Part shown: one piece after another, positions 1 through 64,000 of the stretch
How positions within the stretch are numbered: position 1 is the first letter of the stretch
Layout: every line of letters starts with the position of its first letter
Source: Anaerobutyricum hallii
GTDB taxonomy: Bacteria > Bacillota > Clostridia > Lachnospirales > Lachnospiraceae
NCBI RefSeq assembly: GCF_900209925.1
Contig: NZ_LT907978.1
Location: forward strand, 3,257,001-3,321,000
Length of the DNA: 64,000 bases
Reading direction: 5' to 3'
The notes under the pieces: generated by a model
The model's input: the letters and a program-made list of their open reading frames with translations, nothing else
Told to the model about the DNA's origin: nothing
The model's database searches: none
Program-made: the position numbers and the translations under genes

Positions 1-117
1 ACGAAATGTCAAATACACTCCTAAAGCCATAATTCCCCAAATAACACCCTGCGCGATATTTCCCGGCAAAGCACCGATCAGTGTCGGTACACTCAAAGAA
101 GCAAAATACGCTGTCAT
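1..117 (-). CDS. ABC transporter permease, N-terminal part
   Basis: Only the first 39 codons lie in the window; the gene reads off the left edge. The start is the ATG at 117, with an AGGAGG-type ribosome site just upstream. The peptide opens MTAYFASLSVPTLIG and then runs into hydrophobic segments (IAQGVIWGIMALGVYL), which is how inner-membrane permeases of the TrpX-type ABC uptake systems begin. It follows the binding-protein gene on the same strand after about 110 bp, so the two very likely form one operon that imports a small solute. The substrate cannot be read from this fragment. Confidence 0.75.
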   Translation of the reverse strand, partial: MTAYFASLSVPTLIGALPGNIAQGVIWGIMALGVYLTFR

Positions 118-151
118 ATTCCTAATTCCTCCTAACTTCTAACAGCAACTT

Positions 152-179
152 AGGGTGTCGCAAAATATCACGACACCCT
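152..179 (-). other. intercistronic stem-loop between binding protein and permease
   Basis: A 9-bp perfect stem, AGGGTGTCG paired with CGACACCCT around a 10-nt loop, lies between the binding-protein stop and the permease start. There is no strong T-tract after it on the minus strand. It therefore looks like a processing or stability hairpin, which commonly keeps the binding-protein message more abundant than the permease message, rather than a full terminator. Confidence 0.6.
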
Positions 180-227
180 TCTGTTACTATTGATTAAAAT
201 ACTTTATAAAGTAAAATACATTAGACC

Positions 228-1250
228 CTACTGTGCAATTGCTGTATATCCATCTGGAACCTTGATTCCCAGCTCGTTACAGATGTCTTTGTTGTATTCC
301 TTTGTTACCTTTGGTGCAGATTGTACTTCCATAGTAGAAACATCCGTACCCTTTGTAAGAATCTCTGCAGCCATCTTACCTGTTTCATATCCAAGATCAT
401 AGTAGCTGATAGATAAAGTAGCTACACCACAACCAGAACAAATTCCCTCTTCACCTGCAATAATAGGTTTCTTTGCTGGCACCGCAATATTTTTAATAAT
501 CTCTGTACAAGATGCCGCTGTATTATCTGTAGGAACATAAAGAACATCACTTCCAGAACATGCAGAAGTTGTTACAGAAGCAACATCATTAGAATCTGCA
601 AAACTGTACTCTGTACATTTATATCCGTATTTATTAAGGGACTCTTCAATCTTTTTAGCCTGATATACTGAGTTAGGCTCCGCAGAACAGTAGAGAATAC
701 CAACATTCTTCGCATCCGGGAACATCTCATGAAGTAAATCCGCCTGCTGATCTAATGGTGCAAGATCAGAAGTACCAGAAATATTTCTTCCTGTTGTTCC
801 AGACCAGTCACTAAGATCCAACGCTGTCGCATAATCTGTTACAGCAGTTCCGAGAATCGGAATCGTATCTGTAGCTGCTGCCGCTGCCTGAAGAGAAGCT
901 GTCGCATTCGCAAGAATCAAATCATCTCCATCAGATACAAACTGATTCGTAATAGTTGTACACATTGCAGAATCACCCGCTGCATTCTGCTCATCAAATT
1001 TAACTTTATCCTTACCAAGTTCATCAATCAAGGATTCCTTAAATCCCTTTGTTGCAGCATCAAGCGCTTTATGCTGCACTAACTGGCAAATACCAATCTT
1101 ATATACCTTATCTCCAGAAGCCTGAGACTGTGTAGCCTGTGCCTCACTTCCCGCTTCACTTCCACTATTGCTGCTTCCGCAGCCACATAATCCGAGTGCC
1201 ATAACACCTGCAAGCATAACTGCAAGTATCTTATTCATATGTTTTCTCAT
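228..1250 (-). CDS. ABC transporter substrate-binding lipoprotein (TrpX/ABC_sub_bind family)
   Basis: A 340-residue extracytoplasmic binding protein. The N-terminus is a lipoprotein signal (hydrophobic core then LCGCGSS lipobox; the second Cys would be lipidated), followed by a Ser/Gln-rich linker. The mature domain, from about residue 48 (VYKIGICQLVQHKALD), matches the periplasmic-binding-protein-like family typified by TrpX (Pfam ABC_sub_bind), with the usual two-lobe length. It captures a small solute outside the cell and passes it to the permease downstream. In related bacteria such operons are often tryptophan uptake genes controlled by a T-box leader; I see no T-box here, so the substrate is left open. 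A consensus promoter with a palindrome sits about 200 bp upstream. Confidence 0.85.
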   Translation of the reverse strand: MRKHMNKILAVMLAGVMALGLCGCGSSNSGSEAGSEAQATQSQASGDKVYKIGICQLVQHKALDAATKGFKESLIDELGKDKVKFDEQNAAGDSAMCTTITNQFVSDGDDLILANATASLQAAAAATDTIPILGTAVTDYATALDLSDWSGTTGRNISGTSDLAPLDQQADLLHEMFPDAKNVGILYCSAEPNSVYQAKKIEESLNKYGYKCTEYSFADSNDVASVTTSACSGSDVLYVPTDNTAASCTEIIKNIAVPAKKPIIAGEEGICSGCGVATLSISYYDLGYETGKMAAEILTKGTDVSTMEVQSAPKVTKEYNKDICNELGIKVPDGYTAIAQ

Positions 1251-1442
1251 CTTTCATTCCTCCCGAAAATTTAAATTAAAACTGTGTATTCAAGCCCGAT
1301 CTGCCAAATCTTCTGTCTTATACTGTATCTTATACTACTTATACAAACCACATCCAGAAATACCTCAATATTCTTATTACAAGATGCGCATCATACAACA
1401 CATGACCTAACATAACAAGGCACTTTCTCATTCACAGTTCTG

Positions 1443-1506
1443 CACTTTTAACATTAAAAGTGTTAAATTTATTATCTATTCTATTCCTTTTCCTTCCAAA
1501 ATGCAA
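1443..1506 (-). promoter_or_regulatory. promoter and operator-like palindrome for the ABC transporter operon
   Basis: On the minus strand a -35 TTGCAT (1501-1506) and a -10 TAGAAT (1478-1483) are separated by exactly 17 bp. Just downstream, around the expected transcription start, is a 20-bp near-perfect palindrome CACTTTTAACATTAAAAGTG (1443-1462; only the central two bases are not symmetric). Its position fits a repressor operator for the transporter operon. The rest of 1251-1615 is AT-rich with no gene that I can support. Confidence 0.55.
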
Positions 1507-1616
1507 GTAAAAAATGAATTTTTTTTATTTTTTCTTGCATTTTAAGTGACCTGCAAGCAAACTTATGTTATGATAGTTTTTGGGATTATTACTATAAATT
1601 TTTCAGTTATTTTACA

Positions 1617-1672
1617 TGTATTCTCGGAATCTTTTTGTGCTTGATTTTGTGAGAAAGACTCCGAGAGTACGT
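1617..1672 (+). promoter_or_regulatory. leader hairpin upstream of the PsiE-like gene (shared CGAGAGTAC motif)
   Basis: The arms TATTCTCGGAATCTTT and AAAGACTCCGAGAGTA can form a 16-bp stem with one wobble and one mismatch, ending about 52 nt before the start codon. The 3' arm motif (AAAGAyTCCGAGAGTAC) recurs in the leaders of the lipoprotein gene at 5072 and the glycerophosphotransferase-Pth gene at 60101. Confidence 0.5.
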
Positions 1673-1723
1673 TTACATCGAATGGAGGTTATTTTTTTGG
1701 ATAATGTACATTGGAGGAACATT

Positions 1724-2113
1724 ATGACAGAAAAACTAGAGAAACTGAAGCAGGGTTACACAAACTTAAGCGAATGGTTAGAACACATCATGGCCGCGAT
1801 CGTTCTCATCGCCATCGTAATCGCTATTGCTTCCTTATGGGAACCATTTAAAGAATTCCTACATACCCGTACGGAATCCGGTTCCTTCCTTGAATACATG
1901 GCAAGCGTATTCGATATCGTTATCGGCATCGAATTTTTCAAACTCTTATGCAAACCACGAAAAGATACAATGTTAGAAGTTCTCATGTTCGTAATCGCAC
2001 GACATATGATCATCGAACATACTACTGCAGTCGAGAACCTTCTCTCCATCATTGCCATCTCTATTCTGATCATCGTAGACCGCTACTTTCTAAAATCAAA
2101 AATATTGAATTAA
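1724..2113 (+). CDS. PsiE-like small integral membrane protein
   Basis: A 129-residue protein if started at the ATG at 1724, which has GGAGG seven bases upstream; the reading frame stays open to 1616, but the extra residues look like leader sequence. Four hydrophobic segments are visible (IMAAIVLIAIVIAIASLW; FLEYMASVFDIVIGIEFF; LEVLMFVIARHMII; LLSIIAISILIIV) separated by short charged loops, including the KPRKDT loop. Layout and length match the phosphate-starvation-inducible PsiE family (PF06146), whose biochemical role is unknown. It stands alone, convergent with galE. The leader contains a hairpin shared with two other genes in the window. Confidence 0.75.
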   Translation: MTEKLEKLKQGYTNLSEWLEHIMAAIVLIAIVIAIASLWEPFKEFLHTRTESGSFLEYMASVFDIVIGIEFFKLLCKPRKDTMLEVLMFVIARHMIIEHTTAVENLLSIIAISILIIVDRYFLKSKILN

Positions 2114-2136
2114 ATACTAATTTGATGGACTAAAGA

Positions 2137-2264
2137 GACGAAAAGCAGAAATTTCATATATAATACAATGTGAAGATAGTCGCGGCGTAGAAAATGCCTG
2201 TTCGGCATTTTTACTGGCTCCGACATCACATTGTATTATATATGAAATTTCTGCTTTTCTGCTG
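2137..2264. repeat. large palindromic repeat, type B (inverted)
   Basis: Arms 2141-2173 and 2226-2258 are 33-bp perfect reverse complements. The outer end reads GACGAAAAGCAGAAATTT. The interior holds a small hairpin (AAAATGCC-tgttc-GGCATTTT). It is one of a family of such elements in the window; see 5521, 54276, 48089, 48853 and 39156. It sits between the convergent ends of the PsiE-like gene and galE, so it could also serve as a bidirectional terminator. Confidence 0.9.
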
Positions 2265-2552
2265 TTTGGATCCAGAAGGAAATTAGTATTTAAATCTTGG
2301 ATGGGAGAGAGGGGATTGTCCAAAAGTCTGTGGTTTTTATTTGGAATGAAAATCTCCAGAAGAGGGGTATCTTCTTAACAATTCAGCATAGAATTTTGTT
2401 TTAGCGGCTGTCTAGTTTTGATAACAAATAACAAATTGGTAATTTATGTTGGAAATATAACAATTTGAGTGTCAATCCTTTAGAATTTAATTTTCCGGAA
2501 GACCATAGCCTTCGGGCACATTCCATGTTGTTAAACCATAGATTTAGATAGT
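2265..2552. repeat. spacer of composite repeat (homologous to 5334-5520, inverted)
   Basis: This stretch has no gene. Reverse-complementing 5334-5520 gives recognisably the same text: CCAGAAGGAAATTAGTATTT, then AGGGGATTGTCCA, then GTCTGTGGTTTT, and at the other end ATAGATTTAGATAGTCAG. The two flanking palindromes and this spacer therefore form one composite unit. The middle has diverged and holds a short insertion relative to the other copy. Confidence 0.7.
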
Positions 2553-2675
2553 CAGAAAAAAGAAATAATACCATATCCCAGATGCGGCTTCGGAGCGTGT
2601 TTAAGATGCGAACGAGCATTTTAAACACAGCGACTACAGAGCAGATGGGATATGGTATTATTTCTTTTTTCGTCT
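2553..2675. repeat. large palindromic repeat, type A (inverted)
   Basis: Arms 2556-2580 and 2646-2670 are 25-bp perfect reverse complements (AAAAAAGAAATAATACC...). The interior has an inner stem GTGTTTAAGATGC/GCATTTTAAACAC and the type-A signature GATGCGGCTTCGGAGCG on one side and GCGACTACAGAGCAGA on the other. It ends about 25 bp before the galE stop codon region. Confidence 0.9.
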
Positions 2676-2698
2676 ACACGAAATCTACAAATTCGTAT

Positions 2699-3712
2699 TT
2701 ATTTATAGCCTTGAGGATTATTCTTCTGCCAGTTCCATGTATCACGACACATATCCTCTAATGTTCTCTTTGTCTTCCATCCAAGAACCTTCTCTGCCTT
2801 CTCTGAATTCGCCCAGAATTCCGGAAGGTCACCTGCTCTTCTCTCACCGATTTCATACTTAATCTTAATATCGTTAGCAGATTCAAACGCATGGATAATC
2901 TCCAATACACTATAAGGTGTACCTGTTCCTAAGTTAAATACTTCTACACCTTTATGATCTGCAGCATATTCTACTGCCTTTAAATGACCATTCGCCAAAT
3001 CCATTACATGAATATAATCACGACGGCATGTTCCATCTTTTGTAGGATAATCTCCTCCATAAACAGTAAGATGATCTCTTCTTCCTACTGCTACCTGTGC
3101 GATATATGGCATCAGGTTGTTAGGAATACCCTGTGGATCTTCACCCATTCTTCCAGACTCATGTGCTCCGATTGGATTAAAGTAACGAAGCAGAACAACT
3201 GTCAGATCTTCATCTGCTTTTGCCGCATCTTCGAGAATCTCTTCCATCATAACCTTTGTCCAGCCATATGGATTAGAACAGCTTCCTCTCTTCATCGTCT
3301 CAATATAAGGAATATCATTCTCCTCACCATAAACTGTAGCAGAAGAAGAGAATACAAACTTCTTCACTCCAGCTTCTCTCATACACTCTAATAATGTAAG
3401 AGTGGTATCGATATTATTTCTATAATATTCAATTGGTTTCTGAACAGACTCACCAACTGCCTTAAGACCTGCAAAATGAATGACACAATCAATCTTATTC
3501 TCTTTAAAAATCGTAGTCATAGCTGCTTTATCTTTAACATCTGCCTCATAAGAAACTACCTTTTTGCCGGAAACTTCCTCTACACGATTCACTGCTTCCG
3601 CACAGCTATTACAATAATCATCTACAATAACTACATCATGGCCTGCTGCCAATAATTCCACTGCCGTATGGGAACCAATATAGCCAGCTCCCCCTGCTAA
3701 TAAAATATTCAT
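2699..3712 (-). CDS. galE: UDP-glucose 4-epimerase
   Basis: A full-length 337-residue short-chain dehydrogenase-type epimerase. It interconverts UDP-glucose and UDP-galactose in the cytoplasm (Leloir pathway and sugar supply for surface polymers). Visible landmarks: N-terminal NAD-binding GGAGYIGSH (residues 7-15), the FSSSATVYG strand with the catalytic serine, the YGWTK active-site Tyr-x-x-x-Lys, RYFNPIGAHESG and the C-terminal FNLGTGTPYSVLE. The start ATG at 3712 is followed directly by this fold, so the N-terminus is secure. It is monocistronic, convergent with the PsiE-like gene, and its downstream side carries type A and B palindromes. Confidence 0.96.
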   Translation of the reverse strand: MNILLAGGAGYIGSHTAVELLAAGHDVVIVDDYCNSCAEAVNRVEEVSGKKVVSYEADVKDKAAMTTIFKENKIDCVIHFAGLKAVGESVQKPIEYYRNNIDTTLTLLECMREAGVKKFVFSSSATVYGEENDIPYIETMKRGSCSNPYGWTKVMMEEILEDAAKADEDLTVVLLRYFNPIGAHESGRMGEDPQGIPNNLMPYIAQVAVGRRDHLTVYGGDYPTKDGTCRRDYIHVMDLANGHLKAVEYAADHKGVEVFNLGTGTPYSVLEIIHAFESANDIKIKYEIGERRAGDLPEFWANSEKAEKVLGWKTKRTLEDMCRDTWNWQKNNPQGYK

Positions 3713-3889
3713 CCCAAAAACTCCTCTTAAAAACTTTGTAAATAAACGGTTTCTAGTAAAAGTTTACCGCAATTTTTAGTAAAAATCAAGATGTATATAA
3801 TTTTAAGCTAAAAAAATCTCAAGAAAATAAATTCTCACTCTTTTCCTTCAGGATAAAACTTTAATTTTTATATTAAACCAAATTAAATC

Positions 3890-3936
3890 AAAAACAAAAA
3901 AACCAGAAACTTTATAATAAAATTTCTGGTTTTTCT
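3890..3936 (-). terminator. intrinsic terminator after the foldase-like lipoprotein gene
   Basis: The minus strand reads AAACCAGAAATTTTAT...AAAGTTTCTGGTTTTTTTG: a strong hairpin followed by a T-run, about 30 bp after the stop codon at 3966. Confidence 0.85.
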
Positions 3937-3965
3937 CTCTTTTATCCCATTTATCCCATCAATTA

Positions 3966-5072
3966 CTACTTAGCAGCTGTTGTCTCTTCTGCCTTTTCTG
4001 TAGATGTGGAATCCGCACTCTTTAAAGATAACTGTGCCCAAAGTTTCTGGTCTACATCCTTGTTGTAATCCCACTTCTTCTCAAGCTTCTTCGTCCAGTT
4101 GTCATACTTTTTCTGGAAAGCTTCAGACTGTTTCTGCTCTTTTAAAGACTTTTTATTACTTTCAGTCTCTTCTTTATCTGTATAAGCGACAAGCTTAGCG
4201 ATAACATAACCATTATTACATTCTAAAACTTTATCTGCGATGTCGCCGTCTTTCATGCCTTTCATGACACCTTCAAATGCTTCACCTTCTTCAGATTCGC
4301 CTGTTGCATAAGACTCATCTGTATTAGAATAATTCTGCTCTTTGGCAACTTTTTTAATCGTCTTCTTACCACTCTGAATCTCTTTAAGCGCTGCTTCTGC
4401 CTTAGCCTTTACAGCTTTCTTTTCCTTCGCACTCATCTGTGTTGTCTTGCCCTCTTTATCTGTCTTCGTTGTGGCAAATACAACTCTGTAGATTGTAGAC
4501 TTTCTCGCCTCATCTTCTGTTACAGTAACTTTTTCTTTACTTTCAATCTTTTCCTGAACTTTCGATGCTAATGTACTGTCTCTGTAAATCTTCTCAACAT
4601 CCTCACGAGTAGCTCCACATTCCTTCATCGCCTTCTTACCAGCCTTATCCTGATAATAGGAAAGAGCAGAATCACTACACTGCTGCTTCTCCTCATGTGT
4701 TAACTTGCAGTCGTATTTATCCGCTTTCTTATTAAGAATGATATTCTGTTTCATCTGGGAAATAACCTGTTTCTTTACATACTCTTCAAATGTCTGGTCC
4801 TTCCCGTCATCATCCTGACCCATAGACATACTCCAGAAGTCACTTCCGTAATAGCTGCTGTAAGTCTTCTCATACTGTGCTCCAAGCATCTTAGCATACA
4901 GCCACGCTTCCTTCAATGTTACATCTGTACCGTCATAACTGAATAAAACTTTATTTCCATCCTGTGTTTTTGTTCCCTTTCCGCTGCTTGATGTAGAACA
5001 GCCTGTCATAAGACCCATAGCCATGATCACTACAAGAACAAGGGAAAGAACCTTTGTTAACTTCGCCTTCAT
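3966..5072 (-). CDS. SurA/PrsA-type peptidylprolyl isomerase lipoprotein
   Basis: A 368-residue exported lipoprotein: basic start, hydrophobic core and the lipobox LMTGCSTSSS, then a Gly/Ser/Lys linker. Residues around 50-190 are helical and Lys/Glu/Gln-rich, like the SurA N-terminal chaperone domain. Residues about 190-320 match a degenerate parvulin-type PPIase: YRVVFATTKTDKEG, the helical KKAVKAKAEAALKEIQSG, NYSNTDESYATGE, and LECNNGYVIAKLVAYTDKE. It would help secreted proteins fold outside the membrane. A C-terminal Thr/Glu/Ala tail follows. It is monocistronic, with a hairpin leader (5095-5135) and a clear terminator. The name prsA would be plausible, but the catalytic part is too divergent to insist. 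Confidence 0.8.
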   Translation of the reverse strand: MKAKLTKVLSLVLVVIMAMGLMTGCSTSSSGKGTKTQDGNKVLFSYDGTDVTLKEAWLYAKMLGAQYEKTYSSYYGSDFWSMSMGQDDDGKDQTFEEYVKKQVISQMKQNIILNKKADKYDCKLTHEEKQQCSDSALSYYQDKAGKKAMKECGATREDVEKIYRDSTLASKVQEKIESKEKVTVTEDEARKSTIYRVVFATTKTDKEGKTTQMSAKEKKAVKAKAEAALKEIQSGKKTIKKVAKEQNYSNTDESYATGESEEGEAFEGVMKGMKDGDIADKVLECNNGYVIAKLVAYTDKEETESNKKSLKEQKQSEAFQKKYDNWTKKLEKKWDYNKDVDQKLWAQLSLKSADSTSTEKAEETTAAK

Positions 5073-5094
5073 TATTAACCTCCTATAATCTTAA

Positions 5095-5135
5095 TGTACT
5101 CTCGAAATCTTTTTCATTAAAACTCCGAGAGCACA
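5095..5135 (-). promoter_or_regulatory. leader hairpin of the foldase-like gene (shared CGAGAGTAC motif)
   Basis: On the minus strand TGTGCTCTCGGAGTTTT pairs with AAAAAGATTTCGAGAGTACA, using G-U wobbles, directly before the ribosome site. The 3' arm matches the leader motif at 1657-1671 and 60129-60148. Confidence 0.5.
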
Positions 5136-5194
5136 TTTTACACTACATTTTTTTATTATAGTACAAATCGAAGAATACAACAAGTGAATTCTGG

Positions 5195-5333
5195 ATTGTA
5201 GATTTCGTGTAGACGAAAAAAGAAATACTGCCCTATCCCATCTGCTCTGTAGTCGCTGTATTTAAGATGCTCGTCCGCATCTTAAACACGCTCCGAAGCC
5301 GCATCTGGGATAGGGCAGTATTTCTTTTTTCTG
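5195..5333. repeat. large palindromic repeat, type A, with flank
   Basis: Arms 5216-5240 and 5306-5330 are 25-bp perfect reverse complements; the core differs from other copies (ATACTGCCCTATCCCA) but is matched in both arms. The flank GTAGATTTCGTGTAGACG (5196-5215) is the reverse complement of the flank after the copy at 2553, showing that the repeated unit is larger than the palindrome. Confidence 0.9.
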
Positions 5334-5520
5334 ACTATCTAAATCTATAATTGGTGAGAATAAGGGGATTGCCCAGAAGGCTATGATTTTTAATCAAATA
5401 ACTGTTCCGACATAAGAAAATATTCTCCTCTGGAGATTTTTATTCTAGTGAAAACCATAGACTTCTGAACAATCCCCTCTTCCTCAAATCCAAATACTAA
5501 TTTCCTTCTGGAACCAAAAA
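5334..5520. repeat. spacer of composite repeat with its own inverted repeat
   Basis: No gene. AGGGGATTGCCCAGAAGG... (5363-5391) is the imperfect reverse complement of ...CTTCTGAACAATCCCCT (5450-5478). This is the middle section of the A-spacer-B composite and is homologous, inverted, to 2265-2552. Confidence 0.7.
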
Positions 5521-5648
5521 ACAGAAAAGCAAAAATTTGATATAAAAGAAAATGTGATGTCGGAGCTAGTAAAAATGCCGGTCAGGCATTTTCTACGAAG
5601 CGACTATCTTCACATTTTCTTTTATATCAAATTTCTGCTTTTCGTCTC
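5521..5648. repeat. large palindromic repeat, type B
   Basis: Arms 5525-5557 and 5610-5642 are 33-bp reverse complements with a single mismatch. The interior hairpin is AAAATGCC-ggtca-GGCATTTT. It ends about 20 bp after the NUDIX gene stop and may terminate it. Confidence 0.9.
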
Positions 5649-5662
5649 TTTAGTCCAGTAAA

Positions 5663-6262
5663 TTAGTAGTTGTTTAAATGTTCTTTGATATAAGGTTCTA
5701 CTACTTTTTCGAATTCTTCGTCTCTTAACCACCACTGATCATGTGTTGTTTCTTCGATTAATTTTCCTTCGGTTGTGTATACCGTTACCTTTTTATCTAA
5801 ATCACCTACAAATGCAACAAGTTCTTCGAATTTAACTTTCACAACATTATCTGCTCCGGCAAAGTCTTTTTCTGCATGGTCTGTTACGTAGAGATAACTT
5901 TGTACAAATGCATTATCAAAGTATGTACCTTTTTTAATCTGCTGATGGATATGTCCGATATATGTAAGCTGTTCTTTCTGGAGAGAAACTCCTAACTGTT
6001 CTTTGATCTGATGAACCATTGCTTCTTCGTGTGTTTCTTCTGGGTCAATGTGACCGGATGTAAGGATGTCGTATGCTCCTTTGTATACAATGTCATTATC
6101 GGCTCTTTTTTGTAAGTAAAACCAGAGCTGATCCTCCTTTTTTTCTGCTAACCAGAAGTGTACTACCTGATGTAAAAGTCCTTTTGTATGTACCTCTTCG
6201 TATGGCGCTACACCAATTACGTTATATAAACTGTCATAAATCTTATAATTTTTTTCTTCCAT
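5663..6262 (-). CDS. NUDIX hydrolase-like protein
   Basis: A 199-residue cytosolic protein. The N-terminal part (MEEKNYKIYDSLYNVIGVAP, then HQVVHFWLAEKKEDQLWFYLQ) and the block GHIDPEETHEEAMVHQIKEQ fit the NUDIX fold that hydrolyses nucleoside diphosphates linked to another group; the general look resembles the isopentenyl-diphosphate-isomerase-like branch. The box is degenerate: where the consensus has R-E-U-x-E-E the sequence has H-Q-I-K-E-Q, so several metal-binding positions are altered and hydrolase activity is uncertain. The ATG at 6262 has AGGAGG nearby. Its leader holds two hairpins. The substrate is unknown. Confidence 0.75.
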   Translation of the reverse strand: MEEKNYKIYDSLYNVIGVAPYEEVHTKGLLHQVVHFWLAEKKEDQLWFYLQKRADNDIVYKGAYDILTSGHIDPEETHEEAMVHQIKEQLGVSLQKEQLTYIGHIHQQIKKGTYFDNAFVQSYLYVTDHAEKDFAGADNVVKVKFEELVAFVGDLDKKVTVYTTEGKLIEETTHDQWWLRDEEFEKVVEPYIKEHLNNY

Positions 6263-6277
6263 AATTTAATATCCTCC

Positions 6278-6323
6278 TTGCATATATGCAATCGTTCTAG
6301 TGTGCCGCAAGTCGGTACGCTAG
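6278..6323 (-). promoter_or_regulatory. two hairpins in the NUDIX gene leader
   Basis: CTAGTGTGCCG (6297-6307) pairs with CGGTACGCTAG (6313-6323), 11 bp including wobbles, and the palindrome TTGCATATATGCAA abuts the AGGAGG ribosome site. The pair could gate translation of the NUDIX gene. The rest of 6324-6570 is AT-rich and divergent from the next gene; I see no further feature. Confidence 0.4.
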
Positions 6324-6570
6324 GTGTTTTCCCTACATTATTGTATCTCATTTCTGGAAAAATACCAGAGTTTTTTTACATAAAATTAGAGATATTGCTT
6401 TATCACGTTGTTTCCTATTTAAGACAAAAATTATCTGTTTGATTTTCGGAGATTATCGCATATAATAACAGTTGATATGTTCTGTGCATTTGAACGTGAT
6501 GAACAGAATGATTAGACTTGAATGAAAATGCATGATGAATGAAAGCACATAATAAATGAAAGGATTTTTT

Positions 6571-6972
6571 ATGAAAGAGACTATCTTACTTTATAATTTT
6601 GATTCCGCTGCTATCCGCAATAAAATCAAGTTTTTATGTATTCAATCCGGTATTCATATCCGCGTTGTGGAAAAGCAGCAGTATGATGTTCCGATTGGAA
6701 TACTTGCCTGTGGAAAAAAGGAAGAGATGGCATCTTTTCTTCGTTCAGAGGAATCCGAAAGCAATGCTTCTTTTGATGATCCAATGCTTGTATTTGCCGG
6801 TTTTACTGGGACAAAACTTAATCAGTTTTTAAATGCCATGTATAAGCAGAAGATTCCAAGGGTCAATCTAAAGGCAATGCTTACAGAGCACAATGTGAAT
6901 TGGGATTCTGTCACATTACATGATGAACTTGCTAAAGAGCATGAGGCAATGAACGGGAATTCGCAGAAGTAA
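6571..6972 (+). CDS. DUF3783 family protein
   Basis: A 133-residue cytosolic protein starting at the ATG at 6571; AAAGGA lies seven bases upstream, while the in-frame ATG at 6556 overlaps that ribosome site. The pattern MKETILLYNFDSAAIRNKIKF... PIGILACGKKEEM..., then the block DPMLVFAGFTGTKLNQFLN and IPRVNLKAMLTEHNVNW, matches the small DUF3783 family, which is common in Clostridia and has no known function. It reads toward the accessory island and is probably the last conserved gene before it. Confidence 0.75.
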   Translation: MKETILLYNFDSAAIRNKIKFLCIQSGIHIRVVEKQQYDVPIGILACGKKEEMASFLRSEESESNASFDDPMLVFAGFTGTKLNQFLNAMYKQKIPRVNLKAMLTEHNVNWDSVTLHDELAKEHEAMNGNSQK

Positions 6973-7060
6973 AAATATAAAAATATGCAGCGTCAAAACT
7001 TGCCGCTGCATTCATCTGCATTTCATCACATTTATGAAATTAAATCTGCAAATAAGTTCT

Positions 7061-7087
7061 TTAACCGTATCGTCAACACTTTTTACC
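7061..7087 (-). repeat. short duplicate of a VOC gene segment
   Basis: TTCTTTAACCGTATCGTCAA and the bases after it to ACCT repeat, without change, a stretch of the VOC gene at about 7724-7750 (codons for KSVDDTVKEL). It lies just after the remnant nuclease gene and looks like a scar of a duplication or deletion. Confidence 0.7.
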
Positions 7088-7109
7088 TGCGAGTCGGAGT
7101 CATTGATAA

Positions 7110-7516
7110 TCAGTCCTTCTCGTATTTTTCAATTAAACACTGATGCTCTTTGGTACCTTTATCATAGTTGATTCCCACAAGCAAGATGTCACCAGTGTAG
7201 TTCAGTATCGACTCCGGATACCGCTTATCCTTTATCTGCTGCAAAGCTGTTGTTACATCTTTGTTCCATTTCAATTCGACAACCAACACAGGATAAAACG
7301 AGCTATATTCGGGTTTTGGTATGAAAACAAAATCTGCAAAACCATTTCCAGCAGGCATTTCACGAATTGGCTTAAAATAATACTGCATTGCACTCAAATA
7401 GGCAATCGAGAGAACACTCTATTTGTATATTTAATGATTCCAGTTTTATCTACATAGATTTCAGAATTCAAAGCAACTTGGAACGCAGAATTGTCCGGAT
7501 TAACAAACATTCCCAT
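7110..7516 (-). pseudogene. internally deleted DUF1703-type ATPase/PD-(D/E)XK protein
   Basis: Two ends of one gene remain. From the ATG at 7516 (GGAG upstream) the reading is MGMFVNPDNSAFQVALNSEIYVDKTG..., the usual start of AAA-ATPase-like proteins of the PF09820/DUF1703 group. It stops soon after, near 7400. In another frame, 7397-7110 encodes NGFADFVFIPKPEY...PVLVVELKWNK...ALQQIKDKRY, the C-terminal PD-(D/E)XK nuclease module (D then ExK). Intact relatives are about 500-580 residues, so several hundred codons between the halves are missing and the frame is broken. Such proteins are numerous in gut Firmicutes and Bacteroidetes and are often linked with mobile DNA. Confidence 0.8.
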
Positions 7517-7612
7517 GCGTATCACGCTCCTTTCTTGGACAGCATGTTACACCATGCCTATTATACTTTGATTTTACCATCTAGCAGCCCAAACAGCAAT
7601 CATAACAGTTGA

Positions 7613-7990
7613 TTATTCATGGATTTCTAATGGAAGATTATCTGGATCATGGAAAAATGTCATTTTCTTTCCAGTGTAATCATCTAAGCGTACCGGTTCT
7701 GTTGCTATTCCTTTTGCATTAAGCTCTTTAACCGTATCGTCAACACTTTTTACCTCAAATGCCAGATGGCGTAATCCCAATGCTTCCGGATAATTTACAC
7801 GAGCTGGAGCATTTTTTATGATAAAAAGTTCTATTTCCTGCGACCCACACGCCAGATCAATCTTGTAATCATCGCGTTCTTTTCGATAATTTTCTCTGAT
7901 CACCTTAAATCCAAGCAGATCCACATAAAAATGTTTTGATTTTTCATAATCGCTTCCAATGATTGCAATATGATGAATGGTATCGAACAT
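7613..7990 (-). CDS. VOC-fold (glyoxalase/bleomycin-resistance family) protein
   Basis: A 125-residue metalloprotein of the vicinal-oxygen-chelate superfamily. The ATG at 7990 has GGAGGTGA at the right distance, while the GTG at 7999 would overlap it. Two repeated beta-alpha-beta modules are visible: IHHIAIIGSDYEKSKHFYVD...GFKVIRE and LGLRHLAFEVKSVDDTVKEL...FFHDPDNLPLEIHE; the His and Glu residues at the strand ends are likely metal ligands. Short members like this are usually annotated as lactoylglutathione-lyase-like or dioxygenase-like, but the substrate cannot be inferred. A 27-bp piece of the gene is duplicated downstream at 7061-7087. Confidence 0.85.
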   Translation of the reverse strand: MFDTIHHIAIIGSDYEKSKHFYVDLLGFKVIRENYRKERDDYKIDLACGSQEIELFIIKNAPARVNYPEALGLRHLAFEVKSVDDTVKELNAKGIATEPVRLDDYTGKKMTFFHDPDNLPLEIHE

Positions 7991-8169
7991 AACTCTCACC
8001 TCCGTTTTTCATAATGGTATACTTCCTCTCATATTTTGAGAAGATTGTATCAGAAAATTAATTGCAGTAACAGGTACGGATGATTACCTGCTTACCCGTA
8101 TATGAATAAAAAGATGCAGTTTCTACATAAATGAAATTATATTCTACAAGAGAACAGTCTACTTTCAAG

Positions 8170-8826
8170 TTATAATAAAAAATCTTCCAAATCTGGATAA
8201 TCTGTAATGTGTTTTCTTACATAATTCCTCTTAAATGCTGCAAAAATACTCCTCCTACTTAAAGAACTCCTTAAGCTTTTAATATATCGTTGTGATTCTG
8301 GATTTTTTCTATGGTTTTCTAATGTTTTATATAAAACATTCATAGATTCTGCTAATCGGTCTACTCTATATTGACAAGCAGCCTGCCGAATCCCTGTATT
8401 CCGTTTTTCAAAAGATGCCTGTATAAGTTCTGCTGTCATGACTGCACATTCTTCGTCAACTAAACTATGTACACTTACCTTCCCCTCTTCATAGCTTTGT
8501 TCCAATTTTTTCTCTGGGTCCTCAGCACAGCAATCTATAATTTTATCATCATATCTTGCTTCTTTTTTCAAATTATTGCAATGTGGGCACGCATAAAACA
8601 AATTATTCCAATCAAAAACTCTTTCTCGTATTTTTCTACCATGATGTGGTCTTAAATGTTCTACTTCTGGATCAGAAAGTCCGCCTAACTCACAAATGTA
8701 GCATTTATCATTGGAATCTTCTTTTAATTGCTGTATAACATCTGGCTCATTATAACTTCCATGTGCTTTTTGTTTTTCAATAGCTAATGATATCGGAGGA
8801 ATCGGATTTCTGTGTATCTTTATCAT
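8170..8826 (-). CDS. HNH endonuclease, PtuB-like (Septu-type defence)
   Basis: A 218-residue protein starting at MIKIHRNPIPP (ATG 8826, GGGGGT upstream). It has a zinc-stabilised HNH nuclease core: CYICE, then VEHLRPHHGRK (catalytic His pair), WNNLFYACPHCNNLK (Asn and second Cys pair). The C-terminal half is helical and basic. It begins four bases after the stop of the upstream AAA ATPase on the same strand. This ATPase plus small HNH arrangement is that of Septu anti-phage systems (PtuA-PtuB), in which the ATPase controls a DNA nuclease. The assignment to Septu is an inference from gene pairing and motifs; function is not demonstrated. Confidence 0.8.
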   Translation of the reverse strand: MIKIHRNPIPPISLAIEKQKAHGSYNEPDVIQQLKEDSNDKCYICELGGLSDPEVEHLRPHHGRKIRERVFDWNNLFYACPHCNNLKKEARYDDKIIDCCAEDPEKKLEQSYEEGKVSVHSLVDEECAVMTAELIQASFEKRNTGIRQAACQYRVDRLAESMNVLYKTLENHRKNPESQRYIKSLRSSLSRRSIFAAFKRNYVRKHITDYPDLEDFLL

Positions 8827-8830
8827 ATTC

Positions 8831-10060
8831 CTACCCCCTGTTTTCAAATTCTAACTTCATCTTGCTATATTCTGCTGTCAATTCTTGTGCAAGATAATCT
8901 GGAATTTCATCTAAATAATACTCCAAATGATCTATCTCTTCATATTCTTCATCCGACAACTCATCTTTTGAAACTAACGCCTTGTATCTTTCAAACTTTT
9001 CTCTCAATTCCTTTGATAACACATCCACTCTAAAATAGCCTTCCACAATACCTTCATACGGTAAATTTTTCAAACCATTTCTCACAAGAGTCCTATTCTC
9101 AAGATCATAAATCACTGCGTCATCTAAAGAACTTAAAATAAACGGCGAATGGGTAGTAATTATAAACTGTATATTTGGAAAAAGTTCCGTTAAAACAGGA
9201 AGAATTTTTTTCTGCAATTCAAGATGCAAATGTGTCTCGATTTCATCTATTAACACAATACCTTCCATATCAAACTCTGCCCGTAATCCCGATTGTGCTT
9301 CCATTCTCATAATTAAATCATTAATAATATCAAGCACTGCTGCATAACCACTTGACATCGTATTAAAATCAAAAGATTCCCTATCTGACTCATGAATAGA
9401 AAACTGAAATGTTTCATCATTAAATTTCAATTCAAGATGCTCATCTTCAAAAATGGTTTTTAAAATATTTTCAAACCTCTTAAACCACCTATCGATTTTT
9501 TCTGCTTTTTTAACATCTTTTGTAAAAGCTTGTGTTGCTTTTAAATCTACAAGATATTTTGTGAGCTTGGCACCCGGATTTTCTACAATATTATACTTGT
9601 TCTGTAACTCTACTTTTTCAATATTCTCATACGTTTCTACTTGAAACTCTCTTTGCGCTCTATAATATGCAAAAATAAAATTCCCTCGCTCATATTTTTC
9701 TTTTAATTGAATATTTGAATTACTGTTCAGAACTATTTCTGAAGTTAAGTTTTTTAATTCTTCTCCTTCAGAATTTAAACTTTTTTTATAAAATTCTTGC
9801 CTATTCTGTTCTGAATCCTTCAAGTGATTCAATGCGAAATAATATTTCTGTAATCGTCTTATTTTTTCTAATGCTATACTATCTTCCCCCAAAAAACTTT
9901 GGATATACCTTACCATAGCCTCTAATACACTTGTTTTCCCGCTCCCATTCTTACCCGTTAATATTAGGTGTTTTCTTTTTTGGGTCCCCAAAGGAATCCG
10001 TATATTCTCTAAATGACGAACCTTTTCTATTTTAATATCTGTAAAAAAAGTTTGTTCCAC
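8831..10060 (-). CDS. AAA ATPase, PtuA-like (Septu-type defence)
   Basis: A 409-residue OLD/SMC-like ATPase. Walker A GKNGSGKTS is at residues about 36-44. A long, probably coiled-coil insertion follows, rich in Lys/Glu/Asn (about 70-200). Then come the signature-like MSSGYAAVLDIIND, Walker B GIVLIDEIETHLH, and the H-loop TTHSPFILSS. The last 80 residues are acidic and helical. No TOPRIM domain is present. The likely start is GTG at 10060, with GGGGGT upstream. It is the first gene of a two-gene unit with the HNH nuclease, as expected for PtuA. Sizes (409 and 218) are slightly below common PtuA and normal for PtuB. A separate lone ATPase at 13161 is similar in type. Confidence 0.8.
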   Translation of the reverse strand: MEQTFFTDIKIEKVRHLENIRIPLGTQKRKHLILTGKNGSGKTSVLEAMVRYIQSFLGEDSIALEKIRRLQKYYFALNHLKDSEQNRQEFYKKSLNSEGEELKNLTSEIVLNSNSNIQLKEKYERGNFIFAYYRAQREFQVETYENIEKVELQNKYNIVENPGAKLTKYLVDLKATQAFTKDVKKAEKIDRWFKRFENILKTIFEDEHLELKFNDETFQFSIHESDRESFDFNTMSSGYAAVLDIINDLIMRMEAQSGLRAEFDMEGIVLIDEIETHLHLELQKKILPVLTELFPNIQFIITTHSPFILSSLDDAVIYDLENRTLVRNGLKNLPYEGIVEGYFRVDVLSKELREKFERYKALVSKDELSDEEYEEIDHLEYYLDEIPDYLAQELTAEYSKMKLEFENRG

Positions 10061-10675
10061 AATTTTACCCCCTATACTATATATAATCTATTTTACTCTA
10101 GCCTTTATAAATATATTTTATTTTTATTTAAAATTTATTCTACCATCTTTTAATTTGAAAGTATACGGTATAATGAATTCATAAATGTTTATGAATAATT
10201 TATATCCTATATGGAAAAATTAGATTTTTCCTGAACCTTCTTTAATCAAATATAGATATGCATAACACAGCGATATTCTCACATGTAATCTCCATTCCTA
10301 TTAGATAAGAATATTTTTATCACGGAAATAGATTTTTTAATCTCTTTAATAAATAATTGTAGAACATTATTTTATAATTTTCATATATATAATCTGCTTG
10401 TTTTGCTTTCAGACACCAAATGTCATGAAACCCCTTCTTTTTCAATATTTATCCATTTCATCTATCTTTTGTTTTTTATTATACATACTCATCTAATACC
10501 AGTCAATGAATTTCATTTGCTCCTATAGGCGCTTTTGTACCTTCTGTATAAAGCATTCTTAACTGTATACCCAATGATGTGTTCGCTTTCAAATATGAAA
10601 AAGATGTAATACCGTTACAGTATAGCAATATTTCTATGGCGGTATTTCTTTATATGGAAGGGCAGAACTTGTCTA
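10061..10675. other. gene-free AT-rich stretch upstream of the Septu-like pair
   Basis: No intact gene is seen in these 615 bp. The first part contains the promoter region of the ATPase gene (very AT-rich, TATATA-type sequences). Around 10496-10640 the minus strand is open for about 45 codons (ending GTKAPIGANEIH then stop) with no start, and joins the HTH pseudogene at 10676. I take it as decayed coding sequence of unknown origin. Confidence 0.5.
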
Positions 10676-10974
10676 ATCTTATATGTCCGGCATCGTTCCG
10701 CATTTAGACTTAACTCCGCAGCATTATAAATTCCTTTCGTGTAGGGCAGATAGGAATGAATAGATGCTCTAGAAAGCCCTGTGTGTTTCATAATCTCCGG
10801 AATCGTTTTCCCTAACTAATGCAGAGCATTGATTTCTGTGCATGTATCTGATGTGAATACATCTGCAGTAATGAGTAGCTTGCGGAGCTTAAGTAAACTG
10901 ATATTTAATTCTACGGCCAGTGATCTTAAGGAATCTGTTTCTTGTTTTATTTGTTCTCTTTCGTTTTTTATCAT
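10676..10974 (-). pseudogene. decayed paralogue of the ICE-associated HTH protein at 21002
   Basis: Nucleotide identity with 21360-21640 is obvious over about 280 bp (for example CTTATATGTCCGGCATCG and GATGTGAATACATCTGCAGT are shared). The minus-strand reading MIKNEREQIKQETDSLRSLA...LLITADVFTSDTCTEINALH ends in an in-frame TAG where the intact copy has HQSGKK. The rest of the helix-turn-helix region continues after it, then the C-terminal half is missing. Two copies, one broken, frame the conjugative-element remnants. Confidence 0.85.
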
Positions 10975-11025
10975 TTATTCATCTCAAATTTTTGATTTTA
11001 CAAAAGCAATAACATCATCATTCTT

Positions 11026-12111
11026 TTGCATCAAGTTGATCTGCTCTCTCCTGCTGAAAGAAAAATCACGGAAAAAGAATACTGGGCACAGCGTCGTGGA
11101 CAGGAAAAACTTGATAAGCTCAACCAGAAAATGCTTGAAGATGGTATCACACCAAAAGAGACTCGCTATCAAACAGAGAAACAGTTTCTCCGGGATGCTA
11201 TTGATGATGCTGCAAGCACCGCCAAGTCACCAGAAGAGTTTGCACAAATCCTCGATAAAAAATATCATATCATCTTCAAGATCAGCAGAAACCGGTATAG
11301 CTATCTTCATCCAGGCAGAAAAAAATATATCACTGGACGAAATCTCGGAACACGATATGAAGAGGATTTTCTATTACAGACATTTAAGGAAAATGCAAAA
11401 TCACTCTCTGATAGGAAAATGAAAATTGAAGAACCGCAAATTACAGCTACTACAAAAGATTTACAGACAGCACTTTCTCCTGATGCTTCCGATATTCCTG
11501 TACCGTTCATTTTCATAAAATCAGATCTCCGACTTGTGATAGATTTACAGACCTGTATCAAAGCACAGCAGAGTGAAGCTTATGCTCAAAAAGTCAAACT
11601 CTCCAATCTGAAACAGATGGCTCAGACGGTTGCCTATATTCATGAACATGGATATAACTCTCTTGAAGATTTCCATACGGCACTTGACCAGGTATCCAAT
11701 CAGACCAGTGCCGCCAGAAAATCTTTAAAGTATACAGAACAACAGCTTAAAGATGTGAATGAACAAATACATTTTACCGGACAGTACCTTGCATACAAAA
11801 ACATATATGCAGACTACCGTAAGAGCCGCAATAAGGATAAATTCTACGAAGAACACCGGGCAGAGCTTTCCCTTTATGATACAGCTCTCCGAACGCTGAA
11901 AGAAAAATCTGCCGGAAGTAAGCTGCCTTCCATGAAAGCCCTCTATGCTGAAAAAGACCGGCTTATTGAATTGCGAGATACACAACGGGAAGATTTTTCT
12001 AACCACCGGGATTATGAACGGGAGCTTCGTACCGTGTCTTCCAATATTAATATGATCCTTGGGAAGAATCACGAGCAGGAACAACAGATTGAAAATGAAA
12101 AAGATTTATAG
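11026..12111 (+). pseudogene. C-terminal part of a Tn1549-like relaxase
   Basis: The 361-codon frame opens with a TTG lacking a convincing ribosome site and begins straight in the middle of a known protein: HQVDLLSPAERKITEKEYWA, then IIFKISRNRYSYLHP, YITGRNLGTRYEEDFL and a long helical tail. This is the C-terminal region of mobilisation relaxases of Tn1549-type conjugative elements. The N-terminal catalytic domain (Tyr and metal-binding His triad) is absent, so it cannot nick an origin of transfer. The break lies near 11025, next to the broken HTH copy. It is evidence of a deleted integrative conjugative element. Confidence 0.85.
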
Positions 12112-12246
12112 GCTGTTATTTTTCATCGGCATTTGTCGTTTCAAAATTCGGGTATTGAGGATTACTATTTGCCATGTTAAAATAATGATATAGAAATTCA
12201 TGTTTACTATATTCCATTCTAAAGGAAAGCAGGTGGTGTTTTTACA

Positions 12247-13044
12247 ATGAATAATACAGAAGAAACACTGAATTTTGAACAAAAGCATAAAGAAGATCTA
12301 CAACGCCTTAGAGGGTTCCGTCTTTTAGATGATGATTTTATGAGTAAAGTTTTTGAAGATAAGGCATGTGCGGAATTTCTGCTTCAAATTATTTTGCAAA
12401 GGCATGACCTTAAAGTACAATCTGCACAGGGACAATACGATATAAAAAATTTACAAGGACGTTCTATTCGCTTGGATATATTAGCTGTCGATACCAATAA
12501 CCGCTCTTATAATATAGAAATTCAAAGAAGTGATCGTGGTGCCGGTGCAAAACGTGCAAGATATAATAGCAGTCTTATAGATGCCAATATAACTGAAGCT
12601 GGCGATAAATATGATGCCCTCACTGAAACCTATGTAATTTTTATTACTGAAAATGATGTATTAAAAGCCGGGCTTCCAATTTATCATATTGACCGCATCA
12701 TCCAAGAAACCGGTGAACCATTTGGCGATGAAGCTCATATTATTTATGTAAATTCCCAAATCAAAGATGAAACAGAACTTGGAAAACTAATGTACGATTT
12801 TTCCTGTACCGATCCAAAAGATATGTATTATAAAATACTTGCTGACCGGGTACGTTATTTTAAAGAAGATGAGGAAGGAGTTTTGACTATGTGCAGAGAA
12901 ATGGAAAATATGCGAAAAGCTGAACGCATTGAAATTGCTAAGCGTATGCTGGCTTCCGGTAAACTCACTTACGAAGATATTGCCGCTTTTACAGACCTGA
13001 CCTTAGAAGAAATCAAGGCTCTGGCTGTACAGAAAACTGCATAA
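12247..13044 (+). CDS. Rpn/PD-(D/E)XK nuclease family transposase-like protein
   Basis: A 265-residue protein of the family annotated as PD-(D/E)XK nuclease family transposase (TIGR01784, related to recombination-promoting Rpn nucleases). The signature is complete: FRLLDDDFMSKVFED, the active-site strand IRLDILAVD..NRSYNIEIQ (Asp and Glu-x-Gln variant of ExK), RARYNSSLID, YVIFITEND and a C-terminal MENMRKAERIEIAKRMLASGKL with LEEIKAL helix. It probably cuts DNA and is found scattered in gut Firmicutes genomes. A ribosome site (GGTGG) precedes the ATG and a hairpin terminator follows. Its DNA target is unknown. Confidence 0.9.
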   Translation: MNNTEETLNFEQKHKEDLQRLRGFRLLDDDFMSKVFEDKACAEFLLQIILQRHDLKVQSAQGQYDIKNLQGRSIRLDILAVDTNNRSYNIEIQRSDRGAGAKRARYNSSLIDANITEAGDKYDALTETYVIFITENDVLKAGLPIYHIDRIIQETGEPFGDEAHIIYVNSQIKDETELGKLMYDFSCTDPKDMYYKILADRVRYFKEDEEGVLTMCREMENMRKAERIEIAKRMLASGKLTYEDIAAFTDLTLEEIKALAVQKTA

Positions 13045-13052
13045 CAAAAAAT

Positions 13053-13108
13053 GACTCCCTACAACACATGACCTATTTGGTATATGGGGATATGTTGTAG
13101 GGAGTTTC
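13053..13108 (+). terminator. terminator-like hairpin after the Rpn gene
   Basis: ACTCCCTACAACA (13053-13065) and TGTTGTAGGGAGT (13092-13104) are perfect complements, followed by TTCTTA. It lies between the Rpn gene and the convergent AAA ATPase gene and could serve both. Confidence 0.7.
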
Positions 13109-13160
13109 TTAGTAAGCGGCACACAACAAACCGCATAAAAATCCCATGGAAAGCATTCCT

Positions 13161-14204
13161 TTAAACAAAAATCCTTCCTCTGTAATTGCCTTCTTCTGCA
13201 TACTGCATTGTTTTAATATCAAATAATTCGTCGGCATCTAATGACTGAACGATAAATGGAGAATGTGTGGAAACAATAAACTGGCTATTAGGAAATGTTC
13301 TTTTTAAATCTGCAACGATTTCTTTCTGCCACTTTGGATGCAGATGCAGATCTAGCTCATCAATCAAAATCACAGCTTCCTCTTCCAATGGATTCAACGA
13401 ATCCGGATTTGCCATTGATAATCTCTTTGCAATATCTGCAATAACCGATAAAACTGCTTTATATCCTCCGCTTAACTGATCAATCTGGAGATCTACCCCT
13501 TCTGAATTTGTCATCACCATTCTTGACGGTGCTAACTCAATCCTTAAATTGGAATATCCCTTTATCATTCCTTCCAAAGCAGTTCTTACACAATTTAATT
13601 TGGGGTTCTTATAATTTGAATTTTCACGAATCCCTCGAAGTTCAATATCCTCTTCTGTCTTGAACCAATCATAAAAATCTCTAAAATAATTGACATTATC
13701 AAAACAGTTTCTTAAAGCATCTGTTACTTGAAAGTTTTTTATATGTCCCCTCTGTGATACTTCTCGTATAATTCTGTCTGTTCCATAGTAAAGAATCAAT
13801 GGCAGTTTTCTCTCTTCCACACATTGCGAATACTTAGATTTCAATTCTTTTAAAGATTTTGCTTTTTCCGCCTTTACGTCCCCTGCATTTTCAAATGGTT
13901 GTTGTGACGAAAGTCTGCGTCTGTTTGTCCAGATATATTTTTCGCCATCCAATGTTATCCCTAAAGTAACTGCTGCTCCATTAGCTCCATTCCTTATATC
14001 CTTATTTGCCAGATCACACTCTTTCATTGCTTCTGCATTAACTGTTCTTAATACCGGTACAAATCCTTTTGTGATTGCCTCTAGTATAGTGGTTTTTCCG
14101 CTACCATTGTCTCCTATCAACGCAACAAAATTTTTATTTTCAAATGTGATTCTTTGTTTTTGAATCCCCCTGAAATTTGTTAATTCTATAAAATTGACTT
14201 TCAC
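13161..14204 (-). CDS. AAA family ATPase, probably C-terminally shortened
   Basis: A 347-residue ABC-like ATPase of the kind found in defence and overcoming-lysogeny proteins. Visible: N-terminal MKVNFIELTNFRGIQ, Walker A GDNGSGKTT (residues about 32-40), signature LSGGYKAVLSV, Walker B AVILIDELDLHLHP, and H-loop VSTHSPFIVQS. It ends about 26 residues after the H-loop (EEGNYRGRIFV), whereas relatives continue with another helical domain, so the C-terminus seems lost. No nuclease partner is adjacent. It may be the remnant of another Septu-like or similar defence unit. A possible structured RNA lies 90 bp upstream on the same strand. Confidence 0.75.
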   Translation of the reverse strand: MKVNFIELTNFRGIQKQRITFENKNFVALIGDNGSGKTTILEAITKGFVPVLRTVNAEAMKECDLANKDIRNGANGAAVTLGITLDGEKYIWTNRRRLSSQQPFENAGDVKAEKAKSLKELKSKYSQCVEERKLPLILYYGTDRIIREVSQRGHIKNFQVTDALRNCFDNVNYFRDFYDWFKTEEDIELRGIRENSNYKNPKLNCVRTALEGMIKGYSNLRIELAPSRMVMTNSEGVDLQIDQLSGGYKAVLSVIADIAKRLSMANPDSLNPLEEEAVILIDELDLHLHPKWQKEIVADLKRTFPNSQFIVSTHSPFIVQSLDADELFDIKTMQYAEEGNYRGRIFV

Positions 14205-14291
14205 TGAGTCTCCTTCTTCATCTAAATATACATTGATTATATCTTACCCTTTACCTGCAAGGGTGACTATTCTTTATCTGAGGTTTTCATT

Positions 14292-14470
14292 TAAAAAGAC
14301 CCTGTGTTCAAACAGAGCCTTTTGACATTTTCTTTCAAGAGCTTTCTCTCTAGCCAGCTTGCGGTAAATGTAAAACCCTTATTAAGCTACTAAGATACTG
14401 CTTTCTGGCACAACATCTTACTTTAACGCTTAACAGACACTCTTGTTGCCTGTCGTTACCTCAACACTAC
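14292..14470 (-). ncRNA. candidate structured RNA upstream of the AAA ATPase gene
   Basis: On the minus strand a TTGACA (14488-14493) is followed by about 180 nt with no open frame but several pairings: ACAGGCA/TGTCTGT (loop ACAAGAG), GCCAG...CTGGC enclosing CTTA...TAAG, and AGAG-agaaag-CTCT. The final stem GGCTCTGT-ttga-ACAGGGTC (14298-14319; pairs include wobbles) is followed by TTTTT, as in an intrinsic terminator. The -10 element is not well placed, so the promoter is uncertain. I cannot match it to a known RNA family. Confidence 0.4.
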
Positions 14471-14699
14471 TATATCTAATGTAAATATGTCAACTTAATT
14501 TTTGCAAATTTTTTCTATTATTGCTGCACTTCTTCATCTATATATGCTTTGGGATGCCTGCTACTCACTACCTAACAGCTTATCATACCTTTATAAAAAT
14601 TATTTTTTCATCTGCCCAGAATCTTGATATTTCCTTTGAAAACGGATATAATAACAGAAAAGAAATATATAAACACTATTTTGTTAATGGAGGTGCAAT

Positions 14700-15335
14700 A
14701 TGGCTAACTTATATCAGTACCTTACAGAAAACTATAAAGAAAATGAGCCTTTTTTTCTTTCTGATATACAGATTGAAGGAATGACGGGCAATAATATCCG
14801 TCAGCAGCTAAAAAAATTGACAGATGCTGAAAAGGTAAAACGTTTTGACAAAGGTATCTATTATCTTCCCAAGAGAAGTATTTTCAAATCTGGTTCAAAA
14901 CCTACATTGGAAAAAGTTCTGGAATATAAATATCTGCGTGACAACGACAGACGGTGCGGTTACATCAGCGGATTATTATTTTTCAACCAAATGGGACTTA
15001 CTACACAGGTTCCTATGCAATATGAAATCGTATCAAACAAGGCAACCAATGAATACCGGGAAACTTCTCTGGCAAAGTCCCGTATCATTATCAGAAAACC
15101 TAAAGTCCCTGTAACAGAAAAAAATTACATGGCTTTACAGTTTCTCGATATGTTAAAAGACGTGGATGTTTATTCAGAAATGTCTGGAACCGATTTGCAA
15201 AAACGTCTTTATCAGTATATGCGTGATGCTGGTTTGGAAATTTCTGATCTGGAATCTTATTTTTCATATTATCCTGATAAACTTTACAAAAATCTAATAG
15301 AAACGAGGGTGATCTATAATGGCATACTTGCATAA
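14700..15335 (+). CDS. AbiEi-type antitoxin (DUF6088-like)
   Basis: A 211-residue protein with GGAGGTG before its ATG. The N-terminal 60 residues look like a winged helix (FFLSDIQIEGMTGNNIRQQLKKL, then KRFDKGIYYLPKR), the DNA-binding module of AbiEi-family type IV antitoxins. The rest (YISGLLFFNQMGLTTQVP, IVSNKATNEYRE, IIIRKPKVPVTE) matches the C-terminal part of these antitoxins, whose role is to oppose the toxin and autorepress the operon. It overlaps the downstream AbiEii gene by 17 bp, the usual translational coupling of this pair. The system can act as an abortive-infection module against phage; here that is inference by family. Confidence 0.85.
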   Translation: MANLYQYLTENYKENEPFFLSDIQIEGMTGNNIRQQLKKLTDAEKVKRFDKGIYYLPKRSIFKSGSKPTLEKVLEYKYLRDNDRRCGYISGLLFFNQMGLTTQVPMQYEIVSNKATNEYRETSLAKSRIIIRKPKVPVTEKNYMALQFLDMLKDVDVYSEMSGTDLQKRLYQYMRDAGLEISDLESYFSYYPDKLYKNLIETRVIYNGILA

Positions 15336-16227
15336 CAATAAAGACCAGTTCCAGGATGCAATCGAACTGGCTTATGAACAGACCGGCATAATGGCACAGG
15401 CGATAGAAAAGGATTATTACGTCACCATGCTTCTTCGCCTTCTATCTGAAAAAATGCCTTACATCGTTTTCAAGGGTGGTACCTCTTTAAGCAAATGCCA
15501 TAAAGTTATAAAGCGTTTCTCGGAAGATATAGATATTACAATAGATACCCAGATTTCACAGGGAAAGAAGAAAAAAATAAAACAGGCAATCGTTTCTTCC
15601 GCAGATGAACTAGGTATGAATATTGAAAATCTTGATGAAACAAGAAGCCGTCGGGATTACAACCGCTACATTATCAGTTATGACTCCGTACTTCCTTTAG
15701 CCAGTGATGCTTTAAGTCCTGCTGTATTATTAGAAACATCCTATACTGCGATTTCTTTTCCAACAGTAATATTACCTGTTCACAGCTATATTGGTGATAT
15801 GATGGATAAAGAAGCTCCTGATTCTATCGAAGAATTTATGTTGCTGCCATTCTCCATGAAAGTACAGGGTATCGACAGAACACTGGCTGATAAAGTTTTT
15901 GCCATTTGCGATTATTATTTACAAGGCAAAGTTCAGAAACATTCCAGACACATATATGATATTTACAAACTTCTTCCGCTTGTTCCTCAAGATGAAACTT
16001 TCAAAAATCTTGTACATGAAGTAAGAAATATCAGGGCACAATCTCCAATCTGTCCATCTGCTCTTCCAGATGTAAATGTTCCGCAACTACTTGAACAGAT
16101 TATTGAAGAAAAAGCCTACAAGAACGATTATGATAATTTGACTACCCAGCTTTTAGAGGAAAAGCTCTCTTATGATATTGTAATCAATTCCTTAAAAGAT
16201 ATTTCCAAGAGCGGAATCTTTAAATAG
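15319..16227 (+). CDS. AbiEii/AbiGii family nucleotidyltransferase toxin
   Basis: A 302-residue DNA polymerase beta-type nucleotidyltransferase. Motif I FKGGTSLSK (residues about 50-58) and the metal-binding pair SEDIDITID (about 69-77) are intact, as is the supporting region SRRDYNRYIISYDS and LADKVFAICDYY..HSRHIYDIYKL typical of AbiEii. Related toxins (for example MenT-type enzymes) transfer nucleotides to RNA targets such as tRNA. It is the toxin half of a type IV toxin-antitoxin operon, coupled to the AbiEi antitoxin by overlap. A terminator hairpin follows at 16237. It looks functional; its target is not known. Confidence 0.9.
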   Translation: MAYLHNNKDQFQDAIELAYEQTGIMAQAIEKDYYVTMLLRLLSEKMPYIVFKGGTSLSKCHKVIKRFSEDIDITIDTQISQGKKKKIKQAIVSSADELGMNIENLDETRSRRDYNRYIISYDSVLPLASDALSPAVLLETSYTAISFPTVILPVHSYIGDMMDKEAPDSIEEFMLLPFSMKVQGIDRTLADKVFAICDYYLQGKVQKHSRHIYDIYKLLPLVPQDETFKNLVHEVRNIRAQSPICPSALPDVNVPQLLEQIIEEKAYKNDYDNLTTQLLEEKLSYDIVINSLKDISKSGIFK

Positions 16228-16236
16228 TGCATTGTC

Positions 16237-16290
16237 AGAAAACATAAAATAAACCTCTTTATTTGAAGGGGTTATATTTTATGTTTTTGC
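16237..16290 (+). terminator. terminator after the AbiE operon
   Basis: AAACATAAAATAAACCTCTT pairs with AAGGGGTTATATTTTATGTTT, then TTT. A 10-bp direct repeat, TGCATTGTCA, flanks it on both sides (16228 and 16288), possibly a trace of an insertion. Confidence 0.7.
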
Positions 16291-16352
16291 ATTGTCACGA
16301 AAAGTTCTATAAAGTTGGTAATCTTTTGGTACTGTTGGTATTTCTTGCTTTT

Positions 16353-17183
16353 TTAATAACTTAACATTTCAGAAGTAATTTTTTCTTTTCCAACATAGTA
16401 TTCAGAAGGAACCGTATAGTCATCTGCAAGTCTTAGAGCAGGATTGTCATGATCATACATATAACTGATATTTGAAGTTTGATATTGATACAATCTCTGA
16501 AGTACACATCGTAATAAATAACGCTGTTTCAATGTATCTGAATAATTATCGTGATCATCAAACATAACTACTTCTATTGGCAATTTATATTCATAACAAT
16601 AATACTGGCTATTCTTTATGTACTTCCAACCGACAGATTCACAATCTAAACACTCTACCATCTGACCTAAAAACTCAGGGAGCATAGATAAATCTCTTGC
16701 ATAGTGATTTCTATATAATAAATCTTTTAGGGCAAAACCATTAAAGCCAAAATCTTCTCTACCCTTTAAATACCCAAGTCTTATTTTCATATAACTTGGA
16801 TTTCCATGCCAACACTTGTCCCAATCAACTGTTTTTCCTTTATAAATAACATTAATATGTTGTTTATCTCTTGAAAAGTCGATTCCATTTTCATGCATAA
16901 AAGAACTAAACGGATTCACAGATAAAAGTAAATCTGCAAGATTACATCCTTTCGTCTCATCTTCCGTACCGTGTAATCTTCTTGTAAGATGAAATAACAG
17001 TATTTCTTCCGGATATTTAGTACAATTATTTGCTATAAACTCATCTAACTTATTAATATAATCATTGTCACCAGACATACTGCCCATCAATAATAATTGT
17101 TCTCGTAATTCTAGTTGATGCATTTGAAAAATATTACATACCGATTTTTCCATACTTTCTCTTGAATGTGTATCAATGTACAT
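16353..17183 (-). CDS. unknown protein, 276 residues
   Basis: I do not recognise this family. The protein is soluble and mixed alpha/beta, with no signal or membrane segment. Notable conserved-looking blocks are EILLFHLTRRLHGTEDE (residues about 80-96), NLADLLLSVNPFSSFMHENGI, RLGYLKGREDFGFNGFALKDLL, and a C-terminal EVVMFDDHDN...LRCVLQRLYQYQ followed by NPALRLADDYTVPSEYYVG. Cys residues are scattered. It starts at ATG 17183 with GGAG upstream. Its position between an AbiE toxin-antitoxin unit and conjugative-element leftovers makes a role in defence or in element maintenance plausible, but that is only context. Codon use is AT-rich like its neighbours. Confidence 0.6.
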   Translation of the reverse strand: MYIDTHSRESMEKSVCNIFQMHQLELREQLLLMGSMSGDNDYINKLDEFIANNCTKYPEEILLFHLTRRLHGTEDETKGCNLADLLLSVNPFSSFMHENGIDFSRDKQHINVIYKGKTVDWDKCWHGNPSYMKIRLGYLKGREDFGFNGFALKDLLYRNHYARDLSMLPEFLGQMVECLDCESVGWKYIKNSQYYCYEYKLPIEVVMFDDHDNYSDTLKQRYLLRCVLQRLYQYQTSNISYMYDHDNPALRLADDYTVPSEYYVGKEKITSEMLSY

Positions 17184-17257
17184 TTAATTTCCCTCCAAAA
17201 TCATTTTTTACTAATCATGCATGGCAACATATAAAAGGTCATAAAATTTATAAAAAA

Positions 17258-17578
17258 TTATTTTCTTCTTTGCATTTCCATACTGGCAGTAGAGCGTTTT
17301 TTCCTCTCCACTTGCATTGAATTATTTTTTCTATCAATAAAAGCATCTGCAATTTCAATAAGTACAAGCACCATCACTGGGGTTCTCCCTCCAAAGGCTA
17401 AATCTCCTATAAGAATAAACTCTTTCCTGGTGAACGCCAATATAAGTGATAACACCAAAAAAGTTATTTTCATAAAGAAAGCCATGTTCTGTGCATCTTT
17501 ACTCTTTGATATTGAAAATTTATAGTAAACAAGACCCATAAACATAGCCGTCAATAATATGAATAGATTTCGTAGCAT
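17258..17578 (-). CDS. small membrane protein of unknown function
   Basis: About 106 residues from the ATG at 17578, which has ACGGAGGAG ten bases upstream (the frame is open to 17626). Three hydrophobic segments are visible: NLFILLTAMFMGLVYYKF, NMAFFMKITFLVLSLILAF and TPVMVLVLIEIADAF, then a basic tail (RKNNSMQVERKKRS...MQRRK). It follows the unknown 276-residue gene region on the same strand and precedes nothing obvious. Not recognised; it may belong to the same acquired unit. Confidence 0.5.
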   Translation of the reverse strand: MLRNLFILLTAMFMGLVYYKFSISKSKDAQNMAFFMKITFLVLSLILAFTRKEFILIGDLAFGGRTPVMVLVLIEIADAFIDRKNNSMQVERKKRSTASMEMQRRK

Positions 17579-17703
17579 AATATATTTTCTCCTCCGTAAA
17601 ATTAAACTAATTGCCGCCTCTATCATATATTATAAGCACTGATTTCTTTTTTTCAACAAAAATGGCCCTGCCACATAAATAGCAAGACCACTTCCGTTGA
17701 AAA

Positions 17704-18627
17704 TTACTTTTTCTTCCTTTCCATCTCTTCTTCCACTGCTCTTTGTTGCTGTGGTTGTCCTTTTCCCTGACTGGCTATCTTCTGCTGATGCTTGCGAAGT
17801 CGTTTCAACACTGATCTCCGGGGAGCATTTTTATCTTTTTTCTTTGGAGTATTGTTCATCAGTCCATCAATCATATTGTAGTTGGCTTCTTCTGCCATCT
17901 CTGCACTGCGAAGATATTCTCCGTTGTCCATGACCTTCTGCCAGTTTGCCAGCTCTGGTTTCTTTTTCTGCTGTTCTGGTGGCTGTTGTGTTTGATTCGG
18001 TTGCATTTGTGATTGCACCTGCTGTTGTCTTTGTTGTTCCTGTTCTTTTGCTGCCTGTTGCTGCATAAAGTTCTGAATGTTCCGTCTTGCTTCTTCGTCA
18101 AAGCCATTGTAACAGTCATTCATAACTACTGCTCCATCTTCACTGAGAATCACATAGGCGGCTCTTGTCCCATACTCTTCATGTTCCATCAGAAACCATT
18201 TCTTCTCGTTCATCAAAATATAATCCTGGGCAAGCCATGTACCTTTCTTTCCTTCGATTTCATATCCGGTTGTATCAATGGAAAGTCTGGTATCCGAGGA
18301 ACTTTTGATTGTGAGAAATTCTGGAACAATGATGAATCTGTCTTTATTAATATAGTAGGCTGTGGTTTTTCCCTCATCCGTAATTACCAGAACATCGCTG
18401 CATCCGATGGAATGACCTTTGAAGTTCTTCGGTCGCTGTTTCTGCAGGCGTATTTTTATATCCGCCGGAGTTTCCCCCGGCTGGATTCTTCCAATGTACA
18501 CCTGCTGATAGTTCTCAATGCTGACGCTCTTTCCTTCGCTTCTCAGCTTTTCATAAGAACGGAAACGAACATCACGATACTCTGGTGTTTCTTTTACCTG
18601 ATATACTGCACACTGACTTGTACTCAT
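17704..18627 (-). CDS. YodL/DUF4316 domain protein of a conjugative element
   Basis: A 307-residue cytosolic protein. Residues 1-85 (CAVYQVKETPEYRDVRFRSYEKL... YQQVYIGRI) are YodL-like. Residues 86-185 (SIGCSDVLVITDEGKTTAYYINKD... DTTGYEIEGKKGTWLAQDYI... YVILSEDGAVVMNDCYNGFDEEAR) are typical of the DUF4316-type proteins on Tn1549-like elements. A long Gln/Pro-rich linker (about 190-235) and a basic C-terminal part (NYNMIDGLMNNTPKKKDKNAPRRS) follow. It overlaps the upstream TTRAP gene by 4 bp. The role in conjugation is unknown. With its neighbours it is a surviving block of a conjugative transposon. Confidence 0.75.
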   Translation of the reverse strand: MSTSQCAVYQVKETPEYRDVRFRSYEKLRSEGKSVSIENYQQVYIGRIQPGETPADIKIRLQKQRPKNFKGHSIGCSDVLVITDEGKTTAYYINKDRFIIVPEFLTIKSSSDTRLSIDTTGYEIEGKKGTWLAQDYILMNEKKWFLMEHEEYGTRAAYVILSEDGAVVMNDCYNGFDEEARRNIQNFMQQQAAKEQEQQRQQQVQSQMQPNQTQQPPEQQKKKPELANWQKVMDNGEYLRSAEMAEEANYNMIDGLMNNTPKKKDKNAPRRSVLKRLRKHQQKIASQGKGQPQQQRAVEEEMERKKK

Positions 18628-18875
18628 TCCTCGTCCTCCTCTTCCAGTTCCGCTTTATAATCTTCCAGATCCATAAGAAAAATCTCATAGCCTTCGTCAC
18701 TCATGCAGAACAGCTTTCTTATGGTATTGCAGACCAGTCCGATCATATCCGCATCCCCTTTCAGAAATGGAATGATATGGTCGATAGCTTCCATCGTATC
18801 ATTTCTGTTTCCTTTATCAAACATTGCGGTCACTAAACATTCGTCTGTATCAAAGTTCATTGCCAGATCTATCAT
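18624..18875 (-). CDS. TTRAP-like transposon-transfer assisting protein
   Basis: An 83-residue acidic protein (FDTDECLVTAMFDKGNRNDTM, IIPFLKGDADM, TIRKLFCMSDEGYEIF, then a DLEDY and Glu-rich tail). Pattern and size fit the small putative transposon-transfer assisting proteins (PF14203) found in Tn1549-type elements. Its start overlaps the stop of the upstream 609-residue gene by 4 bp (ATGA-type coupling) and its stop overlaps the YodL/DUF4316 gene, so the three are one operon. The biochemical role is unknown. Confidence 0.7.
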   Translation of the reverse strand: MIDLAMNFDTDECLVTAMFDKGNRNDTMEAIDHIIPFLKGDADMIGLVCNTIRKLFCMSDEGYEIFLMDLEDYKAELEEEDEE

Positions 18876-20701
18876 AATTCTACATCCCCCTTCTTATGTG
18901 CTTTGGTTTTTTCTGCTTCTTTATTTTTCTGTTCCTGTGCTTTTGCCCTTGCCTGAAACTCTTTCAACGACTGCAGCACAGATTTTTTCAGTTCTCCTTT
19001 TTCGCCCTTTACAGGCTCTTTCTTTTGCGTCTGGTTCGGTTCTACTGATACGGATTCTTTCTTGACTGGTGCTTCTGAAACTTCCTGTTTCACTTCCACA
19101 GTCTGTTCTGCTTCCTGCACTTTTCCATGTTTCTCATTCAGATATTTTTCCATATCGTTGATTGCTTTCTGTACCAATGGACTTTCCTTATAATGAGGAA
19201 TCATATCTATCAGTTCTCTGTCTACTCTGTCCCAACACATCAGTTCGTACTCTCCAGAATAATCCTTATCCCCGTCCTGCAGGTCAAAACCAATCCCTTT
19301 GCCTCCATGTAGTCGATCTGCCGGAATACTTTCATAAATCTTAATCGCTTCTTCCAGAGTAAGATTATTATGGTACTCCCCCATGACTGGGAACTCCATA
19401 CACTCTGCTACATAAAAAGTAATCGTAGCTTCTGGCTGTTCCTGTTCTGGTTGTCTGGTAAAGATAGAAAGGGTTTCTGCATTTTCCAGGCGGGAAAGTA
19501 ATGACCGGGCAGTTATCACATCACTGTCTATATCAGATTCTTCCGATACTTCAACCAGCCAGTCCTTTAAATACCCTGTTTTCTGATTCAAAATGTCCTC
19601 TGTGATTTTCTCCACCTGTTCTTCCCTGTTCTCAACGGTATCTTTATATTCGTAAGTGTCATATTCATAGCTGAAATTATCTAAATCAGCCGCCAGCTTT
19701 TTGATCTCCTGCTGATCAAGGTAAGCATCTGATTCCTTCATATATTCTGCCAAAGTGATTCTTTCTTCTGCGATAGGATTGATGTCCACCTTAATACCTG
19801 CCATTGCTATACCATGAGCATTTAATTCATTGAAGAAACTGTCCTCCCGGATATTGCCACGATAAGAAAGCACTACATCAAGGTCAGAATCATTTCTGTA
19901 AAGTTCCTCCCTGCTTCTGGAACCATGCACCCTTGCAGCAAGCAGCTCTACTTCATTTTCCAGTCCCATTTCTTCCAGAATACCCTGTGCGTGATACAAG
20001 ACACCCCGTTTCACTTCTGCCCTGCTAAGACCATTTAATGCAACCTCATCTCTTCCAATCTCAGAAGTCGCACGAAGTTCACCTGCCTGCAGTAAGTCTT
20101 TGGAATGTTGGATGGTCATTGCCTCAAATTCTTTATAGTCCACTTTGATACATTCCATATCATCCATTCTTTCACTTTTCAGGATTTCATAAGTAGCTTT
20201 CTGAACAGATACTTTGGGATCGTCATAATCATTGGAATGGATTTCGTGCAGGTCAGAATCATAAAAAATATAAAAATAGCCTTCTTCCGTTGCCTGTACG
20301 GTCAGATACCCTTTGCTCTTGGTAAACTGCATTGCAATTCCCTCACAGGTATCCACTGCTCTTTCCCGGTCATAGTCCTCAAAAATACTTGGAGGACAAT
20401 TCTTTAATAACTGTGCCAGCCGCATCTGCCGTTCGCCTGCTTCTTCCACTTCTGCCATCAAATCCTCATAATCAACGGGAACTGCATTTTCCAGGGACAT
20501 ATCTTCATCTTCCAAAATATCTTCCATTGCCTGCCGCATAGAAATATCAGGATTGTCATAAGCACCACCGTCAATCTCATCATAATCCAAAGCATAAAAG
20601 GTATAATCATAGCCTTCCTCTGTTCTCTGGATTGCAAAATACTTATCGTCAATCTTATATGCAAGTTCATCCGGCTCTATTTCCGGCATAAGTTCTTCCA
20701 C
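18872..20701 (-). CDS. large polyvalent ICE protein with nucleotidyltransferase-like domain, 5'-truncated
   Basis: The open frame gives 609 residues. Two similar modules (PDELAYKIDDKYFAIQRTEEGYDYTFY and KGYLTVQATEEGYFYIFYDSD) form the N-terminal half. Residues about 245-330 hold a minimal nucleotidyltransferase/LPD16-like part: VHGSRSREELYRNDSDLDVVL with GIKVDINPI. Then comes an acidic helical stretch and a YAECMEFPVMGEYH module similar to those of antirestriction or polyvalent proteins. The C-terminus is a charged linker. Reading upstream of the GTG at 20701, the same frame gives AISEYLQEKGIS (a normal continuation) and then a stop at about 20737, where unrelated sequence starts. The gene has therefore lost its 5' end and its natural start. 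Confidence 0.7.
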   Translation of the reverse strand: MEELMPEIEPDELAYKIDDKYFAIQRTEEGYDYTFYALDYDEIDGGAYDNPDISMRQAMEDILEDEDMSLENAVPVDYEDLMAEVEEAGERQMRLAQLLKNCPPSIFEDYDRERAVDTCEGIAMQFTKSKGYLTVQATEEGYFYIFYDSDLHEIHSNDYDDPKVSVQKATYEILKSERMDDMECIKVDYKEFEAMTIQHSKDLLQAGELRATSEIGRDEVALNGLSRAEVKRGVLYHAQGILEEMGLENEVELLAARVHGSRSREELYRNDSDLDVVLSYRGNIREDSFFNELNAHGIAMAGIKVDINPIAEERITLAEYMKESDAYLDQQEIKKLAADLDNFSYEYDTYEYKDTVENREEQVEKITEDILNQKTGYLKDWLVEVSEESDIDSDVITARSLLSRLENAETLSIFTRQPEQEQPEATITFYVAECMEFPVMGEYHNNLTLEEAIKIYESIPADRLHGGKGIGFDLQDGDKDYSGEYELMCWDRVDRELIDMIPHYKESPLVQKAINDMEKYLNEKHGKVQEAEQTVEVKQEVSEAPVKKESVSVEPNQTQKKEPVKGEKGELKKSVLQSLKEFQARAKAQEQKNKEAEKTKAHKKGDVEL

Positions 20702-20740
20702 AGAAATCCCTTTCTCCTGCAGATATTCTGAAATAGCTTA

Positions 20741-20992
20741 CCTATTGCAATAAAGCAAGATCTAAAATATCAAAAAGCTCAGAAAAAATGTAATAAAGCC
20801 AATGAAAAAATACGGAATCTTAATCTAACTCCTCAACAATGGGACACTGTTGATGCCGCTATCACTGCTGAAAACATTTCATCTATAGAATATATACGGA
20901 TTGCCTACAAACAAGGAATCATTGATGCATTTTCTATTTTACGAGAAACTCTTTTATATATCCATGTTAATCTAATCACTTGCAAGCAATGA
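20741..20992 (+). pseudogene. C-terminal fragment of a small helical protein (DUF6809-like)
   Basis: An 84-codon open stretch without a credible start: YQKAQKKCNKANEKIRNLNL, then WDTVDAAITAENISSIEYI, IAYKQGIIDAFSILRE. This resembles the C-terminal part of small DUF6809-type proteins that Firmicutes carry next to regulators. It abuts the truncated 609-residue gene at about 20738, which marks the deletion junction. Too short for certainty. Confidence 0.5.
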
Positions 20993-21001
20993 AGCAGAGA
21001 T

Positions 21002-21724
21002 TTATCTCTGCTTTCCCATTTTCTTCTCTATTGCTTCCGGAACTCTGATCAAGCCAAATCGCCATAGTATCGGATAAATGTATGAAACTCCTCTAATATC
21101 TCCAAGTGCTTTCGGTTTCTTCACTTCTTCTGAAACCCTCTTACTATTTTCAAATGCCAGCACCACACTACTCCAGGCAAGGCTCTTACTTTTCTCTCTC
21201 CGGTCTATCAGCAACTCTCTGTTATACTCTCCGTTTTTACCGACCTTCAATTTATATCGGAATGGTAATCCAGTTGCCGTTTTAAATGGATAATCCTGAA
21301 AAGCAATAACAGCCTGCCACAGATTTTCCACTGATGGTATTTCCTTTAGAATCCGAACCTGTTCCTGTCGAATCTTATATGTCCGGCATCGCTCCGCATT
21401 TAGACTTATCTCTGCTGCATTATAAAGTCCCTTCGTATAGGGCAAATAGGAATGAACCGAAGCTCTGGAAAGACCTGTGAATTTCATAATCTCCGGAATC
21501 TTTTTTCCTGACTGATGCAGATCATTGATTTCTGTACATATATCTGATGTGAATACATCTGCAGTAATAAGTAGCTTACGGAGTTTAAGCAGACTAATAT
21601 TTAACTCATCTGCCAGTGATCTTAAGGAATCTGCTTCTTCATGGGCATCTCTTAACTCTTGAAGCAAATTGTTAAATTGAAGTTCTGGATTATATTCTGG
21701 TTTCTTTCTTGGTCTTCCTGCCAT
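21002..21724 (-). CDS. HTH-domain protein associated with conjugative elements
   Basis: About 240 residues from the ATG at 21724 (ATAGGAG upstream). It starts basic (MAGRPRKKPEYNPE), has a helical stretch (QELRDAHEEADSLRSLADEL), then a helix-turn-helix: EINDLHQSGKKIPEIMKFTG-LSRASVHSYLPYTKGLYN. The C-terminal half (VENLWQAVIAFQDYPFKTATGLPF... LGDIRGVSYIYPILWRFGLIRVP) is a conserved module of unknown role. Such proteins are common on Lachnospiraceae mobile elements. A broken second copy is at 10676. It is followed (on the minus strand) by the DUF6809-like fragment region. Confidence 0.7.
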   Translation of the reverse strand: MAGRPRKKPEYNPELQFNNLLQELRDAHEEADSLRSLADELNISLLKLRKLLITADVFTSDICTEINDLHQSGKKIPEIMKFTGLSRASVHSYLPYTKGLYNAAEISLNAERCRTYKIRQEQVRILKEIPSVENLWQAVIAFQDYPFKTATGLPFRYKLKVGKNGEYNRELLIDRREKSKSLAWSSVVLAFENSKRVSEEVKKPKALGDIRGVSYIYPILWRFGLIRVPEAIEKKMGKQR

Positions 21725-21767
21725 TTTATAACTCCTATTTTCATGTGAATCCAATCGTCTTGCACTT

Positions 21768-21820
21768 AAAACAGAGGATTCCCTGCTATCCCCTAATGCT
21801 CCGATAACTGTCCTCTGTTT
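21768..21820 (-). terminator. terminator after the VanZ gene
   Basis: AAACAGAGGA (21768-21777) is the perfect complement of TCCTCTGTTT (21811-21820), 7 bp after the VanZ stop. On the minus strand it is followed by TTAAG only, so termination may be partial. Confidence 0.6.
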
Positions 21821-21826
21821 CTTATT

Positions 21827-22447
21827 TTATTTCTTTCGCTTTCTGAAATATCCCAAATAATAGATGACACCACCTACTGCTCCACCAAGTGTATTATATG
21901 TCAGATCCGATATTTGAAATGTTCCAAGATGGAATAATAACTGAGTAAATTCTATCATAAAAGAAAATACTGCTACAACTTTTGTGGCTTCCCAAACGGT
22001 CTTTCCAAATCTAATATTCTCAGATTCATCAAGTAATTCTTTTTGAAATGCCCACAATAGTAAAATAGAAAATGGAACAAATAACATAAAATTCTCTATA
22101 GATTCTGTTGTAAACTGTCCATCTTCATATAATCCCCATCCTCCAAAAATCTTTCCAAGCGGATCAAACCATATCTCACGATTTAAAACTGTTCGGAGTA
22201 ATATCATTGCTGTATAAAAAGCTAATAAGAATGTCCGGCGAAAATTTGAAGAACTTTTAAATGCTCTCCACCATGTTGCAAACATATTTCGGATAAAATT
22301 ATTCTTTTTCCACCCATGCTCCTTACCATATAAATATAAGAACATTGTTAAAAAGGCAAGGAGAACGGCAGCCCAAAAGGGCTGATAAAGTGCTGATAAT
22401 ACATTATATGCTATTTTATTAAATATTTCGATTATCTTACTTCCCAT
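21827..22447 (-). CDS. VanZ family membrane protein
   Basis: A 206-residue inner-membrane protein with at least four hydrophobic segments: QPFWAAVLLAFLTMFLYLY, TFLLAFYTAMILLRTVLN, IENFMLFVPFSILLLWAF, VVAVFSFMIEFTQLLFHLG. The C-terminal motif SFMIEFTQLL..RTFQISDLTYNTLGGAVG-type (here GTFQISDLTYNTLGG) is the hallmark of the VanZ-like family. VanZ gives low-level teicoplanin resistance in enterococci, but most family members have no proven role. It is the last gene of the minus-strand surface-sugar operon, 16 bp after the nucleotidyltransferase gene. Confidence 0.85.
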   Translation of the reverse strand: MGSKIIEIFNKIAYNVLSALYQPFWAAVLLAFLTMFLYLYGKEHGWKKNNFIRNMFATWWRAFKSSSNFRRTFLLAFYTAMILLRTVLNREIWFDPLGKIFGGWGLYEDGQFTTESIENFMLFVPFSILLLWAFQKELLDESENIRFGKTVWEATKVVAVFSFMIEFTQLLFHLGTFQISDLTYNTLGGAVGGVIYYLGYFRKRKK

Positions 22448-22463
22448 TGTTCTCCTTCACTAT

Positions 22464-23402
22464 TTATTTTAAATCCTCAAATAAATTTTTTTGATATACA
22501 CCATCTTCTATCAGTCTGGCAAATGATTTCACTACATAATCTTTGTCTTCTTTATAAGTTACTCCAAACCACTTATCATTTGTATCTAAGACCTTTACAG
22601 AAACTTTCCCAGCCTGAAGAAGTTCGTCTATGTAGATTGGCAGTAAATATTCTGCTTTCAGAATATCTTTGTTTCCCATATTTGCAAAAAACTCTTTAAA
22701 TCCCTCTTCTAAAGTCTGCATGAATTCCGGTGTAAGTCCCCACATATTCATGGATGCGTAGGATTCAGCATTAATTGAAGTGAGCTGTCCATCGTTGTCT
22801 ACTGCTGCACCCTCTGGAGTCTTAACAATATTGGAAGTTTCATGTACTGCTGTGAGATAACCTTCCTCATTTGTCTCGCAAATCCCTCTGGTAACGGCAC
22901 CATTCTCACTTAACGTATTCTTCAAAATGAAACCTGCCATACAGAACTGATTGGCTTTTTCTGGTACATAGCCTACAAGGAAATCATGAAGCTTAACAAA
23001 TGCTTCTTTTCCATAGTAGTCATCTGCATTTATAACTGCAAATGGCTCATGCAGGACTTCTTTACAAGCAAGAACAGCTTGTCCTGTTCCCCAAGGTTTG
23101 GTACGTCCTGCGGGAAGCTCCACACCTTCTGGAAGTTCATTCAATTCCTGATATGCGTAGGCAATCTCTACATCAAGGTCTTTACAAATCTTTTCAATAC
23201 GATCACCGATTGCTTCTTTAAAGGCATCTTTAATATCTTTACGGATAATAAAAACTATTTTGTTGAACCCTGCTTCTATTGCATCATGGATAGAATAATC
23301 CATGATGATTTCTCCATTTAAACCAACTGGAGCAAGTTGTTTAATTCCGCCGCCAAATCGTGAACCGATACCAGCAGCCATGATAACTAGTGTTGTTTTC
23401 AT
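22464..23402 (-). CDS. sugar-phosphate nucleotidyltransferase
   Basis: A 312-residue cytosolic enzyme with the NTP-transferase start MKTTLVIMAAGIGSRFGG (glycine-rich nucleotide loop), VGLNGEIIMDYSIHDA, GTGQAVLACKE, and the metal-binding VINADDYYGKEAF. The C-terminal part (SYASMNMWGLTPEFMQTLEEGF) is as in nucleotidyltransferases related to the UTP-glucose-1-phosphate enzymes. It would activate a sugar or alcohol phosphate as an NDP-derivative for surface-polymer assembly; the exact substrate is not readable. Its ATG overlaps the stop of the truncated acetyltransferase gene (ATGA), so they belonged to one operon. Confidence 0.85.
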   Translation of the reverse strand: MKTTLVIMAAGIGSRFGGGIKQLAPVGLNGEIIMDYSIHDAIEAGFNKIVFIIRKDIKDAFKEAIGDRIEKICKDLDVEIAYAYQELNELPEGVELPAGRTKPWGTGQAVLACKEVLHEPFAVINADDYYGKEAFVKLHDFLVGYVPEKANQFCMAGFILKNTLSENGAVTRGICETNEEGYLTAVHETSNIVKTPEGAAVDNDGQLTSINAESYASMNMWGLTPEFMQTLEEGFKEFFANMGNKDILKAEYLLPIYIDELLQAGKVSVKVLDTNDKWFGVTYKEDKDYVVKSFARLIEDGVYQKNLFEDLK

Positions 23403-23805
23403 AATATTTCCTCTTTATTCTTTGTATTTACATATAATTTATGTTCAATATTGACACCTATTTTCTTTGCTGGTACACCGCCAACAATATCATTCTCTTC
23501 AATATCTTTTACAACGGCTGCATTAGCAGCTATTATGACATTATCTTCTATTTTTATATTCCCAATAACTTTGGTTCCAGCTGAAATCCGTACTCCATTT
23601 CCTATTGTTGGAGGTTTTTTATCAAAAGTATACCCTATAGTAACTTGTTGATTAATCCAACAATCTGATCCAATTTTAAGAGCACTTATATTTGTTGCAA
23701 ATCCATGCTGGATAAATAATCGTGGGCCAATTTCTGGAGTATTAATATACAATGTTTCCATACCTGGGAAAAGAACTTTCAATATAATTTTTCGTATTCC
23801 CCCCC
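23399..23805 (-). pseudogene. serine-acetyltransferase-like hexapeptide enzyme, cut by the IS
   Basis: The remaining reading holds the C-terminal left-handed beta-helix of a SAT/maltose-acetyltransferase-type enzyme: PRLFIQHGFATNISALKIGSDCWINQQVTIG, then the hexapeptide repeats PTIGNGVRISAGTKVIGNIKIED and NVIIAANAAVVKDIEENDIVGGVPAKKIG. The frame stays open up to the IS1182 end at 23806, and the only start would be a TTG. Roughly 50-60 N-terminal residues are missing. It probably O-acetylated a surface sugar. The insertion has inactivated it. Confidence 0.8.
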
Positions 23806-25786
23806 AGCCTGTCCGAAAACCTTATTTTTAGGCATAAATTTAGCCCCTTTCCTTCATCTGTGACATTGAAAACTGAATAAAATACACAGGATGAAGAAAG
23901 AGGCTTATGCCTGTTCCATCAATTCCATCATTTTTTGAAATCCAAGGAGATTCTTCGCCCGTTCCAGGTTATAACCCAGACAAAAGAGCGCAAACTCTCC
24001 AGCCACTTTCCGTATTCCCCTTAAAAGAAAATAAGTGGCTCCCATTGCTCGTTTTATTGTTCCAAACGGATGCTCCGACAGGCACATCCTCCGGCTCATC
24101 TTTTCTTTATCCGGTTTCAGGAAAAACTTCACAACCTTTCTTTTTTCATAATGCCATTTTTCACCCGTTTTCGTTTCCTCCGGCTTCTTTCCTTCGGCTT
24201 CCAGCCAGCCCTTACATGGTTTTACCAGCTGATCTTTGGTAAAGTCGATCTCTTTCCATTCGCCTTTTCCCTTGTAACACTTATTGCGGTTCGGGCAATG
24301 TTTACACGCATTTTTATTGGCATAGCGGATATTCCCGTTTTTCTTTATGCTCTTCTGTCTCAGGATTTCCCCAGCCGGACAGTATACCAGGTTTCTCTCA
24401 GGATCTCTGACAAAATAACCTTCTTTTGCTTTTTCCTGCATTTCCTCAGGACTTCCATAAACACTGCTGTTTTCCCGTTTTTCATCCACCACTTTACGAC
24501 GGACTGTTTCTACCTTCATATCCTGTATCACTTCTGCATAAACTTCCGGTATCTTACCTGCATGCAGTGCTTTCTTCAGTTCTTCTGGCTCTGTGCTGGC
24601 AGTATCCGTTTCTGCCTCTTCATAAGGGATTTCTATGTCATAACCGTCTTTTCCATCATCTGTTATGACATGTGGGATAATACCGTTCTCCAGACACTCC
24701 ACCATATCTTCCACAGCTTCATAACCTTTATCTGCTACTACTTCTATGATCTTTTCCGGTTCAGAGCTCTTTATCCCCTGCATCGTACTTTCCAGCAATC
24801 CATGGTCGGTTACCTGATTGGTCATCTGAAAATCTCGGATCAGATGTGTTTCAGAATCTACCGCCGTCTGTGGGTTATATGCTACTGTAAACCCATTTTT
24901 ATTTTTCATGAGTTTTGCATCCGCATCTGTGATCGAAAGCTGGGATACCCCGGTTTCTTCCATCAGCTTCTGATAACCTTCGTATCTGGCAAGTCTCTCC
25001 TGTGCTTCTTTTAACTTGGCTTCAAGACTTTCTCTTGTCAGTTCTCCTGAAATCACGTCTGTTTCTTCCTGCTTGTCCATTTCATTCAGGATCCTTAGAT
25101 ACTCATCTGTATGGCCATTCAGCCATTTGATCCTGTCATCCAGTTTGTTTTTGGTGAAGTTGTTATCTTTTGCGTTATCCGCCTGGATCTTTGTTCCATC
25201 CACGGAAGAAAATCCCCATTCCACTGCACCGGAGATCCGGCGGTTGAATTCATAAAAAATCTCTTTCAGGCTGTCTATGTTGTTTTTCCTGAAATCTGCA
25301 ATGGTGCGAAAATCCGGTTCTACACCTCCGATCATCCATTTCACTTCAAGATTTACTTTACAGCTTTCAGCCAGTTTCCGTGAAGAACGGATACCTTTCC
25401 TGCTTCCGTAAATATATATCTTATAAAGGCTCTTAGGATCGTAAGATGGACGGCCTTCTGCTGCCACAGGTTTTACACCGTATTTCCCTATATCAAGATG
25501 GTTCACAAACGCATCAATTATCCTTGCAATACTTTCTTTATCTACAAATGCGTCCCATGAACAGCACATCAGCTGGTCACGGTCAAAACCTGAAACATAT
25601 GGCATCTCAATTCACCTCAGAACAATTTTTCTCTGGTTTCATTATACTATATCTGAAACATAGATGCACGATTTCTGTGTACTTTATTCAGTTTTCAATG
25701 TGCAATTTTAATTTATATTGAACGCTCACAAGAGCATATCAATCTTTTTCTCATCAGATTAGATTATCCGAGTTTTCGGACAGTCT
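23806..25786 (-). mobile_element. IS1182-family insertion sequence
   Basis: The element is about 1,981 bp, ending in inverted repeats AGCCTGTCCGAAAAC (23806-23820) and GTTTTCGGACAGTCT (25772-25786), 14 of 15 matching. It is flanked on both sides by a run of at least five C, compatible with a short target duplication. It contains one full-length transposase and interrupts the acetyltransferase gene of the polysaccharide locus. Confidence 0.9.
23905..25605 (-). CDS. IS1182 family transposase
   Basis: A 566-residue DDE transposase, full length for the family. N-terminal domain VNHLDIGKYGVKPVAAEGRP, SYDPKSLYKIYIYG, GGVEPDFRTIADFRK, then the first catalytic Asp in SSVDGTKIQADNAK. The second Asp is in VVADKGYEAVED. 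The C-terminal DDE/Cys part has YCPAGEILRQKS and CKHCPNRNKCYKG (zinc-like Cys cluster) and ends with RMCLSEHPFGTIKRAMGATYF, where the final catalytic Glu (SEHPFG) lies. No frameshift or stop is present, so the element may still be active. It starts 180 bp inside the right inverted repeat. Confidence 0.95.
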   Translation of the reverse strand: MPYVSGFDRDQLMCCSWDAFVDKESIARIIDAFVNHLDIGKYGVKPVAAEGRPSYDPKSLYKIYIYGSRKGIRSSRKLAESCKVNLEVKWMIGGVEPDFRTIADFRKNNIDSLKEIFYEFNRRISGAVEWGFSSVDGTKIQADNAKDNNFTKNKLDDRIKWLNGHTDEYLRILNEMDKQEETDVISGELTRESLEAKLKEAQERLARYEGYQKLMEETGVSQLSITDADAKLMKNKNGFTVAYNPQTAVDSETHLIRDFQMTNQVTDHGLLESTMQGIKSSEPEKIIEVVADKGYEAVEDMVECLENGIIPHVITDDGKDGYDIEIPYEEAETDTASTEPEELKKALHAGKIPEVYAEVIQDMKVETVRRKVVDEKRENSSVYGSPEEMQEKAKEGYFVRDPERNLVYCPAGEILRQKSIKKNGNIRYANKNACKHCPNRNKCYKGKGEWKEIDFTKDQLVKPCKGWLEAEGKKPEETKTGEKWHYEKRKVVKFFLKPDKEKMSRRMCLSEHPFGTIKRAMGATYFLLRGIRKVAGEFALFCLGYNLERAKNLLGFQKMMELMEQA

Positions 25787-26052
25787 CCCCCGACAAAATC
25801 GAGGGCTACTTTCTTATCTCTTTTTTCTCATTTATTTCTTATATTTTTCTCCAACGACAGATAACCTGTGAACGTCTTTTGAGGGACATTCGCAGGCTCA
25901 GCCATTACCTCCTATTATTTATGATTCTCATTTACTTATTTATGATTGGGTCAAAATAAGCATCCAGGAAACCACTTTATTATATATTTCCGCTAGAAAT
26001 GCGATTGGTTTCCTTTAATGAGAAGTCATAAGAATCATACTAAGGAACCTAG
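25787..26052. other. junction sequence between the IS and the truncated sugar transferase
   Basis: No gene is recognisable. It holds a long imperfect inverted repeat (ATGATTCTCATT near 25921 with AATGAG...AGAATCAT near 26018-26038) enclosing a hairpin GGAAACCA...TGGTTTCC. This may be the end of another, vanished element. The missing part of the sugar transferase and the first part of the acetyltransferase should once have been here, with genes between them. Confidence 0.4.
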
Positions 26053-27324
26053 CTAAGCCAGCGAAAACCCTGTAAAATCAAGCCTTTTCTTGGTTGGCTC
26101 TATTATACCGCCGACTCCCTTTAAGATGTTAAAAAACTGTGGGAATTCATCGATACTCCAGTCTCTTATAAAGTTCCCGATTCCTTTCTTGACCGTTCCG
26201 TCCGGAAGCTTTTTGCTCCCAATAATACGAGGGTCAAAGTCAAGTTTGAACATCATACCGTCCTGGACACGATTCTCTGCCATCAGTTCGGCTTTCCGTT
26301 CTTCTGCATCCATATACATGCTCCGGAACTTATACATCTGAAACTTTTTCCCGTTCTTTCCTACTCTCGTCTGTTTGAAAAAGATAGGTCCGGGAGACTG
26401 CAGATAGATGGCTGGTCCGATAAAGATGAACAGAATAGCCGTAAATAGACACCCCAGGAGTCCTCCTGCGATGTCTAAGCCTCGTTTCACTATAAGCTGT
26501 CTGTGAGTAATATTGTTCATACTGGTAGTAAGAACGGTGTAGGTTCCAAGCTTCTCAACGAACTGCTTCTTTCCGAGAAGGTTTTGCGATTTGGCAAGCT
26601 TCATATGAACGACCACTCCCATTTCTGTGAACTTGTTAAGAAGTTCTGAAGGATATGGTTCGCTTTCTGAGATATTGACAAATACTTCATCTACCCATTC
26701 ACGGCAAACATATTCTATAAGATCATCCTCATTTGCCACAACAGGCACACCGTCTATTATGCTGCCTTTTGCTTTTTTATCAAGGATACATACTCCTTTT
26801 ACAAAATAATCTGCATAATTCTTATTCTTAATGTTATCAATCACATCATTTACATTCTGGGCGGATATAACGATTAAAAGGGAACGATTTCCGATCTCCA
26901 CAAGGCATTTATGTAGAATGGCTTTCCACAGATTACGAACCACATAACTGATGATCAGATAAATAAGCCCTGTATATACTATAACAAGTCTGGAATAATC
27001 ATCTGCTTCTTTAAATAAGAATAAATAAAACACTGAACTCAGTGTTAACAAAATATCATGTTTTAATGTCATGGTAAATTCTTGATAAAAGCCTCGTTTT
27101 AAAACATTCTTATATGAATCGAAAAAAAAGATAACCACGATGTCCAGGAGTGCGATGCTCCATATCATATCACGGTATAAAGAATTCGTGAGTATCTCCA
27201 GGTTTCTATGGCGTATTCCAAACGCCATCGTAAAAGAAATCCACAGACATATCACGTCTAAGATTATAAAATCCAGGTGCTTTAGCCAACCCTGTGCGCT
27301 CTTCTTGTACATACTGTTCCCCAA
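26053..27324 (-). CDS. exopolysaccharide priming glycosyl-phosphotransferase, C-terminally truncated
   Basis: A 423-residue membrane protein of the WbaP/CpsE type, which loads the first sugar-1-phosphate on undecaprenyl phosphate. N-terminal helices (FIILDVICLWISFTMAF, MIWSIALLDIVVIFFF, DILLTLSSVFYLFLF, LVIVYTGLIYLIISYVV), a CoA-binding-like middle part, a further helix (LLGCLFTAILFIFIGPAIYL) and the catalytic domain beginning QSPGPIFFKQTRVGKNGKKFQMYKFRSM are present. The catalytic domain stops early: after DWSIDEFPQFFNILKG the family continues DMSLVGTRPP, but here the frame becomes VGGIIEPTKKRL and stops. About 40 residues are lost, so it is probably inactive. Confidence 0.85.
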   Translation of the reverse strand: MGNSMYKKSAQGWLKHLDFIILDVICLWISFTMAFGIRHRNLEILTNSLYRDMIWSIALLDIVVIFFFDSYKNVLKRGFYQEFTMTLKHDILLTLSSVFYLFLFKEADDYSRLVIVYTGLIYLIISYVVRNLWKAILHKCLVEIGNRSLLIVISAQNVNDVIDNIKNKNYADYFVKGVCILDKKAKGSIIDGVPVVANEDDLIEYVCREWVDEVFVNISESEPYPSELLNKFTEMGVVVHMKLAKSQNLLGKKQFVEKLGTYTVLTTSMNNITHRQLIVKRGLDIAGGLLGCLFTAILFIFIGPAIYLQSPGPIFFKQTRVGKNGKKFQMYKFRSMYMDAEERKAELMAENRVQDGMMFKLDFDPRIIGSKKLPDGTVKKGIGNFIRDWSIDEFPQFFNILKGVGGIIEPTKKRLDFTGFSLA

Positions 27325-27652
27325 TCTAGTTTCTTGTGTTTATTTATTAGCTATTAATCATTAGAGGAAGATATAGTGTTTTAATCCCCGCGAAATCCTA
27401 ATCTTTCTCTATTGATAGTCCGTTTTTTCATACATTTTTATGTCTTTTCTCGGTAATTATGTATTAAAAGAGAAAAGTACACTTACAACGAGTAAATTGT
27501 AGCATAGATTTCTTTTTAAGAGTATAATAAAATGTAACAATTTTATTATTTTAATTTGCCTATTTTTAGTAAAGTCGAACTACATCCTTAATTTTCCACC
27601 AATTTTTCACTTAAAACTCATTCTTTAGTATATAGAGAGACCGAATTTTTCT
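27325..27652 (-). other. leader and promoter region of the polysaccharide locus
   Basis: No gene. On the minus strand an extended -10 TGCTACAAT lies near 27500, preceded by a very AT-rich tract. A roughly 170-nt leader of no clear structure follows before the priming-transferase start. Nothing else is supported. Confidence 0.35.
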
Positions 27653-27709
27653 TAAAAAAAACGAAAAAGAAGACATATCTGACAGCTGCTAAACTGCTTT
27701 GATATGTCT
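27653..27709 (-). terminator. intrinsic terminator after the small secreted protein
   Basis: On the minus strand AGACATATC (27709-27701) pairs with GATATGTCT (27679-27671), and the stem is followed by TTCTTTTTCGTTTTTTTT. Confidence 0.85.
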
Positions 27710-27760
27710 CCTTTATTTTATAAGGTTTTCTTTCTTATTTTACTTACTTAATAGGGTTTA

Positions 27761-28393
27761 TTACTTCCCGTTATACTGATAGCGAACTCCTTTTACAACG
27801 TATCCTGCCGCTGTCTTTTTCAACTTCAGTGTTGTTGTGCCGATGTTTGTTTTGCTCTTCTCTCCGTAGCATCCTAAACGGTTCTGTGTTGTTACGGTGT
27901 AAATATTCTTACCGGTACGGGTTACCTTTGTGATCTTATAATCTGGAATCGTATCTCCGAAGTCTCCACCACAGTACATATACGGATCCTTGTAGAACTT
28001 GCTGTTGGAGCTGCATACTAACATCGCATGATTCTTATTCTTCTTGTTCCTGATGGTATTAACGGAAGCGCTCTTACCAAAAAGCTTCTTTGTCTCAGAA
28101 CGAAGTTCCTTTGCTGTGTAGCTGTAGTCTCCTTTGTAATTATATCTTACAAATACGGCGATGGATAACTTGGCGTTATCGTTAAGCTTCATCTTTACCG
28201 GTCTGGTGGTGGACTGTTCGCTTAAGTTCATCGCTGTCGTATATGCGGTCATCATCTTGCTAATGTTCTTAATCTCACGATTCCCTCCCATCTTACCGGT
28301 TACATCTGTAGATGCTGCCTGTACCGGTGTAAATGGAATGAGTATTACTGCCATAAACATTACTGCTAAAATTGTACTTAATCTCTTCTTCAT
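27761..28393 (-). CDS. small secreted protein of unknown function
   Basis: A 210-residue exported protein: MKKRLSTILAVMFMAVILIPF..VQAAS is a clear Sec signal peptide with cleavage after AQA-like VQA. The mature part is basic and beta-rich (LNDNAKLSIAVFVRYNYKG, the KELRSETKKLFGKSASVNTI helix, PYMYCGGDFGDTIPDYKITKVTRTGKNIYTVTTQN..). Two Cys could form a disulfide. No known domain is recognised. It may be a cell-wall-associated protein of the kind common in Lachnospiraceae. It is transcribed alone, with a strong terminator. Confidence 0.65.
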   Translation of the reverse strand: MKKRLSTILAVMFMAVILIPFTPVQAASTDVTGKMGGNREIKNISKMMTAYTTAMNLSEQSTTRPVKMKLNDNAKLSIAVFVRYNYKGDYSYTAKELRSETKKLFGKSASVNTIRNKKNKNHAMLVCSSNSKFYKDPYMYCGGDFGDTIPDYKITKVTRTGKNIYTVTTQNRLGCYGEKSKTNIGTTTLKLKKTAAGYVVKGVRYQYNGK

Positions 28394-28567
28394 AGGGAAT
28401 CCCTCCTCGTCTTCCTGATATAGTAAGGAATGTCTTTACATTTCCTATGCTTTTATTTTAATATTTTTACAGGAAAACTGCCATAACAGAAGTATTATCT
28501 TTGGTTACAGGCGGGATAAGAATGTATAACAAAAGTGTTAACATGGATTTTAATTGGTCAAAATTAC

Positions 28568-28613
28568 AAAAGAAGCCCCCTTCTCTGCTTTCACAAAGAA
28601 GGGGGCTTCTTTT
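28568..28613. terminator. strong bidirectional terminator
   Basis: AAAAGAAGCCCCCTTCT (28568-28584) and AGAAGGGGGCTTCTTTT (28597-28613) are perfect complements with a T-run on either strand. It closes the AbrB-type gene upstream on the minus strand. The remaining gap 28394-28715 shows nothing else. Confidence 0.9.
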
Positions 28614-28715
28614 GATTCCATGCCCTACTATACTGGTTCTGTAGATTAGCTTACGGCACTTTATCTTTCGTATACACAAAAAACTTACAGTAGATGTAAG
28701 CTGTCCTCGTGAAGA

Positions 28716-28982
28716 TTACTCTTCTGTCAGCTTATATCCGGCGATTCTGGCAAGCTCGCGGATAGAATCTCTTGATACCTTCTTACCCCTATATTCAATG
28801 AGGTCTTCACACTGTCCTGTAAAGATATCACTAGGGTTATACTTCTTAATGATGATCTTATCTTCTTCTGTGAAGATTTCTAAAGGTTCTCTCTCACCGA
28901 TGTCGAAACTTTTACGAAGTTCCATTGGTAATGTAATTCTTCCTAATGAATCAAGCTTTCTTACTATTCCAGTACTCTGCAT
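28716..28982 (-). CDS. AbrB/SpoVT-type transcriptional regulator
   Basis: An 88-residue DNA-binding protein. The swapped-hairpin AbrB fold is plain: MQSTGIVRKLDSLGRITLPMELRK, then PLEIFTEEDKIIIKKYNP, with a short C-terminal extension (GKKVSRDSIRELARIAGYKL) that may allow tetramer formation. In Clostridia and Bacilli such proteins repress transition-phase and surface genes as cells enter stationary phase. It is monocistronic with its own consensus promoter at 29070 and a terminator at 28568. Located among cell-surface genes, but target genes cannot be read here. Confidence 0.9.
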   Translation of the reverse strand: MQSTGIVRKLDSLGRITLPMELRKSFDIGEREPLEIFTEEDKIIIKKYNPSDIFTGQCEDLIEYRGKKVSRDSIRELARIAGYKLTEE

Positions 28983-29069
28983 AACGTACTCTCCTCTCTG
29001 GCGCAGCGTCTACTTCTTAATTTATTTTTTTATGACCTGCTGCCTGTGCAATGTTTTTGTGATGACTGT

Positions 29070-29098
29070 AGTATATCATAGGGCGAATCATTTGTCAA
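29070..29098 (-). promoter_or_regulatory. sigma-A promoter of the AbrB-type gene
   Basis: On the minus strand TTGACA (29093-29098), 17 bp, then TATACT (29070-29075). The leader to the start codon is about 80 nt. Confidence 0.75.
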
Positions 29099-29224
29099 CT
29101 AAAAAATGGAAAGTTTTTTTTAAAATGTTAGACAGCGTGCAAACTGTTATTTTGAAGTTCTTATTACATTTCGCCGTTATATTCTCATTCTAGTATAATA
29201 ATGGAAATTCTTGTACTTTCCCTT

Positions 29225-29288
29225 GTAAAAAGTTGTTATCTGTCTCTAAAAATGAGACTATCTCGCAAATGCGATGGCAACTTTTTAC
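29225..29288. other. three-way-junction structured element
   Basis: Outer arms GTAAAAAGTTG (29225-29235) and CAACTTTTTAC (29278-29288) are perfect complements and enclose two further hairpins, GTCTC-taaaaat-GAGAC and TCGC-aaat-GCGA. It lies 70 bp after the rfbA stop. It could act as a terminator or 3'-end structure, or be a small repeat. Confidence 0.6.
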
Positions 29289-29358
29289 TTTACAGTTAAC
29301 AAAATACCCCCACTTACAGCAATTGAAAATCGTTCTTTAACGAGTTCTTACTTTAACT

Positions 29359-30216
29359 TTACTTTAACTTAAGTAAATACTGCCCATAATTGGTCATCTT
29401 TAAACTTTCTCCAATCTCGTGAATCTTGTCTAAAGATATAAATCCTTCTTTCCATGCAAGTTCTTCTAAGCAGCCTACATAGCATCCGGACTTCTGGAGT
29501 GCCTTAACGATCTCAGCCGCTTCTAACATGCTGTCTGCGGTTCCGGCATCCATCCATGTGAGTCCTCTGTCGAATGGGATAACCTTTAACTGGCCTCTTC
29601 TTAAGTATTCTAAGTTAACATCTGTAATCTCGTACTCACCTCTTGCAGATGGCTCAAGATTCTTAGCGATGTCGATTACCTGGTTATCATAGAAATATAA
29701 TCCCGGTACGATGTAGTTCGACTTCGGATTCTTCGGCTTCTCTTCGATGGATACGGCATGACCGTTCTCATCAAACTCTACTACACCGAATGGTCTTGGG
29801 TCATCTACATAATAACCGAATACCTTCGCACCATGGTCATCCTTGATGGCTTCCTTCATAATCTCATCAAGATTATGGCAGTGGAAAATGTTATCTCCTA
29901 ATACGAGACATACGGAGTCATCTCCAATAAAATCTTCCCCGATGATCAGAGCATCTGCGATTCCGCGTGCAACCTTCTGTACGGCAAACTCGATATGAAT
30001 TCCAAACTCACTTCCGTCCCCAAGAAGATTCGCAAATTCCTTCTCTTCTCCCGGTGGAATGATTACGAGAATGTCCTTGATCCCTGCCTGAAGTAAAGTA
30101 GCGATCGGATAATAAATTAATGGCTTGTCATATACTGGTAATAATGGTTTACAAACCGGCTTCGTCATAGGGTACAGTCTGGTACCTTTGCCGGCAGCTA
30201 ATACGATTCCCTTCAT
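29359..30216 (-). CDS. rfbA: glucose-1-phosphate thymidylyltransferase
   Basis: A 285-residue enzyme that joins glucose-1-phosphate and dTTP to make dTDP-glucose, the first step to dTDP-rhamnose for surface polymers. The N-terminus is diagnostic: MKGIVLAAGKGTRLYPMTKP with VCKPLLPVYDKPLIYYPIATL. Then CLVLGDNIFH (metal-binding Asp), FGVVEFDENG, SIEEKPKNPKSNYIVPGLYFYD, RGEYEITDVN and LTWMDAGTADSML follow. All family blocks are present and the length is normal. The genes for the next steps (rfbB-D) are not in this window, so it works with genes elsewhere or is a leftover of the damaged locus. Confidence 0.95.
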   Translation of the reverse strand: MKGIVLAAGKGTRLYPMTKPVCKPLLPVYDKPLIYYPIATLLQAGIKDILVIIPPGEEKEFANLLGDGSEFGIHIEFAVQKVARGIADALIIGEDFIGDDSVCLVLGDNIFHCHNLDEIMKEAIKDDHGAKVFGYYVDDPRPFGVVEFDENGHAVSIEEKPKNPKSNYIVPGLYFYDNQVIDIAKNLEPSARGEYEITDVNLEYLRRGQLKVIPFDRGLTWMDAGTADSMLEAAEIVKALQKSGCYVGCLEELAWKEGFISLDKIHEIGESLKMTNYGQYLLKLK

Positions 30217-30398
30217 ATTAAAATCCCCTTGTCATTCGTTAAATATCTTATTATATTGTCATGTTACGGACTCTATAACGTCATTCCCAATGTTGTCACT
30301 CTTATGCAAATGATAGTAAATTCCCATTACGAAATCATCTTGCTTCCAATATTTTATATTATTTCCTTCCATTTGTCAAACTTTCTTTGCAAATTTAA

Positions 30399-32051
30399 CT
30401 AAATATTTATATAGTTGGTTTTTATTTTTCTGCAAATGCGTTCTGTACTGCATCCATCAACCATATTTAGGAAAACTTTGCGGAAATTATCAAGGTCTGA
30501 TTGTTCTACTTCTGACACAATATTCCCAAGCATGGAGGCTGCCTTTTCACATAAGGATTCGAAGTCTGCGACAACCGGCCCTGGAGTGAACTGGTCATAA
30601 TCAAAGTAAAAGTCTCTGCTATCCATATATTCCTTCTCATCAAATGCATAAAACAGCATCGGAAGTTCTAAGATTGCCGCTTCAAATACACTTGAGCTGT
30701 AGTCTGTGATGAGAAGGTTGCTTATGAGCATAAGGTCGTTAATATGCTCCTTTGTACTAAGGTCAAATACTCTGTCCTTCCACTGCTCTTCTACAAAAAA
30801 GCTCTGCTTGACAAACGGATGATTCTTGAGGATAAGCACCGTATCTTCCGGCTGTCGTTCCATGAAGCGATTAACGTCAAATGCCTCTGGTGGATAGTGT
30901 GCATCCTTATTCCCATCTCCTCGGAATGTCGGCGCAAACAAAATGACACGATTGTCCTTAAATGCCGGGTACTTCTCATAAAGTTCCCTGCGCTTTTCTT
31001 CTTCGTATTCCCAGTCAAAAAGCCGGTCTGTACGAGGCACGCCGAGCGCCTGTACCTTACTTGGTGAGATACCAAATGCTTCCGCATAAATGTCTCTTAC
31101 GGTATCGCTGCTTACTGGTACGAGATCATAATTCCTGTGATTCATGGAAGTCTGCGGCGCACCGCCCTTTTTCCCCATGCGGGTAAGCCCGAACGTCTTA
31201 AAGGCACCGCAGGCATGCCATAACTGGATAATCTTTGTCTCGTTCCGCTTATGAATGCTGTGAAGCTGCGGATAAAAATCTTCTAGAATAATGACTGCCG
31301 ATGTCGCACACTTTAAGGCACACTCCCGCAGTTCTCTCTTCTTTAAATGGTCTACCGTCTTTGTATTAATAAATGTAGTAATCTCTACTCCCGGTTCATT
31401 CTCCTCAAACCACTTCTTTACAAGCATAAGATTCCCGCCCTCTTCCGGCTCTCTTTCCGACAGAAAAAGAATCTGGTTCGGCTTCACCTTATTCTTTGCC
31501 ATGTATTTACGGTATCTGGCAGCAAAATAGTCGGTATTCTGCTGACGCGCACTGTAATTATATCCACTGATACGGTACACGGTCTCATTCGCCCGCTTCG
31601 CCGCCTTGATAAAGTTCTTTCCCTCTTTAAAATAATCTCTTACGAGCAAAAATGGCAGGCCGAGAGAACATCCTGCAAACTTAAGCAGATTCCTCTTACG
31701 CACGATCTCTGCCCTTGCAAAAAGCTCCTTCTGTACCGGAAATGGCTGGTCATCAAGGCTGATCTCTTCTGCTCCGCACCAGAGCGCAAACACAACATTC
31801 ACCTTATGGCGTGGCGGACTGTAAAATACATATGGCAGAAGAATCTCTGCATCGGCGCGGATCTGTTCGCCCACTTCGCCCTCTTCAATCACTACTTCCA
31901 TCGGAAAACGGCGTTCTACCTGTCTTTGCGTAAATACCGCCTGCACACGTATTCGCTTTCCCTCCATCTCCTCCGGCATCTTGGCGCGGAATCCGAGCTT
32001 CATCGTCTTCTGCGTAATATTCACTGTAATTCTGTAATTAATCTTTCTCAT
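30399..32051 (-). CDS. CDP-glycerol glycerophosphotransferase family protein
   Basis: A 550-residue TagB/TagF-type enzyme that polymerises or primes glycerol-phosphate (or similar) wall polymers at the inner face of the membrane. The first 150 residues are a beta-rich domain (NYRITVNITQKTMKLGFRAKMPEE...), then a short hydrophobic patch (LLKFAGCSLGLPFLLV). The catalytic part begins about residue 180, with IIQLWHACGAFKTFGL (catalytic His region), LGVPRTDRLFD, ILFAPTFRGDG and MLISNLLITDYSSSVFEAAI, which are the family's hallmarks. It lies between rfbA and a secreted peptidase on the same strand. A related, Pth-fused enzyme is at 58023. Confidence 0.88.
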   Translation of the reverse strand: MRKINYRITVNITQKTMKLGFRAKMPEEMEGKRIRVQAVFTQRQVERRFPMEVVIEEGEVGEQIRADAEILLPYVFYSPPRHKVNVVFALWCGAEEISLDDQPFPVQKELFARAEIVRKRNLLKFAGCSLGLPFLLVRDYFKEGKNFIKAAKRANETVYRISGYNYSARQQNTDYFAARYRKYMAKNKVKPNQILFLSEREPEEGGNLMLVKKWFEENEPGVEITTFINTKTVDHLKKRELRECALKCATSAVIILEDFYPQLHSIHKRNETKIIQLWHACGAFKTFGLTRMGKKGGAPQTSMNHRNYDLVPVSSDTVRDIYAEAFGISPSKVQALGVPRTDRLFDWEYEEEKRRELYEKYPAFKDNRVILFAPTFRGDGNKDAHYPPEAFDVNRFMERQPEDTVLILKNHPFVKQSFFVEEQWKDRVFDLSTKEHINDLMLISNLLITDYSSSVFEAAILELPMLFYAFDEKEYMDSRDFYFDYDQFTPGPVVADFESLCEKAASMLGNIVSEVEQSDLDNFRKVFLNMVDGCSTERICRKIKTNYINI

Positions 32052-32101
32052 AACTCTTATCGGTTTCTTTCTCTTATGATTTTCAAGCTCCTGTACTAAC
32101 T

Positions 32102-33892
32102 TTATTTAGTAAATGCATTCTTTTCTATTGTTCCTTTTAAATAACATTCCAGCTTCGATAAAGGAATCTTCTTCTCCCACTGTCTTCGGGCAATATCCTG
32201 CTTTAACGTAAGTGCCTGATCCTGTGACTTCTTTAATTCTTCCGCATTACCTGCTTCTTTTACACCTTTTGCACCTTTTGTATCTTTTGCCTTCACTGTG
32301 ATCGAAACGAGCTGGCTGCTCCGGCTTATCGGTGAAAAAGAAGAACCGGTATCATTCACCCTAAGTGTATTAAGAAGACTTCCTCCTGTGGACATCTTAA
32401 GAATGGACACAACCTTCTTAACAGATACTTCCTTCTTCTCTTTCTTTAATAATTCAGGAAGTTCTCCTGTCACCTTCATATACGAAGCATCTGCAAAGTC
32501 TTCTTCCATGTCTTCCTGCGTATAATTCTTAATCGCCTTCTCTCTCCGGGCTGCACTGCTTCCCTTATCGTAAGACATTACCCAGAAAGGACCACCGGCA
32601 CTTGCTCCCTTTGACTGTGCAATAACATCTGCCAGCCGATACTTGTAAGCGGAACGTGTTCTGCTTCCTACATCGGCAACCGTAACACAGTCATTGTTAT
32701 CAATCGCAACGAGAACCATAAAGTGACCGCCTCTTGTAAAATATCCCGGTCCCATAAGACATACGACCGGCTTACCTGCCTTAAGCGCCTTCTTAATCGC
32801 CTGATAGTCTGTTCCTACTCCCTGACAGCGAAGCCCATATGCCGCCGCCATCGCCGGTATCATCTCATGAGCAGAGCCTTCTCTTGAATAAAATCCATGC
32901 TGGTATCCCCAGATGGCTGTATCAAGCGGAGTAACCCACTTACCGGTAAGCGATGTAATGACAACTGCCATGGAAGTCGGTCCGCAGCCTGCCTTTGCAA
33001 TACAGTACCCATTCTGATTCCATGCGCTATCTCCCTGATTAAAATAAATATAACCGGCTATATACTCTTTATGATTCTTCATCGAAAGACGGGTATCGTT
33101 ATATACTTTCGGAATAAATGTATTGACCGTATCGCTTCCATCCGGTGCATCTTCCTCTGCGATCTCCTCCTTGATGTTCTTAACCGCACTCTTTGTCCTG
33201 ATCTCCATATCTTTTCTTGTAGAAATCTTGTTATTCTGTGCGGTGTTATCTGTATTCCCATTCGTACGGTCATCCTCTAAATGATCAGAATTCTTATCCT
33301 GTGTCGTATTCTTATTACTATCTGCCTGTCCATCTGATCCAGATGCCGAACTGCTGGTCTGCTCTGTCTGATGCGAAACACCGTTTGAAGAGCTGCTGCC
33401 CGATGTACCATTCTCAGATGCCGAACTGCCTGACGTACTGCTTCCTGATCCTGAACTTTCTGATGTAGAACTACCTGATGTAGAATTTCCCCCGGATGTC
33501 TGACTGCCTGATCCTGAACTTCCTTCCGTACCACTTGATGTACCGCTTCCCGACGTAGTATGCGTACTTTCTGTCGTATGATTCGTCTGCGATTCATCCT
33601 TTCTGGTGCTGCTGCCTTCGGTATTCTTCTCGGAAGAAGCCTTCGTACCTTCTTCCTTCTTTGTCGTCACTTCTATCGTACTCTCACTTTTTCCTAAACA
33701 ATCGGCAGATACTCTTACAGATATACTAGATCTACTCTGCACCGTCAGCTTCCTGCCCTGTACGGCGGCTTTCTCTGCCGCATAAACCATCGTCGGCTCT
33801 GACTCTGCCTGAAAAAAGCACTCCGGATTCGTAAATGTCATGACTGTACCCAGCCCCAATGCCAGTACCGTCCGTCCAAAGTTGTTCATCAA
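32102..33892 (-). CDS. secreted C39-like peptidase with Ser/Gly-rich stalk
   Basis: A 596-residue exported protein. The signal region starts MMNNFGRTVLALGLGTVMTF. Residues about 85-215 are a low-complexity stalk of Ser/Gly/Thr (repeats like SGSSTSESSG). The papain-like Peptidase_C39_2 domain is at about 275-430: AYIYFNQGD..., KAGCGPTSMAVVI (catalytic Cys), GGHFMVLVAID (catalytic His) and VTVADVG (Asp). The C-terminal 160 residues are basic and helical with no known fold. It is probably surface-located and cleaves peptides or cell-wall material. It starts 50 bp upstream of the transferase gene on the same strand and is divergent from mazG. Confidence 0.85.
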   Translation of the reverse strand: MMNNFGRTVLALGLGTVMTFTNPECFFQAESEPTMVYAAEKAAVQGRKLTVQSRSSISVRVSADCLGKSESTIEVTTKKEEGTKASSEKNTEGSSTRKDESQTNHTTESTHTTSGSGTSSGTEGSSGSGSQTSGGNSTSGSSTSESSGSGSSTSGSSASENGTSGSSSSNGVSHQTEQTSSSASGSDGQADSNKNTTQDKNSDHLEDDRTNGNTDNTAQNNKISTRKDMEIRTKSAVKNIKEEIAEEDAPDGSDTVNTFIPKVYNDTRLSMKNHKEYIAGYIYFNQGDSAWNQNGYCIAKAGCGPTSMAVVITSLTGKWVTPLDTAIWGYQHGFYSREGSAHEMIPAMAAAYGLRCQGVGTDYQAIKKALKAGKPVVCLMGPGYFTRGGHFMVLVAIDNNDCVTVADVGSRTRSAYKYRLADVIAQSKGASAGGPFWVMSYDKGSSAARREKAIKNYTQEDMEEDFADASYMKVTGELPELLKKEKKEVSVKKVVSILKMSTGGSLLNTLRVNDTGSSFSPISRSSQLVSITVKAKDTKGAKGVKEAGNAEELKKSQDQALTLKQDIARRQWEKKIPLSKLECYLKGTIEKNAFTK

Positions 33893-34039
33893 TCCTTCCT
33901 TCTTTCTTTTTACATAGTTAATGTAGATTTTTTCGTGACTTATTGATATAATATAGCAAATAACATATTTTTACAATAGACTTTTCTATTCTTTTGCATA
34001 TTTAAGAATTGCCTATTTTGCCCGGAGGAGGGGCATACT

Positions 34040-34750
34040 ATGGATAAAAAGTTTAATTTTCAGGAATTACAGGCAATCGTGGCAACACTTCGTGGAGAGA
34101 ATGGCTGCCCATGGGATAAGTCACAGACACACGAATCGCTTAAATTATACACGTTAGAAGAAGCCTACGAAGTGAATCAGGCTGTATCTAACCTGACTAA
34201 GACCGGAGACTGCACCAACTTAAAAGAAGAACTTGGCGACCTTCTTTTCCAGGTGCTTTTACAGTCACAGGTTGCCGAAGATAACGGTGAATTTGCCATC
34301 GAAGATGTGATTGACGGCATCGCACGCAAGATGATTCACCGTCATCCACATGTATTTGCCGGCCGTCATTACGATAGCGTAGAACAACAGCAGGCTGACT
34401 GGGAGAAGTTAAAGGCACAGGAAGAAGGTCATAGACAGACCTCTTTAAAAGAGGACATCGCCCTTATCCCTGAAAGCTTCCCTGCCCTTATCCGCGGTGA
34501 AAAGGTAGCGAAAAAGGCTGCCTCTGCCGGTGTACTTTCCACCAACGATGAAGATGTATTCAAAGATCTTCTCACTTCCGTCATCAATCTGCAGCTCGGC
34601 ACCGCCGGCGAAGACCCTGAAAAGAAGTTCAGCAGCGATGAAGAACTTTCCGAAAAGTTAGGAGACACCCTGTTCGCACTGTGCCGCTTCTGCGCAAAAT
34701 ATAAAGTCTCAGGCGAGATGGCACTTTTAAAGAAACTCGAAGAATTTTAG
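34040..34750 (+). CDS. mazG: nucleoside triphosphate pyrophosphohydrolase MazG
   Basis: A 236-residue cytosolic enzyme that hydrolyses (d)NTPs to monophosphates, cleaning the nucleotide pool and modulating (p)ppGpp-linked responses. The first MazG domain is complete: LRGENGCPWDKSQTHESL, LEEAYEVNQAV, KEELGDLLFQVLLQ (the E-x-x-E/E-x-x-D metal site), IARKMIHRHPHVF. A second, shorter MazG-like domain is at the C-terminus (ELSEKLGDTLFALCRFCAKY). CCGGAGGAGG precedes the ATG. It is monocistronic, and the convergent space to the MarR gene carries two large palindromes. Confidence 0.95.
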   Translation: MDKKFNFQELQAIVATLRGENGCPWDKSQTHESLKLYTLEEAYEVNQAVSNLTKTGDCTNLKEELGDLLFQVLLQSQVAEDNGEFAIEDVIDGIARKMIHRHPHVFAGRHYDSVEQQQADWEKLKAQEEGHRQTSLKEDIALIPESFPALIRGEKVAKKAASAGVLSTNDEDVFKDLLTSVINLQLGTAGEDPEKKFSSDEELSEKLGDTLFALCRFCAKYKVSGEMALLKKLEEF

Positions 34751-34790
34751 AAAGAATCATCGCAAAGACAAAACAAGAATTCTTCTGTTC

Positions 34791-34993
34791 GGATTGCCTC
34801 GAAGATAATAGAAAAAGAAGGAATGGTTTCTCATTTGATTTTGTTCCGTTGCGCTAAACATTTCATTTTGCCTCAAAAAGCAAAAACTTCGGAAAAACGA
34901 GTCCGAAGTTTTTAGAGTCAAAATTCCATAGCGCAAAGTCACAAAATTCAAAGGAGAAACCATTCCTTCTTTATTTTTCTTTCGAGCAATCCG
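34791..34993. repeat. long imperfect palindrome with inner hairpin
   Basis: The left side, from GGATTGCCTCGAAGATA, pairs with the right side ending TTCGAGCAATCC; the strongest block is AAGAAGGAATGGTTTCTC with GAGAAACCATTCCTTCTT. In the middle AAAAACTTCGGA-aaaacgag-TCCGAAGTTTTTA is a near-perfect stem. It follows mazG. It shares the design, but not the sequence, of the other palindromes in this window. Confidence 0.85.
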
Positions 34994-35173
34994 AAATCCA
35001 GCCTTTTATTTGCGGACACATATTGGGATGAGTCGGAGCAAATCCGGCTCCTCTTTAATTTTCAACAGAAAGCAGATATTTTAATCTGTCACGACGTTTT
35101 TTCGCTTTCAGGAGGACTAACGAGTAATTGCTGCTCCATTAGGCAAACGAATATCACCAATGGCCGAAACTAA

Positions 35174-35296
35174 CCAGAAAACAGGAAATCCATTGCTAGT
35201 CTCTGCGGCTTTAGAGCAAAGTCAAGATGCGATTGAGCATATTGACTGCAGTGATACAGAGCAGAGACTAACAATGGATTTCCTGTTTTCGTCTGT
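35174..35296. repeat. large palindromic repeat, type A-like
   Basis: Arms 35177-35206 and 35261-35290 are complements over 30 bp with one mismatch (AAAACAGGAAATCCATTG...). The inner stem GTCAAGATGC/GCATATTGAC and the nearby ATACAGAGCAGAG match the type-A layout. It is flanked by CGTCTG at the right end, as in the other copies. Confidence 0.9.
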
Positions 35297-35317
35297 TTTG
35301 TTTGTTTCGTTTGTTTC

Positions 35318-35809
35318 TTAAAATATCTCATCTATCAGAATGCTGCAGAATTCGCTATAGTAGTAAAGGAAGTGATTCATATCCTTTTCCCCCATACGCT
35401 CTTTGACCCTCTCTAAGAGCGTTCCACACTTCTCCAGCTCTTCGGTAATAAGCTTCTTCCCTGCCTGGGTAAACTGTACTTTTACGTAGCGGTGATCTTC
35501 TTCACTGCTTTTCATTTCCAGATACCCTTTCCGTTCCAGGTTATGAAGCATTCGGGATACGGCTGGTCTTGACAGCTTCAGCGCATCTCCGATATCGGAT
35601 GGAATGACAAATGTTTTGACTAGCAGAAGCCGCCGCAGAGTAAGTAACATCGTCAGCTCGCCTGACGGGATGTTACACAGCTGTTGAAACTGAACATTCG
35701 CCCTTCTCATCTGAATGATTAACTGTTGATAATCTTCTAAAGTCACCTTCTGTTCTGTCTGAGGTTCGTCTTCTGGCCAGTCAGAACTGCCTGTGTCTTT
35801 CGTTTCCAT
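35318..35809 (-). CDS. MarR family transcriptional regulator
   Basis: About 163 residues from the ATG at 35809 (TGGAGGAA upstream). The winged helix-turn-helix of the MarR family is visible: LTMLLTLRRLLLVKTFVIPSDIGDALKLSRPAVSRMLHNLERKGYLEMKSSEEDHRYVKVQFTQAGKK (in blocks), flanked by dimerisation helices. The N-terminal 30 residues are acidic. It is the second gene of an operon with citrate synthase, 50 bp downstream of it. An inverted-repeat operator candidate overlaps the promoter of that operon, so it may repress the operon and itself. Its ligand is unknown. Confidence 0.9.
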   Translation of the reverse strand: METKDTGSSDWPEDEPQTEQKVTLEDYQQLIIQMRRANVQFQQLCNIPSGELTMLLTLRRLLLVKTFVIPSDIGDALKLSRPAVSRMLHNLERKGYLEMKSSEEDHRYVKVQFTQAGKKLITEELEKCGTLLERVKERMGEKDMNHFLYYYSEFCSILIDEIF

Positions 35810-35860
35810 ATTTCCTCCAAAAAACACTTATATTTTTTTCATATACTGAAATACAACCAT

Positions 35861-37234
35861 TTACTTTGCTATAACGATCCTGTCCTTCATCGGAACGTAT
35901 TCTTTATCCATGGCTATGCTCTGGTATGCCGGACGGATGATCTTGTCGCAGTTCATCAGCTCTTCTAAGCGGTGTGCGCTCCAGCCGACCATACGGGCAA
36001 CGGCGAACATCGGGGTAAACAGCTGATCCGGCAGTCCTAAGATACGATACATTAAGCCGCTGTAAAAGTCAATGTTGGCGCTTACGCCTTTGTAAATGCG
36101 GCGCTTTTCCTGAATGGTCTCTACGGCAAGTCTTTCTACTCTGTTGTAGAATTCAAATTCTTCATCGTATCCTTTCTCTCTTGCAAGTTTATCAAGGAAT
36201 CCCTTAAAGATTCTTGCTCTTGGATCAGAGATAGAATATACGGCATGTCCCATTCCATAGATTAAACCACTATGGTCAAATGCTTCTTTATTAAGGAGCT
36301 TCAGAAGATAGTTCTTGATCTCGTCTTCGTCTTCCCAGTCTTTTACTGTCTGCTTCATCTCGTCAAACATATGTACAACCTTGATGTTAGCTCCTCCATG
36401 TTTCGGTCCCTTAAGAGAGCCTAGGGATGCTGCCATCGCTGAGTACGTGTCGGTTCCTGATGATGTTACTACGTGGTTTGTAAATGTGGAGTTATTACCA
36501 CCGCCATGGTCCATATGAAGTACGAGTGCGACATCTAAAACTCTCGCCTCTAATGGTGTATACTTCTTATTCGGACGCAGCATACGCAAGATATTCTCTG
36601 CGGTAGATAGTTCCGGTTTCGGTGAATGAATATAAAAGCTCTTACCTTCTACATAGTGGTTATATGCCTGATAGCCATAAACTGCGAGCAGCGGTACGGT
36701 ACTTGTAAGCTGGAGGCACTGACGGAGTACGTTCGGTATGGAAATATTATCTGCCATGTCATCGTATCCGTATAAAGTGAGTACGCCTCTTTGTAAAGTG
36801 TTCATCATGTCCTTACCCGGTGCCTTCATAATAACGTCACGTACAAAGTTCGTTGGTAATGTACGATAACTTCCAAGAAGCTTCTGAAATTCTTTCAGTT
36901 CTTCCTCTTCTGGCAAACGTCCAAAAATAAGGAGATACGCGACTTCTTCATAACCAAATCTCTGCTCTGCTACAAAACCGTCTACAAGATCGTGGATATC
37001 GTAACCGCGGTATCGCAGCTCTCCATCGCAGGGAACCATCTTTCCATCAACTTCTTTGGAAGAGGTGATGGTGGAGATATCCGTAAGTCCTGCCAGCACA
37101 CCCTTACCATTCACATCACGAAGGCCACGTAACACATGGTACTGGTCATACAGACCTGAAGGAATCTGCCCATGTTCCATAGAAAGCGCGGCCAGATCCT
37201 GCAGTTCCTGTGTCATCATTGAATATTCATTCAT
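35861..37234 (-). CDS. gltA: citrate synthase
   Basis: A 457-residue enzyme condensing oxaloacetate and acetyl-CoA to citrate. Catalytic residues are in place: His in LHMDHGGGNNSTF, His in YGMGHAVYSISDPRA and Asp in ANIDFYSGLMY. The GSLKGPKHGGAN block is also typical. The N-terminal extension (MNEYSMMTQELQDLAALSMEHG...) is the form seen in Clostridia, where such enzymes feed glutamate synthesis via a partial TCA pathway. It could also act on propionyl-CoA. It heads an operon with a MarR regulator and has a perfect sigma-A promoter. Confidence 0.93.
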   Translation of the reverse strand: MNEYSMMTQELQDLAALSMEHGQIPSGLYDQYHVLRGLRDVNGKGVLAGLTDISTITSSKEVDGKMVPCDGELRYRGYDIHDLVDGFVAEQRFGYEEVAYLLIFGRLPEEEELKEFQKLLGSYRTLPTNFVRDVIMKAPGKDMMNTLQRGVLTLYGYDDMADNISIPNVLRQCLQLTSTVPLLAVYGYQAYNHYVEGKSFYIHSPKPELSTAENILRMLRPNKKYTPLEARVLDVALVLHMDHGGGNNSTFTNHVVTSSGTDTYSAMAASLGSLKGPKHGGANIKVVHMFDEMKQTVKDWEDEDEIKNYLLKLLNKEAFDHSGLIYGMGHAVYSISDPRARIFKGFLDKLAREKGYDEEFEFYNRVERLAVETIQEKRRIYKGVSANIDFYSGLMYRILGLPDQLFTPMFAVARMVGWSAHRLEELMNCDKIIRPAYQSIAMDKEYVPMKDRIVIAK

Positions 37235-37252
37235 TCTATCACCATCTCTTTC

Positions 37253-37313
37253 TTAATTAACAATGTTAGTTATCTATGTTAATTATTATACTGAAAAAGA
37301 GATACTTTGTCAA
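37253..37313 (-). promoter_or_regulatory. promoter and MarR-type operator of the citrate synthase operon
   Basis: On the minus strand TTGACA (37308-37313), 17 bp, TATAAT (37285-37290). Directly after it lies TTAACATAGATAACTAACATTGTTAA (read in parts: TTAACA ... TGTTAA with internal TAACTAACA), an AT-rich inverted repeat covering the transcription start. This is the expected place for a MarR-family operator, and a MarR gene is in the operon. Confidence 0.65.
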
Positions 37314-37320
37314 ATTAACG

Positions 37321-37666
37321 TGATGTATTGCACTGTCCGAAATCTATTCTGACAATATTTTACCCTGCTTATAAGTAGTTTACGCAAAAACACTGTACCT
37401 TAGCACCAAAATTTTATGTAATATGTACAAGTTTTTTCTGTTTTAAAATATTTGACTGTGCTATACTATAAATAACTTTATTTATATAAGGGGTTAGTAT
37501 GCACTTTTCCCCTGTTTTAGTGCGACTGGTACTTATTTAGAATGTAGTTTTCATTGCGGCATTTGGAATACCTCATTTCGATTTTGCCGGATTTTTCTAC
37601 AGGATAAATATTTACTGCTATTATAATTTATCATTTAAAAATTTTTTAGAAAGGAGCGTATCATTT
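37321..37666 (+). other. leader region upstream of the aminopeptidase gene
   Basis: No gene. An extended -10 TGTGCTATACT (about 37459) gives a transcript with a leader of some 190 nt, ending in AGAAAGGAG before the ATG at 37667. I cannot name a riboswitch in it. Confidence 0.4.
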
Positions 37667-39142
37667 ATGCAAATACAACGTCTCGTAGATCTGGAGGACT
37701 ACGAATTTGATACATTGCTCGTTACGTATAATCATAAAAACCGCCTGAGTATCGAACTTGGAAAGGTCAGCGAAATTTTTGAAAGTCTTCAGGCTGACGG
37801 TCTTGTTGGCGGAAGCAAGGTATACGGACTTCGAGGAAAGGACTTCTCCTATCAGGGCCAGCCTTACTATAATCTAATCTTTATCGGTATCCCTGAGAAG
37901 GCAACTCCAAGAAGATTTCAGTTACAGTTTGGTCAGGCTATGAAGGAAGCGAAGCGTTTCCATGGTAAGAACCTTCTTATGACTGCGATCGGTGAGGATG
38001 TTTCCTACTGGTTAAGTTCCGCTATGAAGGGACTTCTCCTTGCAGACTATTCCTTCGATAAGTATATTTCTGACAAGCCAGAAGCCTCTGAACTTCATCT
38101 TGGAATCCTGACAGGAATTGATTCTGCATCCTTTAAGAAAGAAGAGCAGTACACAAGAATGATGGCGAAGGCTGTTACAACCGCTCGTGATCTGGTGAAT
38201 GAACCAGCGAACGTTATGACACCGGCTGCTCTTGCCGCTAAAGCAAAAGAAATCTGCGAAAAGAACAATATCAAGTGCACCATCCTTGAGAAGCAGGACT
38301 GCGAAGCACTCGGTATGAATTCTTACCTTGCTGTTGCCCGCGGTTCAAAACAGTCTGCGAAGTTCATCGTTATGGAATATAACGGACGTGTTACCGATGA
38401 TGAAAAGATTGCTTTAATCGGTAAAGGACTCTGCTTTGACTCCGGCGGATATAACTTAAAGCCTGGCACTGCCATGAAAGGCATGCATGGTGACATGGGC
38501 GGCGCAGCCGCAGTAATCGCTGCAATGGGCGCAATCGCAGAAGCGAAGCTCGGCATTAACGTAACGGCTGTCATCCCCGCCTGCGAGAATATGATTTCCG
38601 GCAAGTCTATGAAGCCGGGTGATATCGTTAAGTCTATGAACGGTAAGTACATCGAAGTTGTTAATACAGATGCAGAAGGCCGTATGGCTCTTATCGATGC
38701 CATCACTTACGCGATCCGCGAATGTGGCGCTACAACATTAATTGATGTAGCAACCTTAACCGGCGCATGCGTTGTTGCCCTCGGTGACCGCTACACCGGC
38801 GCATTCAGTAACAGCGATGAACTCATGGCTAAGATCGTTCAGGCATCCATCCTTGCAGGAGAGAATATCTGGAGACTCCCTATGGGTGATGAAGAATATG
38901 ATAACTTAAACGCATCCACCGTAGCTGATATCGCAAACTGCGGTAAGAAGTGTGGTGCAACCGCTGCCGCAAGATTCTTAGGCGAATTCGTAGAAAAGAA
39001 ACCTTGGGTACATCTTGATATCGCCGGAACATCTGAATCAGACGAAGACAAAGAGATTTACTCTAAGGGCGGAACCGGAGCCGCAACAATGCTGCTTTAT
39101 GAAACAGTGAAGTTGATGGAGAAACCGTATAAGAGTTATTAA
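37667..39142 (+). CDS. pepA: leucyl aminopeptidase (M17)
   Basis: A 491-residue two-zinc cytosolic aminopeptidase that removes N-terminal residues from peptides. The C-terminal catalytic domain is complete: GKGLCFDSGGYNLKPGTAM (metal ligand Asp and Lys), KGMHGDMGGAAAV, PACENMISGKSMKPGDI, and the signature NTDAEGRMALIDAI with the catalytic Arg. The N-terminal 160 residues form the alpha/beta domain of the family. Start ATG 37667 has a strong AGAAAGGAG site. It is monocistronic, followed at once by a palindrome that can serve as terminator. Confidence 0.94.
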   Translation: MQIQRLVDLEDYEFDTLLVTYNHKNRLSIELGKVSEIFESLQADGLVGGSKVYGLRGKDFSYQGQPYYNLIFIGIPEKATPRRFQLQFGQAMKEAKRFHGKNLLMTAIGEDVSYWLSSAMKGLLLADYSFDKYISDKPEASELHLGILTGIDSASFKKEEQYTRMMAKAVTTARDLVNEPANVMTPAALAAKAKEICEKNNIKCTILEKQDCEALGMNSYLAVARGSKQSAKFIVMEYNGRVTDDEKIALIGKGLCFDSGGYNLKPGTAMKGMHGDMGGAAAVIAAMGAIAEAKLGINVTAVIPACENMISGKSMKPGDIVKSMNGKYIEVVNTDAEGRMALIDAITYAIRECGATTLIDVATLTGACVVALGDRYTGAFSNSDELMAKIVQASILAGENIWRLPMGDEEYDNLNASTVADIANCGKKCGATAAARFLGEFVEKKPWVHLDIAGTSESDEDKEIYSKGGTGAATMLLYETVKLMEKPYKSY

Positions 39143-39152
39143 GGGACAAAGA

Positions 39153-39276
39153 GACGGAAAGAGAGCAAATCTTAATATAGAAAAAGCTTAGTTTCACAAA
39201 AAAAGATGGCTTGGATGCCATCTTTTTTTGCTCTAATGCGCTTTTTCTATATTAAGATTTGCTCTCTTTCCTGTTT
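39153..39276. repeat. large palindrome after pepA (type B-like)
   Basis: Arms 39156-39187 and 39240-39271 are 32-bp perfect complements (GGAAAGAGAGC...). The inner hairpin CAAAAAAAGATGGC-ttggat-GCCATCTTTTTTTG is also perfect. It lies between the convergent ends of pepA and the M14 peptidase gene. The end motifs GACGG/CCTG resemble the other members. Confidence 0.9.
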
Positions 39277-39347
39277 TTTGGCTGTTGGCTTTTGCCTTTT
39301 AATAAGAACTCTCTTATACGCTTTCTCCTGTTTTTTAGCTGTTATCT

Positions 39348-40358
39348 TTACTGAAACAGCTGTGCTTCTCTGATTACGACGTTTTTATTTTTTGCCCAGA
39401 TGGAGCCGAATTCGCCTCCGCCTAATGGTGCTGCTCCTCTTCCTACTTCTACTGTAATGAATGGAATCTTTTTCTTATAAAGATAATATGTTCTGGAGTA
39501 TCCATGTGGAAGTGCGTAGCTTTCATGCTGTACAAGCTGGTAACCTGTAAGGCTTTTTGCAGTCTGGTACATTCTTGTCGTTGCATTTCTTACTGCTTTT
39601 GGTGCGCGGCTGGTTGACTTACCGTAAATAATGGAGCCTGTGGAGTGGTAGCTTACAATACCGACAATCTTGCCCTGTTTCTGAATTCTATTTGACCAGT
39701 TTACTAATGCTCTTGTCTCGCTCTCGCTTTCTGCCTTTGGTCCACAGTATCCTGAACTTCCTTTTCTTCCGGATGTTTTAAATGCTACGTTCCAGTTACG
39801 GTTTAAGTCTACACCTCTTGCATTCGCTTTCCATCTGCTGGAGCTGCCTCCCATCTTTCTAAGAGCTGAACGAAGCTTTTTACTACGGATTGCATTAAAT
39901 CCACGCTGGCTAATCGCTGTTCCGTCCGGATTACAGGATGGTACATAGTGAATTGCCACTTTATTCAATGTAGCAGAAACCTTCTTGCCGCTTATCTTTT
40001 TATTGTAATTACTTAAATAATATTCAATCTGCTTCATACAAAGCTGTACTGTCATATGCTCTCTTGCATGAAGGTTCCCCATAACAAGAAGATGCTTCTT
40101 TGCATCAGGATTACCGATTACAACTTCATAAAGATTTCTCTTATCTTCACTCTTTCCGATCACATTCACCTGGCAATGATTCTTATACTTTTTCTTAAGC
40201 TGCTGTAAATCTTTCTGCAATTCGCTATAGCTGTAATTCTTCTTACCACCGGAAACAATCGCTGCGTCTGCAGTCACGCCCTTTGTTGTAAATCCGATAC
40301 AGCAGATCAATACCGCTGTAAAAATCCAGCCCATCATTCTTTTCATGTTCTTTTTCAT
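39348..40358 (-). CDS. secreted M14 zinc carboxypeptidase
   Basis: A 336-residue exported peptidase with a signal peptide (MKKNMKRMMGWIFTAVLICC... ending near ADA). The M14 fold is complete: MGNLHAREHMTVQ (zinc His and Glu), SCNPDGTAISQRG, GVDLNRNWNVAF (substrate-binding Asn-Arg), IVSYHSTGSIIYG (third zinc ligand His), GYSRTYYLYKKKIPFITVEVGRG (catalytic Glu). It could trim peptides or peptidoglycan cross-links (gamma-D-Glu-type enzymes belong here); substrate is not readable. It is downstream of a tiny membrane-peptide gene on the same strand. Confidence 0.92.
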   Translation of the reverse strand: MKKNMKRMMGWIFTAVLICCIGFTTKGVTADAAIVSGGKKNYSYSELQKDLQQLKKKYKNHCQVNVIGKSEDKRNLYEVVIGNPDAKKHLLVMGNLHAREHMTVQLCMKQIEYYLSNYNKKISGKKVSATLNKVAIHYVPSCNPDGTAISQRGFNAIRSKKLRSALRKMGGSSSRWKANARGVDLNRNWNVAFKTSGRKGSSGYCGPKAESESETRALVNWSNRIQKQGKIVGIVSYHSTGSIIYGKSTSRAPKAVRNATTRMYQTAKSLTGYQLVQHESYALPHGYSRTYYLYKKKIPFITVEVGRGAAPLGGGEFGSIWAKNKNVVIREAQLFQ

Positions 40359-40399
40359 GATATTTTTCTCTCTTTCCCTCTTATTTGCCTTGTTTATTC

Positions 40400-40492
40400 C
40401 TACTTTTTCTTAGTATATGCCTTAACAAAATTGTATACAAGACACGCTGCAACAATGACTGCTGCCATTATAAGAAAATCTGCAAGTGTCAT
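40400..40492 (-). CDS. 30-residue single-pass membrane peptide
   Basis: From the ATG at 40492 (AAAGGGGTG-type site about ten bases upstream) the reading is MTLADFLIMAAVIVAACLVYNF, then VKAYTKKK and stop. It has one hydrophobic helix and a basic C-terminus, the usual layout of regulatory or stress small membrane proteins. It lies 41 bp before the M14 peptidase start on the same strand, suggesting co-transcription. It is too short for a family assignment; the FeoB-associated Cys-rich proteins have a similar start, but the Cys cluster is missing. Confidence 0.6.
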   Translation of the reverse strand: MTLADFLIMAAVIVAACLVYNFVKAYTKKK

Positions 40493-40687
40493 CCTCTATT
40501 CACCCCTTTATTCATAGTCCAGTTATAGGATACCAGAGTCAAAAAGTCAGAAAGCCGATGCAAGCTTGCTTGCAAGAGCGCAAAGCATGTAACAATCTGG
40601 TATCATAAGCGTTATGTGTCACATTTTTAAATTATATCATATTTTCCAAGAAAAAAATATGCCATACATAGCAAAAAATGCAAAAAA
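40493..40687. other. gene-free stretch
   Basis: A stretch around 40522-40590 (GATACCAGAGTC ... ATCTGGTATC) forms an outer imperfect stem enclosing GCAAGCTTGCTTGC. It is AT-rich elsewhere. No gene is supported. Confidence 0.4.
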
Positions 40688-40839
40688 ACAGCCCCCGGCA
40701 TTGGGTGTGGCATAGCAAAACACAAGATATCTGCGCTTTCATACATAGATCCACATTTATTCATAAATTTATATGCGATTTTCTAATGGTATACTCAACC
40801 TACAAATGCAAAAACAGCCCCCGGCATTGGGTGTGGCAT
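40688..40839. repeat. direct repeat pair containing ACAGCCCCCGGCATTGGG
   Basis: The 26-bp text beginning ACAGCCCCCGGCATTGGGTG occurs identically at 40688-40713 and 40814-40839, each preceded by AATGCAAAAA. It is related to the terminator stem at 41147 (AACAGCCCC). Confidence 0.85.
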
Positions 40840-41115
40840 CATTGGCAGGAATTCTCATAAGATACAGATAATCGCATGCAAAAATTTATGAAGATGCGCG
40901 GTACCTATGATATAAAAGAAGCAGATGCTTTGCAGGTTTTGCGTTATGACACTTGAGAACGAATCCGCCACCGAGCGCCTTGTTTGAGCTTTAGCGAGTT
41001 TAGGCGCGAATGGCGTTTTTATAAAACGTTCGAAAGTGGCATAGCAAAACGCAAGACATCTGCGCTTTTATACATAGGGCCACGCATCTTCATAAATTTT
41101 CACATGCGATTTTCT
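40708..41115. repeat. three copies of an 80-bp repeat, one inverted
   Basis: Copies at 40708-40786 and 41038-41115 are direct (GGCATAGCAAAACrCAAGA ... TGCGATTTTCTA); a third at 40869-40950 is inverted. The latter two form a long stem around an 85-bp loop with GAATCCGCCACCGAGCGCC. No gene is in the region. Confidence 0.8.
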
Positions 41116-41146
41116 ATCTCTAAATATAGATTCCTGACATAGGGTT

Positions 41147-41235
41147 AGGGGCTGTTTTTGCAACAGCCCCTCGCCCCTTTTATAGGGAAAGTTACTTTAT
41201 CCGCCTTTTCCTTTTGGTAGGGGAATGGAAAAGGC
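41147..41235. terminator. stem-loops after the FN3 protein gene
   Basis: AGGGGCTGTT (41147-41156)/AACAGCCCCT (41162-41171) is a perfect stem, and GCCTTTTCC (41203-41211)/GGAAAAGGC (41227-41235) is another. Together they probably stop transcription of the minus-strand gene ending at 41250, although T-tracts are weak. Confidence 0.6.
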
Positions 41236-41249
41236 AGTTCCAAAAAAAG

Positions 41250-42176
41250 TTACTTTGCTCTTATTACTTTTTTCACTTCCGGACCATTACCATATCCTTT
41301 ACCTAATGCTGTACTGATTCTGATCGTCAGCTTTTTCCCTTTCTGTGCTCCGTTAGGAACCCATACGGTATAACTCTTTTTACTTCCTTTTACCCAGTTA
41401 CCAGCAACCCACATACCGCCAATTTTCGGTACTTTTTTCTTTAAGGTTACTTTTACTTTATACTTCGTATAGGTATACGGTGGTACCCATTCATAACGTG
41501 AAATGCGTCCACCAATCCAGTGCTTGCGCCACCAGCCCTTAACCGTTACCTTTTTCCTCTGTACGATTTTGATGGACTTGATAGCCGGTTTCTTCTTAGA
41601 ACCAGTCTTCATCGTTACGATATCGGATGGCGTTCCTATCATACCATTTGCATAAGCCTGTACGCGGAACTTGTAATTCGTCAGAGGTTTTAATCCTTTG
41701 ATCGTCACCGGATTACTGTTACCACAAGAGAAGTATCCTAACGTCTTTGCTGTCGTCCATTTACCCTTCTTTAAAACCTGAATCCTTACAGAAGTCTGCA
41801 GCTTATTTGGATAATCCACCCAGAACTTTGCTGAATTATAACCGGTAGCCACACGTGGCTTTTTCAATTTCTCTGCCGGACTGATCACGTAAGTTGTAAA
41901 TGTCTTTCCGTTTGTTGTCTTAAAGGTGATCCATGCATGTCTGCCTGGTGCAGTAGCAGTAGATGGAATTCCATCATAATCAACTGTATTTGAATTATAC
42001 CAGTCCCATGTCTTTCCGGTAAGATGGTCATATACTGAAACAATCTTATCATCGGAATTCGCTGGTACGGTCTGTGCGATCACCTTTTTCTTCCCTATGT
42101 CGGAAAGCTGAATCTCACTTGATGAACAGGTAATTCCATTCGCAGGGATCCAATCATGACCGTTTAAATTAAACAT
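41250..42176 (-). CDS. fibronectin type III protein, C-terminal part of a frameshifted gene
   Basis: The frame opens with ATG at 42176, but the same frame is open upstream to about 42370 and continues the protein encoded at 42322-43047. Residues about 95-190 of this part form an FN3 domain (PRVATGYNSAKFWVDYPN... TIKGLKPLTNYKFRVQAYANG). The rest is basic, Lys- and Trp-rich (GWWRKHWIGG, YEWVPPYTYTKYKVKVTLKK), ending in a strand-rich module. It would be displayed at the cell surface. Taken alone it lacks a signal peptide and a good ribosome site, so it is not expected to be made as a separate protein. Confidence 0.75.
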   Translation of the reverse strand: MFNLNGHDWIPANGITCSSSEIQLSDIGKKKVIAQTVPANSDDKIVSVYDHLTGKTWDWYNSNTVDYDGIPSTATAPGRHAWITFKTTNGKTFTTYVISPAEKLKKPRVATGYNSAKFWVDYPNKLQTSVRIQVLKKGKWTTAKTLGYFSCGNSNPVTIKGLKPLTNYKFRVQAYANGMIGTPSDIVTMKTGSKKKPAIKSIKIVQRKKVTVKGWWRKHWIGGRISRYEWVPPYTYTKYKVKVTLKKKVPKIGGMWVAGNWVKGSKKSYTVWVPNGAQKGKKLTIRISTALGKGYGNGPEVKKVIRAK

Positions 42177-42321
42177 AAATGTTGCTGGATGATAAGCCTG
42201 TCTGTTATTAACTATCTTTACATAATAAGTGCCACTTGTTAAAGTTTTTGAACCTATATTCCATATGTTCTCGCCTTTATATTGTGTAGCGGCTTCTTTG
42301 TATACCAGTTCATCACGAGAA

Positions 42322-43047
42322 TTATATATTTTGATAAATGTTTGACTTTGATGAAAAAGGCTGCATCTTTCTTTCTTTCTCAGCTAGCTCAAATATCGGA
42401 TTAATTACTGCTCTATCCTTAACATCAAACTTATACCAACGTTCATCTTCCCCTGGTTTAACATCTGCACTGATACCATTTTTATCCATACTTTCTATAC
42501 CATAGGTAATACCATCATAAAGACTGTACTGCATACCGGATAATAGAATTTTTAATGCTTTGGATTTTGCAGGAGCAAAAGACTGCCCTTTCGTTTTTAT
42601 ATATTGTGCTTTCGGTAAAACTTCTGCTTTAACAGTAATGCTCGTTTCAGCTCTACGATCATACACACCAAACTCGACTTTACAAGCTCTCTTTATAGTC
42701 TGTCCAGGATACATATAAATAAAATTCCGTACGCTCTTACCCCATTGATAACGATGATTACCTACCCATATTTCTCCTTTTTTGGAGGCAGTAGAAGGAG
42801 TGGTATCCTCAAAAGTTACTTTGATTGCTTTTCCTATAGAATTCGTTACATTCAAATAATTTTTCTCATCATCATCCTTTCGTGATAAAGAGACTATTTC
42901 TACATTACCGGTTCTGTCAATGTTAATATTATTTTCACTAGCATTCACCCCGGCATCTGCCATAAACCAGAACCCAAACACCAAAGCACATAACAATAAT
43001 CCCTTCATGAAATAGTTACATATTCGTTTCGTTCTCTCTTTTTTCAT
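42322..43047 (-). CDS. secreted FN3 protein, N-terminal part ending at a frameshift
   Basis: It begins with AGGAGG before ATG 43047 and a signal peptide (MKKERTKRICNYFMKGLLLCALVFGF in two parts; cleavage near VNA). The mature part is beta-rich; the C-terminal DERWYKFDVKDRAVINPIFELAEKE is the start of a pre-peptidase-like (PPC) domain. After three GAAA units the frame goes to KMQPFSSKSNIYQNI and stops. Removing one GAAA unit reads ELAEKERCSLFHQSQTFIKIY and goes on through YYVKIVNNRQ into the 41250-42176 frame, completing the domain. The gene is therefore one of about 590 codons, switched off here by a repeat-length change or by a sequencing error. Confidence 0.75.
   Translation of the reverse strand: MKKERTKRICNYFMKGLLLCALVFGFWFMADAGVNASENNINIDRTGNVEIVSLSRKDDDEKNYLNVTNSIGKAIKVTFEDTTPSTASKKGEIWVGNHRYQWGKSVRNFIYMYPGQTIKRACKVEFGVYDRRAETSITVKAEVLPKAQYIKTKGQSFAPAKSKALKILLSGMQYSLYDGITYGIESMDKNGISADVKPGEDERWYKFDVKDRAVINPIFELAEKERKMQPFSSKSNIYQNI
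42367..42380 (-). repeat. GAAA tetranucleotide tract at the frameshift
   Basis: The plus strand reads CTTTCTTTCTTTCT: three GAAA units on the coding strand plus a partial one. Loss of one unit restores the reading frame of the FN3 protein. Confidence 0.7.
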
Positions 43048-43172
43048 AATGATCCCTCCTGTTTATTCTCCAACGAAGTTGCGGGAGTGTCGTTTTTAAA
43101 CCATTAAGTTTTTCTAAGAAAATTATAACAAATATGCTCATTTTTCACCCTGTCCCTAAGTACAGGTTTTCT

Positions 43173-43820
43173 TCACAAAGAAGGGGGATTTTTTTCTGGA
43201 CTGCTTGGAATGATAAAGTTTTTATTGGTGACTGCGATTGCAAGTCGTGTTTTATTGGCATAGCCGGTTTTGGCTAAAATATTGGATACATGAAACTTTA
43301 CTGTTCTCTGGGATATATGCATTCGTTCGGCGATTTCACTATATTCCAGTCCTTCGCAGACGAAGCGCAGCACCTCGATTTCTTTGGCGGTAAGTTCTGA
43401 ACTGTCCGCAAGCCCCAGCTTTACACTCGGTGTTTTATCCGGGAAAATGTGTTCTCCTGCCATTGTTTGTTCTATGACATCAATGAGGTTCTCCGGGCTG
43501 ATATCTTTATACCAGAAGCTGTCAACTTTCGCTTCCTTTGCTCTTTTTAAATAGCCGACTTCAACCATGGAAGTGACGATAATTATTTTTATATCCGGAA
43601 ATTCTGCTTTAATTTCTGCCGCTGCTTCTATACCATCTTTATTCCCGGCTGTACATACGTCCATCAAAATTAGGTCGATTTTCTCCCGTCTGCATACAGC
43701 AAGCGCAACATCTGCTCCATTTACACTGGCGGAAAGTGCGTATTTCCCACTATCTAAAAGTATTCTTTCCATATTTTCTCGAGGCATCCTCTGATCCTCT
43801 ACGATCAATACCTTTTTCAT
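43173..43820 (-). CDS. NarL/LuxR-type response regulator
   Basis: A 215-residue transcription factor. The receiver domain has MKKVLIVEDQRM, the phospho-acceptor Asp in LILMDVCTAGNKDG, the conserved Thr/Ser in IIIVTSM and the Lys in FWYKDISPENL. The C-terminal LuxR helix-turn-helix is ELTAKEIEVLRFVCEGLEYSEIAERM (in parts) with ISQRTVKFHVSNILAKTG. It overlaps the histidine kinase stop by 4 bp (ATGA) and is the last gene of the three-gene signalling operon. Targets are unknown. A weak hairpin CCTGT...ACAGG follows before the FN3 gene. Confidence 0.93.
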   Translation of the reverse strand: MKKVLIVEDQRMPRENMERILLDSGKYALSASVNGADVALAVCRREKIDLILMDVCTAGNKDGIEAAAEIKAEFPDIKIIIVTSMVEVGYLKRAKEAKVDSFWYKDISPENLIDVIEQTMAGEHIFPDKTPSVKLGLADSSELTAKEIEVLRFVCEGLEYSEIAERMHISQRTVKFHVSNILAKTGYANKTRLAIAVTNKNFIIPSSPEKNPPSL

Positions 43821-45106
43821 TCTTCCTCCTTACTCTCCCTCTCCTTTTGAAATGTTATTGTCAATGCAAAATACGGCATGGATTGTATATGCATTTCCCC
43901 ACTATAATCAAATATATGCCGGGAAAGGTTATATAGTCCTCCTTTGGGAACAACTTCTTTTTCCGGCGCCACCCCATTATTTGTAATACGAATACGATAA
44001 AAGTCTTTATTTTCCTGCATTGCGATAGAAAGTTCGGTCGCACCGGCGTGACAGACGCCATTCGTCAGGCACTCTCTCATAGCAAGTATATATATATTGG
44101 CGTACTCTTCGTTCTTTGGCAAAGAACCAAGGCACTCTATCTTTACGCCAAGCGTTTTCGCATCCTGCAGAAATCTTTCAAATTCTCCTTCATCCAATGG
44201 GTACTGATTATCGTTCCAGATTGCATTTACCGCCTGACGGAGTAATCTGACCGCATCGCTGTAATCTGCACTCTCCTGCATTAAGCTCTGCCGGATAGCC
44301 GTCAGTCCCGCTCCCATCTGATCATGCAGCTTTGTCTTCGCGGCAAGCACTTCTCTTTCCCTTGTCAAGATCAGTACATTGTCCGAAAGATAGCGGAGTT
44401 CTTTTGAGATTTTTTTTAACTTTTCCGTCTGCTTTGTCAAATTTATTTTTTCATGATATTGCTTTGTAATATCCATAAAAACAGCTTCTGTATACACATT
44501 TCCATCGCTATCTTTTACTTCATTTTCCTGGTAATCCCACGCCTTTCCATCAGGAAAAAGGTACATCTCTTTTTTATCCGTGAGTCTGGTCACACCATTT
44601 TGCGTACTCGTATAAAGAGCATCCCGCAATTCGCTGAGTTTCTGCAAATCTTTATGCGCAAGAACCCGGAAAAGCCGATACATCTGTGTATTGGCAAGCT
44701 TCACTGCACCATTGGAATTAAAATAGCAAATGCCTATCGGAAGGAGATTCATCGCTTCTTGGATCGAATTCCGTCCCACTTGCTCCTTTGTTATCCTTCT
44801 CAGCCGGATACCTTCCCAGATAAGTAAAAAATCAATAATGCCGACAATGCACCAGATTACCCAGATTGGAACAGGCAACACTTCATAATAGTTTCCTCCC
44901 TTATCTATCTGCCCAAATGAATACGCCAGATGATTCAACAGGAAAAACAAGAATAAAAATGCAAGAATATTCCAATGCCACTTCTTTTTATCTATCCGCA
45001 TATCATGAAACATAAGAAGCAAAAATAAGGTAACGATCAAACTGAGCAGCACCGCTGTCATTAACAGCGTCTGCATTACCTTATATGAAAGATAGAATGT
45101 CTGCAT
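43817..45106 (-). CDS. sensor histidine kinase (HisKA_3-like)
   Basis: A 429-residue membrane kinase. Three helices (LLMTAVLLSLIVTLFLLLMF, ILAFLFLFFLLNHLAYSF, IWVIWCIVGIIDFLLIW), then a PAS-like domain (LLPIGICYFNSNGAVKLANTQM...). A coiled coil leads into the phospho-acceptor region KLHDQMGAGLTAIRQSL (His-Asp-Gln), and the ATPase part has AMRECLTNGVCHAGATEL (N-box) and ITNNGVAPEKEVVPKGGLYNL (G-box). It should phosphorylate the response regulator encoded next. It overlaps both neighbours, so the three proteins are made together. Confidence 0.88.
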   Translation of the reverse strand: MQTFYLSYKVMQTLLMTAVLLSLIVTLFLLLMFHDMRIDKKKWHWNILAFLFLFFLLNHLAYSFGQIDKGGNYYEVLPVPIWVIWCIVGIIDFLLIWEGIRLRRITKEQVGRNSIQEAMNLLPIGICYFNSNGAVKLANTQMYRLFRVLAHKDLQKLSELRDALYTSTQNGVTRLTDKKEMYLFPDGKAWDYQENEVKDSDGNVYTEAVFMDITKQYHEKINLTKQTEKLKKISKELRYLSDNVLILTREREVLAAKTKLHDQMGAGLTAIRQSLMQESADYSDAVRLLRQAVNAIWNDNQYPLDEGEFERFLQDAKTLGVKIECLGSLPKNEEYANIYILAMRECLTNGVCHAGATELSIAMQENKDFYRIRITNNGVAPEKEVVPKGGLYNLSRHIFDYSGEMHIQSMPYFALTITFQKERESKEEE

Positions 45107-46827
45107 TACTTTTCACCTGCCTTTTTCACAGTAAATGTAAATTTCCATACACCTTCTTCACACTCGCCTTTCTCTGTCTTGTCAAAAAATGAGCTCAGAT
45201 TCGCTTCACTTTCTACTTCCATACAAACAATCAGTTCTTCTCCACAAGGACGAATCTTCACCCACATAAACTGAATAGAATCCACGCTGGCTTCTACTAT
45301 TGATTCAAAAAAGCTATAAATACGAACCGCATCCCGCACATAAATGCGCTCGCCCGCAGGAGCAGTCAGGGCACATTCTATCCCCATTAACTTCAAACTG
45401 CTAAAAGACTCTTCCAGACAGGCTCCAAGTTCCGCAACATCGGATATCTCTGCTCTTTCTCCAATAAAAATCAAATTTCCATATCTTTTTATGTATGTTC
45501 CGATCACACTGATCTTCGCAAGCAGCCTGCGGCTCTTTACCAGATCTTCCTCCACTTCGTATCGGCTAAGCAGCTCATTTAACAGCCCGATCTGTCCGGC
45601 AGTCTGCGTCTGTAACTTATCATATAAACGATTCTTTTCCCGTAGCATATTAATCTTTGCCTTTGTCTGATAATTCTCCTGTTCCAGACAATTACTCTCC
45701 TCTATTGTTTTCCTGTTCTCTTCCATTCTTTCAAGCAGCATAATAATATATTCAATATCTTCCTGCCATAAAATATGTCCACCCTGAATCGGTCTGTTTT
45801 GGATCAGCGTCTTCTTATCAACAACAACTTCTCCCTTCTCCGCTTCCCTCATCACCGCTTTCGAAAGCTCCATTGCATTAGCAGAAGTATACCGGACACG
45901 ATAATTTCGATCCGTAATCTGCGCTCCCATCGTACATACTTCAAATAGTTCTTCATACCCCGTATTCGTCTGAATCAGCCCACAGTAAATACAGCTCTCA
46001 AATATACATACAAACAGCAGGCATAACGCCGCTGTAATATCTCCACCAATAACCTGCATCCACTCTGCACCGCTTGCATAAATAATCGCATAAAGAATAG
46101 AAATACCGATTCCAATCACCGGCAAATACTTCTTTCTCTGAGACAGCCGGCACTTATAAACCATTAAAGCAAACGCAGCCACCGCGCAGACAACTTCCCA
46201 CAACAGCACAGTATAATATCCCCACGCATAGCTGTAGCCTTTATCCGTCCATACCTCTCCTGCCGCAAAAGAAAACACACACTGATGAAAATCATTTGAC
46301 AATACCAATAAAAAACAGAGCGTTGTAGGAACATATAAAAACTTTAACCACTTCGGCAAAATGTACTCTTCCGGCTGCCCAAGCAGAACTGCTGTCTGTA
46401 CCGCCGCCTGCGGAATAAACAGCATCGGCAGGTAATAGCTGTACCATAAATAACGCTCTACATTTACATCCATCGCAAAAAAATACTTTATACTGCGTAC
46501 AACAAACCAGAAAATCATTAACCCCGATATAAAAATCAGTGTATTTTTCGCCGCTTTTTGAACGACCCGCTTATGAATACTGATTCCCCACCCAATATAT
46601 AATCCAATATATATCAAGGTTCGTAAAATCCCCCAAAAAAGATATCTAGGGCTTACCTTCCCTACAATACGGCATAGCAGCGCAGCGATAACCAGCCCCG
46701 CAAAAATAACTTGATTCCAATTCCTTTGTTTTTTCTGTTGTATTTGTTCCTGTGGTTGTTGTTTTCGTTGTGTTTGTTTCCGTTGTTTTTGTTGTTTCTG
46801 TCGTACTTTTTGCATCACAGCGCTCAT
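45106..46827 (-). CDS. polytopic membrane sensor with degenerate kinase-like tail
   Basis: About 573 residues from the ATG at 46827 (AAAGGAAG upstream; the frame is open to 46872). A Gln/Lys-rich cytosolic N-terminus (KQQKQRKQTQRKQQPQ) is followed by about eight hydrophobic helices (for example VIFAGLVIAALLCRIV, TLIFISGLMIFWFVVRSI, YYTVLLWEVVCAVAAFAL, ITAALCLLFVCIFESCIYC). The cytosolic tail has a coiled coil and an ATPase-like shape (LLNELLSRYEVEEDLVKSRRLL, RIYSFFESIVEASVDSIQF), but I find no phospho-accepting His motif nor a glycine-rich nucleotide lid. It probably senses a signal and partners the HPK encoded next rather than acting as a kinase itself. Confidence 0.65.
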   Translation of the reverse strand: MSAVMQKVRQKQQKQRKQTQRKQQPQEQIQQKKQRNWNQVIFAGLVIAALLCRIVGKVSPRYLFWGILRTLIYIGLYIGWGISIHKRVVQKAAKNTLIFISGLMIFWFVVRSIKYFFAMDVNVERYLWYSYYLPMLFIPQAAVQTAVLLGQPEEYILPKWLKFLYVPTTLCFLLVLSNDFHQCVFSFAAGEVWTDKGYSYAWGYYTVLLWEVVCAVAAFALMVYKCRLSQRKKYLPVIGIGISILYAIIYASGAEWMQVIGGDITAALCLLFVCIFESCIYCGLIQTNTGYEELFEVCTMGAQITDRNYRVRYTSANAMELSKAVMREAEKGEVVVDKKTLIQNRPIQGGHILWQEDIEYIIMLLERMEENRKTIEESNCLEQENYQTKAKINMLREKNRLYDKLQTQTAGQIGLLNELLSRYEVEEDLVKSRRLLAKISVIGTYIKRYGNLIFIGERAEISDVAELGACLEESFSSLKLMGIECALTAPAGERIYVRDAVRIYSFFESIVEASVDSIQFMWVKIRPCGEELIVCMEVESEANLSSFFDKTEKGECEEGVWKFTFTVKKAGEK

Positions 46828-46905
46828 GTCACTTCCTTTACTGAATCGTATCGTCCATCTCTTAAGATTCATTGTACTATATTTATATTTTTCTGCACAG
46901 CAAAA

Positions 46906-46943
46906 AAGAGAGCACCTCGACTACTATTCTAGATGCTCTCTCT
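46906..46943 (-). terminator. terminator of the repeat-bearing transcript
   Basis: The minus strand reads AGAGAGCATC...GGTGCTCTCTTTTTTG: an 8-bp or longer stem, then six T. It is about 80 bp before the sensor gene start, so it could also work as an attenuator for that operon. Confidence 0.85.
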
Positions 46944-47641
46944 AGTAATTTGAATTTTCAATTATGTCCAACGGACTATACCTCCTGTTTCCCTTTTAAC
47001 TTTAAGCTAACCATCCACAGTTTGTATTGTAATCAGTCATTCCTTCTATCTTCTACAAAAGGATTATGATTCTTAATACACTTACTTCTGATTCCTTAAA
47101 ATCTCCGGTCATATGATTCATCTCAACTTTGGGCGATTATTCCTTTGAATTCTAAGCTGATTCCTAGATTCTTCAATTCTTCTTCCTACTACTACCTAAA
47201 GTGCTATCTATCTGATATTATCACTCACAATCTTCGAATCTTTAAATCTGCAATCTCACTTAAATTCTAAAACTTATGTTTTTGTTGGTCCGTACCTCCT
47301 GGTTTAGTATCGTTTCTTAAATCTTAACTTAACTGTTTGGTGGTCTGTACCTCCTGCTATAGTATCGTTTCGAGTCTTAGCTTAAGTTTTTGTTGGTCCG
47401 TACCTCCTGGTTAGTATCGTTTCTTGAATCTTAACTTAACTTTCTGGTGGTCTGTACCTCCTGTTATAATATCGTTTCCTAAATAAAAATTATGTTTTTG
47501 GTGGTCTGTACCTCCTTCTGACTTATTTAAATTCTGAAATTAATTTTAATCTGTTTGCACTCTCACCTCTTTTTCATGATAAAAGCAAAACCTCTAATTT
47601 CAAAATCTATATGATGGACTGTGCCGTCCGTTCTTTGTTTA
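46944..47641 (-). ncRNA. roughly 740-nt transcript with tandem GGAGGTAC repeats (sRNA or leader)
   Basis: A perfect promoter (47649-47677) and a terminator (46906-46943) bound this stretch, which has no frame of note. It holds the five 54-bp repeats described separately and a degenerate sixth GGAGG site at 46973-46986. Near its 3' end is a tiny possible ORF, MTDYNTNCGWLA (start about 47043), without a good ribosome site. It may be a free RNA or the leader of the sensor operon at 46827, which also seems to have its own -10 region (TATAGT, about 46880). Confidence 0.55.
47287..47516 (-). repeat. five tandem repeats, period 54 bp, with Shine-Dalgarno-like core
   Basis: The core AGGAGGTACrGACC appears on the minus strand at 47503-47516, 47449-47462, 47395-47408, 47342-47355 and 47287-47300, that is at steps of 54, 54, 53 and 55 bp. 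The linkers between cores share GAAACGATAnTA, and the remaining bases are AT-rich and variable. No start codon lies at a fitting distance after any GGAGG, and the linkers contain stops in all frames, so these are not ordinary small ORFs. Confidence 0.85.
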
Positions 47642-47648
47642 TGTCTGT

Positions 47649-47677
47649 ATTATAATGCAGAGTTCTTATTTTGTCAA
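47649..47677 (-). promoter_or_regulatory. perfect consensus sigma-A promoter
   Basis: On the minus strand TTGACA (47672-47677), exactly 17 bp, TATAAT (47649-47654). This is the best promoter in the window and points into the repeat-bearing region. Confidence 0.85.
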
Positions 47678-47689
47678 CACTATTTTTGT

Positions 47690-47974
47690 ATTTTTTATTG
47701 ATTTTCTAATTTTATTCTTTGAATCCGATTCTTTTTAGTTTTTATTATGTTTTATTTATAATTTTCAGAATATTTACTCTTTTCACAAACCCAAAGTACA
47801 AGATCAAACACCTTTCAAAACCAGCTTATTCCCCACATCACAGATAACTGTTCCTTTTTCGTCAGGTTTTCTCCATTTTTTTCTCACAGACTGTTCACAA
47901 ATTTCCGGTATCATAAAACCATCAAAAACAACAACTTATTTTTGATAGATTTTTTTCATACTTTCCTCTCTTTT
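47690..47974. other. gene-free AT-rich stretch
   Basis: I see no gene, repeat or clear signal here besides general AT richness. Confidence 0.4.
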
Positions 47975-48006
47975 AAAAAACCAGCCTTCATTGGCTGGCT
48001 TTTTTA
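47975..48006. terminator. bidirectional intrinsic terminator
   Basis: AAAAAACCAGCC-ttcatt-GGCTGGCTTTTTT is a compact stem with A and T runs on either side. Confidence 0.85.
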
Positions 48007-48084
48007 TTTTACGAATCAATCAAGATATTGAAGGCAAACGGTATTCTGAACTTTTAACCCTAGTATCACATCAATTAATAAACA

Positions 48085-48206
48085 AACAGACAAAAGAATT
48101 TCCTATTATACTCATTGTAATGTGAGAGCAAGAGAAGGATGCTTTCTGGCATTCTTCTCGCTGTGATATCTTTACAATGAGTATAATAGGAAATTCTTTT
48201 GTCGTA
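48085..48206. repeat. large palindrome, B-like variant
   Basis: Arms 48089-48120 and 48172-48203 are 32-bp perfect complements (GACAAAAGAATTTCC...). The inner hairpin GAGAAGGATGC-tttctg-GCATTCTTCTC is also complete. It lies 27 bp after the Mrr-like gene stop on the minus strand. Confidence 0.9.
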
Positions 48207-48229
48207 TGTTTCTGTCATATGTTTCTCAA

Positions 48230-48817
48230 TCATTCTTTTATATGGAACTTTTTTTGTATCTCCTTTCTTCCCCACAATTCCACTTCATTCCGGTGGGCAA
48301 GATTTCTGGCACTTTTCGTAAAATTACTATTTGTAACCACCATGGCATTATCTGCCTTATAGTACGCAATAGAACCGACAACTTCCTGTACGGCAGCAAT
48401 CCCAACATTCCTTTCATAACGCTTTGCCTGAACAACCGTCTTTTTTCCCCATTTACGAAGAACAAGATCTGCCCCGTAATCATGACTGTAACTTGTGAGT
48501 TTCACACGATATCCAAGATGCCGGAACTGAATAGTTAAATACCGCTCAAATGCCCGTCCACTCAGCTTATCTATTCTTTTCATTGTCATATGAAGATAAT
48601 ACAAGGTACATAAACGTCTAATAAACTGATAAATACAAATAGCACAGAGTAAAGCACAGCCGACTGCCGCCTCTCCCTCTCTCCTTGTATAAAATGTATA
48701 TCCTTGCAGAAACGTATATAGAACACCCGCTAACCATAGCCACTTTTTAATATCGAAATATCGCATCTTATCTTTTGCCTTTCTAATGCCTTTAAAATGA
48801 TATCTCAAAGTATACAC
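48230..48817 (-). CDS. membrane-anchored Mrr-type restriction endonuclease-like protein
   Basis: A 195-residue protein. The N-terminal half has two hydrophobic segments (WLWLAGVLYTFLQGYTF; AAVGCALLCAICIYQFI). The C-terminal half, from LSGRAFERYLTIQFRHLGY, is the Mrr catalytic domain: DYGADLVLRKWGKKTVVQAKRYERNVG has the Asp and Gln-x-Lys of the PD-(D/E)XK variant, followed by AVQEVVGSIAYYKADNAMVVTNSNFTKSAR (in parts) and a C-terminal strand. Soluble Mrr cuts modified DNA; small membrane-bound members are widespread and their role is unclear. It stands alone, flanked by palindromes on both sides. Confidence 0.88.
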   Translation of the reverse strand: MYTLRYHFKGIRKAKDKMRYFDIKKWLWLAGVLYTFLQGYTFYTRREGEAAVGCALLCAICIYQFIRRLCTLYYLHMTMKRIDKLSGRAFERYLTIQFRHLGYRVKLTSYSHDYGADLVLRKWGKKTVVQAKRYERNVGIAAVQEVVGSIAYYKADNAMVVTNSNFTKSARNLAHRNEVELWGRKEIQKKFHIKE

Positions 48818-48849
48818 TATTTTACTATTTTATTCATTAGAGAAAACAA

Positions 48850-48972
48850 ACGAAAATAAAAAGAATAGACTATAACAAATGTAAAGATATCACTGCGTAG
48901 AAAATGCCTGTTCGGCATTTTTACTTGCTCTTACATTACATTTGTTATAGTCTATTCTTTTTATTTTCTGCG
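48850..48972. repeat. large palindrome, B-like variant
   Basis: Arms 48853-48884 and 48936-48967 are 32-bp perfect complements (AAAATAAAAAGAATAG...). The interior shares AAAATGCC-tgttc-GGCATTTT with the type-B copy at 2137. Confidence 0.9.
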
Positions 48973-48979
48973 TTTTGAC

Positions 48980-49375
48980 CCCAGAAGGAATGAATGTAAT
49001 AGTCTTTGGGCGCGATTAAGGGGGAGGCGGCAGAAGGCTACTGCTACTCAGAAAGTATTCCTGCCCGCCATTTTTACTTGCTCTCACATTACATTTGCAA
49101 TGGTCTATTTTTTTTATTTTCTGTTTGTTGGCTCCAGAAGGAATGAATTCAATAGTCTTTGGGCGCGATTAAGGGGGAGGCGGCAGAAGGCTACTGCTAC
49201 TCAGAAAATATTCCTGCCCGCCATTTTTACTTGCTCTCACATTACATTTACAATGGTCTGTTCTTTTTATTTTCTGTTTATTGGCTCCACGTGAATGAAT
49301 TCAATAGTCTTTGGGAGCGATTAAGGATGAGGCGACAGATGTCTACTGCTTTTATATTCATTCCTTCCGGAGCCA
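48980..49375. repeat. tandem degenerate half-copies of the palindromic element
   Basis: A unit of about 150 bp (CCAGAAGGAATGAAT, AATAGTCTTTGGGCGCGATT, a GGGGGAGGCGGCAGAAGG run, then CGCCATTTTTACTTGCTC and a right arm ending TTTTATTTTCTG) is repeated three times (from 48982, 49131 and 49280). Only right half-palindromes are left in these. It ends at the type-A copy at 49381. Confidence 0.8.
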
Positions 49376-49380
49376 AAACA

Positions 49381-49503
49381 CAGAAAAAAGAAATAATGCC
49401 ATATCCCAGATGCGGCTTCGGAGCGGATTTAAGATGCGGATAAGCATCTTAAATCCAGCGACTACAGAGCAGATGGGATATGGCATTATTTCTTTTTTCG
49501 TCT
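49381..49503. repeat. large palindromic repeat, type A
   Basis: Arms 49384-49408 and 49474-49498 are 25-bp perfect complements. The inner stem is ATTTAAGATGC-ggataa-GCATCTTAAAT. It lies 30 bp after the amt stop on the minus strand. Confidence 0.9.
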
Positions 49504-49530
49504 GTTTCGTCTGTTTTTCTCTCAACGAAT

Positions 49531-51204
49531 CTAATGAGCTACATCATTATCAAGGGCTGCGATTCCTGTTTCATTTGTTCGGATTCTTACTACATTTTCT
49601 ACATCATAAAGGAAGATCTTACCATCGCCGTACTCGCCAGTGTAAAGTGCTTTCTTTGCGGCTTCTACAACTAATTCCGGTGGTACTGTAGATACGACAA
49701 TGTCTACCTGAAGCTGTGGCAGAAGGTTCATATCAATCTTAACACCACGATACTGTCCAGTTTTTCCTTTCTGTGTTCCACAACCCATTACATGGGATAC
49801 TGTCATACCGGTTACACCAATCTGGCTCATGGCATCTTTTAAAATGGCAAAACGGTCTTCTTTACACATAATTGTAAGTTTTGTATAACGTCCGCCAGCT
49901 TCTTTTGCACCGCCGATGATTGGAGCGAGTTTTTTGTCTCTTAAGTCGGTTACATCGATTGTTTCTGTTGTTACACCGCCCATTGTTGTTGCGGAAATTG
50001 GAAGGAAGTCGGCGTATGCTGATGCAAGATCATGTTCTGCGATATCAAGTCCCATGATTTCTTCTTCTGCACTGACACGAAGTCCTATTGTATGTTTAAG
50101 AATTGTAAATACGATTGTCATTGCGACTGCTGTGTATGCTGCGATACATACAACACCAAGTACCTGTACTCCAAGCTGGTGGAATCCGCCACCATAGAAT
50201 ACACCATTGTTATAATCGAAAAGTCCGACTGCTACTGTACCCCAAAGACCATTACATCCATGAACGGCTACGGCACCTACCGGGTCATCAATTTTTAATT
50301 TCTGGTCAATAAATTCTACAGCTATTACTACAAGGATACCATCAACAAGTCCGATAATTGTTGCACCAACGGCATCTACATTCGCACAGCCGGCTGTGAT
50401 ACCTACAAGACCTGCTAAAGAAGCATTCAGACACATGGAAACATCAGGTGCTCCATTTCTGATCCATGTAAACAGCATACAGGCAAAAGTTGCTACTGCC
50501 GGTGCGATAGTTGTTGTTCCAAGAATCTGTGCTAACTGTGTAGGATCCGATGCTGCTGCACCGTTGAATCCATACCATGCAAACCATAAGATAAAGCATC
50601 CAAGTGCACCAAGTGTAAGGGAATGTCCCGGAAATGCATTTACAACAACTTTTCCATCTTTTCCTTTTGTATATTTACCAATACGAGGTCCAAGCATTGC
50701 GGCACCGATAACAGAAGCAATACCACCAACCATATGAATTACAGAAGAACCTGCAAAATCAACATAGCCTAATTTTGCGAGCCATCCTGCACTGTTCCAT
50801 ACCCATCCAGCTTCAATTGGGTATACGATTGCACTGATAACTGCGGAATAAATACAATATGTAGAGAACTTTGTTCTTTCTGCCATTGCTCCGGAAACGA
50901 TTGTTGCGGCTGTTGCACAAAATACTAACTGGAAGAAGAAATTGGACCAGTCAAAGTTTGCGAAGTCTGTGAACATCTGATATTCCGGTCTTCCGATCAG
51001 TCCAAAGAAATAATTTTCACTGTTCATAATCCCGTAACCAAGAACGAAGAATACGACCGTTCCAATACAGAAGTCCATCAGATTCTTCATAATGATATTT
51101 CCGGCATTTTTCGCTCTGGTGAATCCTGTTTCCACCATCGCAAAACCACACTGCATAAAAAATACTAATACTGCACCTAAAAGGTACCAAACACTCATAT
51201 CCAT
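49531..51204 (-). CDS. amt: ammonium transporter fused to a PII signal domain
   Basis: A 557-residue protein from the ATG at 51204 (TTAGGAG upstream; the frame is open to 51267). Residues 1-400 form the Amt channel with about eleven helices: WYLLGAVLVFFMQCGFAMVETG, the pore region GSSVIHMVGGIASVIGA, FPGHSLTLGALGCFILWFAWYGFN (in parts) and AVHGCNGLWGTVAVGLFD with the pore His. After a linker, residues about 445-557 form a PII (GlnB/GlnK) domain: YTKLTIMCKEDRFAILKDAM, the T-loop VMGCGTQKGKTGQYRG, LLPQLQVDIVVSTVPPELVVEAA and GKIFLYDVENVVRIRT. PII normally blocks Amt as a separate protein; here sensor and channel are one chain. Confidence 0.93.
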   Translation of the reverse strand: MDMSVWYLLGAVLVFFMQCGFAMVETGFTRAKNAGNIIMKNLMDFCIGTVVFFVLGYGIMNSENYFFGLIGRPEYQMFTDFANFDWSNFFFQLVFCATAATIVSGAMAERTKFSTYCIYSAVISAIVYPIEAGWVWNSAGWLAKLGYVDFAGSSVIHMVGGIASVIGAAMLGPRIGKYTKGKDGKVVVNAFPGHSLTLGALGCFILWFAWYGFNGAAASDPTQLAQILGTTTIAPAVATFACMLFTWIRNGAPDVSMCLNASLAGLVGITAGCANVDAVGATIIGLVDGILVVIAVEFIDQKLKIDDPVGAVAVHGCNGLWGTVAVGLFDYNNGVFYGGGFHQLGVQVLGVVCIAAYTAVAMTIVFTILKHTIGLRVSAEEEIMGLDIAEHDLASAYADFLPISATTMGGVTTETIDVTDLRDKKLAPIIGGAKEAGGRYTKLTIMCKEDRFAILKDAMSQIGVTGMTVSHVMGCGTQKGKTGQYRGVKIDMNLLPQLQVDIVVSTVPPELVVEAAKKALYTGEYGDGKIFLYDVENVVRIRTNETGIAALDNDVAH

Positions 51205-51299
51205 ACTTTTCACTCCTAACTTTTTTTTGCAGGTCTTTCCTGCTTTTTCAAGAAAATGCTTTTTCACTCGCGAAGTGTTTTTATTTTATAAATTTCTAT

Positions 51300-51341
51300 A
51301 AAATAAAAAATGGACGCCAAAACGATTATGTTTCAGCGCCC
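51300..51341 (-). promoter_or_regulatory. attenuator-like terminator in the amt leader
   Basis: On the minus strand GGGCGCTGAAAC-ataatc-GTTTTGGCGTCC forms a stem with wobble pairs, followed by ATTTTTTATTTT. It lies about 100 nt before the amt start. Such a terminator ahead of a nitrogen gene suggests control by antitermination, for example by an ANTAR-type protein. Confidence 0.6.
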
Positions 51342-51538
51342 TTGCTTTTCATGCATTTATTTTTGCACTTTTTAACCAGTAAGTCAATGTCAGTTTTAAC
51401 TTAACTTTTTTAGCTGTCCGGGTGAAATTTTATTATATTGTGACAGTCAGATTGTACGGAAAAAAATAATGCTTAATTATCTTAAATTCTCTATCTTTTT
51501 TACTTAATTTTCTTAGTAGAATTTATTTTCTGCTTGTT

Positions 51539-51757
51539 GGCTCCAGAAGAAATATGTTCAATAGTCTTTGGGAGGGAGATGGGGAAGGGGACAGAAGGTC
51601 GTAGCTTATTCTGATACTGTCTTCGCGATGCTGTCAATGATAATAAGTTAAAGAAAGCTCCTAATCTTCTGGACGGTATACCTTTCGAGCAAGCAGGAGG
51701 CTTCTGATTTCTCCCCTTCTCTCTCCAAAGACTATTACATTCCTTCCTTCTGGAGCC
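51539..51757. repeat. long inverted repeat flanking the amt leader
   Basis: GGCTCCAGAAG...AATAGTCTTTGGGAG (51539-51577) pairs imperfectly with CTCTCCAAAGACTATT...CTTCTGGAGCC (51720-51757). The loop has no gene. The arm sequence is that found in the spacer of the composite repeats and at 48980-49375. Confidence 0.8.
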
Positions 51758-51763
51758 AAAACA

Positions 51764-51886
51764 CAGAAAAAAGAAACCATACCATATCCCAGATGCGGCT
51801 TCGGAGCGGGTTTAAGATGCGGATGAGCATCTTAAGCACAGCGACTACAGAGCAGATGGGATATGGTATGGTTTCTTTTTTCGTCT
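51764..51886. repeat. large palindromic repeat, type A
   Basis: Arms 51767-51791 and 51857-51881 are 25-bp perfect complements (AAAAAAGAAACCATACC...). Inner stem TTTAAGATGC-ggatga-GCATCTTAAG. It is followed by the RsmF-like gene stop after about 25 bp. Confidence 0.9.
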
Positions 51887-51910
51887 GTTTTTTCCAAACA
51901 AATGAAATAG

Positions 51911-53332
51911 TTAATTATTCTTTCTCCATCCCGCAGGATATTTATTTTTCAGATTATTGTTTACGAGTTTTCCAAATCCTAATGGATGTCCTGCCACCAT
52001 GACTAGCTGCCAGCCTTTTCGTTTCTTTTCGCCGGCGATCAAGTCGCTTACATCGAGGGTTTCTCCGCGAAGATAACGTGACAGGCGTTCATCGTCTGCC
52101 GGGAAGTCAAGTACCTGATCAAAGTCCTGTGCGTGGAGTGCCAGGGCAAATGGCTGAGATGGTTCAAATCTTTTCTTTTTAAATTCGCCCATGAAGAGTC
52201 CATTTCTAAGGAAATGTAATCCTCGTCCATCGTATTTTGGTGCTGGAAGATAGTACAGATTATCTCCTCGCACATCGATTCGCTTCTCATCATATGCGAT
52301 ATTTACATGGGAGAAAAAGTCTTCTGCGGCTGCTTTTTGTTCTTTATTTAAGCCTTTGCACTTTTCCCACCAGATAGAACTTTGCGAGACTGTCTGTTGT
52401 ACTTGCTGCTGTGTACCGTTCTTTTTATGAAGAAGTGCCATAAAATGCCCCTCTCCGGACATCTTATGTGGCCAGATTCTGCGGCAAAGCTTACAGCTTT
52501 CATCGAAAACTTCTCCTCTGTAGGAGGTCAGTCCTTCTGCAAAGCCTTCATAATCTTCCATCGGAATAACTTCCATATCCGGGCGTTCCTTTAAAAGATG
52601 TGTGATCGTCTTTTCATTTTCCAATGGTGAAAATGTACAGGTAGAATAAAACATCATGCCGCCTGGAAGCAGCATATCTGCCGCCTGTACAATGATTTCC
52701 CGCTGCAGTTTTGAAAAATATTCCGGTCCTTTTTCCTGCCAGGAATCCACAACCGCCGGATTCTTTCGAAACATTCCTTCACCAGAACAAGGCGCATCCA
52801 CCATAATCTTGTGAAAAAATTCCGGGAATCTCTCCGCAAGCACATGCGGTGGCTCATTCGTCACAAAGCTATTAGAAATACCAAATAGCTCAAGATTACG
52901 AAGTAGTGCTCTCGCTCTTGCTGTATTAATATCATTTGCCACCAGAAGGCCTTCTCCCTGTAAGGCTGCTCCAAGTTCCGTTGCCTTCCCTCCCGGTGCC
53001 GCACACAGATCAAGAACCCGCTCGCCCGGCTGCACCTTAAGTCTTGATGCCGGAGTCATCGCACTCGGTTCCTGTAAATAATAAAGTCCGGCACTGTAAA
53101 ATGGGTGCTTTGCCGGTACATCTTCTGCCTCATAAAAATATCCATTTGAAATCCACGGAACCTTTTTCAAATGAAAAGGAGCAATTCTTTCGAATTCCTC
53201 CAAGTTCATCTTTAAAGTATTCACCCGCAGACCATACTGTCTCTGTCCGTCAAATCCGGCAAGAAACGCTTCATAATCTTCTTCTAAAATCTCCTTCATA
53301 GAATCAAGAAAAGACTGTGGTAAATCTGCCAT
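51911..53332 (-). CDS. RsmF/NOL1-NOP2-Sun family RNA cytosine-5 methyltransferase
   Basis: A 473-residue enzyme that uses SAM to methylate a cytosine in rRNA (RsmF-like) or tRNA. Residues 1-105 are the N-terminal domain (YGLRVNTLKMNLEEF). The Rossmann core has RVLDLCAAPGGKATELG, VANDINTARARALLRNLE, VDAPCSGEGMFRKNP (first catalytic Cys) and MFYSTCTFSPLENE (nucleophilic Cys). The C-terminal part (LPAPKYDGRGLHFLRNGLFMGE, FPADDERLSRYLRGETL, LVMVAGHPLGFGKLVNNNLKNKYPAGWR in parts) is the PUA-like domain of RsmF-type enzymes. The start ATG 53332 is supported. It is monocistronic. Confidence 0.9.
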   Translation of the reverse strand: MADLPQSFLDSMKEILEEDYEAFLAGFDGQRQYGLRVNTLKMNLEEFERIAPFHLKKVPWISNGYFYEAEDVPAKHPFYSAGLYYLQEPSAMTPASRLKVQPGERVLDLCAAPGGKATELGAALQGEGLLVANDINTARARALLRNLELFGISNSFVTNEPPHVLAERFPEFFHKIMVDAPCSGEGMFRKNPAVVDSWQEKGPEYFSKLQREIIVQAADMLLPGGMMFYSTCTFSPLENEKTITHLLKERPDMEVIPMEDYEGFAEGLTSYRGEVFDESCKLCRRIWPHKMSGEGHFMALLHKKNGTQQQVQQTVSQSSIWWEKCKGLNKEQKAAAEDFFSHVNIAYDEKRIDVRGDNLYYLPAPKYDGRGLHFLRNGLFMGEFKKKRFEPSQPFALALHAQDFDQVLDFPADDERLSRYLRGETLDVSDLIAGEKKRKGWQLVMVAGHPLGFGKLVNNNLKNKYPAGWRKNN

Positions 53333-53416
53333 GTAAAAATCTCCTTATTACTTAATTATATGATTATATGCAATTATTTTGAGAACACCAAAACATTCTC
53401 GAAATAATTCTGTGTA

Positions 53417-53893
53417 TTAATGAAAAGCCTGTCCTGCCTGCTGCGCACTGTCCGCACGCTGTTCTACCAGTGGACTCTTCTGAATCACATTACTGTTCTT
53501 CTGCTTCAATAATTCCTTAATAATCTCTTTTCTCGTAATGATCCCGATAAATACGTTACGCCCGTCCACAACCGGAACAAAGTTCTGATTAAGAATGTGC
53601 TTATCTAACTGTGCGATATCTGCATCAATACTTACTGCTTTATAATCCCAGCGAAGACGCATAGACTCCACATGAGACTTTCTCATCACTTCCATATCCA
53701 TGTGATACTCTTCGATCAGATTCCAGAGAAAATCTCCTTCCGAAATCGTTCCGACATAATGTCCTTCTTTATCAATAACCGGAACCGCCTGATACCCATG
53801 CTTATGAATGAGGCGTAATGCCTGTGCTACGGTATCTTCCTGATGTATGTATGTTACTTCACTTTTAGGAATCAGATAAAATGATATATTCAT
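53417..53893 (-). CDS. CBS-domain protein
   Basis: A 158-residue cytosolic protein with two CBS domains and little else: LIPKSEVTYIHQEDTVAQALRLIHKHGYQAVPVIDKEGHYVGTISEGDFLW (in parts, residues 7-58) and VSIDADIAQLDKHILNQNFVPVVDGRNVFIGIITRKEIIKELL (about 83-130). Such pairs bind adenine nucleotides and often sense energy state. The C-terminal tail is Gln/Ala-rich. No partner is adjacent, so its target is not known. Start ATG 53893 is preceded by GAAGGAGCG. Confidence 0.88.
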   Translation of the reverse strand: MNISFYLIPKSEVTYIHQEDTVAQALRLIHKHGYQAVPVIDKEGHYVGTISEGDFLWNLIEEYHMDMEVMRKSHVESMRLRWDYKAVSIDADIAQLDKHILNQNFVPVVDGRNVFIGIITRKEIIKELLKQKNSNVIQKSPLVEQRADSAQQAGQAFH

Positions 53894-54045
53894 ATATAAA
53901 TCGCTCCTTCTCGCTTTCGTTTCAATTTACATGAATCTCCTCCAATATATATACATCATAACATACCAAAAGAGATTTAGATAGCCTTTTGCAAAAGCTT
54001 CATAAAATCTTCATAAAAATGTAACTTGTGATTTGATGGGTTGAA

Positions 54046-54170
54046 TAGACGAAAAAAGAATAAAGCCGATATCCCATCTGCTCTGTAGTCGCTGTATTTA
54101 AGATGCTCATCCGCATCTTAAACACGCTCCGAAGCCGCATCTGGGATATCGGCTTTATTCTTTTTTCTGT
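54046..54170. repeat. large palindromic repeat, type A
   Basis: Arms 54052-54076 and 54142-54166 are 25-bp perfect complements (AAAAAAGAATAAAGCCGAT...). The inner stem AAGATGC-tcatcc-GCATCTT is present. Same orientation as the copy at 5195. Confidence 0.9.
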
Positions 54171-54271
54171 GTAATCCAATCCCTGAAAGGACTTGTGTTG
54201 TCTCCAAAAAATGTGAGAATGCAATCTATACGTTATAAATCACTCGAATATGAGTTTTAATTCGCCCAAAA

Positions 54272-54414
54272 ACAGAAAAGCAGAAATTTACTATAAAAGA
54301 AAATGTGATGTCGGAGCAAGTAAAAATGCCGGTCAGGCATTTTCTACGAAGCGACTATCTTCACATTTTCTTTTATAGTAAATTTCTGCTTTTCGTCTGT
54401 TTTCGTCTGTTTTC
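54272..54414. repeat. large palindromic repeat, type B, with TTTTCGTCTG tandem end
   Basis: Arms 54276-54308 and 54361-54393 are 33-bp perfect complements. The right flank repeats CGTCTGTTTT twice more, reaching the mfd stop. With the type-A copy at 54046 and a 100-bp spacer it forms the A-spacer-B composite. Confidence 0.9.
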
Positions 54415-54416
54415 GT

Positions 54417-57400
54417 CTATTTTTCTAGCTTATGAATATTTTTTATAATTTCCCGTACTTTTGCAAGTAATTCTTTTTTGAGTGTTCCTTCGGATTCAAA
54501 TACGAATACCGGGTTAGCTTCTGGTTTTATTTTCATTTTATTGCGATACTGCTTGAGGAAGTCATCGATTTCTTCTACGCGGACTTTGGCGCGTGGGTTC
54601 ATGGTGAAGAGAATCTTGCTTCCTTTTTGTTCGATGGAAAGGAGCCATGCCTGATGTGCTTCTTCTCGAAGGAGTGCTACGTCCATAAGGCTGAGGAGTG
54701 GTTTTGGCGGGTCTCCGTAGCGATCGGTCAGTTCTTCGATCATATCCTCATATTCTTCTTCTGTTTCAATGGCTGCGATTCGTTTATACCAGGAAAGTTT
54801 TTCTGCTTCGCTTTTGATGTAAGTTTCCGGTATATAGGCGTTGATGGACAGATCAATGGATGTGGTAAAGGTATCGACTTCTTGTTGTTCGCCTTTCATT
54901 GTTAAGACGGCTTCGTTTAACATTTTGCAGTAGAGGTCGTATCCTACAGATTCCATATGACCGGATTGTTCTGCGCCAAGAAGGTTTCCGGCGCCGCGGA
55001 TTTCAAGGTCGCGCATGGCAATTTTGAAGCCGCTTCCTAAGTCGGTGAATTCACGAATGGCTTTTAAGCGTTTTTCTGCTTCTTCTTTTAAAACGGAGTT
55101 CCTTCGATACATTAGGAAGGCGTAGGCGGTTCGGTTGGAACGACCGACACGACCTCTTAACTGGTAAAGCTGCGAGAGGCCGAATAACTGGGCATCCTGA
55201 ATGATCATTGTGTTGACGTTTGGGATATCTAGTCCAGTTTCAATAATTGTTGTCGATACTAGTACATCGATTTCTTTGTTGATAAAGCCGGTCATAATAC
55301 TTTCTAACTGACGTTCTCCCATCTGTCCATGTGCGTATTCTACGGTTGCATCGGGAAGCAGCTTTTGTAGCTGCGCTGCGACTTCATCTATGTTGTTGAC
55401 TCGATTGTATACATAGTATACCTGTCCGCCTCTGCCAAGCTCTCTCTCGATTGCCTCTCGAACAAGTTCTTCATTATATTCCATGACATAGGTCTGAATG
55501 GCCCGGCGGTCTATCGGGGGGACTTCAAGGACGCTCATGTCGCGGATTCCGGCAAGGCTCATATGCAGGGTTCTTGGAATCGGGGTTGCAGATAATGCCA
55601 GTACATCTACGTCTTTTTTTAATTGTTTGATTTTTTCTTTTTGTTTTACACCAAAACGTTGTTCTTCATCGATGATGAGAAGACCAAGATTTTTATATTT
55701 GATGCTTTTTGAGAGAACTTTATGTGTACCGATCACAATATCAATGCTTCCATTTTTCAGGCCGTCTAAAATACGTTTCTGTTCTTTTGGCGTACAGAAG
55801 CGGGAAAGCATGGCGATCTCGATTGGGTAATGTTCCATTCTTTCCTTAAATGAATTATAATGCTGCTGTGCTAAAATAGTTGTCGGGACAAGATAAACGA
55901 CTTGTTTGCTGTCCATGACTGCTTTGAATGCCGCACGTATGGCAACTTCGGTCTTGCCGTAACCAACATCTCCGCAGATCAGGCGGTCCATTATGCGGTG
56001 GCTCTCCATGTCCCGCTTTGTATCTTCGATTGCATTTAACTGATCTTCTGTTTCCTCATATGGAAATAATTCTTCAAATTCTTTTTGCCAGACGGTATCT
56101 TTCCCGTAAGAATACCCTTCTTTTGCCTGCCTTTCTGCATAGAGCTTCACTAAATCCTGGGCAGCAATCTGTACCTGTGAGCGTACTCTGCTCTTTGTTT
56201 TTTCCCATTCGGTACCGCCTAACTTATTGAGTTTTGGCTTTCTCGCACTCAGACTGGAGTACTTCTGGATCAGTTCAAGCTGGGAAGCGGGGATAAAAAG
56301 GTTGCTGGCATCTTTGTATTCAATATTAATGTAATCCTTCGTAATTCCGTCGGCTTCTATTTTTTCCATTCCGCGGTAAATACCAAGTCCATATCTTTCA
56401 TGAACAACGTAATCTCCTACGGAAATTTCAGAAAGAGAATTGATTTTCTGCCCGCTGTACTGGCTTTTTTTCTTTTTCTTTTTTACTTTTCTTTCTTTAA
56501 AAATGTCTTTCTCTGATAAAACAACAAACCGGATTGCCGGATATTCAAATCCGTTTTCAAGGCGGCCGCTTGCGACCATAATCTCACCCGGCTCGATCAT
56601 CCGGTTAAAATCTGCAGCAAAATACGCAAGGAGTCCGTAATCTTTGATGTTTTCTGCAAGACGTTTTGCTCTTGTTGTTGAGGAGGAAAGGAGAAGGATA
56701 CGATAATTTTCCTTTTTCCAGTGTTCTAAATCTTTTATTAACTGGTCAAAGCTATTGTTATATGAAAAAATAGATTTTACTTCGATATCGCAGATTGTTT
56801 TTGGTTTATAAAAGGCATAATCCTGAATGACGGAACTTAGTAAAATAAGTGGCTTCGCCATCACTTTTGATAAAATCTCTTCATAGCCAAACAGCAGATC
56901 TGCCTGTCCCGGCAGAACATATCCACCTTCTAAACGGCTTTGCATACAGAGGAAAAATTCTTCTTCATATGTCTTTCCTTTTTCTAGAATACGATGCGGT
57001 TCGTCCAGAAAAAATAATGTATTTTCCGGTAAATATTCAAGCAGGGATACTGTTTTCTCATAAAAATAAGATAACAGGGCTTCGCTTCCTTCTGCTGTTC
57101 CAAAAGAAAGAAGTTCTTCTTCTATTCGTATCGTCATCTTGCGGAGACGCTCTTTTTCTGTAAGGCGCTTCTGCTTTTTAAATATTTCTTCCTGTTTCTT
57201 ATATTCTTCCTTCATACGACGGACTGCATCGCCAATCTTATGCCTTGAAAGAATCATTTCTGTTGCTGGATATATTTGAACTTTTTCTAGCTTTTCTACA
57301 CTTCTCTGCGTTTCTGTATCAAAAGAACGGAGCGAATCCACTTCATCTCCCCACAGTTCTATTCGTACCGGCAGATCTTCTGTAAGTGGGAAAATGTCAA

Positions 57401-57932
57401 TAATCCCACCCCGAATACCGAACTGTCCGGGTGATTCCACCAGACCACTGTTCTCATAGCCAAGCTCTGAAAGTTTTAATTTAAGTGCATCTGTATCAAT
57501 GATCGATTCAAAATCAATCGTAAGACAGTGTTCCTTAAAGTCCTCAAGGGGAATCATTTTCTCCATAAGAACATCTAGACAGGCAACGATCGTCAGCGGC
57601 TCTCCCGCCATAAGCTTCTTTAAGATATCCATTCGCTGCCTCTCGATATGATTACTGTGTACATCCGCGCTATAAAACAGTACATCTCTTGAAGGATATA
57701 GAACGGTATTAGAATCAAAAAAACGTAAATCCTGATACAGTTCTTTCGCCTTATCTTCTTTATAAGTCAATACAATCCGGCATGGGAAGTCTTCTCCAAG
57801 GTTTGGAATAAAGTGTGCTTTTTGAGAATCTACACAACCATTCAGGACGATGGGATAAGCCTTCTTTTCCATTGCCGTTTTCATATCAATATAAGTATCA
57901 AATTTTAAAAGAGGGTTAGATAAAGTTTTCAT
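54417..57932 (-). CDS. mfd: transcription-repair coupling factor
   Basis: A 1,171-residue protein from the ATG at 57932 (AAAGGAGGT upstream). It frees RNA polymerase stalled at DNA damage and recruits UvrA. Domains in order: UvrB-like N-terminal part (PCRIVLTYKEDKAKELYQDL..., GQFGIRGGIIDIFPLT), the RNA polymerase-interacting CarD-like domain (VGDYVVHERYGLGIYRGMEK), the RecG-like translocase with Walker A CGDVGYGKTEVAIRAA, DEEQ box LLIIDEEQRFGVKQ, and ALSATPIPRTLHMSL, then TRG motif (IRDLEIRGAGNLLG-type, here MRDLEIRGAGNLLG) and the C-terminal domain. Length is normal. It follows, on the same strand, the glycerophosphotransferase-Pth gene (90 bp). Confidence 0.97.
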   Translation of the reverse strand: MKTLSNPLLKFDTYIDMKTAMEKKAYPIVLNGCVDSQKAHFIPNLGEDFPCRIVLTYKEDKAKELYQDLRFFDSNTVLYPSRDVLFYSADVHSNHIERQRMDILKKLMAGEPLTIVACLDVLMEKMIPLEDFKEHCLTIDFESIIDTDALKLKLSELGYENSGLVESPGQFGIRGGIIDIFPLTEDLPVRIELWGDEVDSLRSFDTETQRSVEKLEKVQIYPATEMILSRHKIGDAVRRMKEEYKKQEEIFKKQKRLTEKERLRKMTIRIEEELLSFGTAEGSEALLSYFYEKTVSLLEYLPENTLFFLDEPHRILEKGKTYEEEFFLCMQSRLEGGYVLPGQADLLFGYEEILSKVMAKPLILLSSVIQDYAFYKPKTICDIEVKSIFSYNNSFDQLIKDLEHWKKENYRILLLSSSTTRAKRLAENIKDYGLLAYFAADFNRMIEPGEIMVASGRLENGFEYPAIRFVVLSEKDIFKERKVKKKKKKSQYSGQKINSLSEISVGDYVVHERYGLGIYRGMEKIEADGITKDYINIEYKDASNLFIPASQLELIQKYSSLSARKPKLNKLGGTEWEKTKSRVRSQVQIAAQDLVKLYAERQAKEGYSYGKDTVWQKEFEELFPYEETEDQLNAIEDTKRDMESHRIMDRLICGDVGYGKTEVAIRAAFKAVMDSKQVVYLVPTTILAQQHYNSFKERMEHYPIEIAMLSRFCTPKEQKRILDGLKNGSIDIVIGTHKVLSKSIKYKNLGLLIIDEEQRFGVKQKEKIKQLKKDVDVLALSATPIPRTLHMSLAGIRDMSVLEVPPIDRRAIQTYVMEYNEELVREAIERELGRGGQVYYVYNRVNNIDEVAAQLQKLLPDATVEYAHGQMGERQLESIMTGFINKEIDVLVSTTIIETGLDIPNVNTMIIQDAQLFGLSQLYQLRGRVGRSNRTAYAFLMYRRNSVLKEEAEKRLKAIREFTDLGSGFKIAMRDLEIRGAGNLLGAEQSGHMESVGYDLYCKMLNEAVLTMKGEQQEVDTFTTSIDLSINAYIPETYIKSEAEKLSWYKRIAAIETEEEYEDMIEELTDRYGDPPKPLLSLMDVALLREEAHQAWLLSIEQKGSKILFTMNPRAKVRVEEIDDFLKQYRNKMKIKPEANPVFVFESEGTLKKELLAKVREIIKNIHKLEK

Positions 57933-58022
57933 GATACCTCCTTTCATTTTGGTTGTTGCACTTTTCTGTTGCATGCTGGAGCGTGGTCTTCTAAAAATCA
58001 AGTATAGAAAAATATTTTCTCT

Positions 58023-58613
58023 CTATTCCAAAGTTTTTCTCTTCTTCTTTCCTACACTGTATTTATTCATTGCTTCTGCAAATTCGTCCTGAGCAAACAG
58101 TTCTGCTGCTTTTTCTGCCTTGTCTAAAGACTCTGCGAGTAATTCTTTTTCATCGTCTTTAAAATGTCCCAGTACATAGTCTGCAAGATCCTGTCCCGGA
58201 TGTTTTTCCCCGCCAATACCGACACGAATTCGTGGAAAAGTGTCTCCACCTAAATGTTTGATAATACTCTTCATTCCATTATGCCCACCGGCACTTCCCT
58301 TCGTGCGCAGGCGGAGCATGCCGGGTTCTAAACTGATATCGTCATAAATTACAAGGATATCGCTTAAATCCAGCTTATAAAAATCCATGATCGGACGAAG
58401 ACTTTCTCCGCTTAAATTCATATACGTTAACGGTTTTACAAGAAGTACTTTACTGCCGCCAATGAAGCCACTCCCTACCATTGCTTTGAACTTATGCTGA
58501 TTCATATTGATTCTGTTTGCCTCTGCGATACGGTCGATTGCCATGTATCCTACATTATGTCTTGTTCCTTTATACTGATCTGTTGGATTCCCTAATCCTA
58601 CAATTACTTTCAT
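58023..58613 (-). CDS. pth: peptidyl-tRNA hydrolase, internal start within the fusion
   Basis: Translation from the ATG at 58613 would give a 196-residue Pth of exactly family length. The stretch GGAAAGGAACATAGA before it includes AAAGGA nine bases away. Pth releases peptides from tRNA and is essential in bacteria, and no other pth is in the window. Position just upstream of mfd and downstream of spoVG-region genes matches the usual pth-mfd order in Firmicutes. Whether the fused form, the free form or both are made cannot be decided from sequence. Confidence 0.7.
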   Translation of the reverse strand: MKVIVGLGNPTDQYKGTRHNVGYMAIDRIAEANRINMNQHKFKAMVGSGFIGGSKVLLVKPLTYMNLSGESLRPIMDFYKLDLSDILVIYDDISLEPGMLRLRTKGSAGGHNGMKSIIKHLGGDTFPRIRVGIGGEKHPGQDLADYVLGHFKDDEKELLAESLDKAEKAAELFAQDEFAEAMNKYSVGKKKRKTLE

Positions 58614-60101
58614 TCTATGTTCCTTTCCTGATTTTATTTCTTCTGTGTTTGTTTTTTCTCGATTTTGTAGTGTCTGTTCCTTTTGTTTTTCTTCTTGCTT
58701 TTCTTCTTGCTTCTGTCTTTGTCTCTCTAACTGTTCCTGTATTTTTACTTTTTGCTGCTGCTTTTTTCTTTGCTTTTTACGCTCCGATTCCCAGGAACTT
58801 ACGGCTGCCTCGGCATCCTGTGTTGACCACTTTTCCGGAAGCTTTCCGTTTTGACCTTTACCAGAAGCGTTATCAAATATATTCTGACTGATGCTGTCAG
58901 GATTCTTCTTCCTGCGATGTTTCGGACGATACTGGTTCCACTCCTCATAAAATGGTTCCGGTTCTGACACAGAATTCGGCAGCTTTTTGCCATTGCCAAA
59001 ATAATAGTCTACCACTCTCTCCGCAGATTTGTCATCAAAATAATCATTATGCAAATGCGCAAAGCTTTCTACTTTTTTCAAATCCCACTGCTCATTTTTC
59101 ATGCAGTCAATCAAATCCTGCATATTTTCTACGATCGGACCGGGTGCTGTCTTTTCATAATCAAAATAAAAACCTCGATCTTTACTTAAATACCAGTCTT
59201 TGTCAAATGCATAAAGGATGATCGGACGGTTTAAAAGAGAATATTCTACTGCAATCGAAGAATAGTCCGCAATTAAAATGTCCGTCATGCAAAGCAGCTT
59301 ACGGACATTCGGATAATCGGTCATATTTGCTACCGTTTCAGGTACTTTGGCAGACTGAATCTGTGGATGAAGACGTACCATTAAGAAATAGTCTTCCCCA
59401 AGTTCTTTCTGAAATGCATCAAAATCAAACGCTTCTAAAAGCTTTTTATCATGTTCTTCCTCCCCACGAAAAGTCGGTGCATAAAGAACAAGCTTCTTTC
59501 CTTTCATTTCCGGATATTGTTCACTAAGTTCTTCCTTCCACGCAGCAATATCATGCTTTCTGAAAAAATAGTCCACCTGTGGGCATCCGATACAGATTAC
59601 CTTTTCTTTCGGTGCTATAAAAGCCTCTGCATAATTATCTCTGATATTTTTAGAACTTGCCAGTATATGATCTGTATTTTGGGTTGCTGCTTCTAACTCT
59701 TTTAACACTGCCGGATCCGTTTCAGAAGAACCGCCAAACTTCTTAAAAGATCCCATCCCATGCCAAAGCTGAACTACCTTTGTCTCATCCGACAGCTTCA
59801 TATATCCAAGCGGCAAAAAATTGTCATTCAAAAAAATATGGGATGAAGTCGCCATTCGAAAAGCCTTTATAGTAAAAAGCTTTAGCAAGCCTCCCAGATT
59901 ACGTGGACTCACTTCATAATCTGCATGCGTGATAATATTAAAATGAAAAGGTAACCCTCTTTTTTCACATTCATTTTTTATCTCAAACAGGCTTCCTGTT
60001 CCACCGGTGTTTAACTTCTCCACGAGGGTGATCTGATTCTTCTTTACCTTCCATTTGCGAAAGAAATTAAAAAAGCCTGCAAATATTTTATTTGTATTCA
60101 A
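58023..60101 (-). CDS. CDP-glycerol glycerophosphotransferase fused to peptidyl-tRNA hydrolase
   Basis: The frame is open for 692 residues. Residues 1-380 are a TagB/TagF-type transferase without the beta domain: [71 protein letters not shown]. Residues about 385-496 are a charged Lys/Gln/Glu linker ([16 protein letters not shown]), probably coiled. Residues 497-692 are a complete Pth: [23 protein letters not shown] (in parts; catalytic His), [37 protein letters not shown] (in parts; catalytic Asp). The internal ATG at 58613 has AGGAAAGGA upstream, so free Pth may also be made. The leader carries the CGAGAGTAC motif at 60129. Confidence 0.85.
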   Translation of the reverse strand: [692 protein letters not shown]

Positions 60102-60128
60102 TGTATCTAACCTCCACTGTACATCTAA

Positions 60129-60153
60129 TGTACTCTCGGAATCTTTTTGTGCC
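60129..60153 (-). promoter_or_regulatory. leader motif CGAGAGTAC upstream of the fusion gene
   Basis: On the minus strand GGCACAAAAAGATTCCGAGAGTACA lies 28 nt before the start codon. It matches the 3' arm of the leader hairpins at 1617 and 5095; I do not find the 5' arm here. Confidence 0.5.
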
Positions 60154-60324
60154 GTTCTGTAATATATAGTTAAAAATCAATTCTCAAAAGTTCTACCTAA
60201 TATTTTTCCATAACAACATAAATAACATATGTTTTTTAGTATATCATAGATTATGCATTTTCTAAAAAGAAAAATTTTCGAATAGCAAAATGACTCTTGC
60301 AATCTTCAAAAATCTTCATAAAAA

Positions 60325-60365
60325 TATAGCAGGAATTCCATATATTATACAGAAATTCCTGCTAT
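60325..60365 (-). terminator. intrinsic terminator after spoVG
   Basis: ATAGCAGGAATT (60325-60336) pairs perfectly with AATTCCTGCTAT (60354-60365). On the minus strand it is followed by ATTTTTATG. The rest of 60154-60424 is AT-rich without a gene. Confidence 0.85.
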
Positions 60366-60424
60366 AAGGTTAAGAGTTGTTTTACGTCAGCCCCTTTATC
60401 TTCTAAGTTTTGCTACAGTTATAT

Positions 60425-60724
60425 TTATAACGCTACCTCTGCTTCTCCGACTGTTTCCTCTTCCCCCGAGGCCATGATTGCTTCGTATTCCTGAAGAATA
60501 CTTTTCTGGATGATGTCACGAGTATCAGAGTTAATCGGATGTGCGATATCACGATACTCGCCATCGGATGCTTTGCGGCTTGGCATTGCGATAAATAAAC
60601 CTTTTTCTCCGTCAATTACTTTGATATCGTGCACAACAAATGCATTATCAAAAGTTACGGATACGACCGCTTTCATCTTTCCTTCTTTTGCTATTTTTCT
60701 GATTCTTATATCGGTAATCTGCAT
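60425..60724 (-). CDS. spoVG: septation regulator SpoVG
   Basis: A 99-residue protein from ATG 60724 (GGGAGGACAGG upstream). The conserved start [19 protein letters not shown], then [30 protein letters not shown] and [19 protein letters not shown] are those of SpoVG, a small nucleic-acid-binding regulator that affects septation, sporulation and surface or stress genes in Firmicutes. The C-terminus has a short acidic tail. It is 30 bp downstream of glgD on the same strand and probably shares its transcript. Confidence 0.95.
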
Positions 60725-60754
60725 GACCTGTCCTCCCAATAATGTTGTCACTAA

Positions 60755-61879
60755 TTACAGAATGTACCGTACATTCTTCTCAATTACTATCTTAACTTCA
60801 TCATCGGTTCCGACGTAGTTCGTTCCTGGACGAAGAGTATCTCTGCTCTCTACGATACAGTTCTCAATATAGGAGTCATCTCCAATATATACATCATTCA
60901 AAATGATGGAGTTCTTGATAGTACAGTTGTTTCCAATATATACATCTTTAAAGATAATAGAGTTTTCAACCTTACCGTTAACAATACATCCAGAGGAAAT
61001 AATACTGTTCTTTACTTCTGCTCCTGTATTGTATTTTGCTGGCGGAAGGTCATCTACTTTAGAGTATACGTCTGGATACTGTTTGAAGAAGTAATCTCTT
61101 ACGTCTTTCTTCAGGAAGTCCATGTTTGTCTTAAAATAGGAATCTACTGTTGCAATATTTCTCCAGTATGTATCGAGTTTGTAACCGTAAATCTTACGAA
61201 CATTTCTGTAACGAACGAGTACATCCTGTACAAAGTCGTGTCTGTCTTCTCTTGCACAACGCTCAAGAATCTCAATTAAATGGCGTCTTCTGATTACATA
61301 AACACCGATAGATACGTTATTAGAGGAAGCAACGAGTGGCTTCTCTTCAAATTCTACGATTCTTTCGTTCTCATCTAACTTAAGAACACCAAAACGTGTT
61401 AAATCATCATCTGTATCTTTTAATGTTGTGTAAACTACCGTGATATCTGCATTCTTAGCGATATGAGCTTCAATAACCTTGCCGTAATCCATCTTATATA
61501 CACCATCACCTGTTGCGATGATTACATAAGGTTCATGGCTCTTCTTAAGGAAATCAATGTTCTGATAAAGAGCATCTGCTGTTCCCTGATACCATGAGTT
61601 ATTGTTCTTTGTAACAGTAGGAGTAAAAACATAAAGTCCTCCCTGCTTTCTTCCGAAATCCCACCATTTACTTGAACTTAAATGTTCGTTTAAGGAACGA
61701 GCATTAAACTGAGGTAATACCGCTACTTTAGATACGCGGGAATTACTCATATTACTTAATGTAAAATCGATTGCACGATAGCTTCCTGCTACTGGCAGGG
61801 CTGCAATCGCACGTTTATCGGATAATCTTCCAATTCTGTTATTATTACCACCTGCTAAAATAATACCTATAGACTTCAT
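60755..61879 (-). CDS. glgD: glucose-1-phosphate adenylyltransferase regulatory subunit GlgD
   Basis: A 374-residue GlgC paralogue. The N-terminal block MKSIGIILAGGNNNRIGRLSDKRA differs from the active-subunit consensus (GGxGxRL becomes GGNNNRIG), as is typical of GlgD in Firmicutes, where it stimulates GlgC rather than catalysing well itself. The rest follows the family: PVAGSYRAIDFTLSN, WYQGTADALYQNI, GVYKMDYGKVI, FEEKPLVASSNNVSIGVYV and C-terminal beta-helix repeats (NSIIFKDVYIGNNCTIKNSI). It is 20 bp downstream of glgC on the same strand; the two make ADP-glucose for glycogen. Confidence 0.95.
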   Translation of the reverse strand: MKSIGIILAGGNNNRIGRLSDKRAIAALPVAGSYRAIDFTLSNMSNSRVSKVAVLPQFNARSLNEHLSSSKWWDFGRKQGGLYVFTPTVTKNNNSWYQGTADALYQNIDFLKKSHEPYVIIATGDGVYKMDYGKVIEAHIAKNADITVVYTTLKDTDDDLTRFGVLKLDENERIVEFEEKPLVASSNNVSIGVYVIRRRHLIEILERCAREDRHDFVQDVLVRYRNVRKIYGYKLDTYWRNIATVDSYFKTNMDFLKKDVRDYFFKQYPDVYSKVDDLPPAKYNTGAEVKNSIISSGCIVNGKVENSIIFKDVYIGNNCTIKNSIILNDVYIGDDSYIENCIVESRDTLRPGTNYVGTDDEVKIVIEKNVRYIL

Positions 61880-61898
61880 TTATGTCACCTGCCCTCTA

Positions 61899-63158
61899 CT
61901 ATCTGATAATGGATTCGCCGCTTGCCAGAATTCCGTCTGGATAATCTTCTGCTGTTGTCTTTCCTACGATTGCGACATTCTTACCGATCTTAACGTTGGC
62001 CGGGATAACAGAACCTTCACCTATAGTAACTAAGCCGCCACTATAAACCTTAGGTTTATACTTGTTCTCTGCTTCTTCAAATACACCAAGCTCTGCGTTC
62101 TCTCCGACTTCTACGCTCTCTGCAATGATAGACTTCTCAATCTTAGCACCCTTCTTAATCACGGTATTATTCATAATAATAGAGTTCGTAACTACAGCAC
62201 CTTCCTCAATGACAACACCAGCTCCGATTACAGAGTTGGAAATCTCACCGTAAACTTCTGTTCCGTCTCCGACGATGCAGGCATTTACCTTAGAGTCTGC
62301 TGAGAAATACTGTGGTGGAATAACGTCTGTCTTTGTATATATTCTCCAGAACTCTTCGTAAAGGTTAAATTCTGGGATAATATCGATTAATTCCATGTTC
62401 GCTTCCCAATATGCGGAAAGTGTTCCTACGTCCTTCCAGTAACCCTGGTAGTTGTAAGCCATAATCTTATCACCGCGCTGGTGGCAGTAAGGAATTACAT
62501 GCATACCGAAGTCACAGCCAGGCTGTTCGGATAAAGTTTCCAGAGCTTCCTTTAATACTTCCCAGTTAAAGATGTAAATACCCATGGATGCTTTATTACT
62601 TCTTGGGTTCGCTGGTTTCTCTTCGAATTCGAGAATCTGATTATTCTCATCTGTAATTACCAGACCAAAACGGCTGGCATCTTCCCATGGTACTTCATAT
62701 GTAGCCAGTGTGATCTGGGCGTTGTTCTTCTTATGGAACTCAAGCATCAGTTCATAGTCCATCTTATAAATATGGTCACCACCAAGAATAATTACATAAT
62801 CTGGATGATAATACTCCATGAATTCCATGTTCTGATAAATCGCGTTCGCTGTTCCTGTGTACCAGTCAGTATTCTGGCTCTTCTCGTATGGAGGCAGAAT
62901 GGAAACACCACCTATATTACGATCCAAATCCCAAGGAATACCGATACCAATGTGCTGATTCAGTCTCAGTGGCTGATACTGAGTAAGAACACCTACTGTG
63001 TCGATTCCAGAGTTAATACAGTTACTTAACGGAAAATCAATGATTTTGTACTTTCCGCCGAATGCTACTGCCGGTTTCGCTAATTTTGAGGTTAGTACGC
63101 CAAGACGGCTTCCTTGTCCACCAGCTAAGAGCATTGCTATCATTTCTTTTTTTATCAT
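61899..63158 (-). CDS. glgC: glucose-1-phosphate adenylyltransferase
   Basis: A 419-residue enzyme from ATG 63158 (AAAGGGG nine bases upstream; the GTG at 63167 overlaps that site). It makes ADP-glucose from ATP and glucose-1-phosphate, the committed step of glycogen synthesis. Motifs: [38 protein letters not shown] (in parts), [26 protein letters not shown] (catalytic Asp), [20 protein letters not shown] and [15 protein letters not shown]. The C-terminal third is the regulatory beta-helix ([19 protein letters not shown]). An extended -10 promoter TGCTATAAT lies at 63188. First gene of a glgC-glgD-spoVG unit. Confidence 0.96.
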
Positions 63159-63187
63159 AATAATCACCCCTTTGTCACATAATACTT

Positions 63188-63196
63188 ATTATAGCA
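63188..63196 (-). promoter_or_regulatory. extended -10 element of glgC
   Basis: TGCTATAAT on the minus strand, with TATAAT at 63188-63193, 30 bp before the start codon. No good -35 is seen, as expected with an extended -10. The stretch 63200-63430 is AT-rich without a gene. Confidence 0.5.
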
Positions 63197-63437
63197 CTGA
63201 AATTCCCAAATGGAAAGCATTTTAGCACAAAAAACAAAATATTTTTTTTATTTTTTTATATATTTTGTATCGTCCATATGGTTATCTTTTACATTCAAAT
63301 GTAGAAATCCCACGAAAACAATAGGACATTATAATGAAAAGTACCCTAATACTGGCTGTTTTGGGGATTTTTCAATATACTCTGACACCTTACTATAAGA
63401 TGTGTACAGAAGAGACCTTAAGTATCGCAATTCTTTC

Positions 63438-63466
63438 TTGAATCTCGTTTATCTGTGCGCTATACT
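63438..63466 (+). promoter_or_regulatory. promoter of murC
   Basis: TTGAAT (63438-63443), 17 bp, TATACT (63461-63466). The leader to the ATG at 63582 is about 110 nt and has no recognised structure. Confidence 0.65.
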
Positions 63467-63581
63467 ATAAACGACTTTTTAATAATTAAACTGATTTTTT
63501 TCGCCATATTTATTTATATGTACTCATCAAGTCCTATATGACGGATTTTCTGAGACACATCTTGTGGCAATGGAGGGAAAT

Positions 63582-64000
63582 ATGTATACAATTGATTTTC
63601 AAAAGCCGATTCATGTTCATTTTATCGGTATCGGCGGTATCAGCATGAGTGGTCTTGCTGAAATTTTATTAAACAGACATTTTACAGTTACTGGTTCTGA
63701 TATGCAGGCATCTGATATGACAAAGCATCTTGAAGAGACAGGTGCAAAGGTTGTGATTGGACAGAAAGCAAAGAATATTACCGATGATATCGATCTTGTT
63801 GTTTATACTGCTGCCATTCACGAATCTAACGAAGAATTTGCTGCTGCAAAGAATAAAGGAATCCCTATGATGACCCGCGCAGCTCTCCTTGGACAGATCA
63901 TGGCAAACTTTGCGAAGTCTATCGCCGTTGCCGGAACACATGGAAAGACAACAACAACTTCTATGCTTACTCACATTCTTCTTCAGGCAGATACCGATCC
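63582..64000 (+). CDS. murC: UDP-N-acetylmuramate--L-alanine ligase, N-terminal part
   Basis: The first 139 codons of murC run off the right edge. The ATG at 63582 has GGAGGG seven bases upstream. The reading MYTIDFQKPIHVHFIGIGGISMSGLAEILL (in parts) contains the family's nucleotide-binding GIGGxxMSG, followed by TVTGSDMQASDMT, VVYTAAIHESNEE, and the ATP loop AVAGTHGKTTTTSM. MurC adds L-alanine to UDP-MurNAc in peptidoglycan synthesis in the cytoplasm. It is divergent from glgC. Confidence 0.96.
   Translation, partial: MYTIDFQKPIHVHFIGIGGISMSGLAEILLNRHFTVTGSDMQASDMTKHLEETGAKVVIGQKAKNITDDIDLVVYTAAIHESNEEFAAAKNKGIPMMTRAALLGQIMANFAKSIAVAGTHGKTTTTSMLTHILLQADTD

Follow-up and report, generated by a model that had tools for sequence, protein, structure and literature searches.

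The RNA locus and its neighborhood

The window, a stretch of 64,000 nucleotides of the Anaerobutyricum hallii genome, carries on its minus strand a predicted RNA gene bounded by a promoter and an intrinsic terminator (Table 1). The promoter is the only one with a complete match in a list of eight promoter-like sites, with 6.5 such sites of any quality expected. Downstream of it lie five box cores, AGGAGGTAC[A/G]GACC, which start at 47516, 47462, 47408, 47355, and 47300 and are spaced 54, 54, 53, and 55 nt apart. The perfect promoter, the five regularly spaced cores, and the terminator of the preliminary description are all confirmed in the sequence. Two boxes had been missed at first reading, a degenerate one 55 nt upstream (box 0) and a sixth core at 46986, about 300 nt beyond the fifth. 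The earlier statement that no start codon follows the cores accordingly holds for the five and fails for the sixth, which has TTG and a nine-codon ORF behind it. Including the sixth core, AGGAGGTAYRGWCC is matched exactly six times; the expected number is 1.26 even if two mismatches are tolerated, and none of 100 shuffles reached six. No other such cluster exists in the 3.5-Mb genome; single-mismatch matches to the core elsewhere number five, versus 14 for a reversed control pattern, and neither a near-exact partner nor a common target motif elsewhere in the genome rose above control.

Table 1. Features of the RNA locus in the window
Feature	Positions	Strand	Remarks
Promoter TTGACA-17-TATAAT	47649..47677	-	12/12 match; predicted +1 near 47642
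Whole RNA, ~740 nt, predicted ends	46902..47642	-	promoter-to-terminator span; DNA homologues in congeners
5' hairpin GGAC-GGCACA-GTCC, then ATNATATAGATT	47616..47629	-	stem unchanged in 13/13 aligned congeneric leaders (invariance, not covariation)
Leader stem TAGATTTTGAAATTA / TAATTTCAGAATTTA around box 0	47528..47609	-	predicted by RNAalifold
Box 0, degenerate A-box GAGGTGAGAG	47545..47575	-	GAGG at 47569, 55 nt before box 1
A-box 1	47490..47520	-	Shine-Dalgarno; start-codon position CCA; TAA at codon 4
A-box 2	47436..47466	-	start-codon position CCA; TAA at codon 4
A-box 3	47382..47412	-	start-codon position ACA; TAA at codon 4
A-box 4	47329..47359	-	start-codon position CCA; TAA at codon 4
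A-box 5	47274..47304	-	start-codon position ACA; TAA at codon 4
Central region	46990..47264	-	no exact core in window; an additional box close to the 3' end in at least ten congeners
B-box (sixth core), Shine-Dalgarno AGGAGGTATAGTCC	46973..46986	-	only R3 match in genome at E <= 0.1 (1.8e-4)
Micro-ORF TTG GAC ATA ATT GAA AAT TCA AAT TAC TAG (MDIIENSNY*), 9 codons	46942..46971	-	behind B-box
Intrinsic terminator	46902..46941	-	stem starts at base right after micro-ORF stop codon

The leader stem around box 0 comprises 14 pairs, none broken and one with a two-sided change across 13 leaders (RNAalifold); a pattern search did not find a leader of that kind in 8 of 21 congeneric loci. Box 0 reads GAGGTGAGACCACC in most relatives, where it lies partly within a GGUG/CACC hairpin. 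At the other end, the terminator is an 11-pair stem with one G-U pair (46941-46907), a 13-nt loop, and TTTTTT; a simple terminator scan omitted it, as loops were allowed only up to 8. Among 22 congeneric loci, the window included, 21 have TTGACA..TATAnT ahead of the first box, and the remaining locus (L037) is cut by a contig end. No ORF of at least 50 amino acids was found inside the RNA on its own strand. Judged from its sequence, the locus is a stand-alone RNA gene, essentially non-coding and with predicted expression, which supports the discrete RNA first proposed. Its layout matches no described RNA, as had been suspected: no Rfam 15 family scores above its gathering threshold over the RNA in the window or in 14 further loci, two sub-gathering matches at E <= 0.5 overlap the end regions of loci L294 and L296 (0.028 and 0.026), and a search of the open-licence literature by title and start of abstract found no description of the RNA.

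An Mrr-like gene is present on 18 of 21 congeneric stretches, and on most of them the opposite flank of the RNA carries M14 or M17 peptidase genes. Ten neighbors scanned against Pfam comprise Mrr, Amt-PII, M14, M17, a 7TM region (below cut-off), response regulator, RsmF, and CBS matches and two proteins without a match; a ToxN-like nuclease gene was not found among them. In the window, positions 42322-46872 encode a 7TM sensor whose HisKA_7TM match falls just short of the cut-off, a LuxR-type response regulator, and two proteins that match no Pfam family, one of them kinase-like. None of the other loci compared has this cluster between the RNA and the M14 peptidase, and it therefore looks like an insertion. 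The RNA had been considered a potential leader of this signaling operon. The four operon proteins were not found on the 21 congeneric stretches (tblastn, 1e-10), and because they are absent beside the RNA in relatives, the RNA is not a leader of the kinase operon; the opposite orientation of 28 of 100 downstream genes in the family likewise speaks against a leader. Between the Mrr-like gene and the RNA is a perfect 29-nt inverted repeat (48092-48120 and 48172-48200, 51 nt apart), possibly a small transposon-like element. The window further contains an ammonium transporter fused to a P-II regulator domain (49531-51267) and a drum RNA (RF02958; 14320-14431, minus strand, 87 bits).

Box sequences and the terminal micro-ORF

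The A-box is a conserved segment of about 32 nt with the logo GAGGTAC[GA]G[A/t]CCACC[AG][AG]AAACnTAA (220 distinct boxes), preceded by A-rich AAGAAAR. Its reading frame is set by alignment to the start codon of the B-box, and in this frame it reads CCR RAA ACN TAA, with ACA taking the first position in window boxes 3 and 5; a stop stands at codon 4 in 169 of the 220. An A-box forming the end of a longer ORF was rejected, as in-frame upstream starts occur in 53/220 for the TAC frame versus 45/220 and 39/220 for the other two. The box sets were collected with A-box queries, so that similarity among A-boxes is conditioned on the search; the pitch, the micro-ORF, and the terminator lie outside the A-box pattern. 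Across 37 aligned repeat units the consensus structure has at most 2 pairs (RNAalifold), and the predicted folds of single units have energies of -4.3 to -6.7 kcal/mol, the GG being in a weak stem. Hairpin units were rejected on account of these weak folds, leaving a linear motif.

The linker GAAACGATA, first reported behind each core, follows four of the five window cores and is variable in other genera. AAACGATAYTA recurs right before the next box in the linkers of L057, L135, L191, L217, L252, L253, and the window, and so in several genera. Pairing of linker ACGATAC with GTATCG of 16S rRNA was taken as chance: it covers 6 nt, falls in the stem of helix 45, and disappears in CTATA variants.

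The B-box has the consensus GAGGTAnAGTCCA[A/T]TGGA[C/T] (137 distinct boxes). Its start codon is ATG in 91, TTG in 38, and GTG in 8, its stop codon is TAA in 67, TAG in 51, and TGA in 19, and 135 of the 137 ORFs have at most 8 sense codons; the commonest peptides are MDSIV (14) and MDEIV (13). The extended box is specific to the RNA, given that the B-box model (R3) finds this locus alone in its own genome at E <= 0.1. Among 52 distinct five-codon ORFs with aspartate as second codon, pairs one nucleotide apart differ synonymously in 40 cases and non-synonymously in 13, with 40 of the 53 changes at codon position 3; the pairs are non-independent, and GAT/GAC wobble contributes much to the count. 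Among congeners the last ORF varies by whole codons through in-frame 3-nt indels (MEIIEHV, MEIIIEH, MDIIVEQ, MDIISEQ). As far as sequence comparison can tell, the micro-ORF is under coding-like constraint.

Complementarity to the 16S rRNA tail

The 16S genes of the genome read GGATCACCTCCTTTCT, with the 3' end GGCTGGATCACCTCCTTTCTAAGG, and AGAAAGGAGGU is a perfect 11-nt complement of this tail. Many A-boxes have the form GAAAG-N-GAGGU, both halves of which are complementary to 16S with one bulged base. The median predicted energy of Shine-Dalgarno:anti-Shine-Dalgarno pairing is -13.9 kcal/mol for A-boxes (n=236) and -11.1 for B-boxes (n=133), compared with -10.1 for genes of the window (n=46, best of the first four ATGs) and -3.6 for random 22-mers (n=1500). 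Within the window, box 1 reaches -14.0, boxes 2-5 -11.7, and the B-box -13.1 kcal/mol; pairing of window boxes 2-5 and of B-boxes is not above that of good ribosome binding sites of genes. A-boxes are, by complementarity and predicted energy, strong Shine-Dalgarno sequences, mostly with CCR where a start codon would be, and the earlier suggestion that full Shine-Dalgarno cores could bind 30S subunits is thereby supported indirectly. The 16S pairing accounts for AGAAAGGAGGU only. About 15 further A-box bases (ACRGACCACCRRAAAC.TAA) are conserved beyond the Shine-Dalgarno, and these could serve a second ligand.

Spacing of the boxes

Boxes were called by weight matrices at 0.006 false calls per kb in a set of 192 transcripts, with exact duplicates removed, near relatives retained, and neighbors considered up to 450 nt apart. 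The 281 adjacent spacings include none below 46 nt, 2 at 46-49, 145 at 50-58, 24 at 59-79, and 110 at 80 or more. For the 57 transcripts with at least three boxes, 121 of 194 spacings fall at 50-58 nt, versus a mean of 20.7 (maximum of 1000 runs, 35) under a null in which the end boxes are fixed and the inner boxes placed at random with a minimum of 33; a single spacing in these transcripts falls at 33-49, versus a null mean of 45.3 (minimum 29). The pitch is shared by A-A, A-B, B-A, and B-B neighbors, with 44 of 141 AB, BA, and BB spacings at 50-58 nt. Transcripts carry up to 11 boxes, and 48 of the 192 have a single one.

A pitch of this kind can arise by tandem duplication. Linkers of close boxes resemble each other beyond shuffled ones (median identity 0.625 versus 0.558), and 53 of 152 close pairs reach an identity of at least 0.70, versus 4 of 152 when shuffled. 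Duplication as the whole cause of the pitch was rejected: it is true in part, for Anaerobutyricum and for loci of the L090/L201 type, and it is opposed by the 99 of 152 pairs with linkers below 0.70 and by the mixed box types. On these comparisons, part of the pitch appears to be inherited by duplication, which would explain neither the lower bound nor the mixed types.

Distribution in the genus and family

DNA homologues of the RNA are present in 21 of the 23 other genomes of the genus, and the two genomes without one are 75 and 78% complete. One congeneric contig, G017:C67, has exactly the sequence of NZ_ACEP01000108.1 from Anaerobutyricum hallii DSM 3353, which identifies the genus as Anaerobutyricum. 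The congeneric loci carry 1 to 9 boxes by the weight matrices, with close neighbors 53-59 nt apart and one unit of 52. Some of these pitches are not divisible by three, so that a single reading frame cannot span the units. The refuting condition named at the outset, homologues that preserve ORFs rather than the repeat spacing, has a split outcome: relatives keep the spacing, and they also keep one micro-ORF, that of the last box.

Homologues were sought with a model of the repeat unit, as proposed at the outset. R1, a sequence-only model built from 32 sequences, has matches at E <= 0.001 in 140 of 397 genomes of the family, representing 123 of 334 genera, and 257 genomes are without a match. 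In genomes G190, G331, G396, G413, and G072 the R1 matches lie on several contigs or far apart, and paralogous copies may exist. One contig of a viral collection (L260:10860-11100) holds a complete short copy of the RNA, with two A-boxes, an MDIQEQH micro-ORF, and a terminator; this locus also has a FuFi-1 RNA and is perhaps a provirus with host flank.

A scan of titled genomes with the A-box pattern gave 115 loci. Among the 80 titles listed for them, the names given to genus level (Roseburia, Coprococcus comes, Blautia, Eubacterium ramulus, Mediterraneibacter, and others) are ones that we take to be Lachnospiraceae; other titles read simply Clostridiales, Clostridiaceae, Eubacteriaceae, or bacterium. 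In 97 of the 115 loci, a promoter-like site occurs no more than 350 nt ahead of the boxes. The usual layout is a promoter, at least one A-box, a variable middle, a B-box, and a terminator. The first box lies near the 5' end, at a median of +60 in the 172 of 192 transcripts with a recognized promoter. The middle region looks very different between genera, as judged by eye among the loci listed. In 71 of the 115 loci, a start-containing box is followed by a short ORF that stops -6 to +9 nt (mostly -4 to +2) from a hairpin with a T run; this count follows a strict pattern, and at least two of the 71 (L191 and L217) look like internal boxes. Across the family, the RNA shares its strand with the downstream gene in 72 of 100 cases and with the upstream gene in 54 of 106.

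A related RNA in other Clostridia

Two further models, R2 (built from 60 A-boxes) and R3, extend the search beyond the family. In the order, R2 matches 29 of 295 genomes, namely 28 family members (the window's own genome included) and G629; in the class it matches 6 of 291, three outside the family. R3 matches 26 of 391 genomes of the class, 20 of them outside the family. A draw of 299 genomes from the phylum gave three with matches, and the one outside the class is an ordinary gene. Ten of the 20 non-family genomes with R3 matches were examined and the RNA is in eight (G853, G895, G897, G962, G978, G999, G1016, and G1049); the matches in G829 and G1003 are ordinary genes. Loci L278, L287, L289, and L267 were dropped as ordinary genes or as lacking a box. 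With a 451-base RNA as query, 9 of 16 genomes of one other family match, including G1033 and G951, in which the RNA was not delimited by the patterns used.

The related RNA is about 200-510 nt long and begins with a promoter and a box with a start codon at about +10. The ORF of this first box is mostly three codons long (MRK, MKS, MYR, MEE, or MRI; MY in one), and locus L268 encodes MFR three times at a pitch of 45-46 nt. A hairpin and then ATATAGAT, comparable to the Anaerobutyricum leader, is present in most of 12 RNAs of other Clostridia, and the last box encodes MLDIKSEQK or near variants. In an alignment of 12 transcripts from 12 genomes and five families (seven genomes from one family), all 12 have the last stop codon within the stem of the terminator, and one TGA-to-TAA change is compensated on the opposite arm. 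A middle helix, CCUUUUG/CAAAAGG, also has two-sided changes. The RNAs are taken as homologous because MDIISEQ of Anaerobutyricum resembles LDIKSEQK. The two forms probably share a common origin, with that of other Clostridia as the older one, and the A-box would derive from a micro-ORF box through loss of the start codon; both the homology and this direction of change are inferred from sequence resemblance.

Ribosome docking as a proposed mechanism

The RNA may be a stand-alone transcript with repeated ribosome docking sites, placed about one ribosome footprint apart, a reading to which we assign a probability of roughly 0.6. It is the simplest account of four features taken together, namely the Shine-Dalgarno strength, the lack of start codons, the minimum spacing of ribosome size, and the terminal micro-ORF. 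In each box, the Shine-Dalgarno would pair with the 3' tail of 16S rRNA. At A-boxes, with CCR or ACA in the start-codon position, a 30S subunit would dock and be unable to initiate, and at the last B-box a ribosome would initiate, translate a few codons, and terminate where the terminator hairpin begins. On mRNA, a 30S subunit reportedly covers about 54 nt, from -35 to +19 (a value ascribed to Huttenhofer and Noller, 1994). Spacings are proposed to be rarely below 50 nt because 50-58 nt is about the space of one 30S subunit, such that all boxes could be filled together. The boxes, their Shine-Dalgarno complementarity, the spacing rule, the micro-ORF constraint, the promoter and terminator, and the placement of the stop codon are computed features; production of the RNA in quantity, binding of 30S subunits, and the output of the RNA are what we infer. 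Points against docking are the roughly 15 conserved A-box bases left over by the 16S pairing, the ordinary pairing strength of window boxes 2-5 and of B-boxes, the 110 of 281 spacings of 80 nt or more, the 48 of 192 single-box transcripts, the 257 of 397 genomes without an R1 match, and the 45-46 nt pitch of locus L268, outside the family. Confidence in docking is also slightly lowered because the linkers are more alike than chance.

We know of no RNA built as a row of ribosome-sized, start-less docking sites. A close parallel is the STAB-SD of cry3A mRNA in Bacillus thuringiensis, which PMC4113751 describes as a start-less Shine-Dalgarno near the 5' end that is considered to bind 30S. According to PMC4113751 and PMC3997798, a start-less Shine-Dalgarno can retain a 30S subunit and protect the RNA. 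The A-boxes resemble it in being start-less Shine-Dalgarno sequences, the first of them close to the 5' end, that can pair with 16S by sequence and predicted energy. They differ in that cry3A has one site, located in a protein gene's leader, whereas here a stand-alone RNA carries one to many sites, often at fixed pitch, together with a terminal micro-ORF and some 15 additional conserved bases. In Staphylococcus aureus, the extended Shine-Dalgarno sites described in PMC13009471 share the long helix with the anti-Shine-Dalgarno; these are initiation sites of genes and extend toward the start codon, whereas the extension here is toward the 5' side (AGAAAGGAGGU).

Very short ORFs are also a feature of minigenes, of which lambda bar is one. 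Another is mg2 of axe-txe, a mini-ORF, that is, a tiny ORF able to act in cis according to PMC8708949. The first box of the RNA in other Clostridia, mostly M-x-x-stop, is similar. Unlike these minigenes, which are located in or before protein-coding genes, the ORFs described here are building blocks of an RNA that is otherwise non-coding, and a start codon is absent from most boxes in Lachnospiraceae.

Alternative explanations

Docking could act in trans or in cis. We tentatively favor stoichiometric titration of 30S subunits or initiating ribosomes in trans over self-protection in cis because one 5' box suffices for protection, and the boxes are multiplied, most of them start-less; such titration would demand very many copies of the RNA. 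The alternative within docking, that the boxes are solely cis-stabilizers in the manner of STAB-SD, seems somewhat less likely. Parked ribosomes would keep RNase J and other nucleases off the RNA, whose structured or variable middle would do its work by pairing with other nucleic acids or binding a protein. The stabilization of Gram-positive mRNAs by a start-less Shine-Dalgarno near the 5' end, as PMC4113751 and PMC3997798 report it, fits this role, as do the 5' position of the first box and the two-sided changes in the middle helix of the non-Lachnospiraceae form. It would, however, make box multiplication, the pitch rule, and the terminal micro-ORF superfluous, and the divergence of the middle between genera speaks against it.

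Sponge RNAs of the CsrB/RsmZ type carry several copies of a GGA motif, and a sponge typically repeats a single motif along its length. The RNA shares the multiple GGA-containing motifs, and a decoy for an RNA-binding translation repressor that recognizes GAGGUACRGWCC, as CsrB is for CsrA, would account for conservation reaching about 15 nt past the Shine-Dalgarno. We nevertheless regard a protein decoy as unlikely. The motif is not common to other genes of the genome, as the single-mismatch counts indicate, and a small ligand would have no need of a minimum spacing near 50 nt on a conserved box of this length; the spacing fits a large ligand. The specific case put forward initially, a CsrA sponge, is contradicted on two counts. 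CsrA-type GGA motifs in exposed hairpin loops are not what the boxes present, having the GG in a weak stem and no conserved hairpin, and csrA itself was not found: PF02599 has no match in the own genome and none above the family cut-off in 24 genomes of the genus, the own included. Two sub-threshold matches lie inside frames of about 300 amino acids, and the controls in E. coli, B. subtilis, and T. maritima were positive.

The abutment of stop codon and terminator invites a reading as an attenuator, in which translation of the micro-ORF opens the overlapping terminator and transcription runs into the next gene. The stop codon abuts or enters the stem in the 71 of 115 loci of the strict pattern and in all 12 transcripts of the older form, and the next operon in the window begins about 30 nt downstream on the same strand. 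Attenuation is very unlikely all the same, with the downstream gene on the opposite strand in 28 of 100 cases and, within the genus, varying among an M14 peptidase, a convergent M17 peptidase, and the kinase operon. Tandem repeats between a promoter and a terminator are similar in outline to a tandem DNA operator array or to the RNA antitoxin of a type III toxin-antitoxin system. Either is scarcely credible here, as the Pfam-scanned neighbors include no toxin-like family (two of the ten being without a match), the boxes are strand-specific, lie within the transcript, and end in a micro-ORF, and in 99 of 152 close pairs the linkers are less than 0.70 identical.

Implications

The RNA may represent a class of ribosome-parking RNAs in Clostridia, a suggestion as tentative as that of titration, in which abundant transcripts with start-less Shine-Dalgarno sites and a single micro-ORF at the end would accommodate one 30S subunit per box, next to one another, and so tune the pool of free ribosomes. 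If docking is true, it would constitute a new control of the free 30S pool or a new way to armor an RNA, found in an abundant bacterial family of the human colon. The RNA would then provide a test case for Shine-Dalgarno pairing without initiation, and its box pitch would be a natural ruler for the footprint of the 30S subunit on mRNA in living cells.
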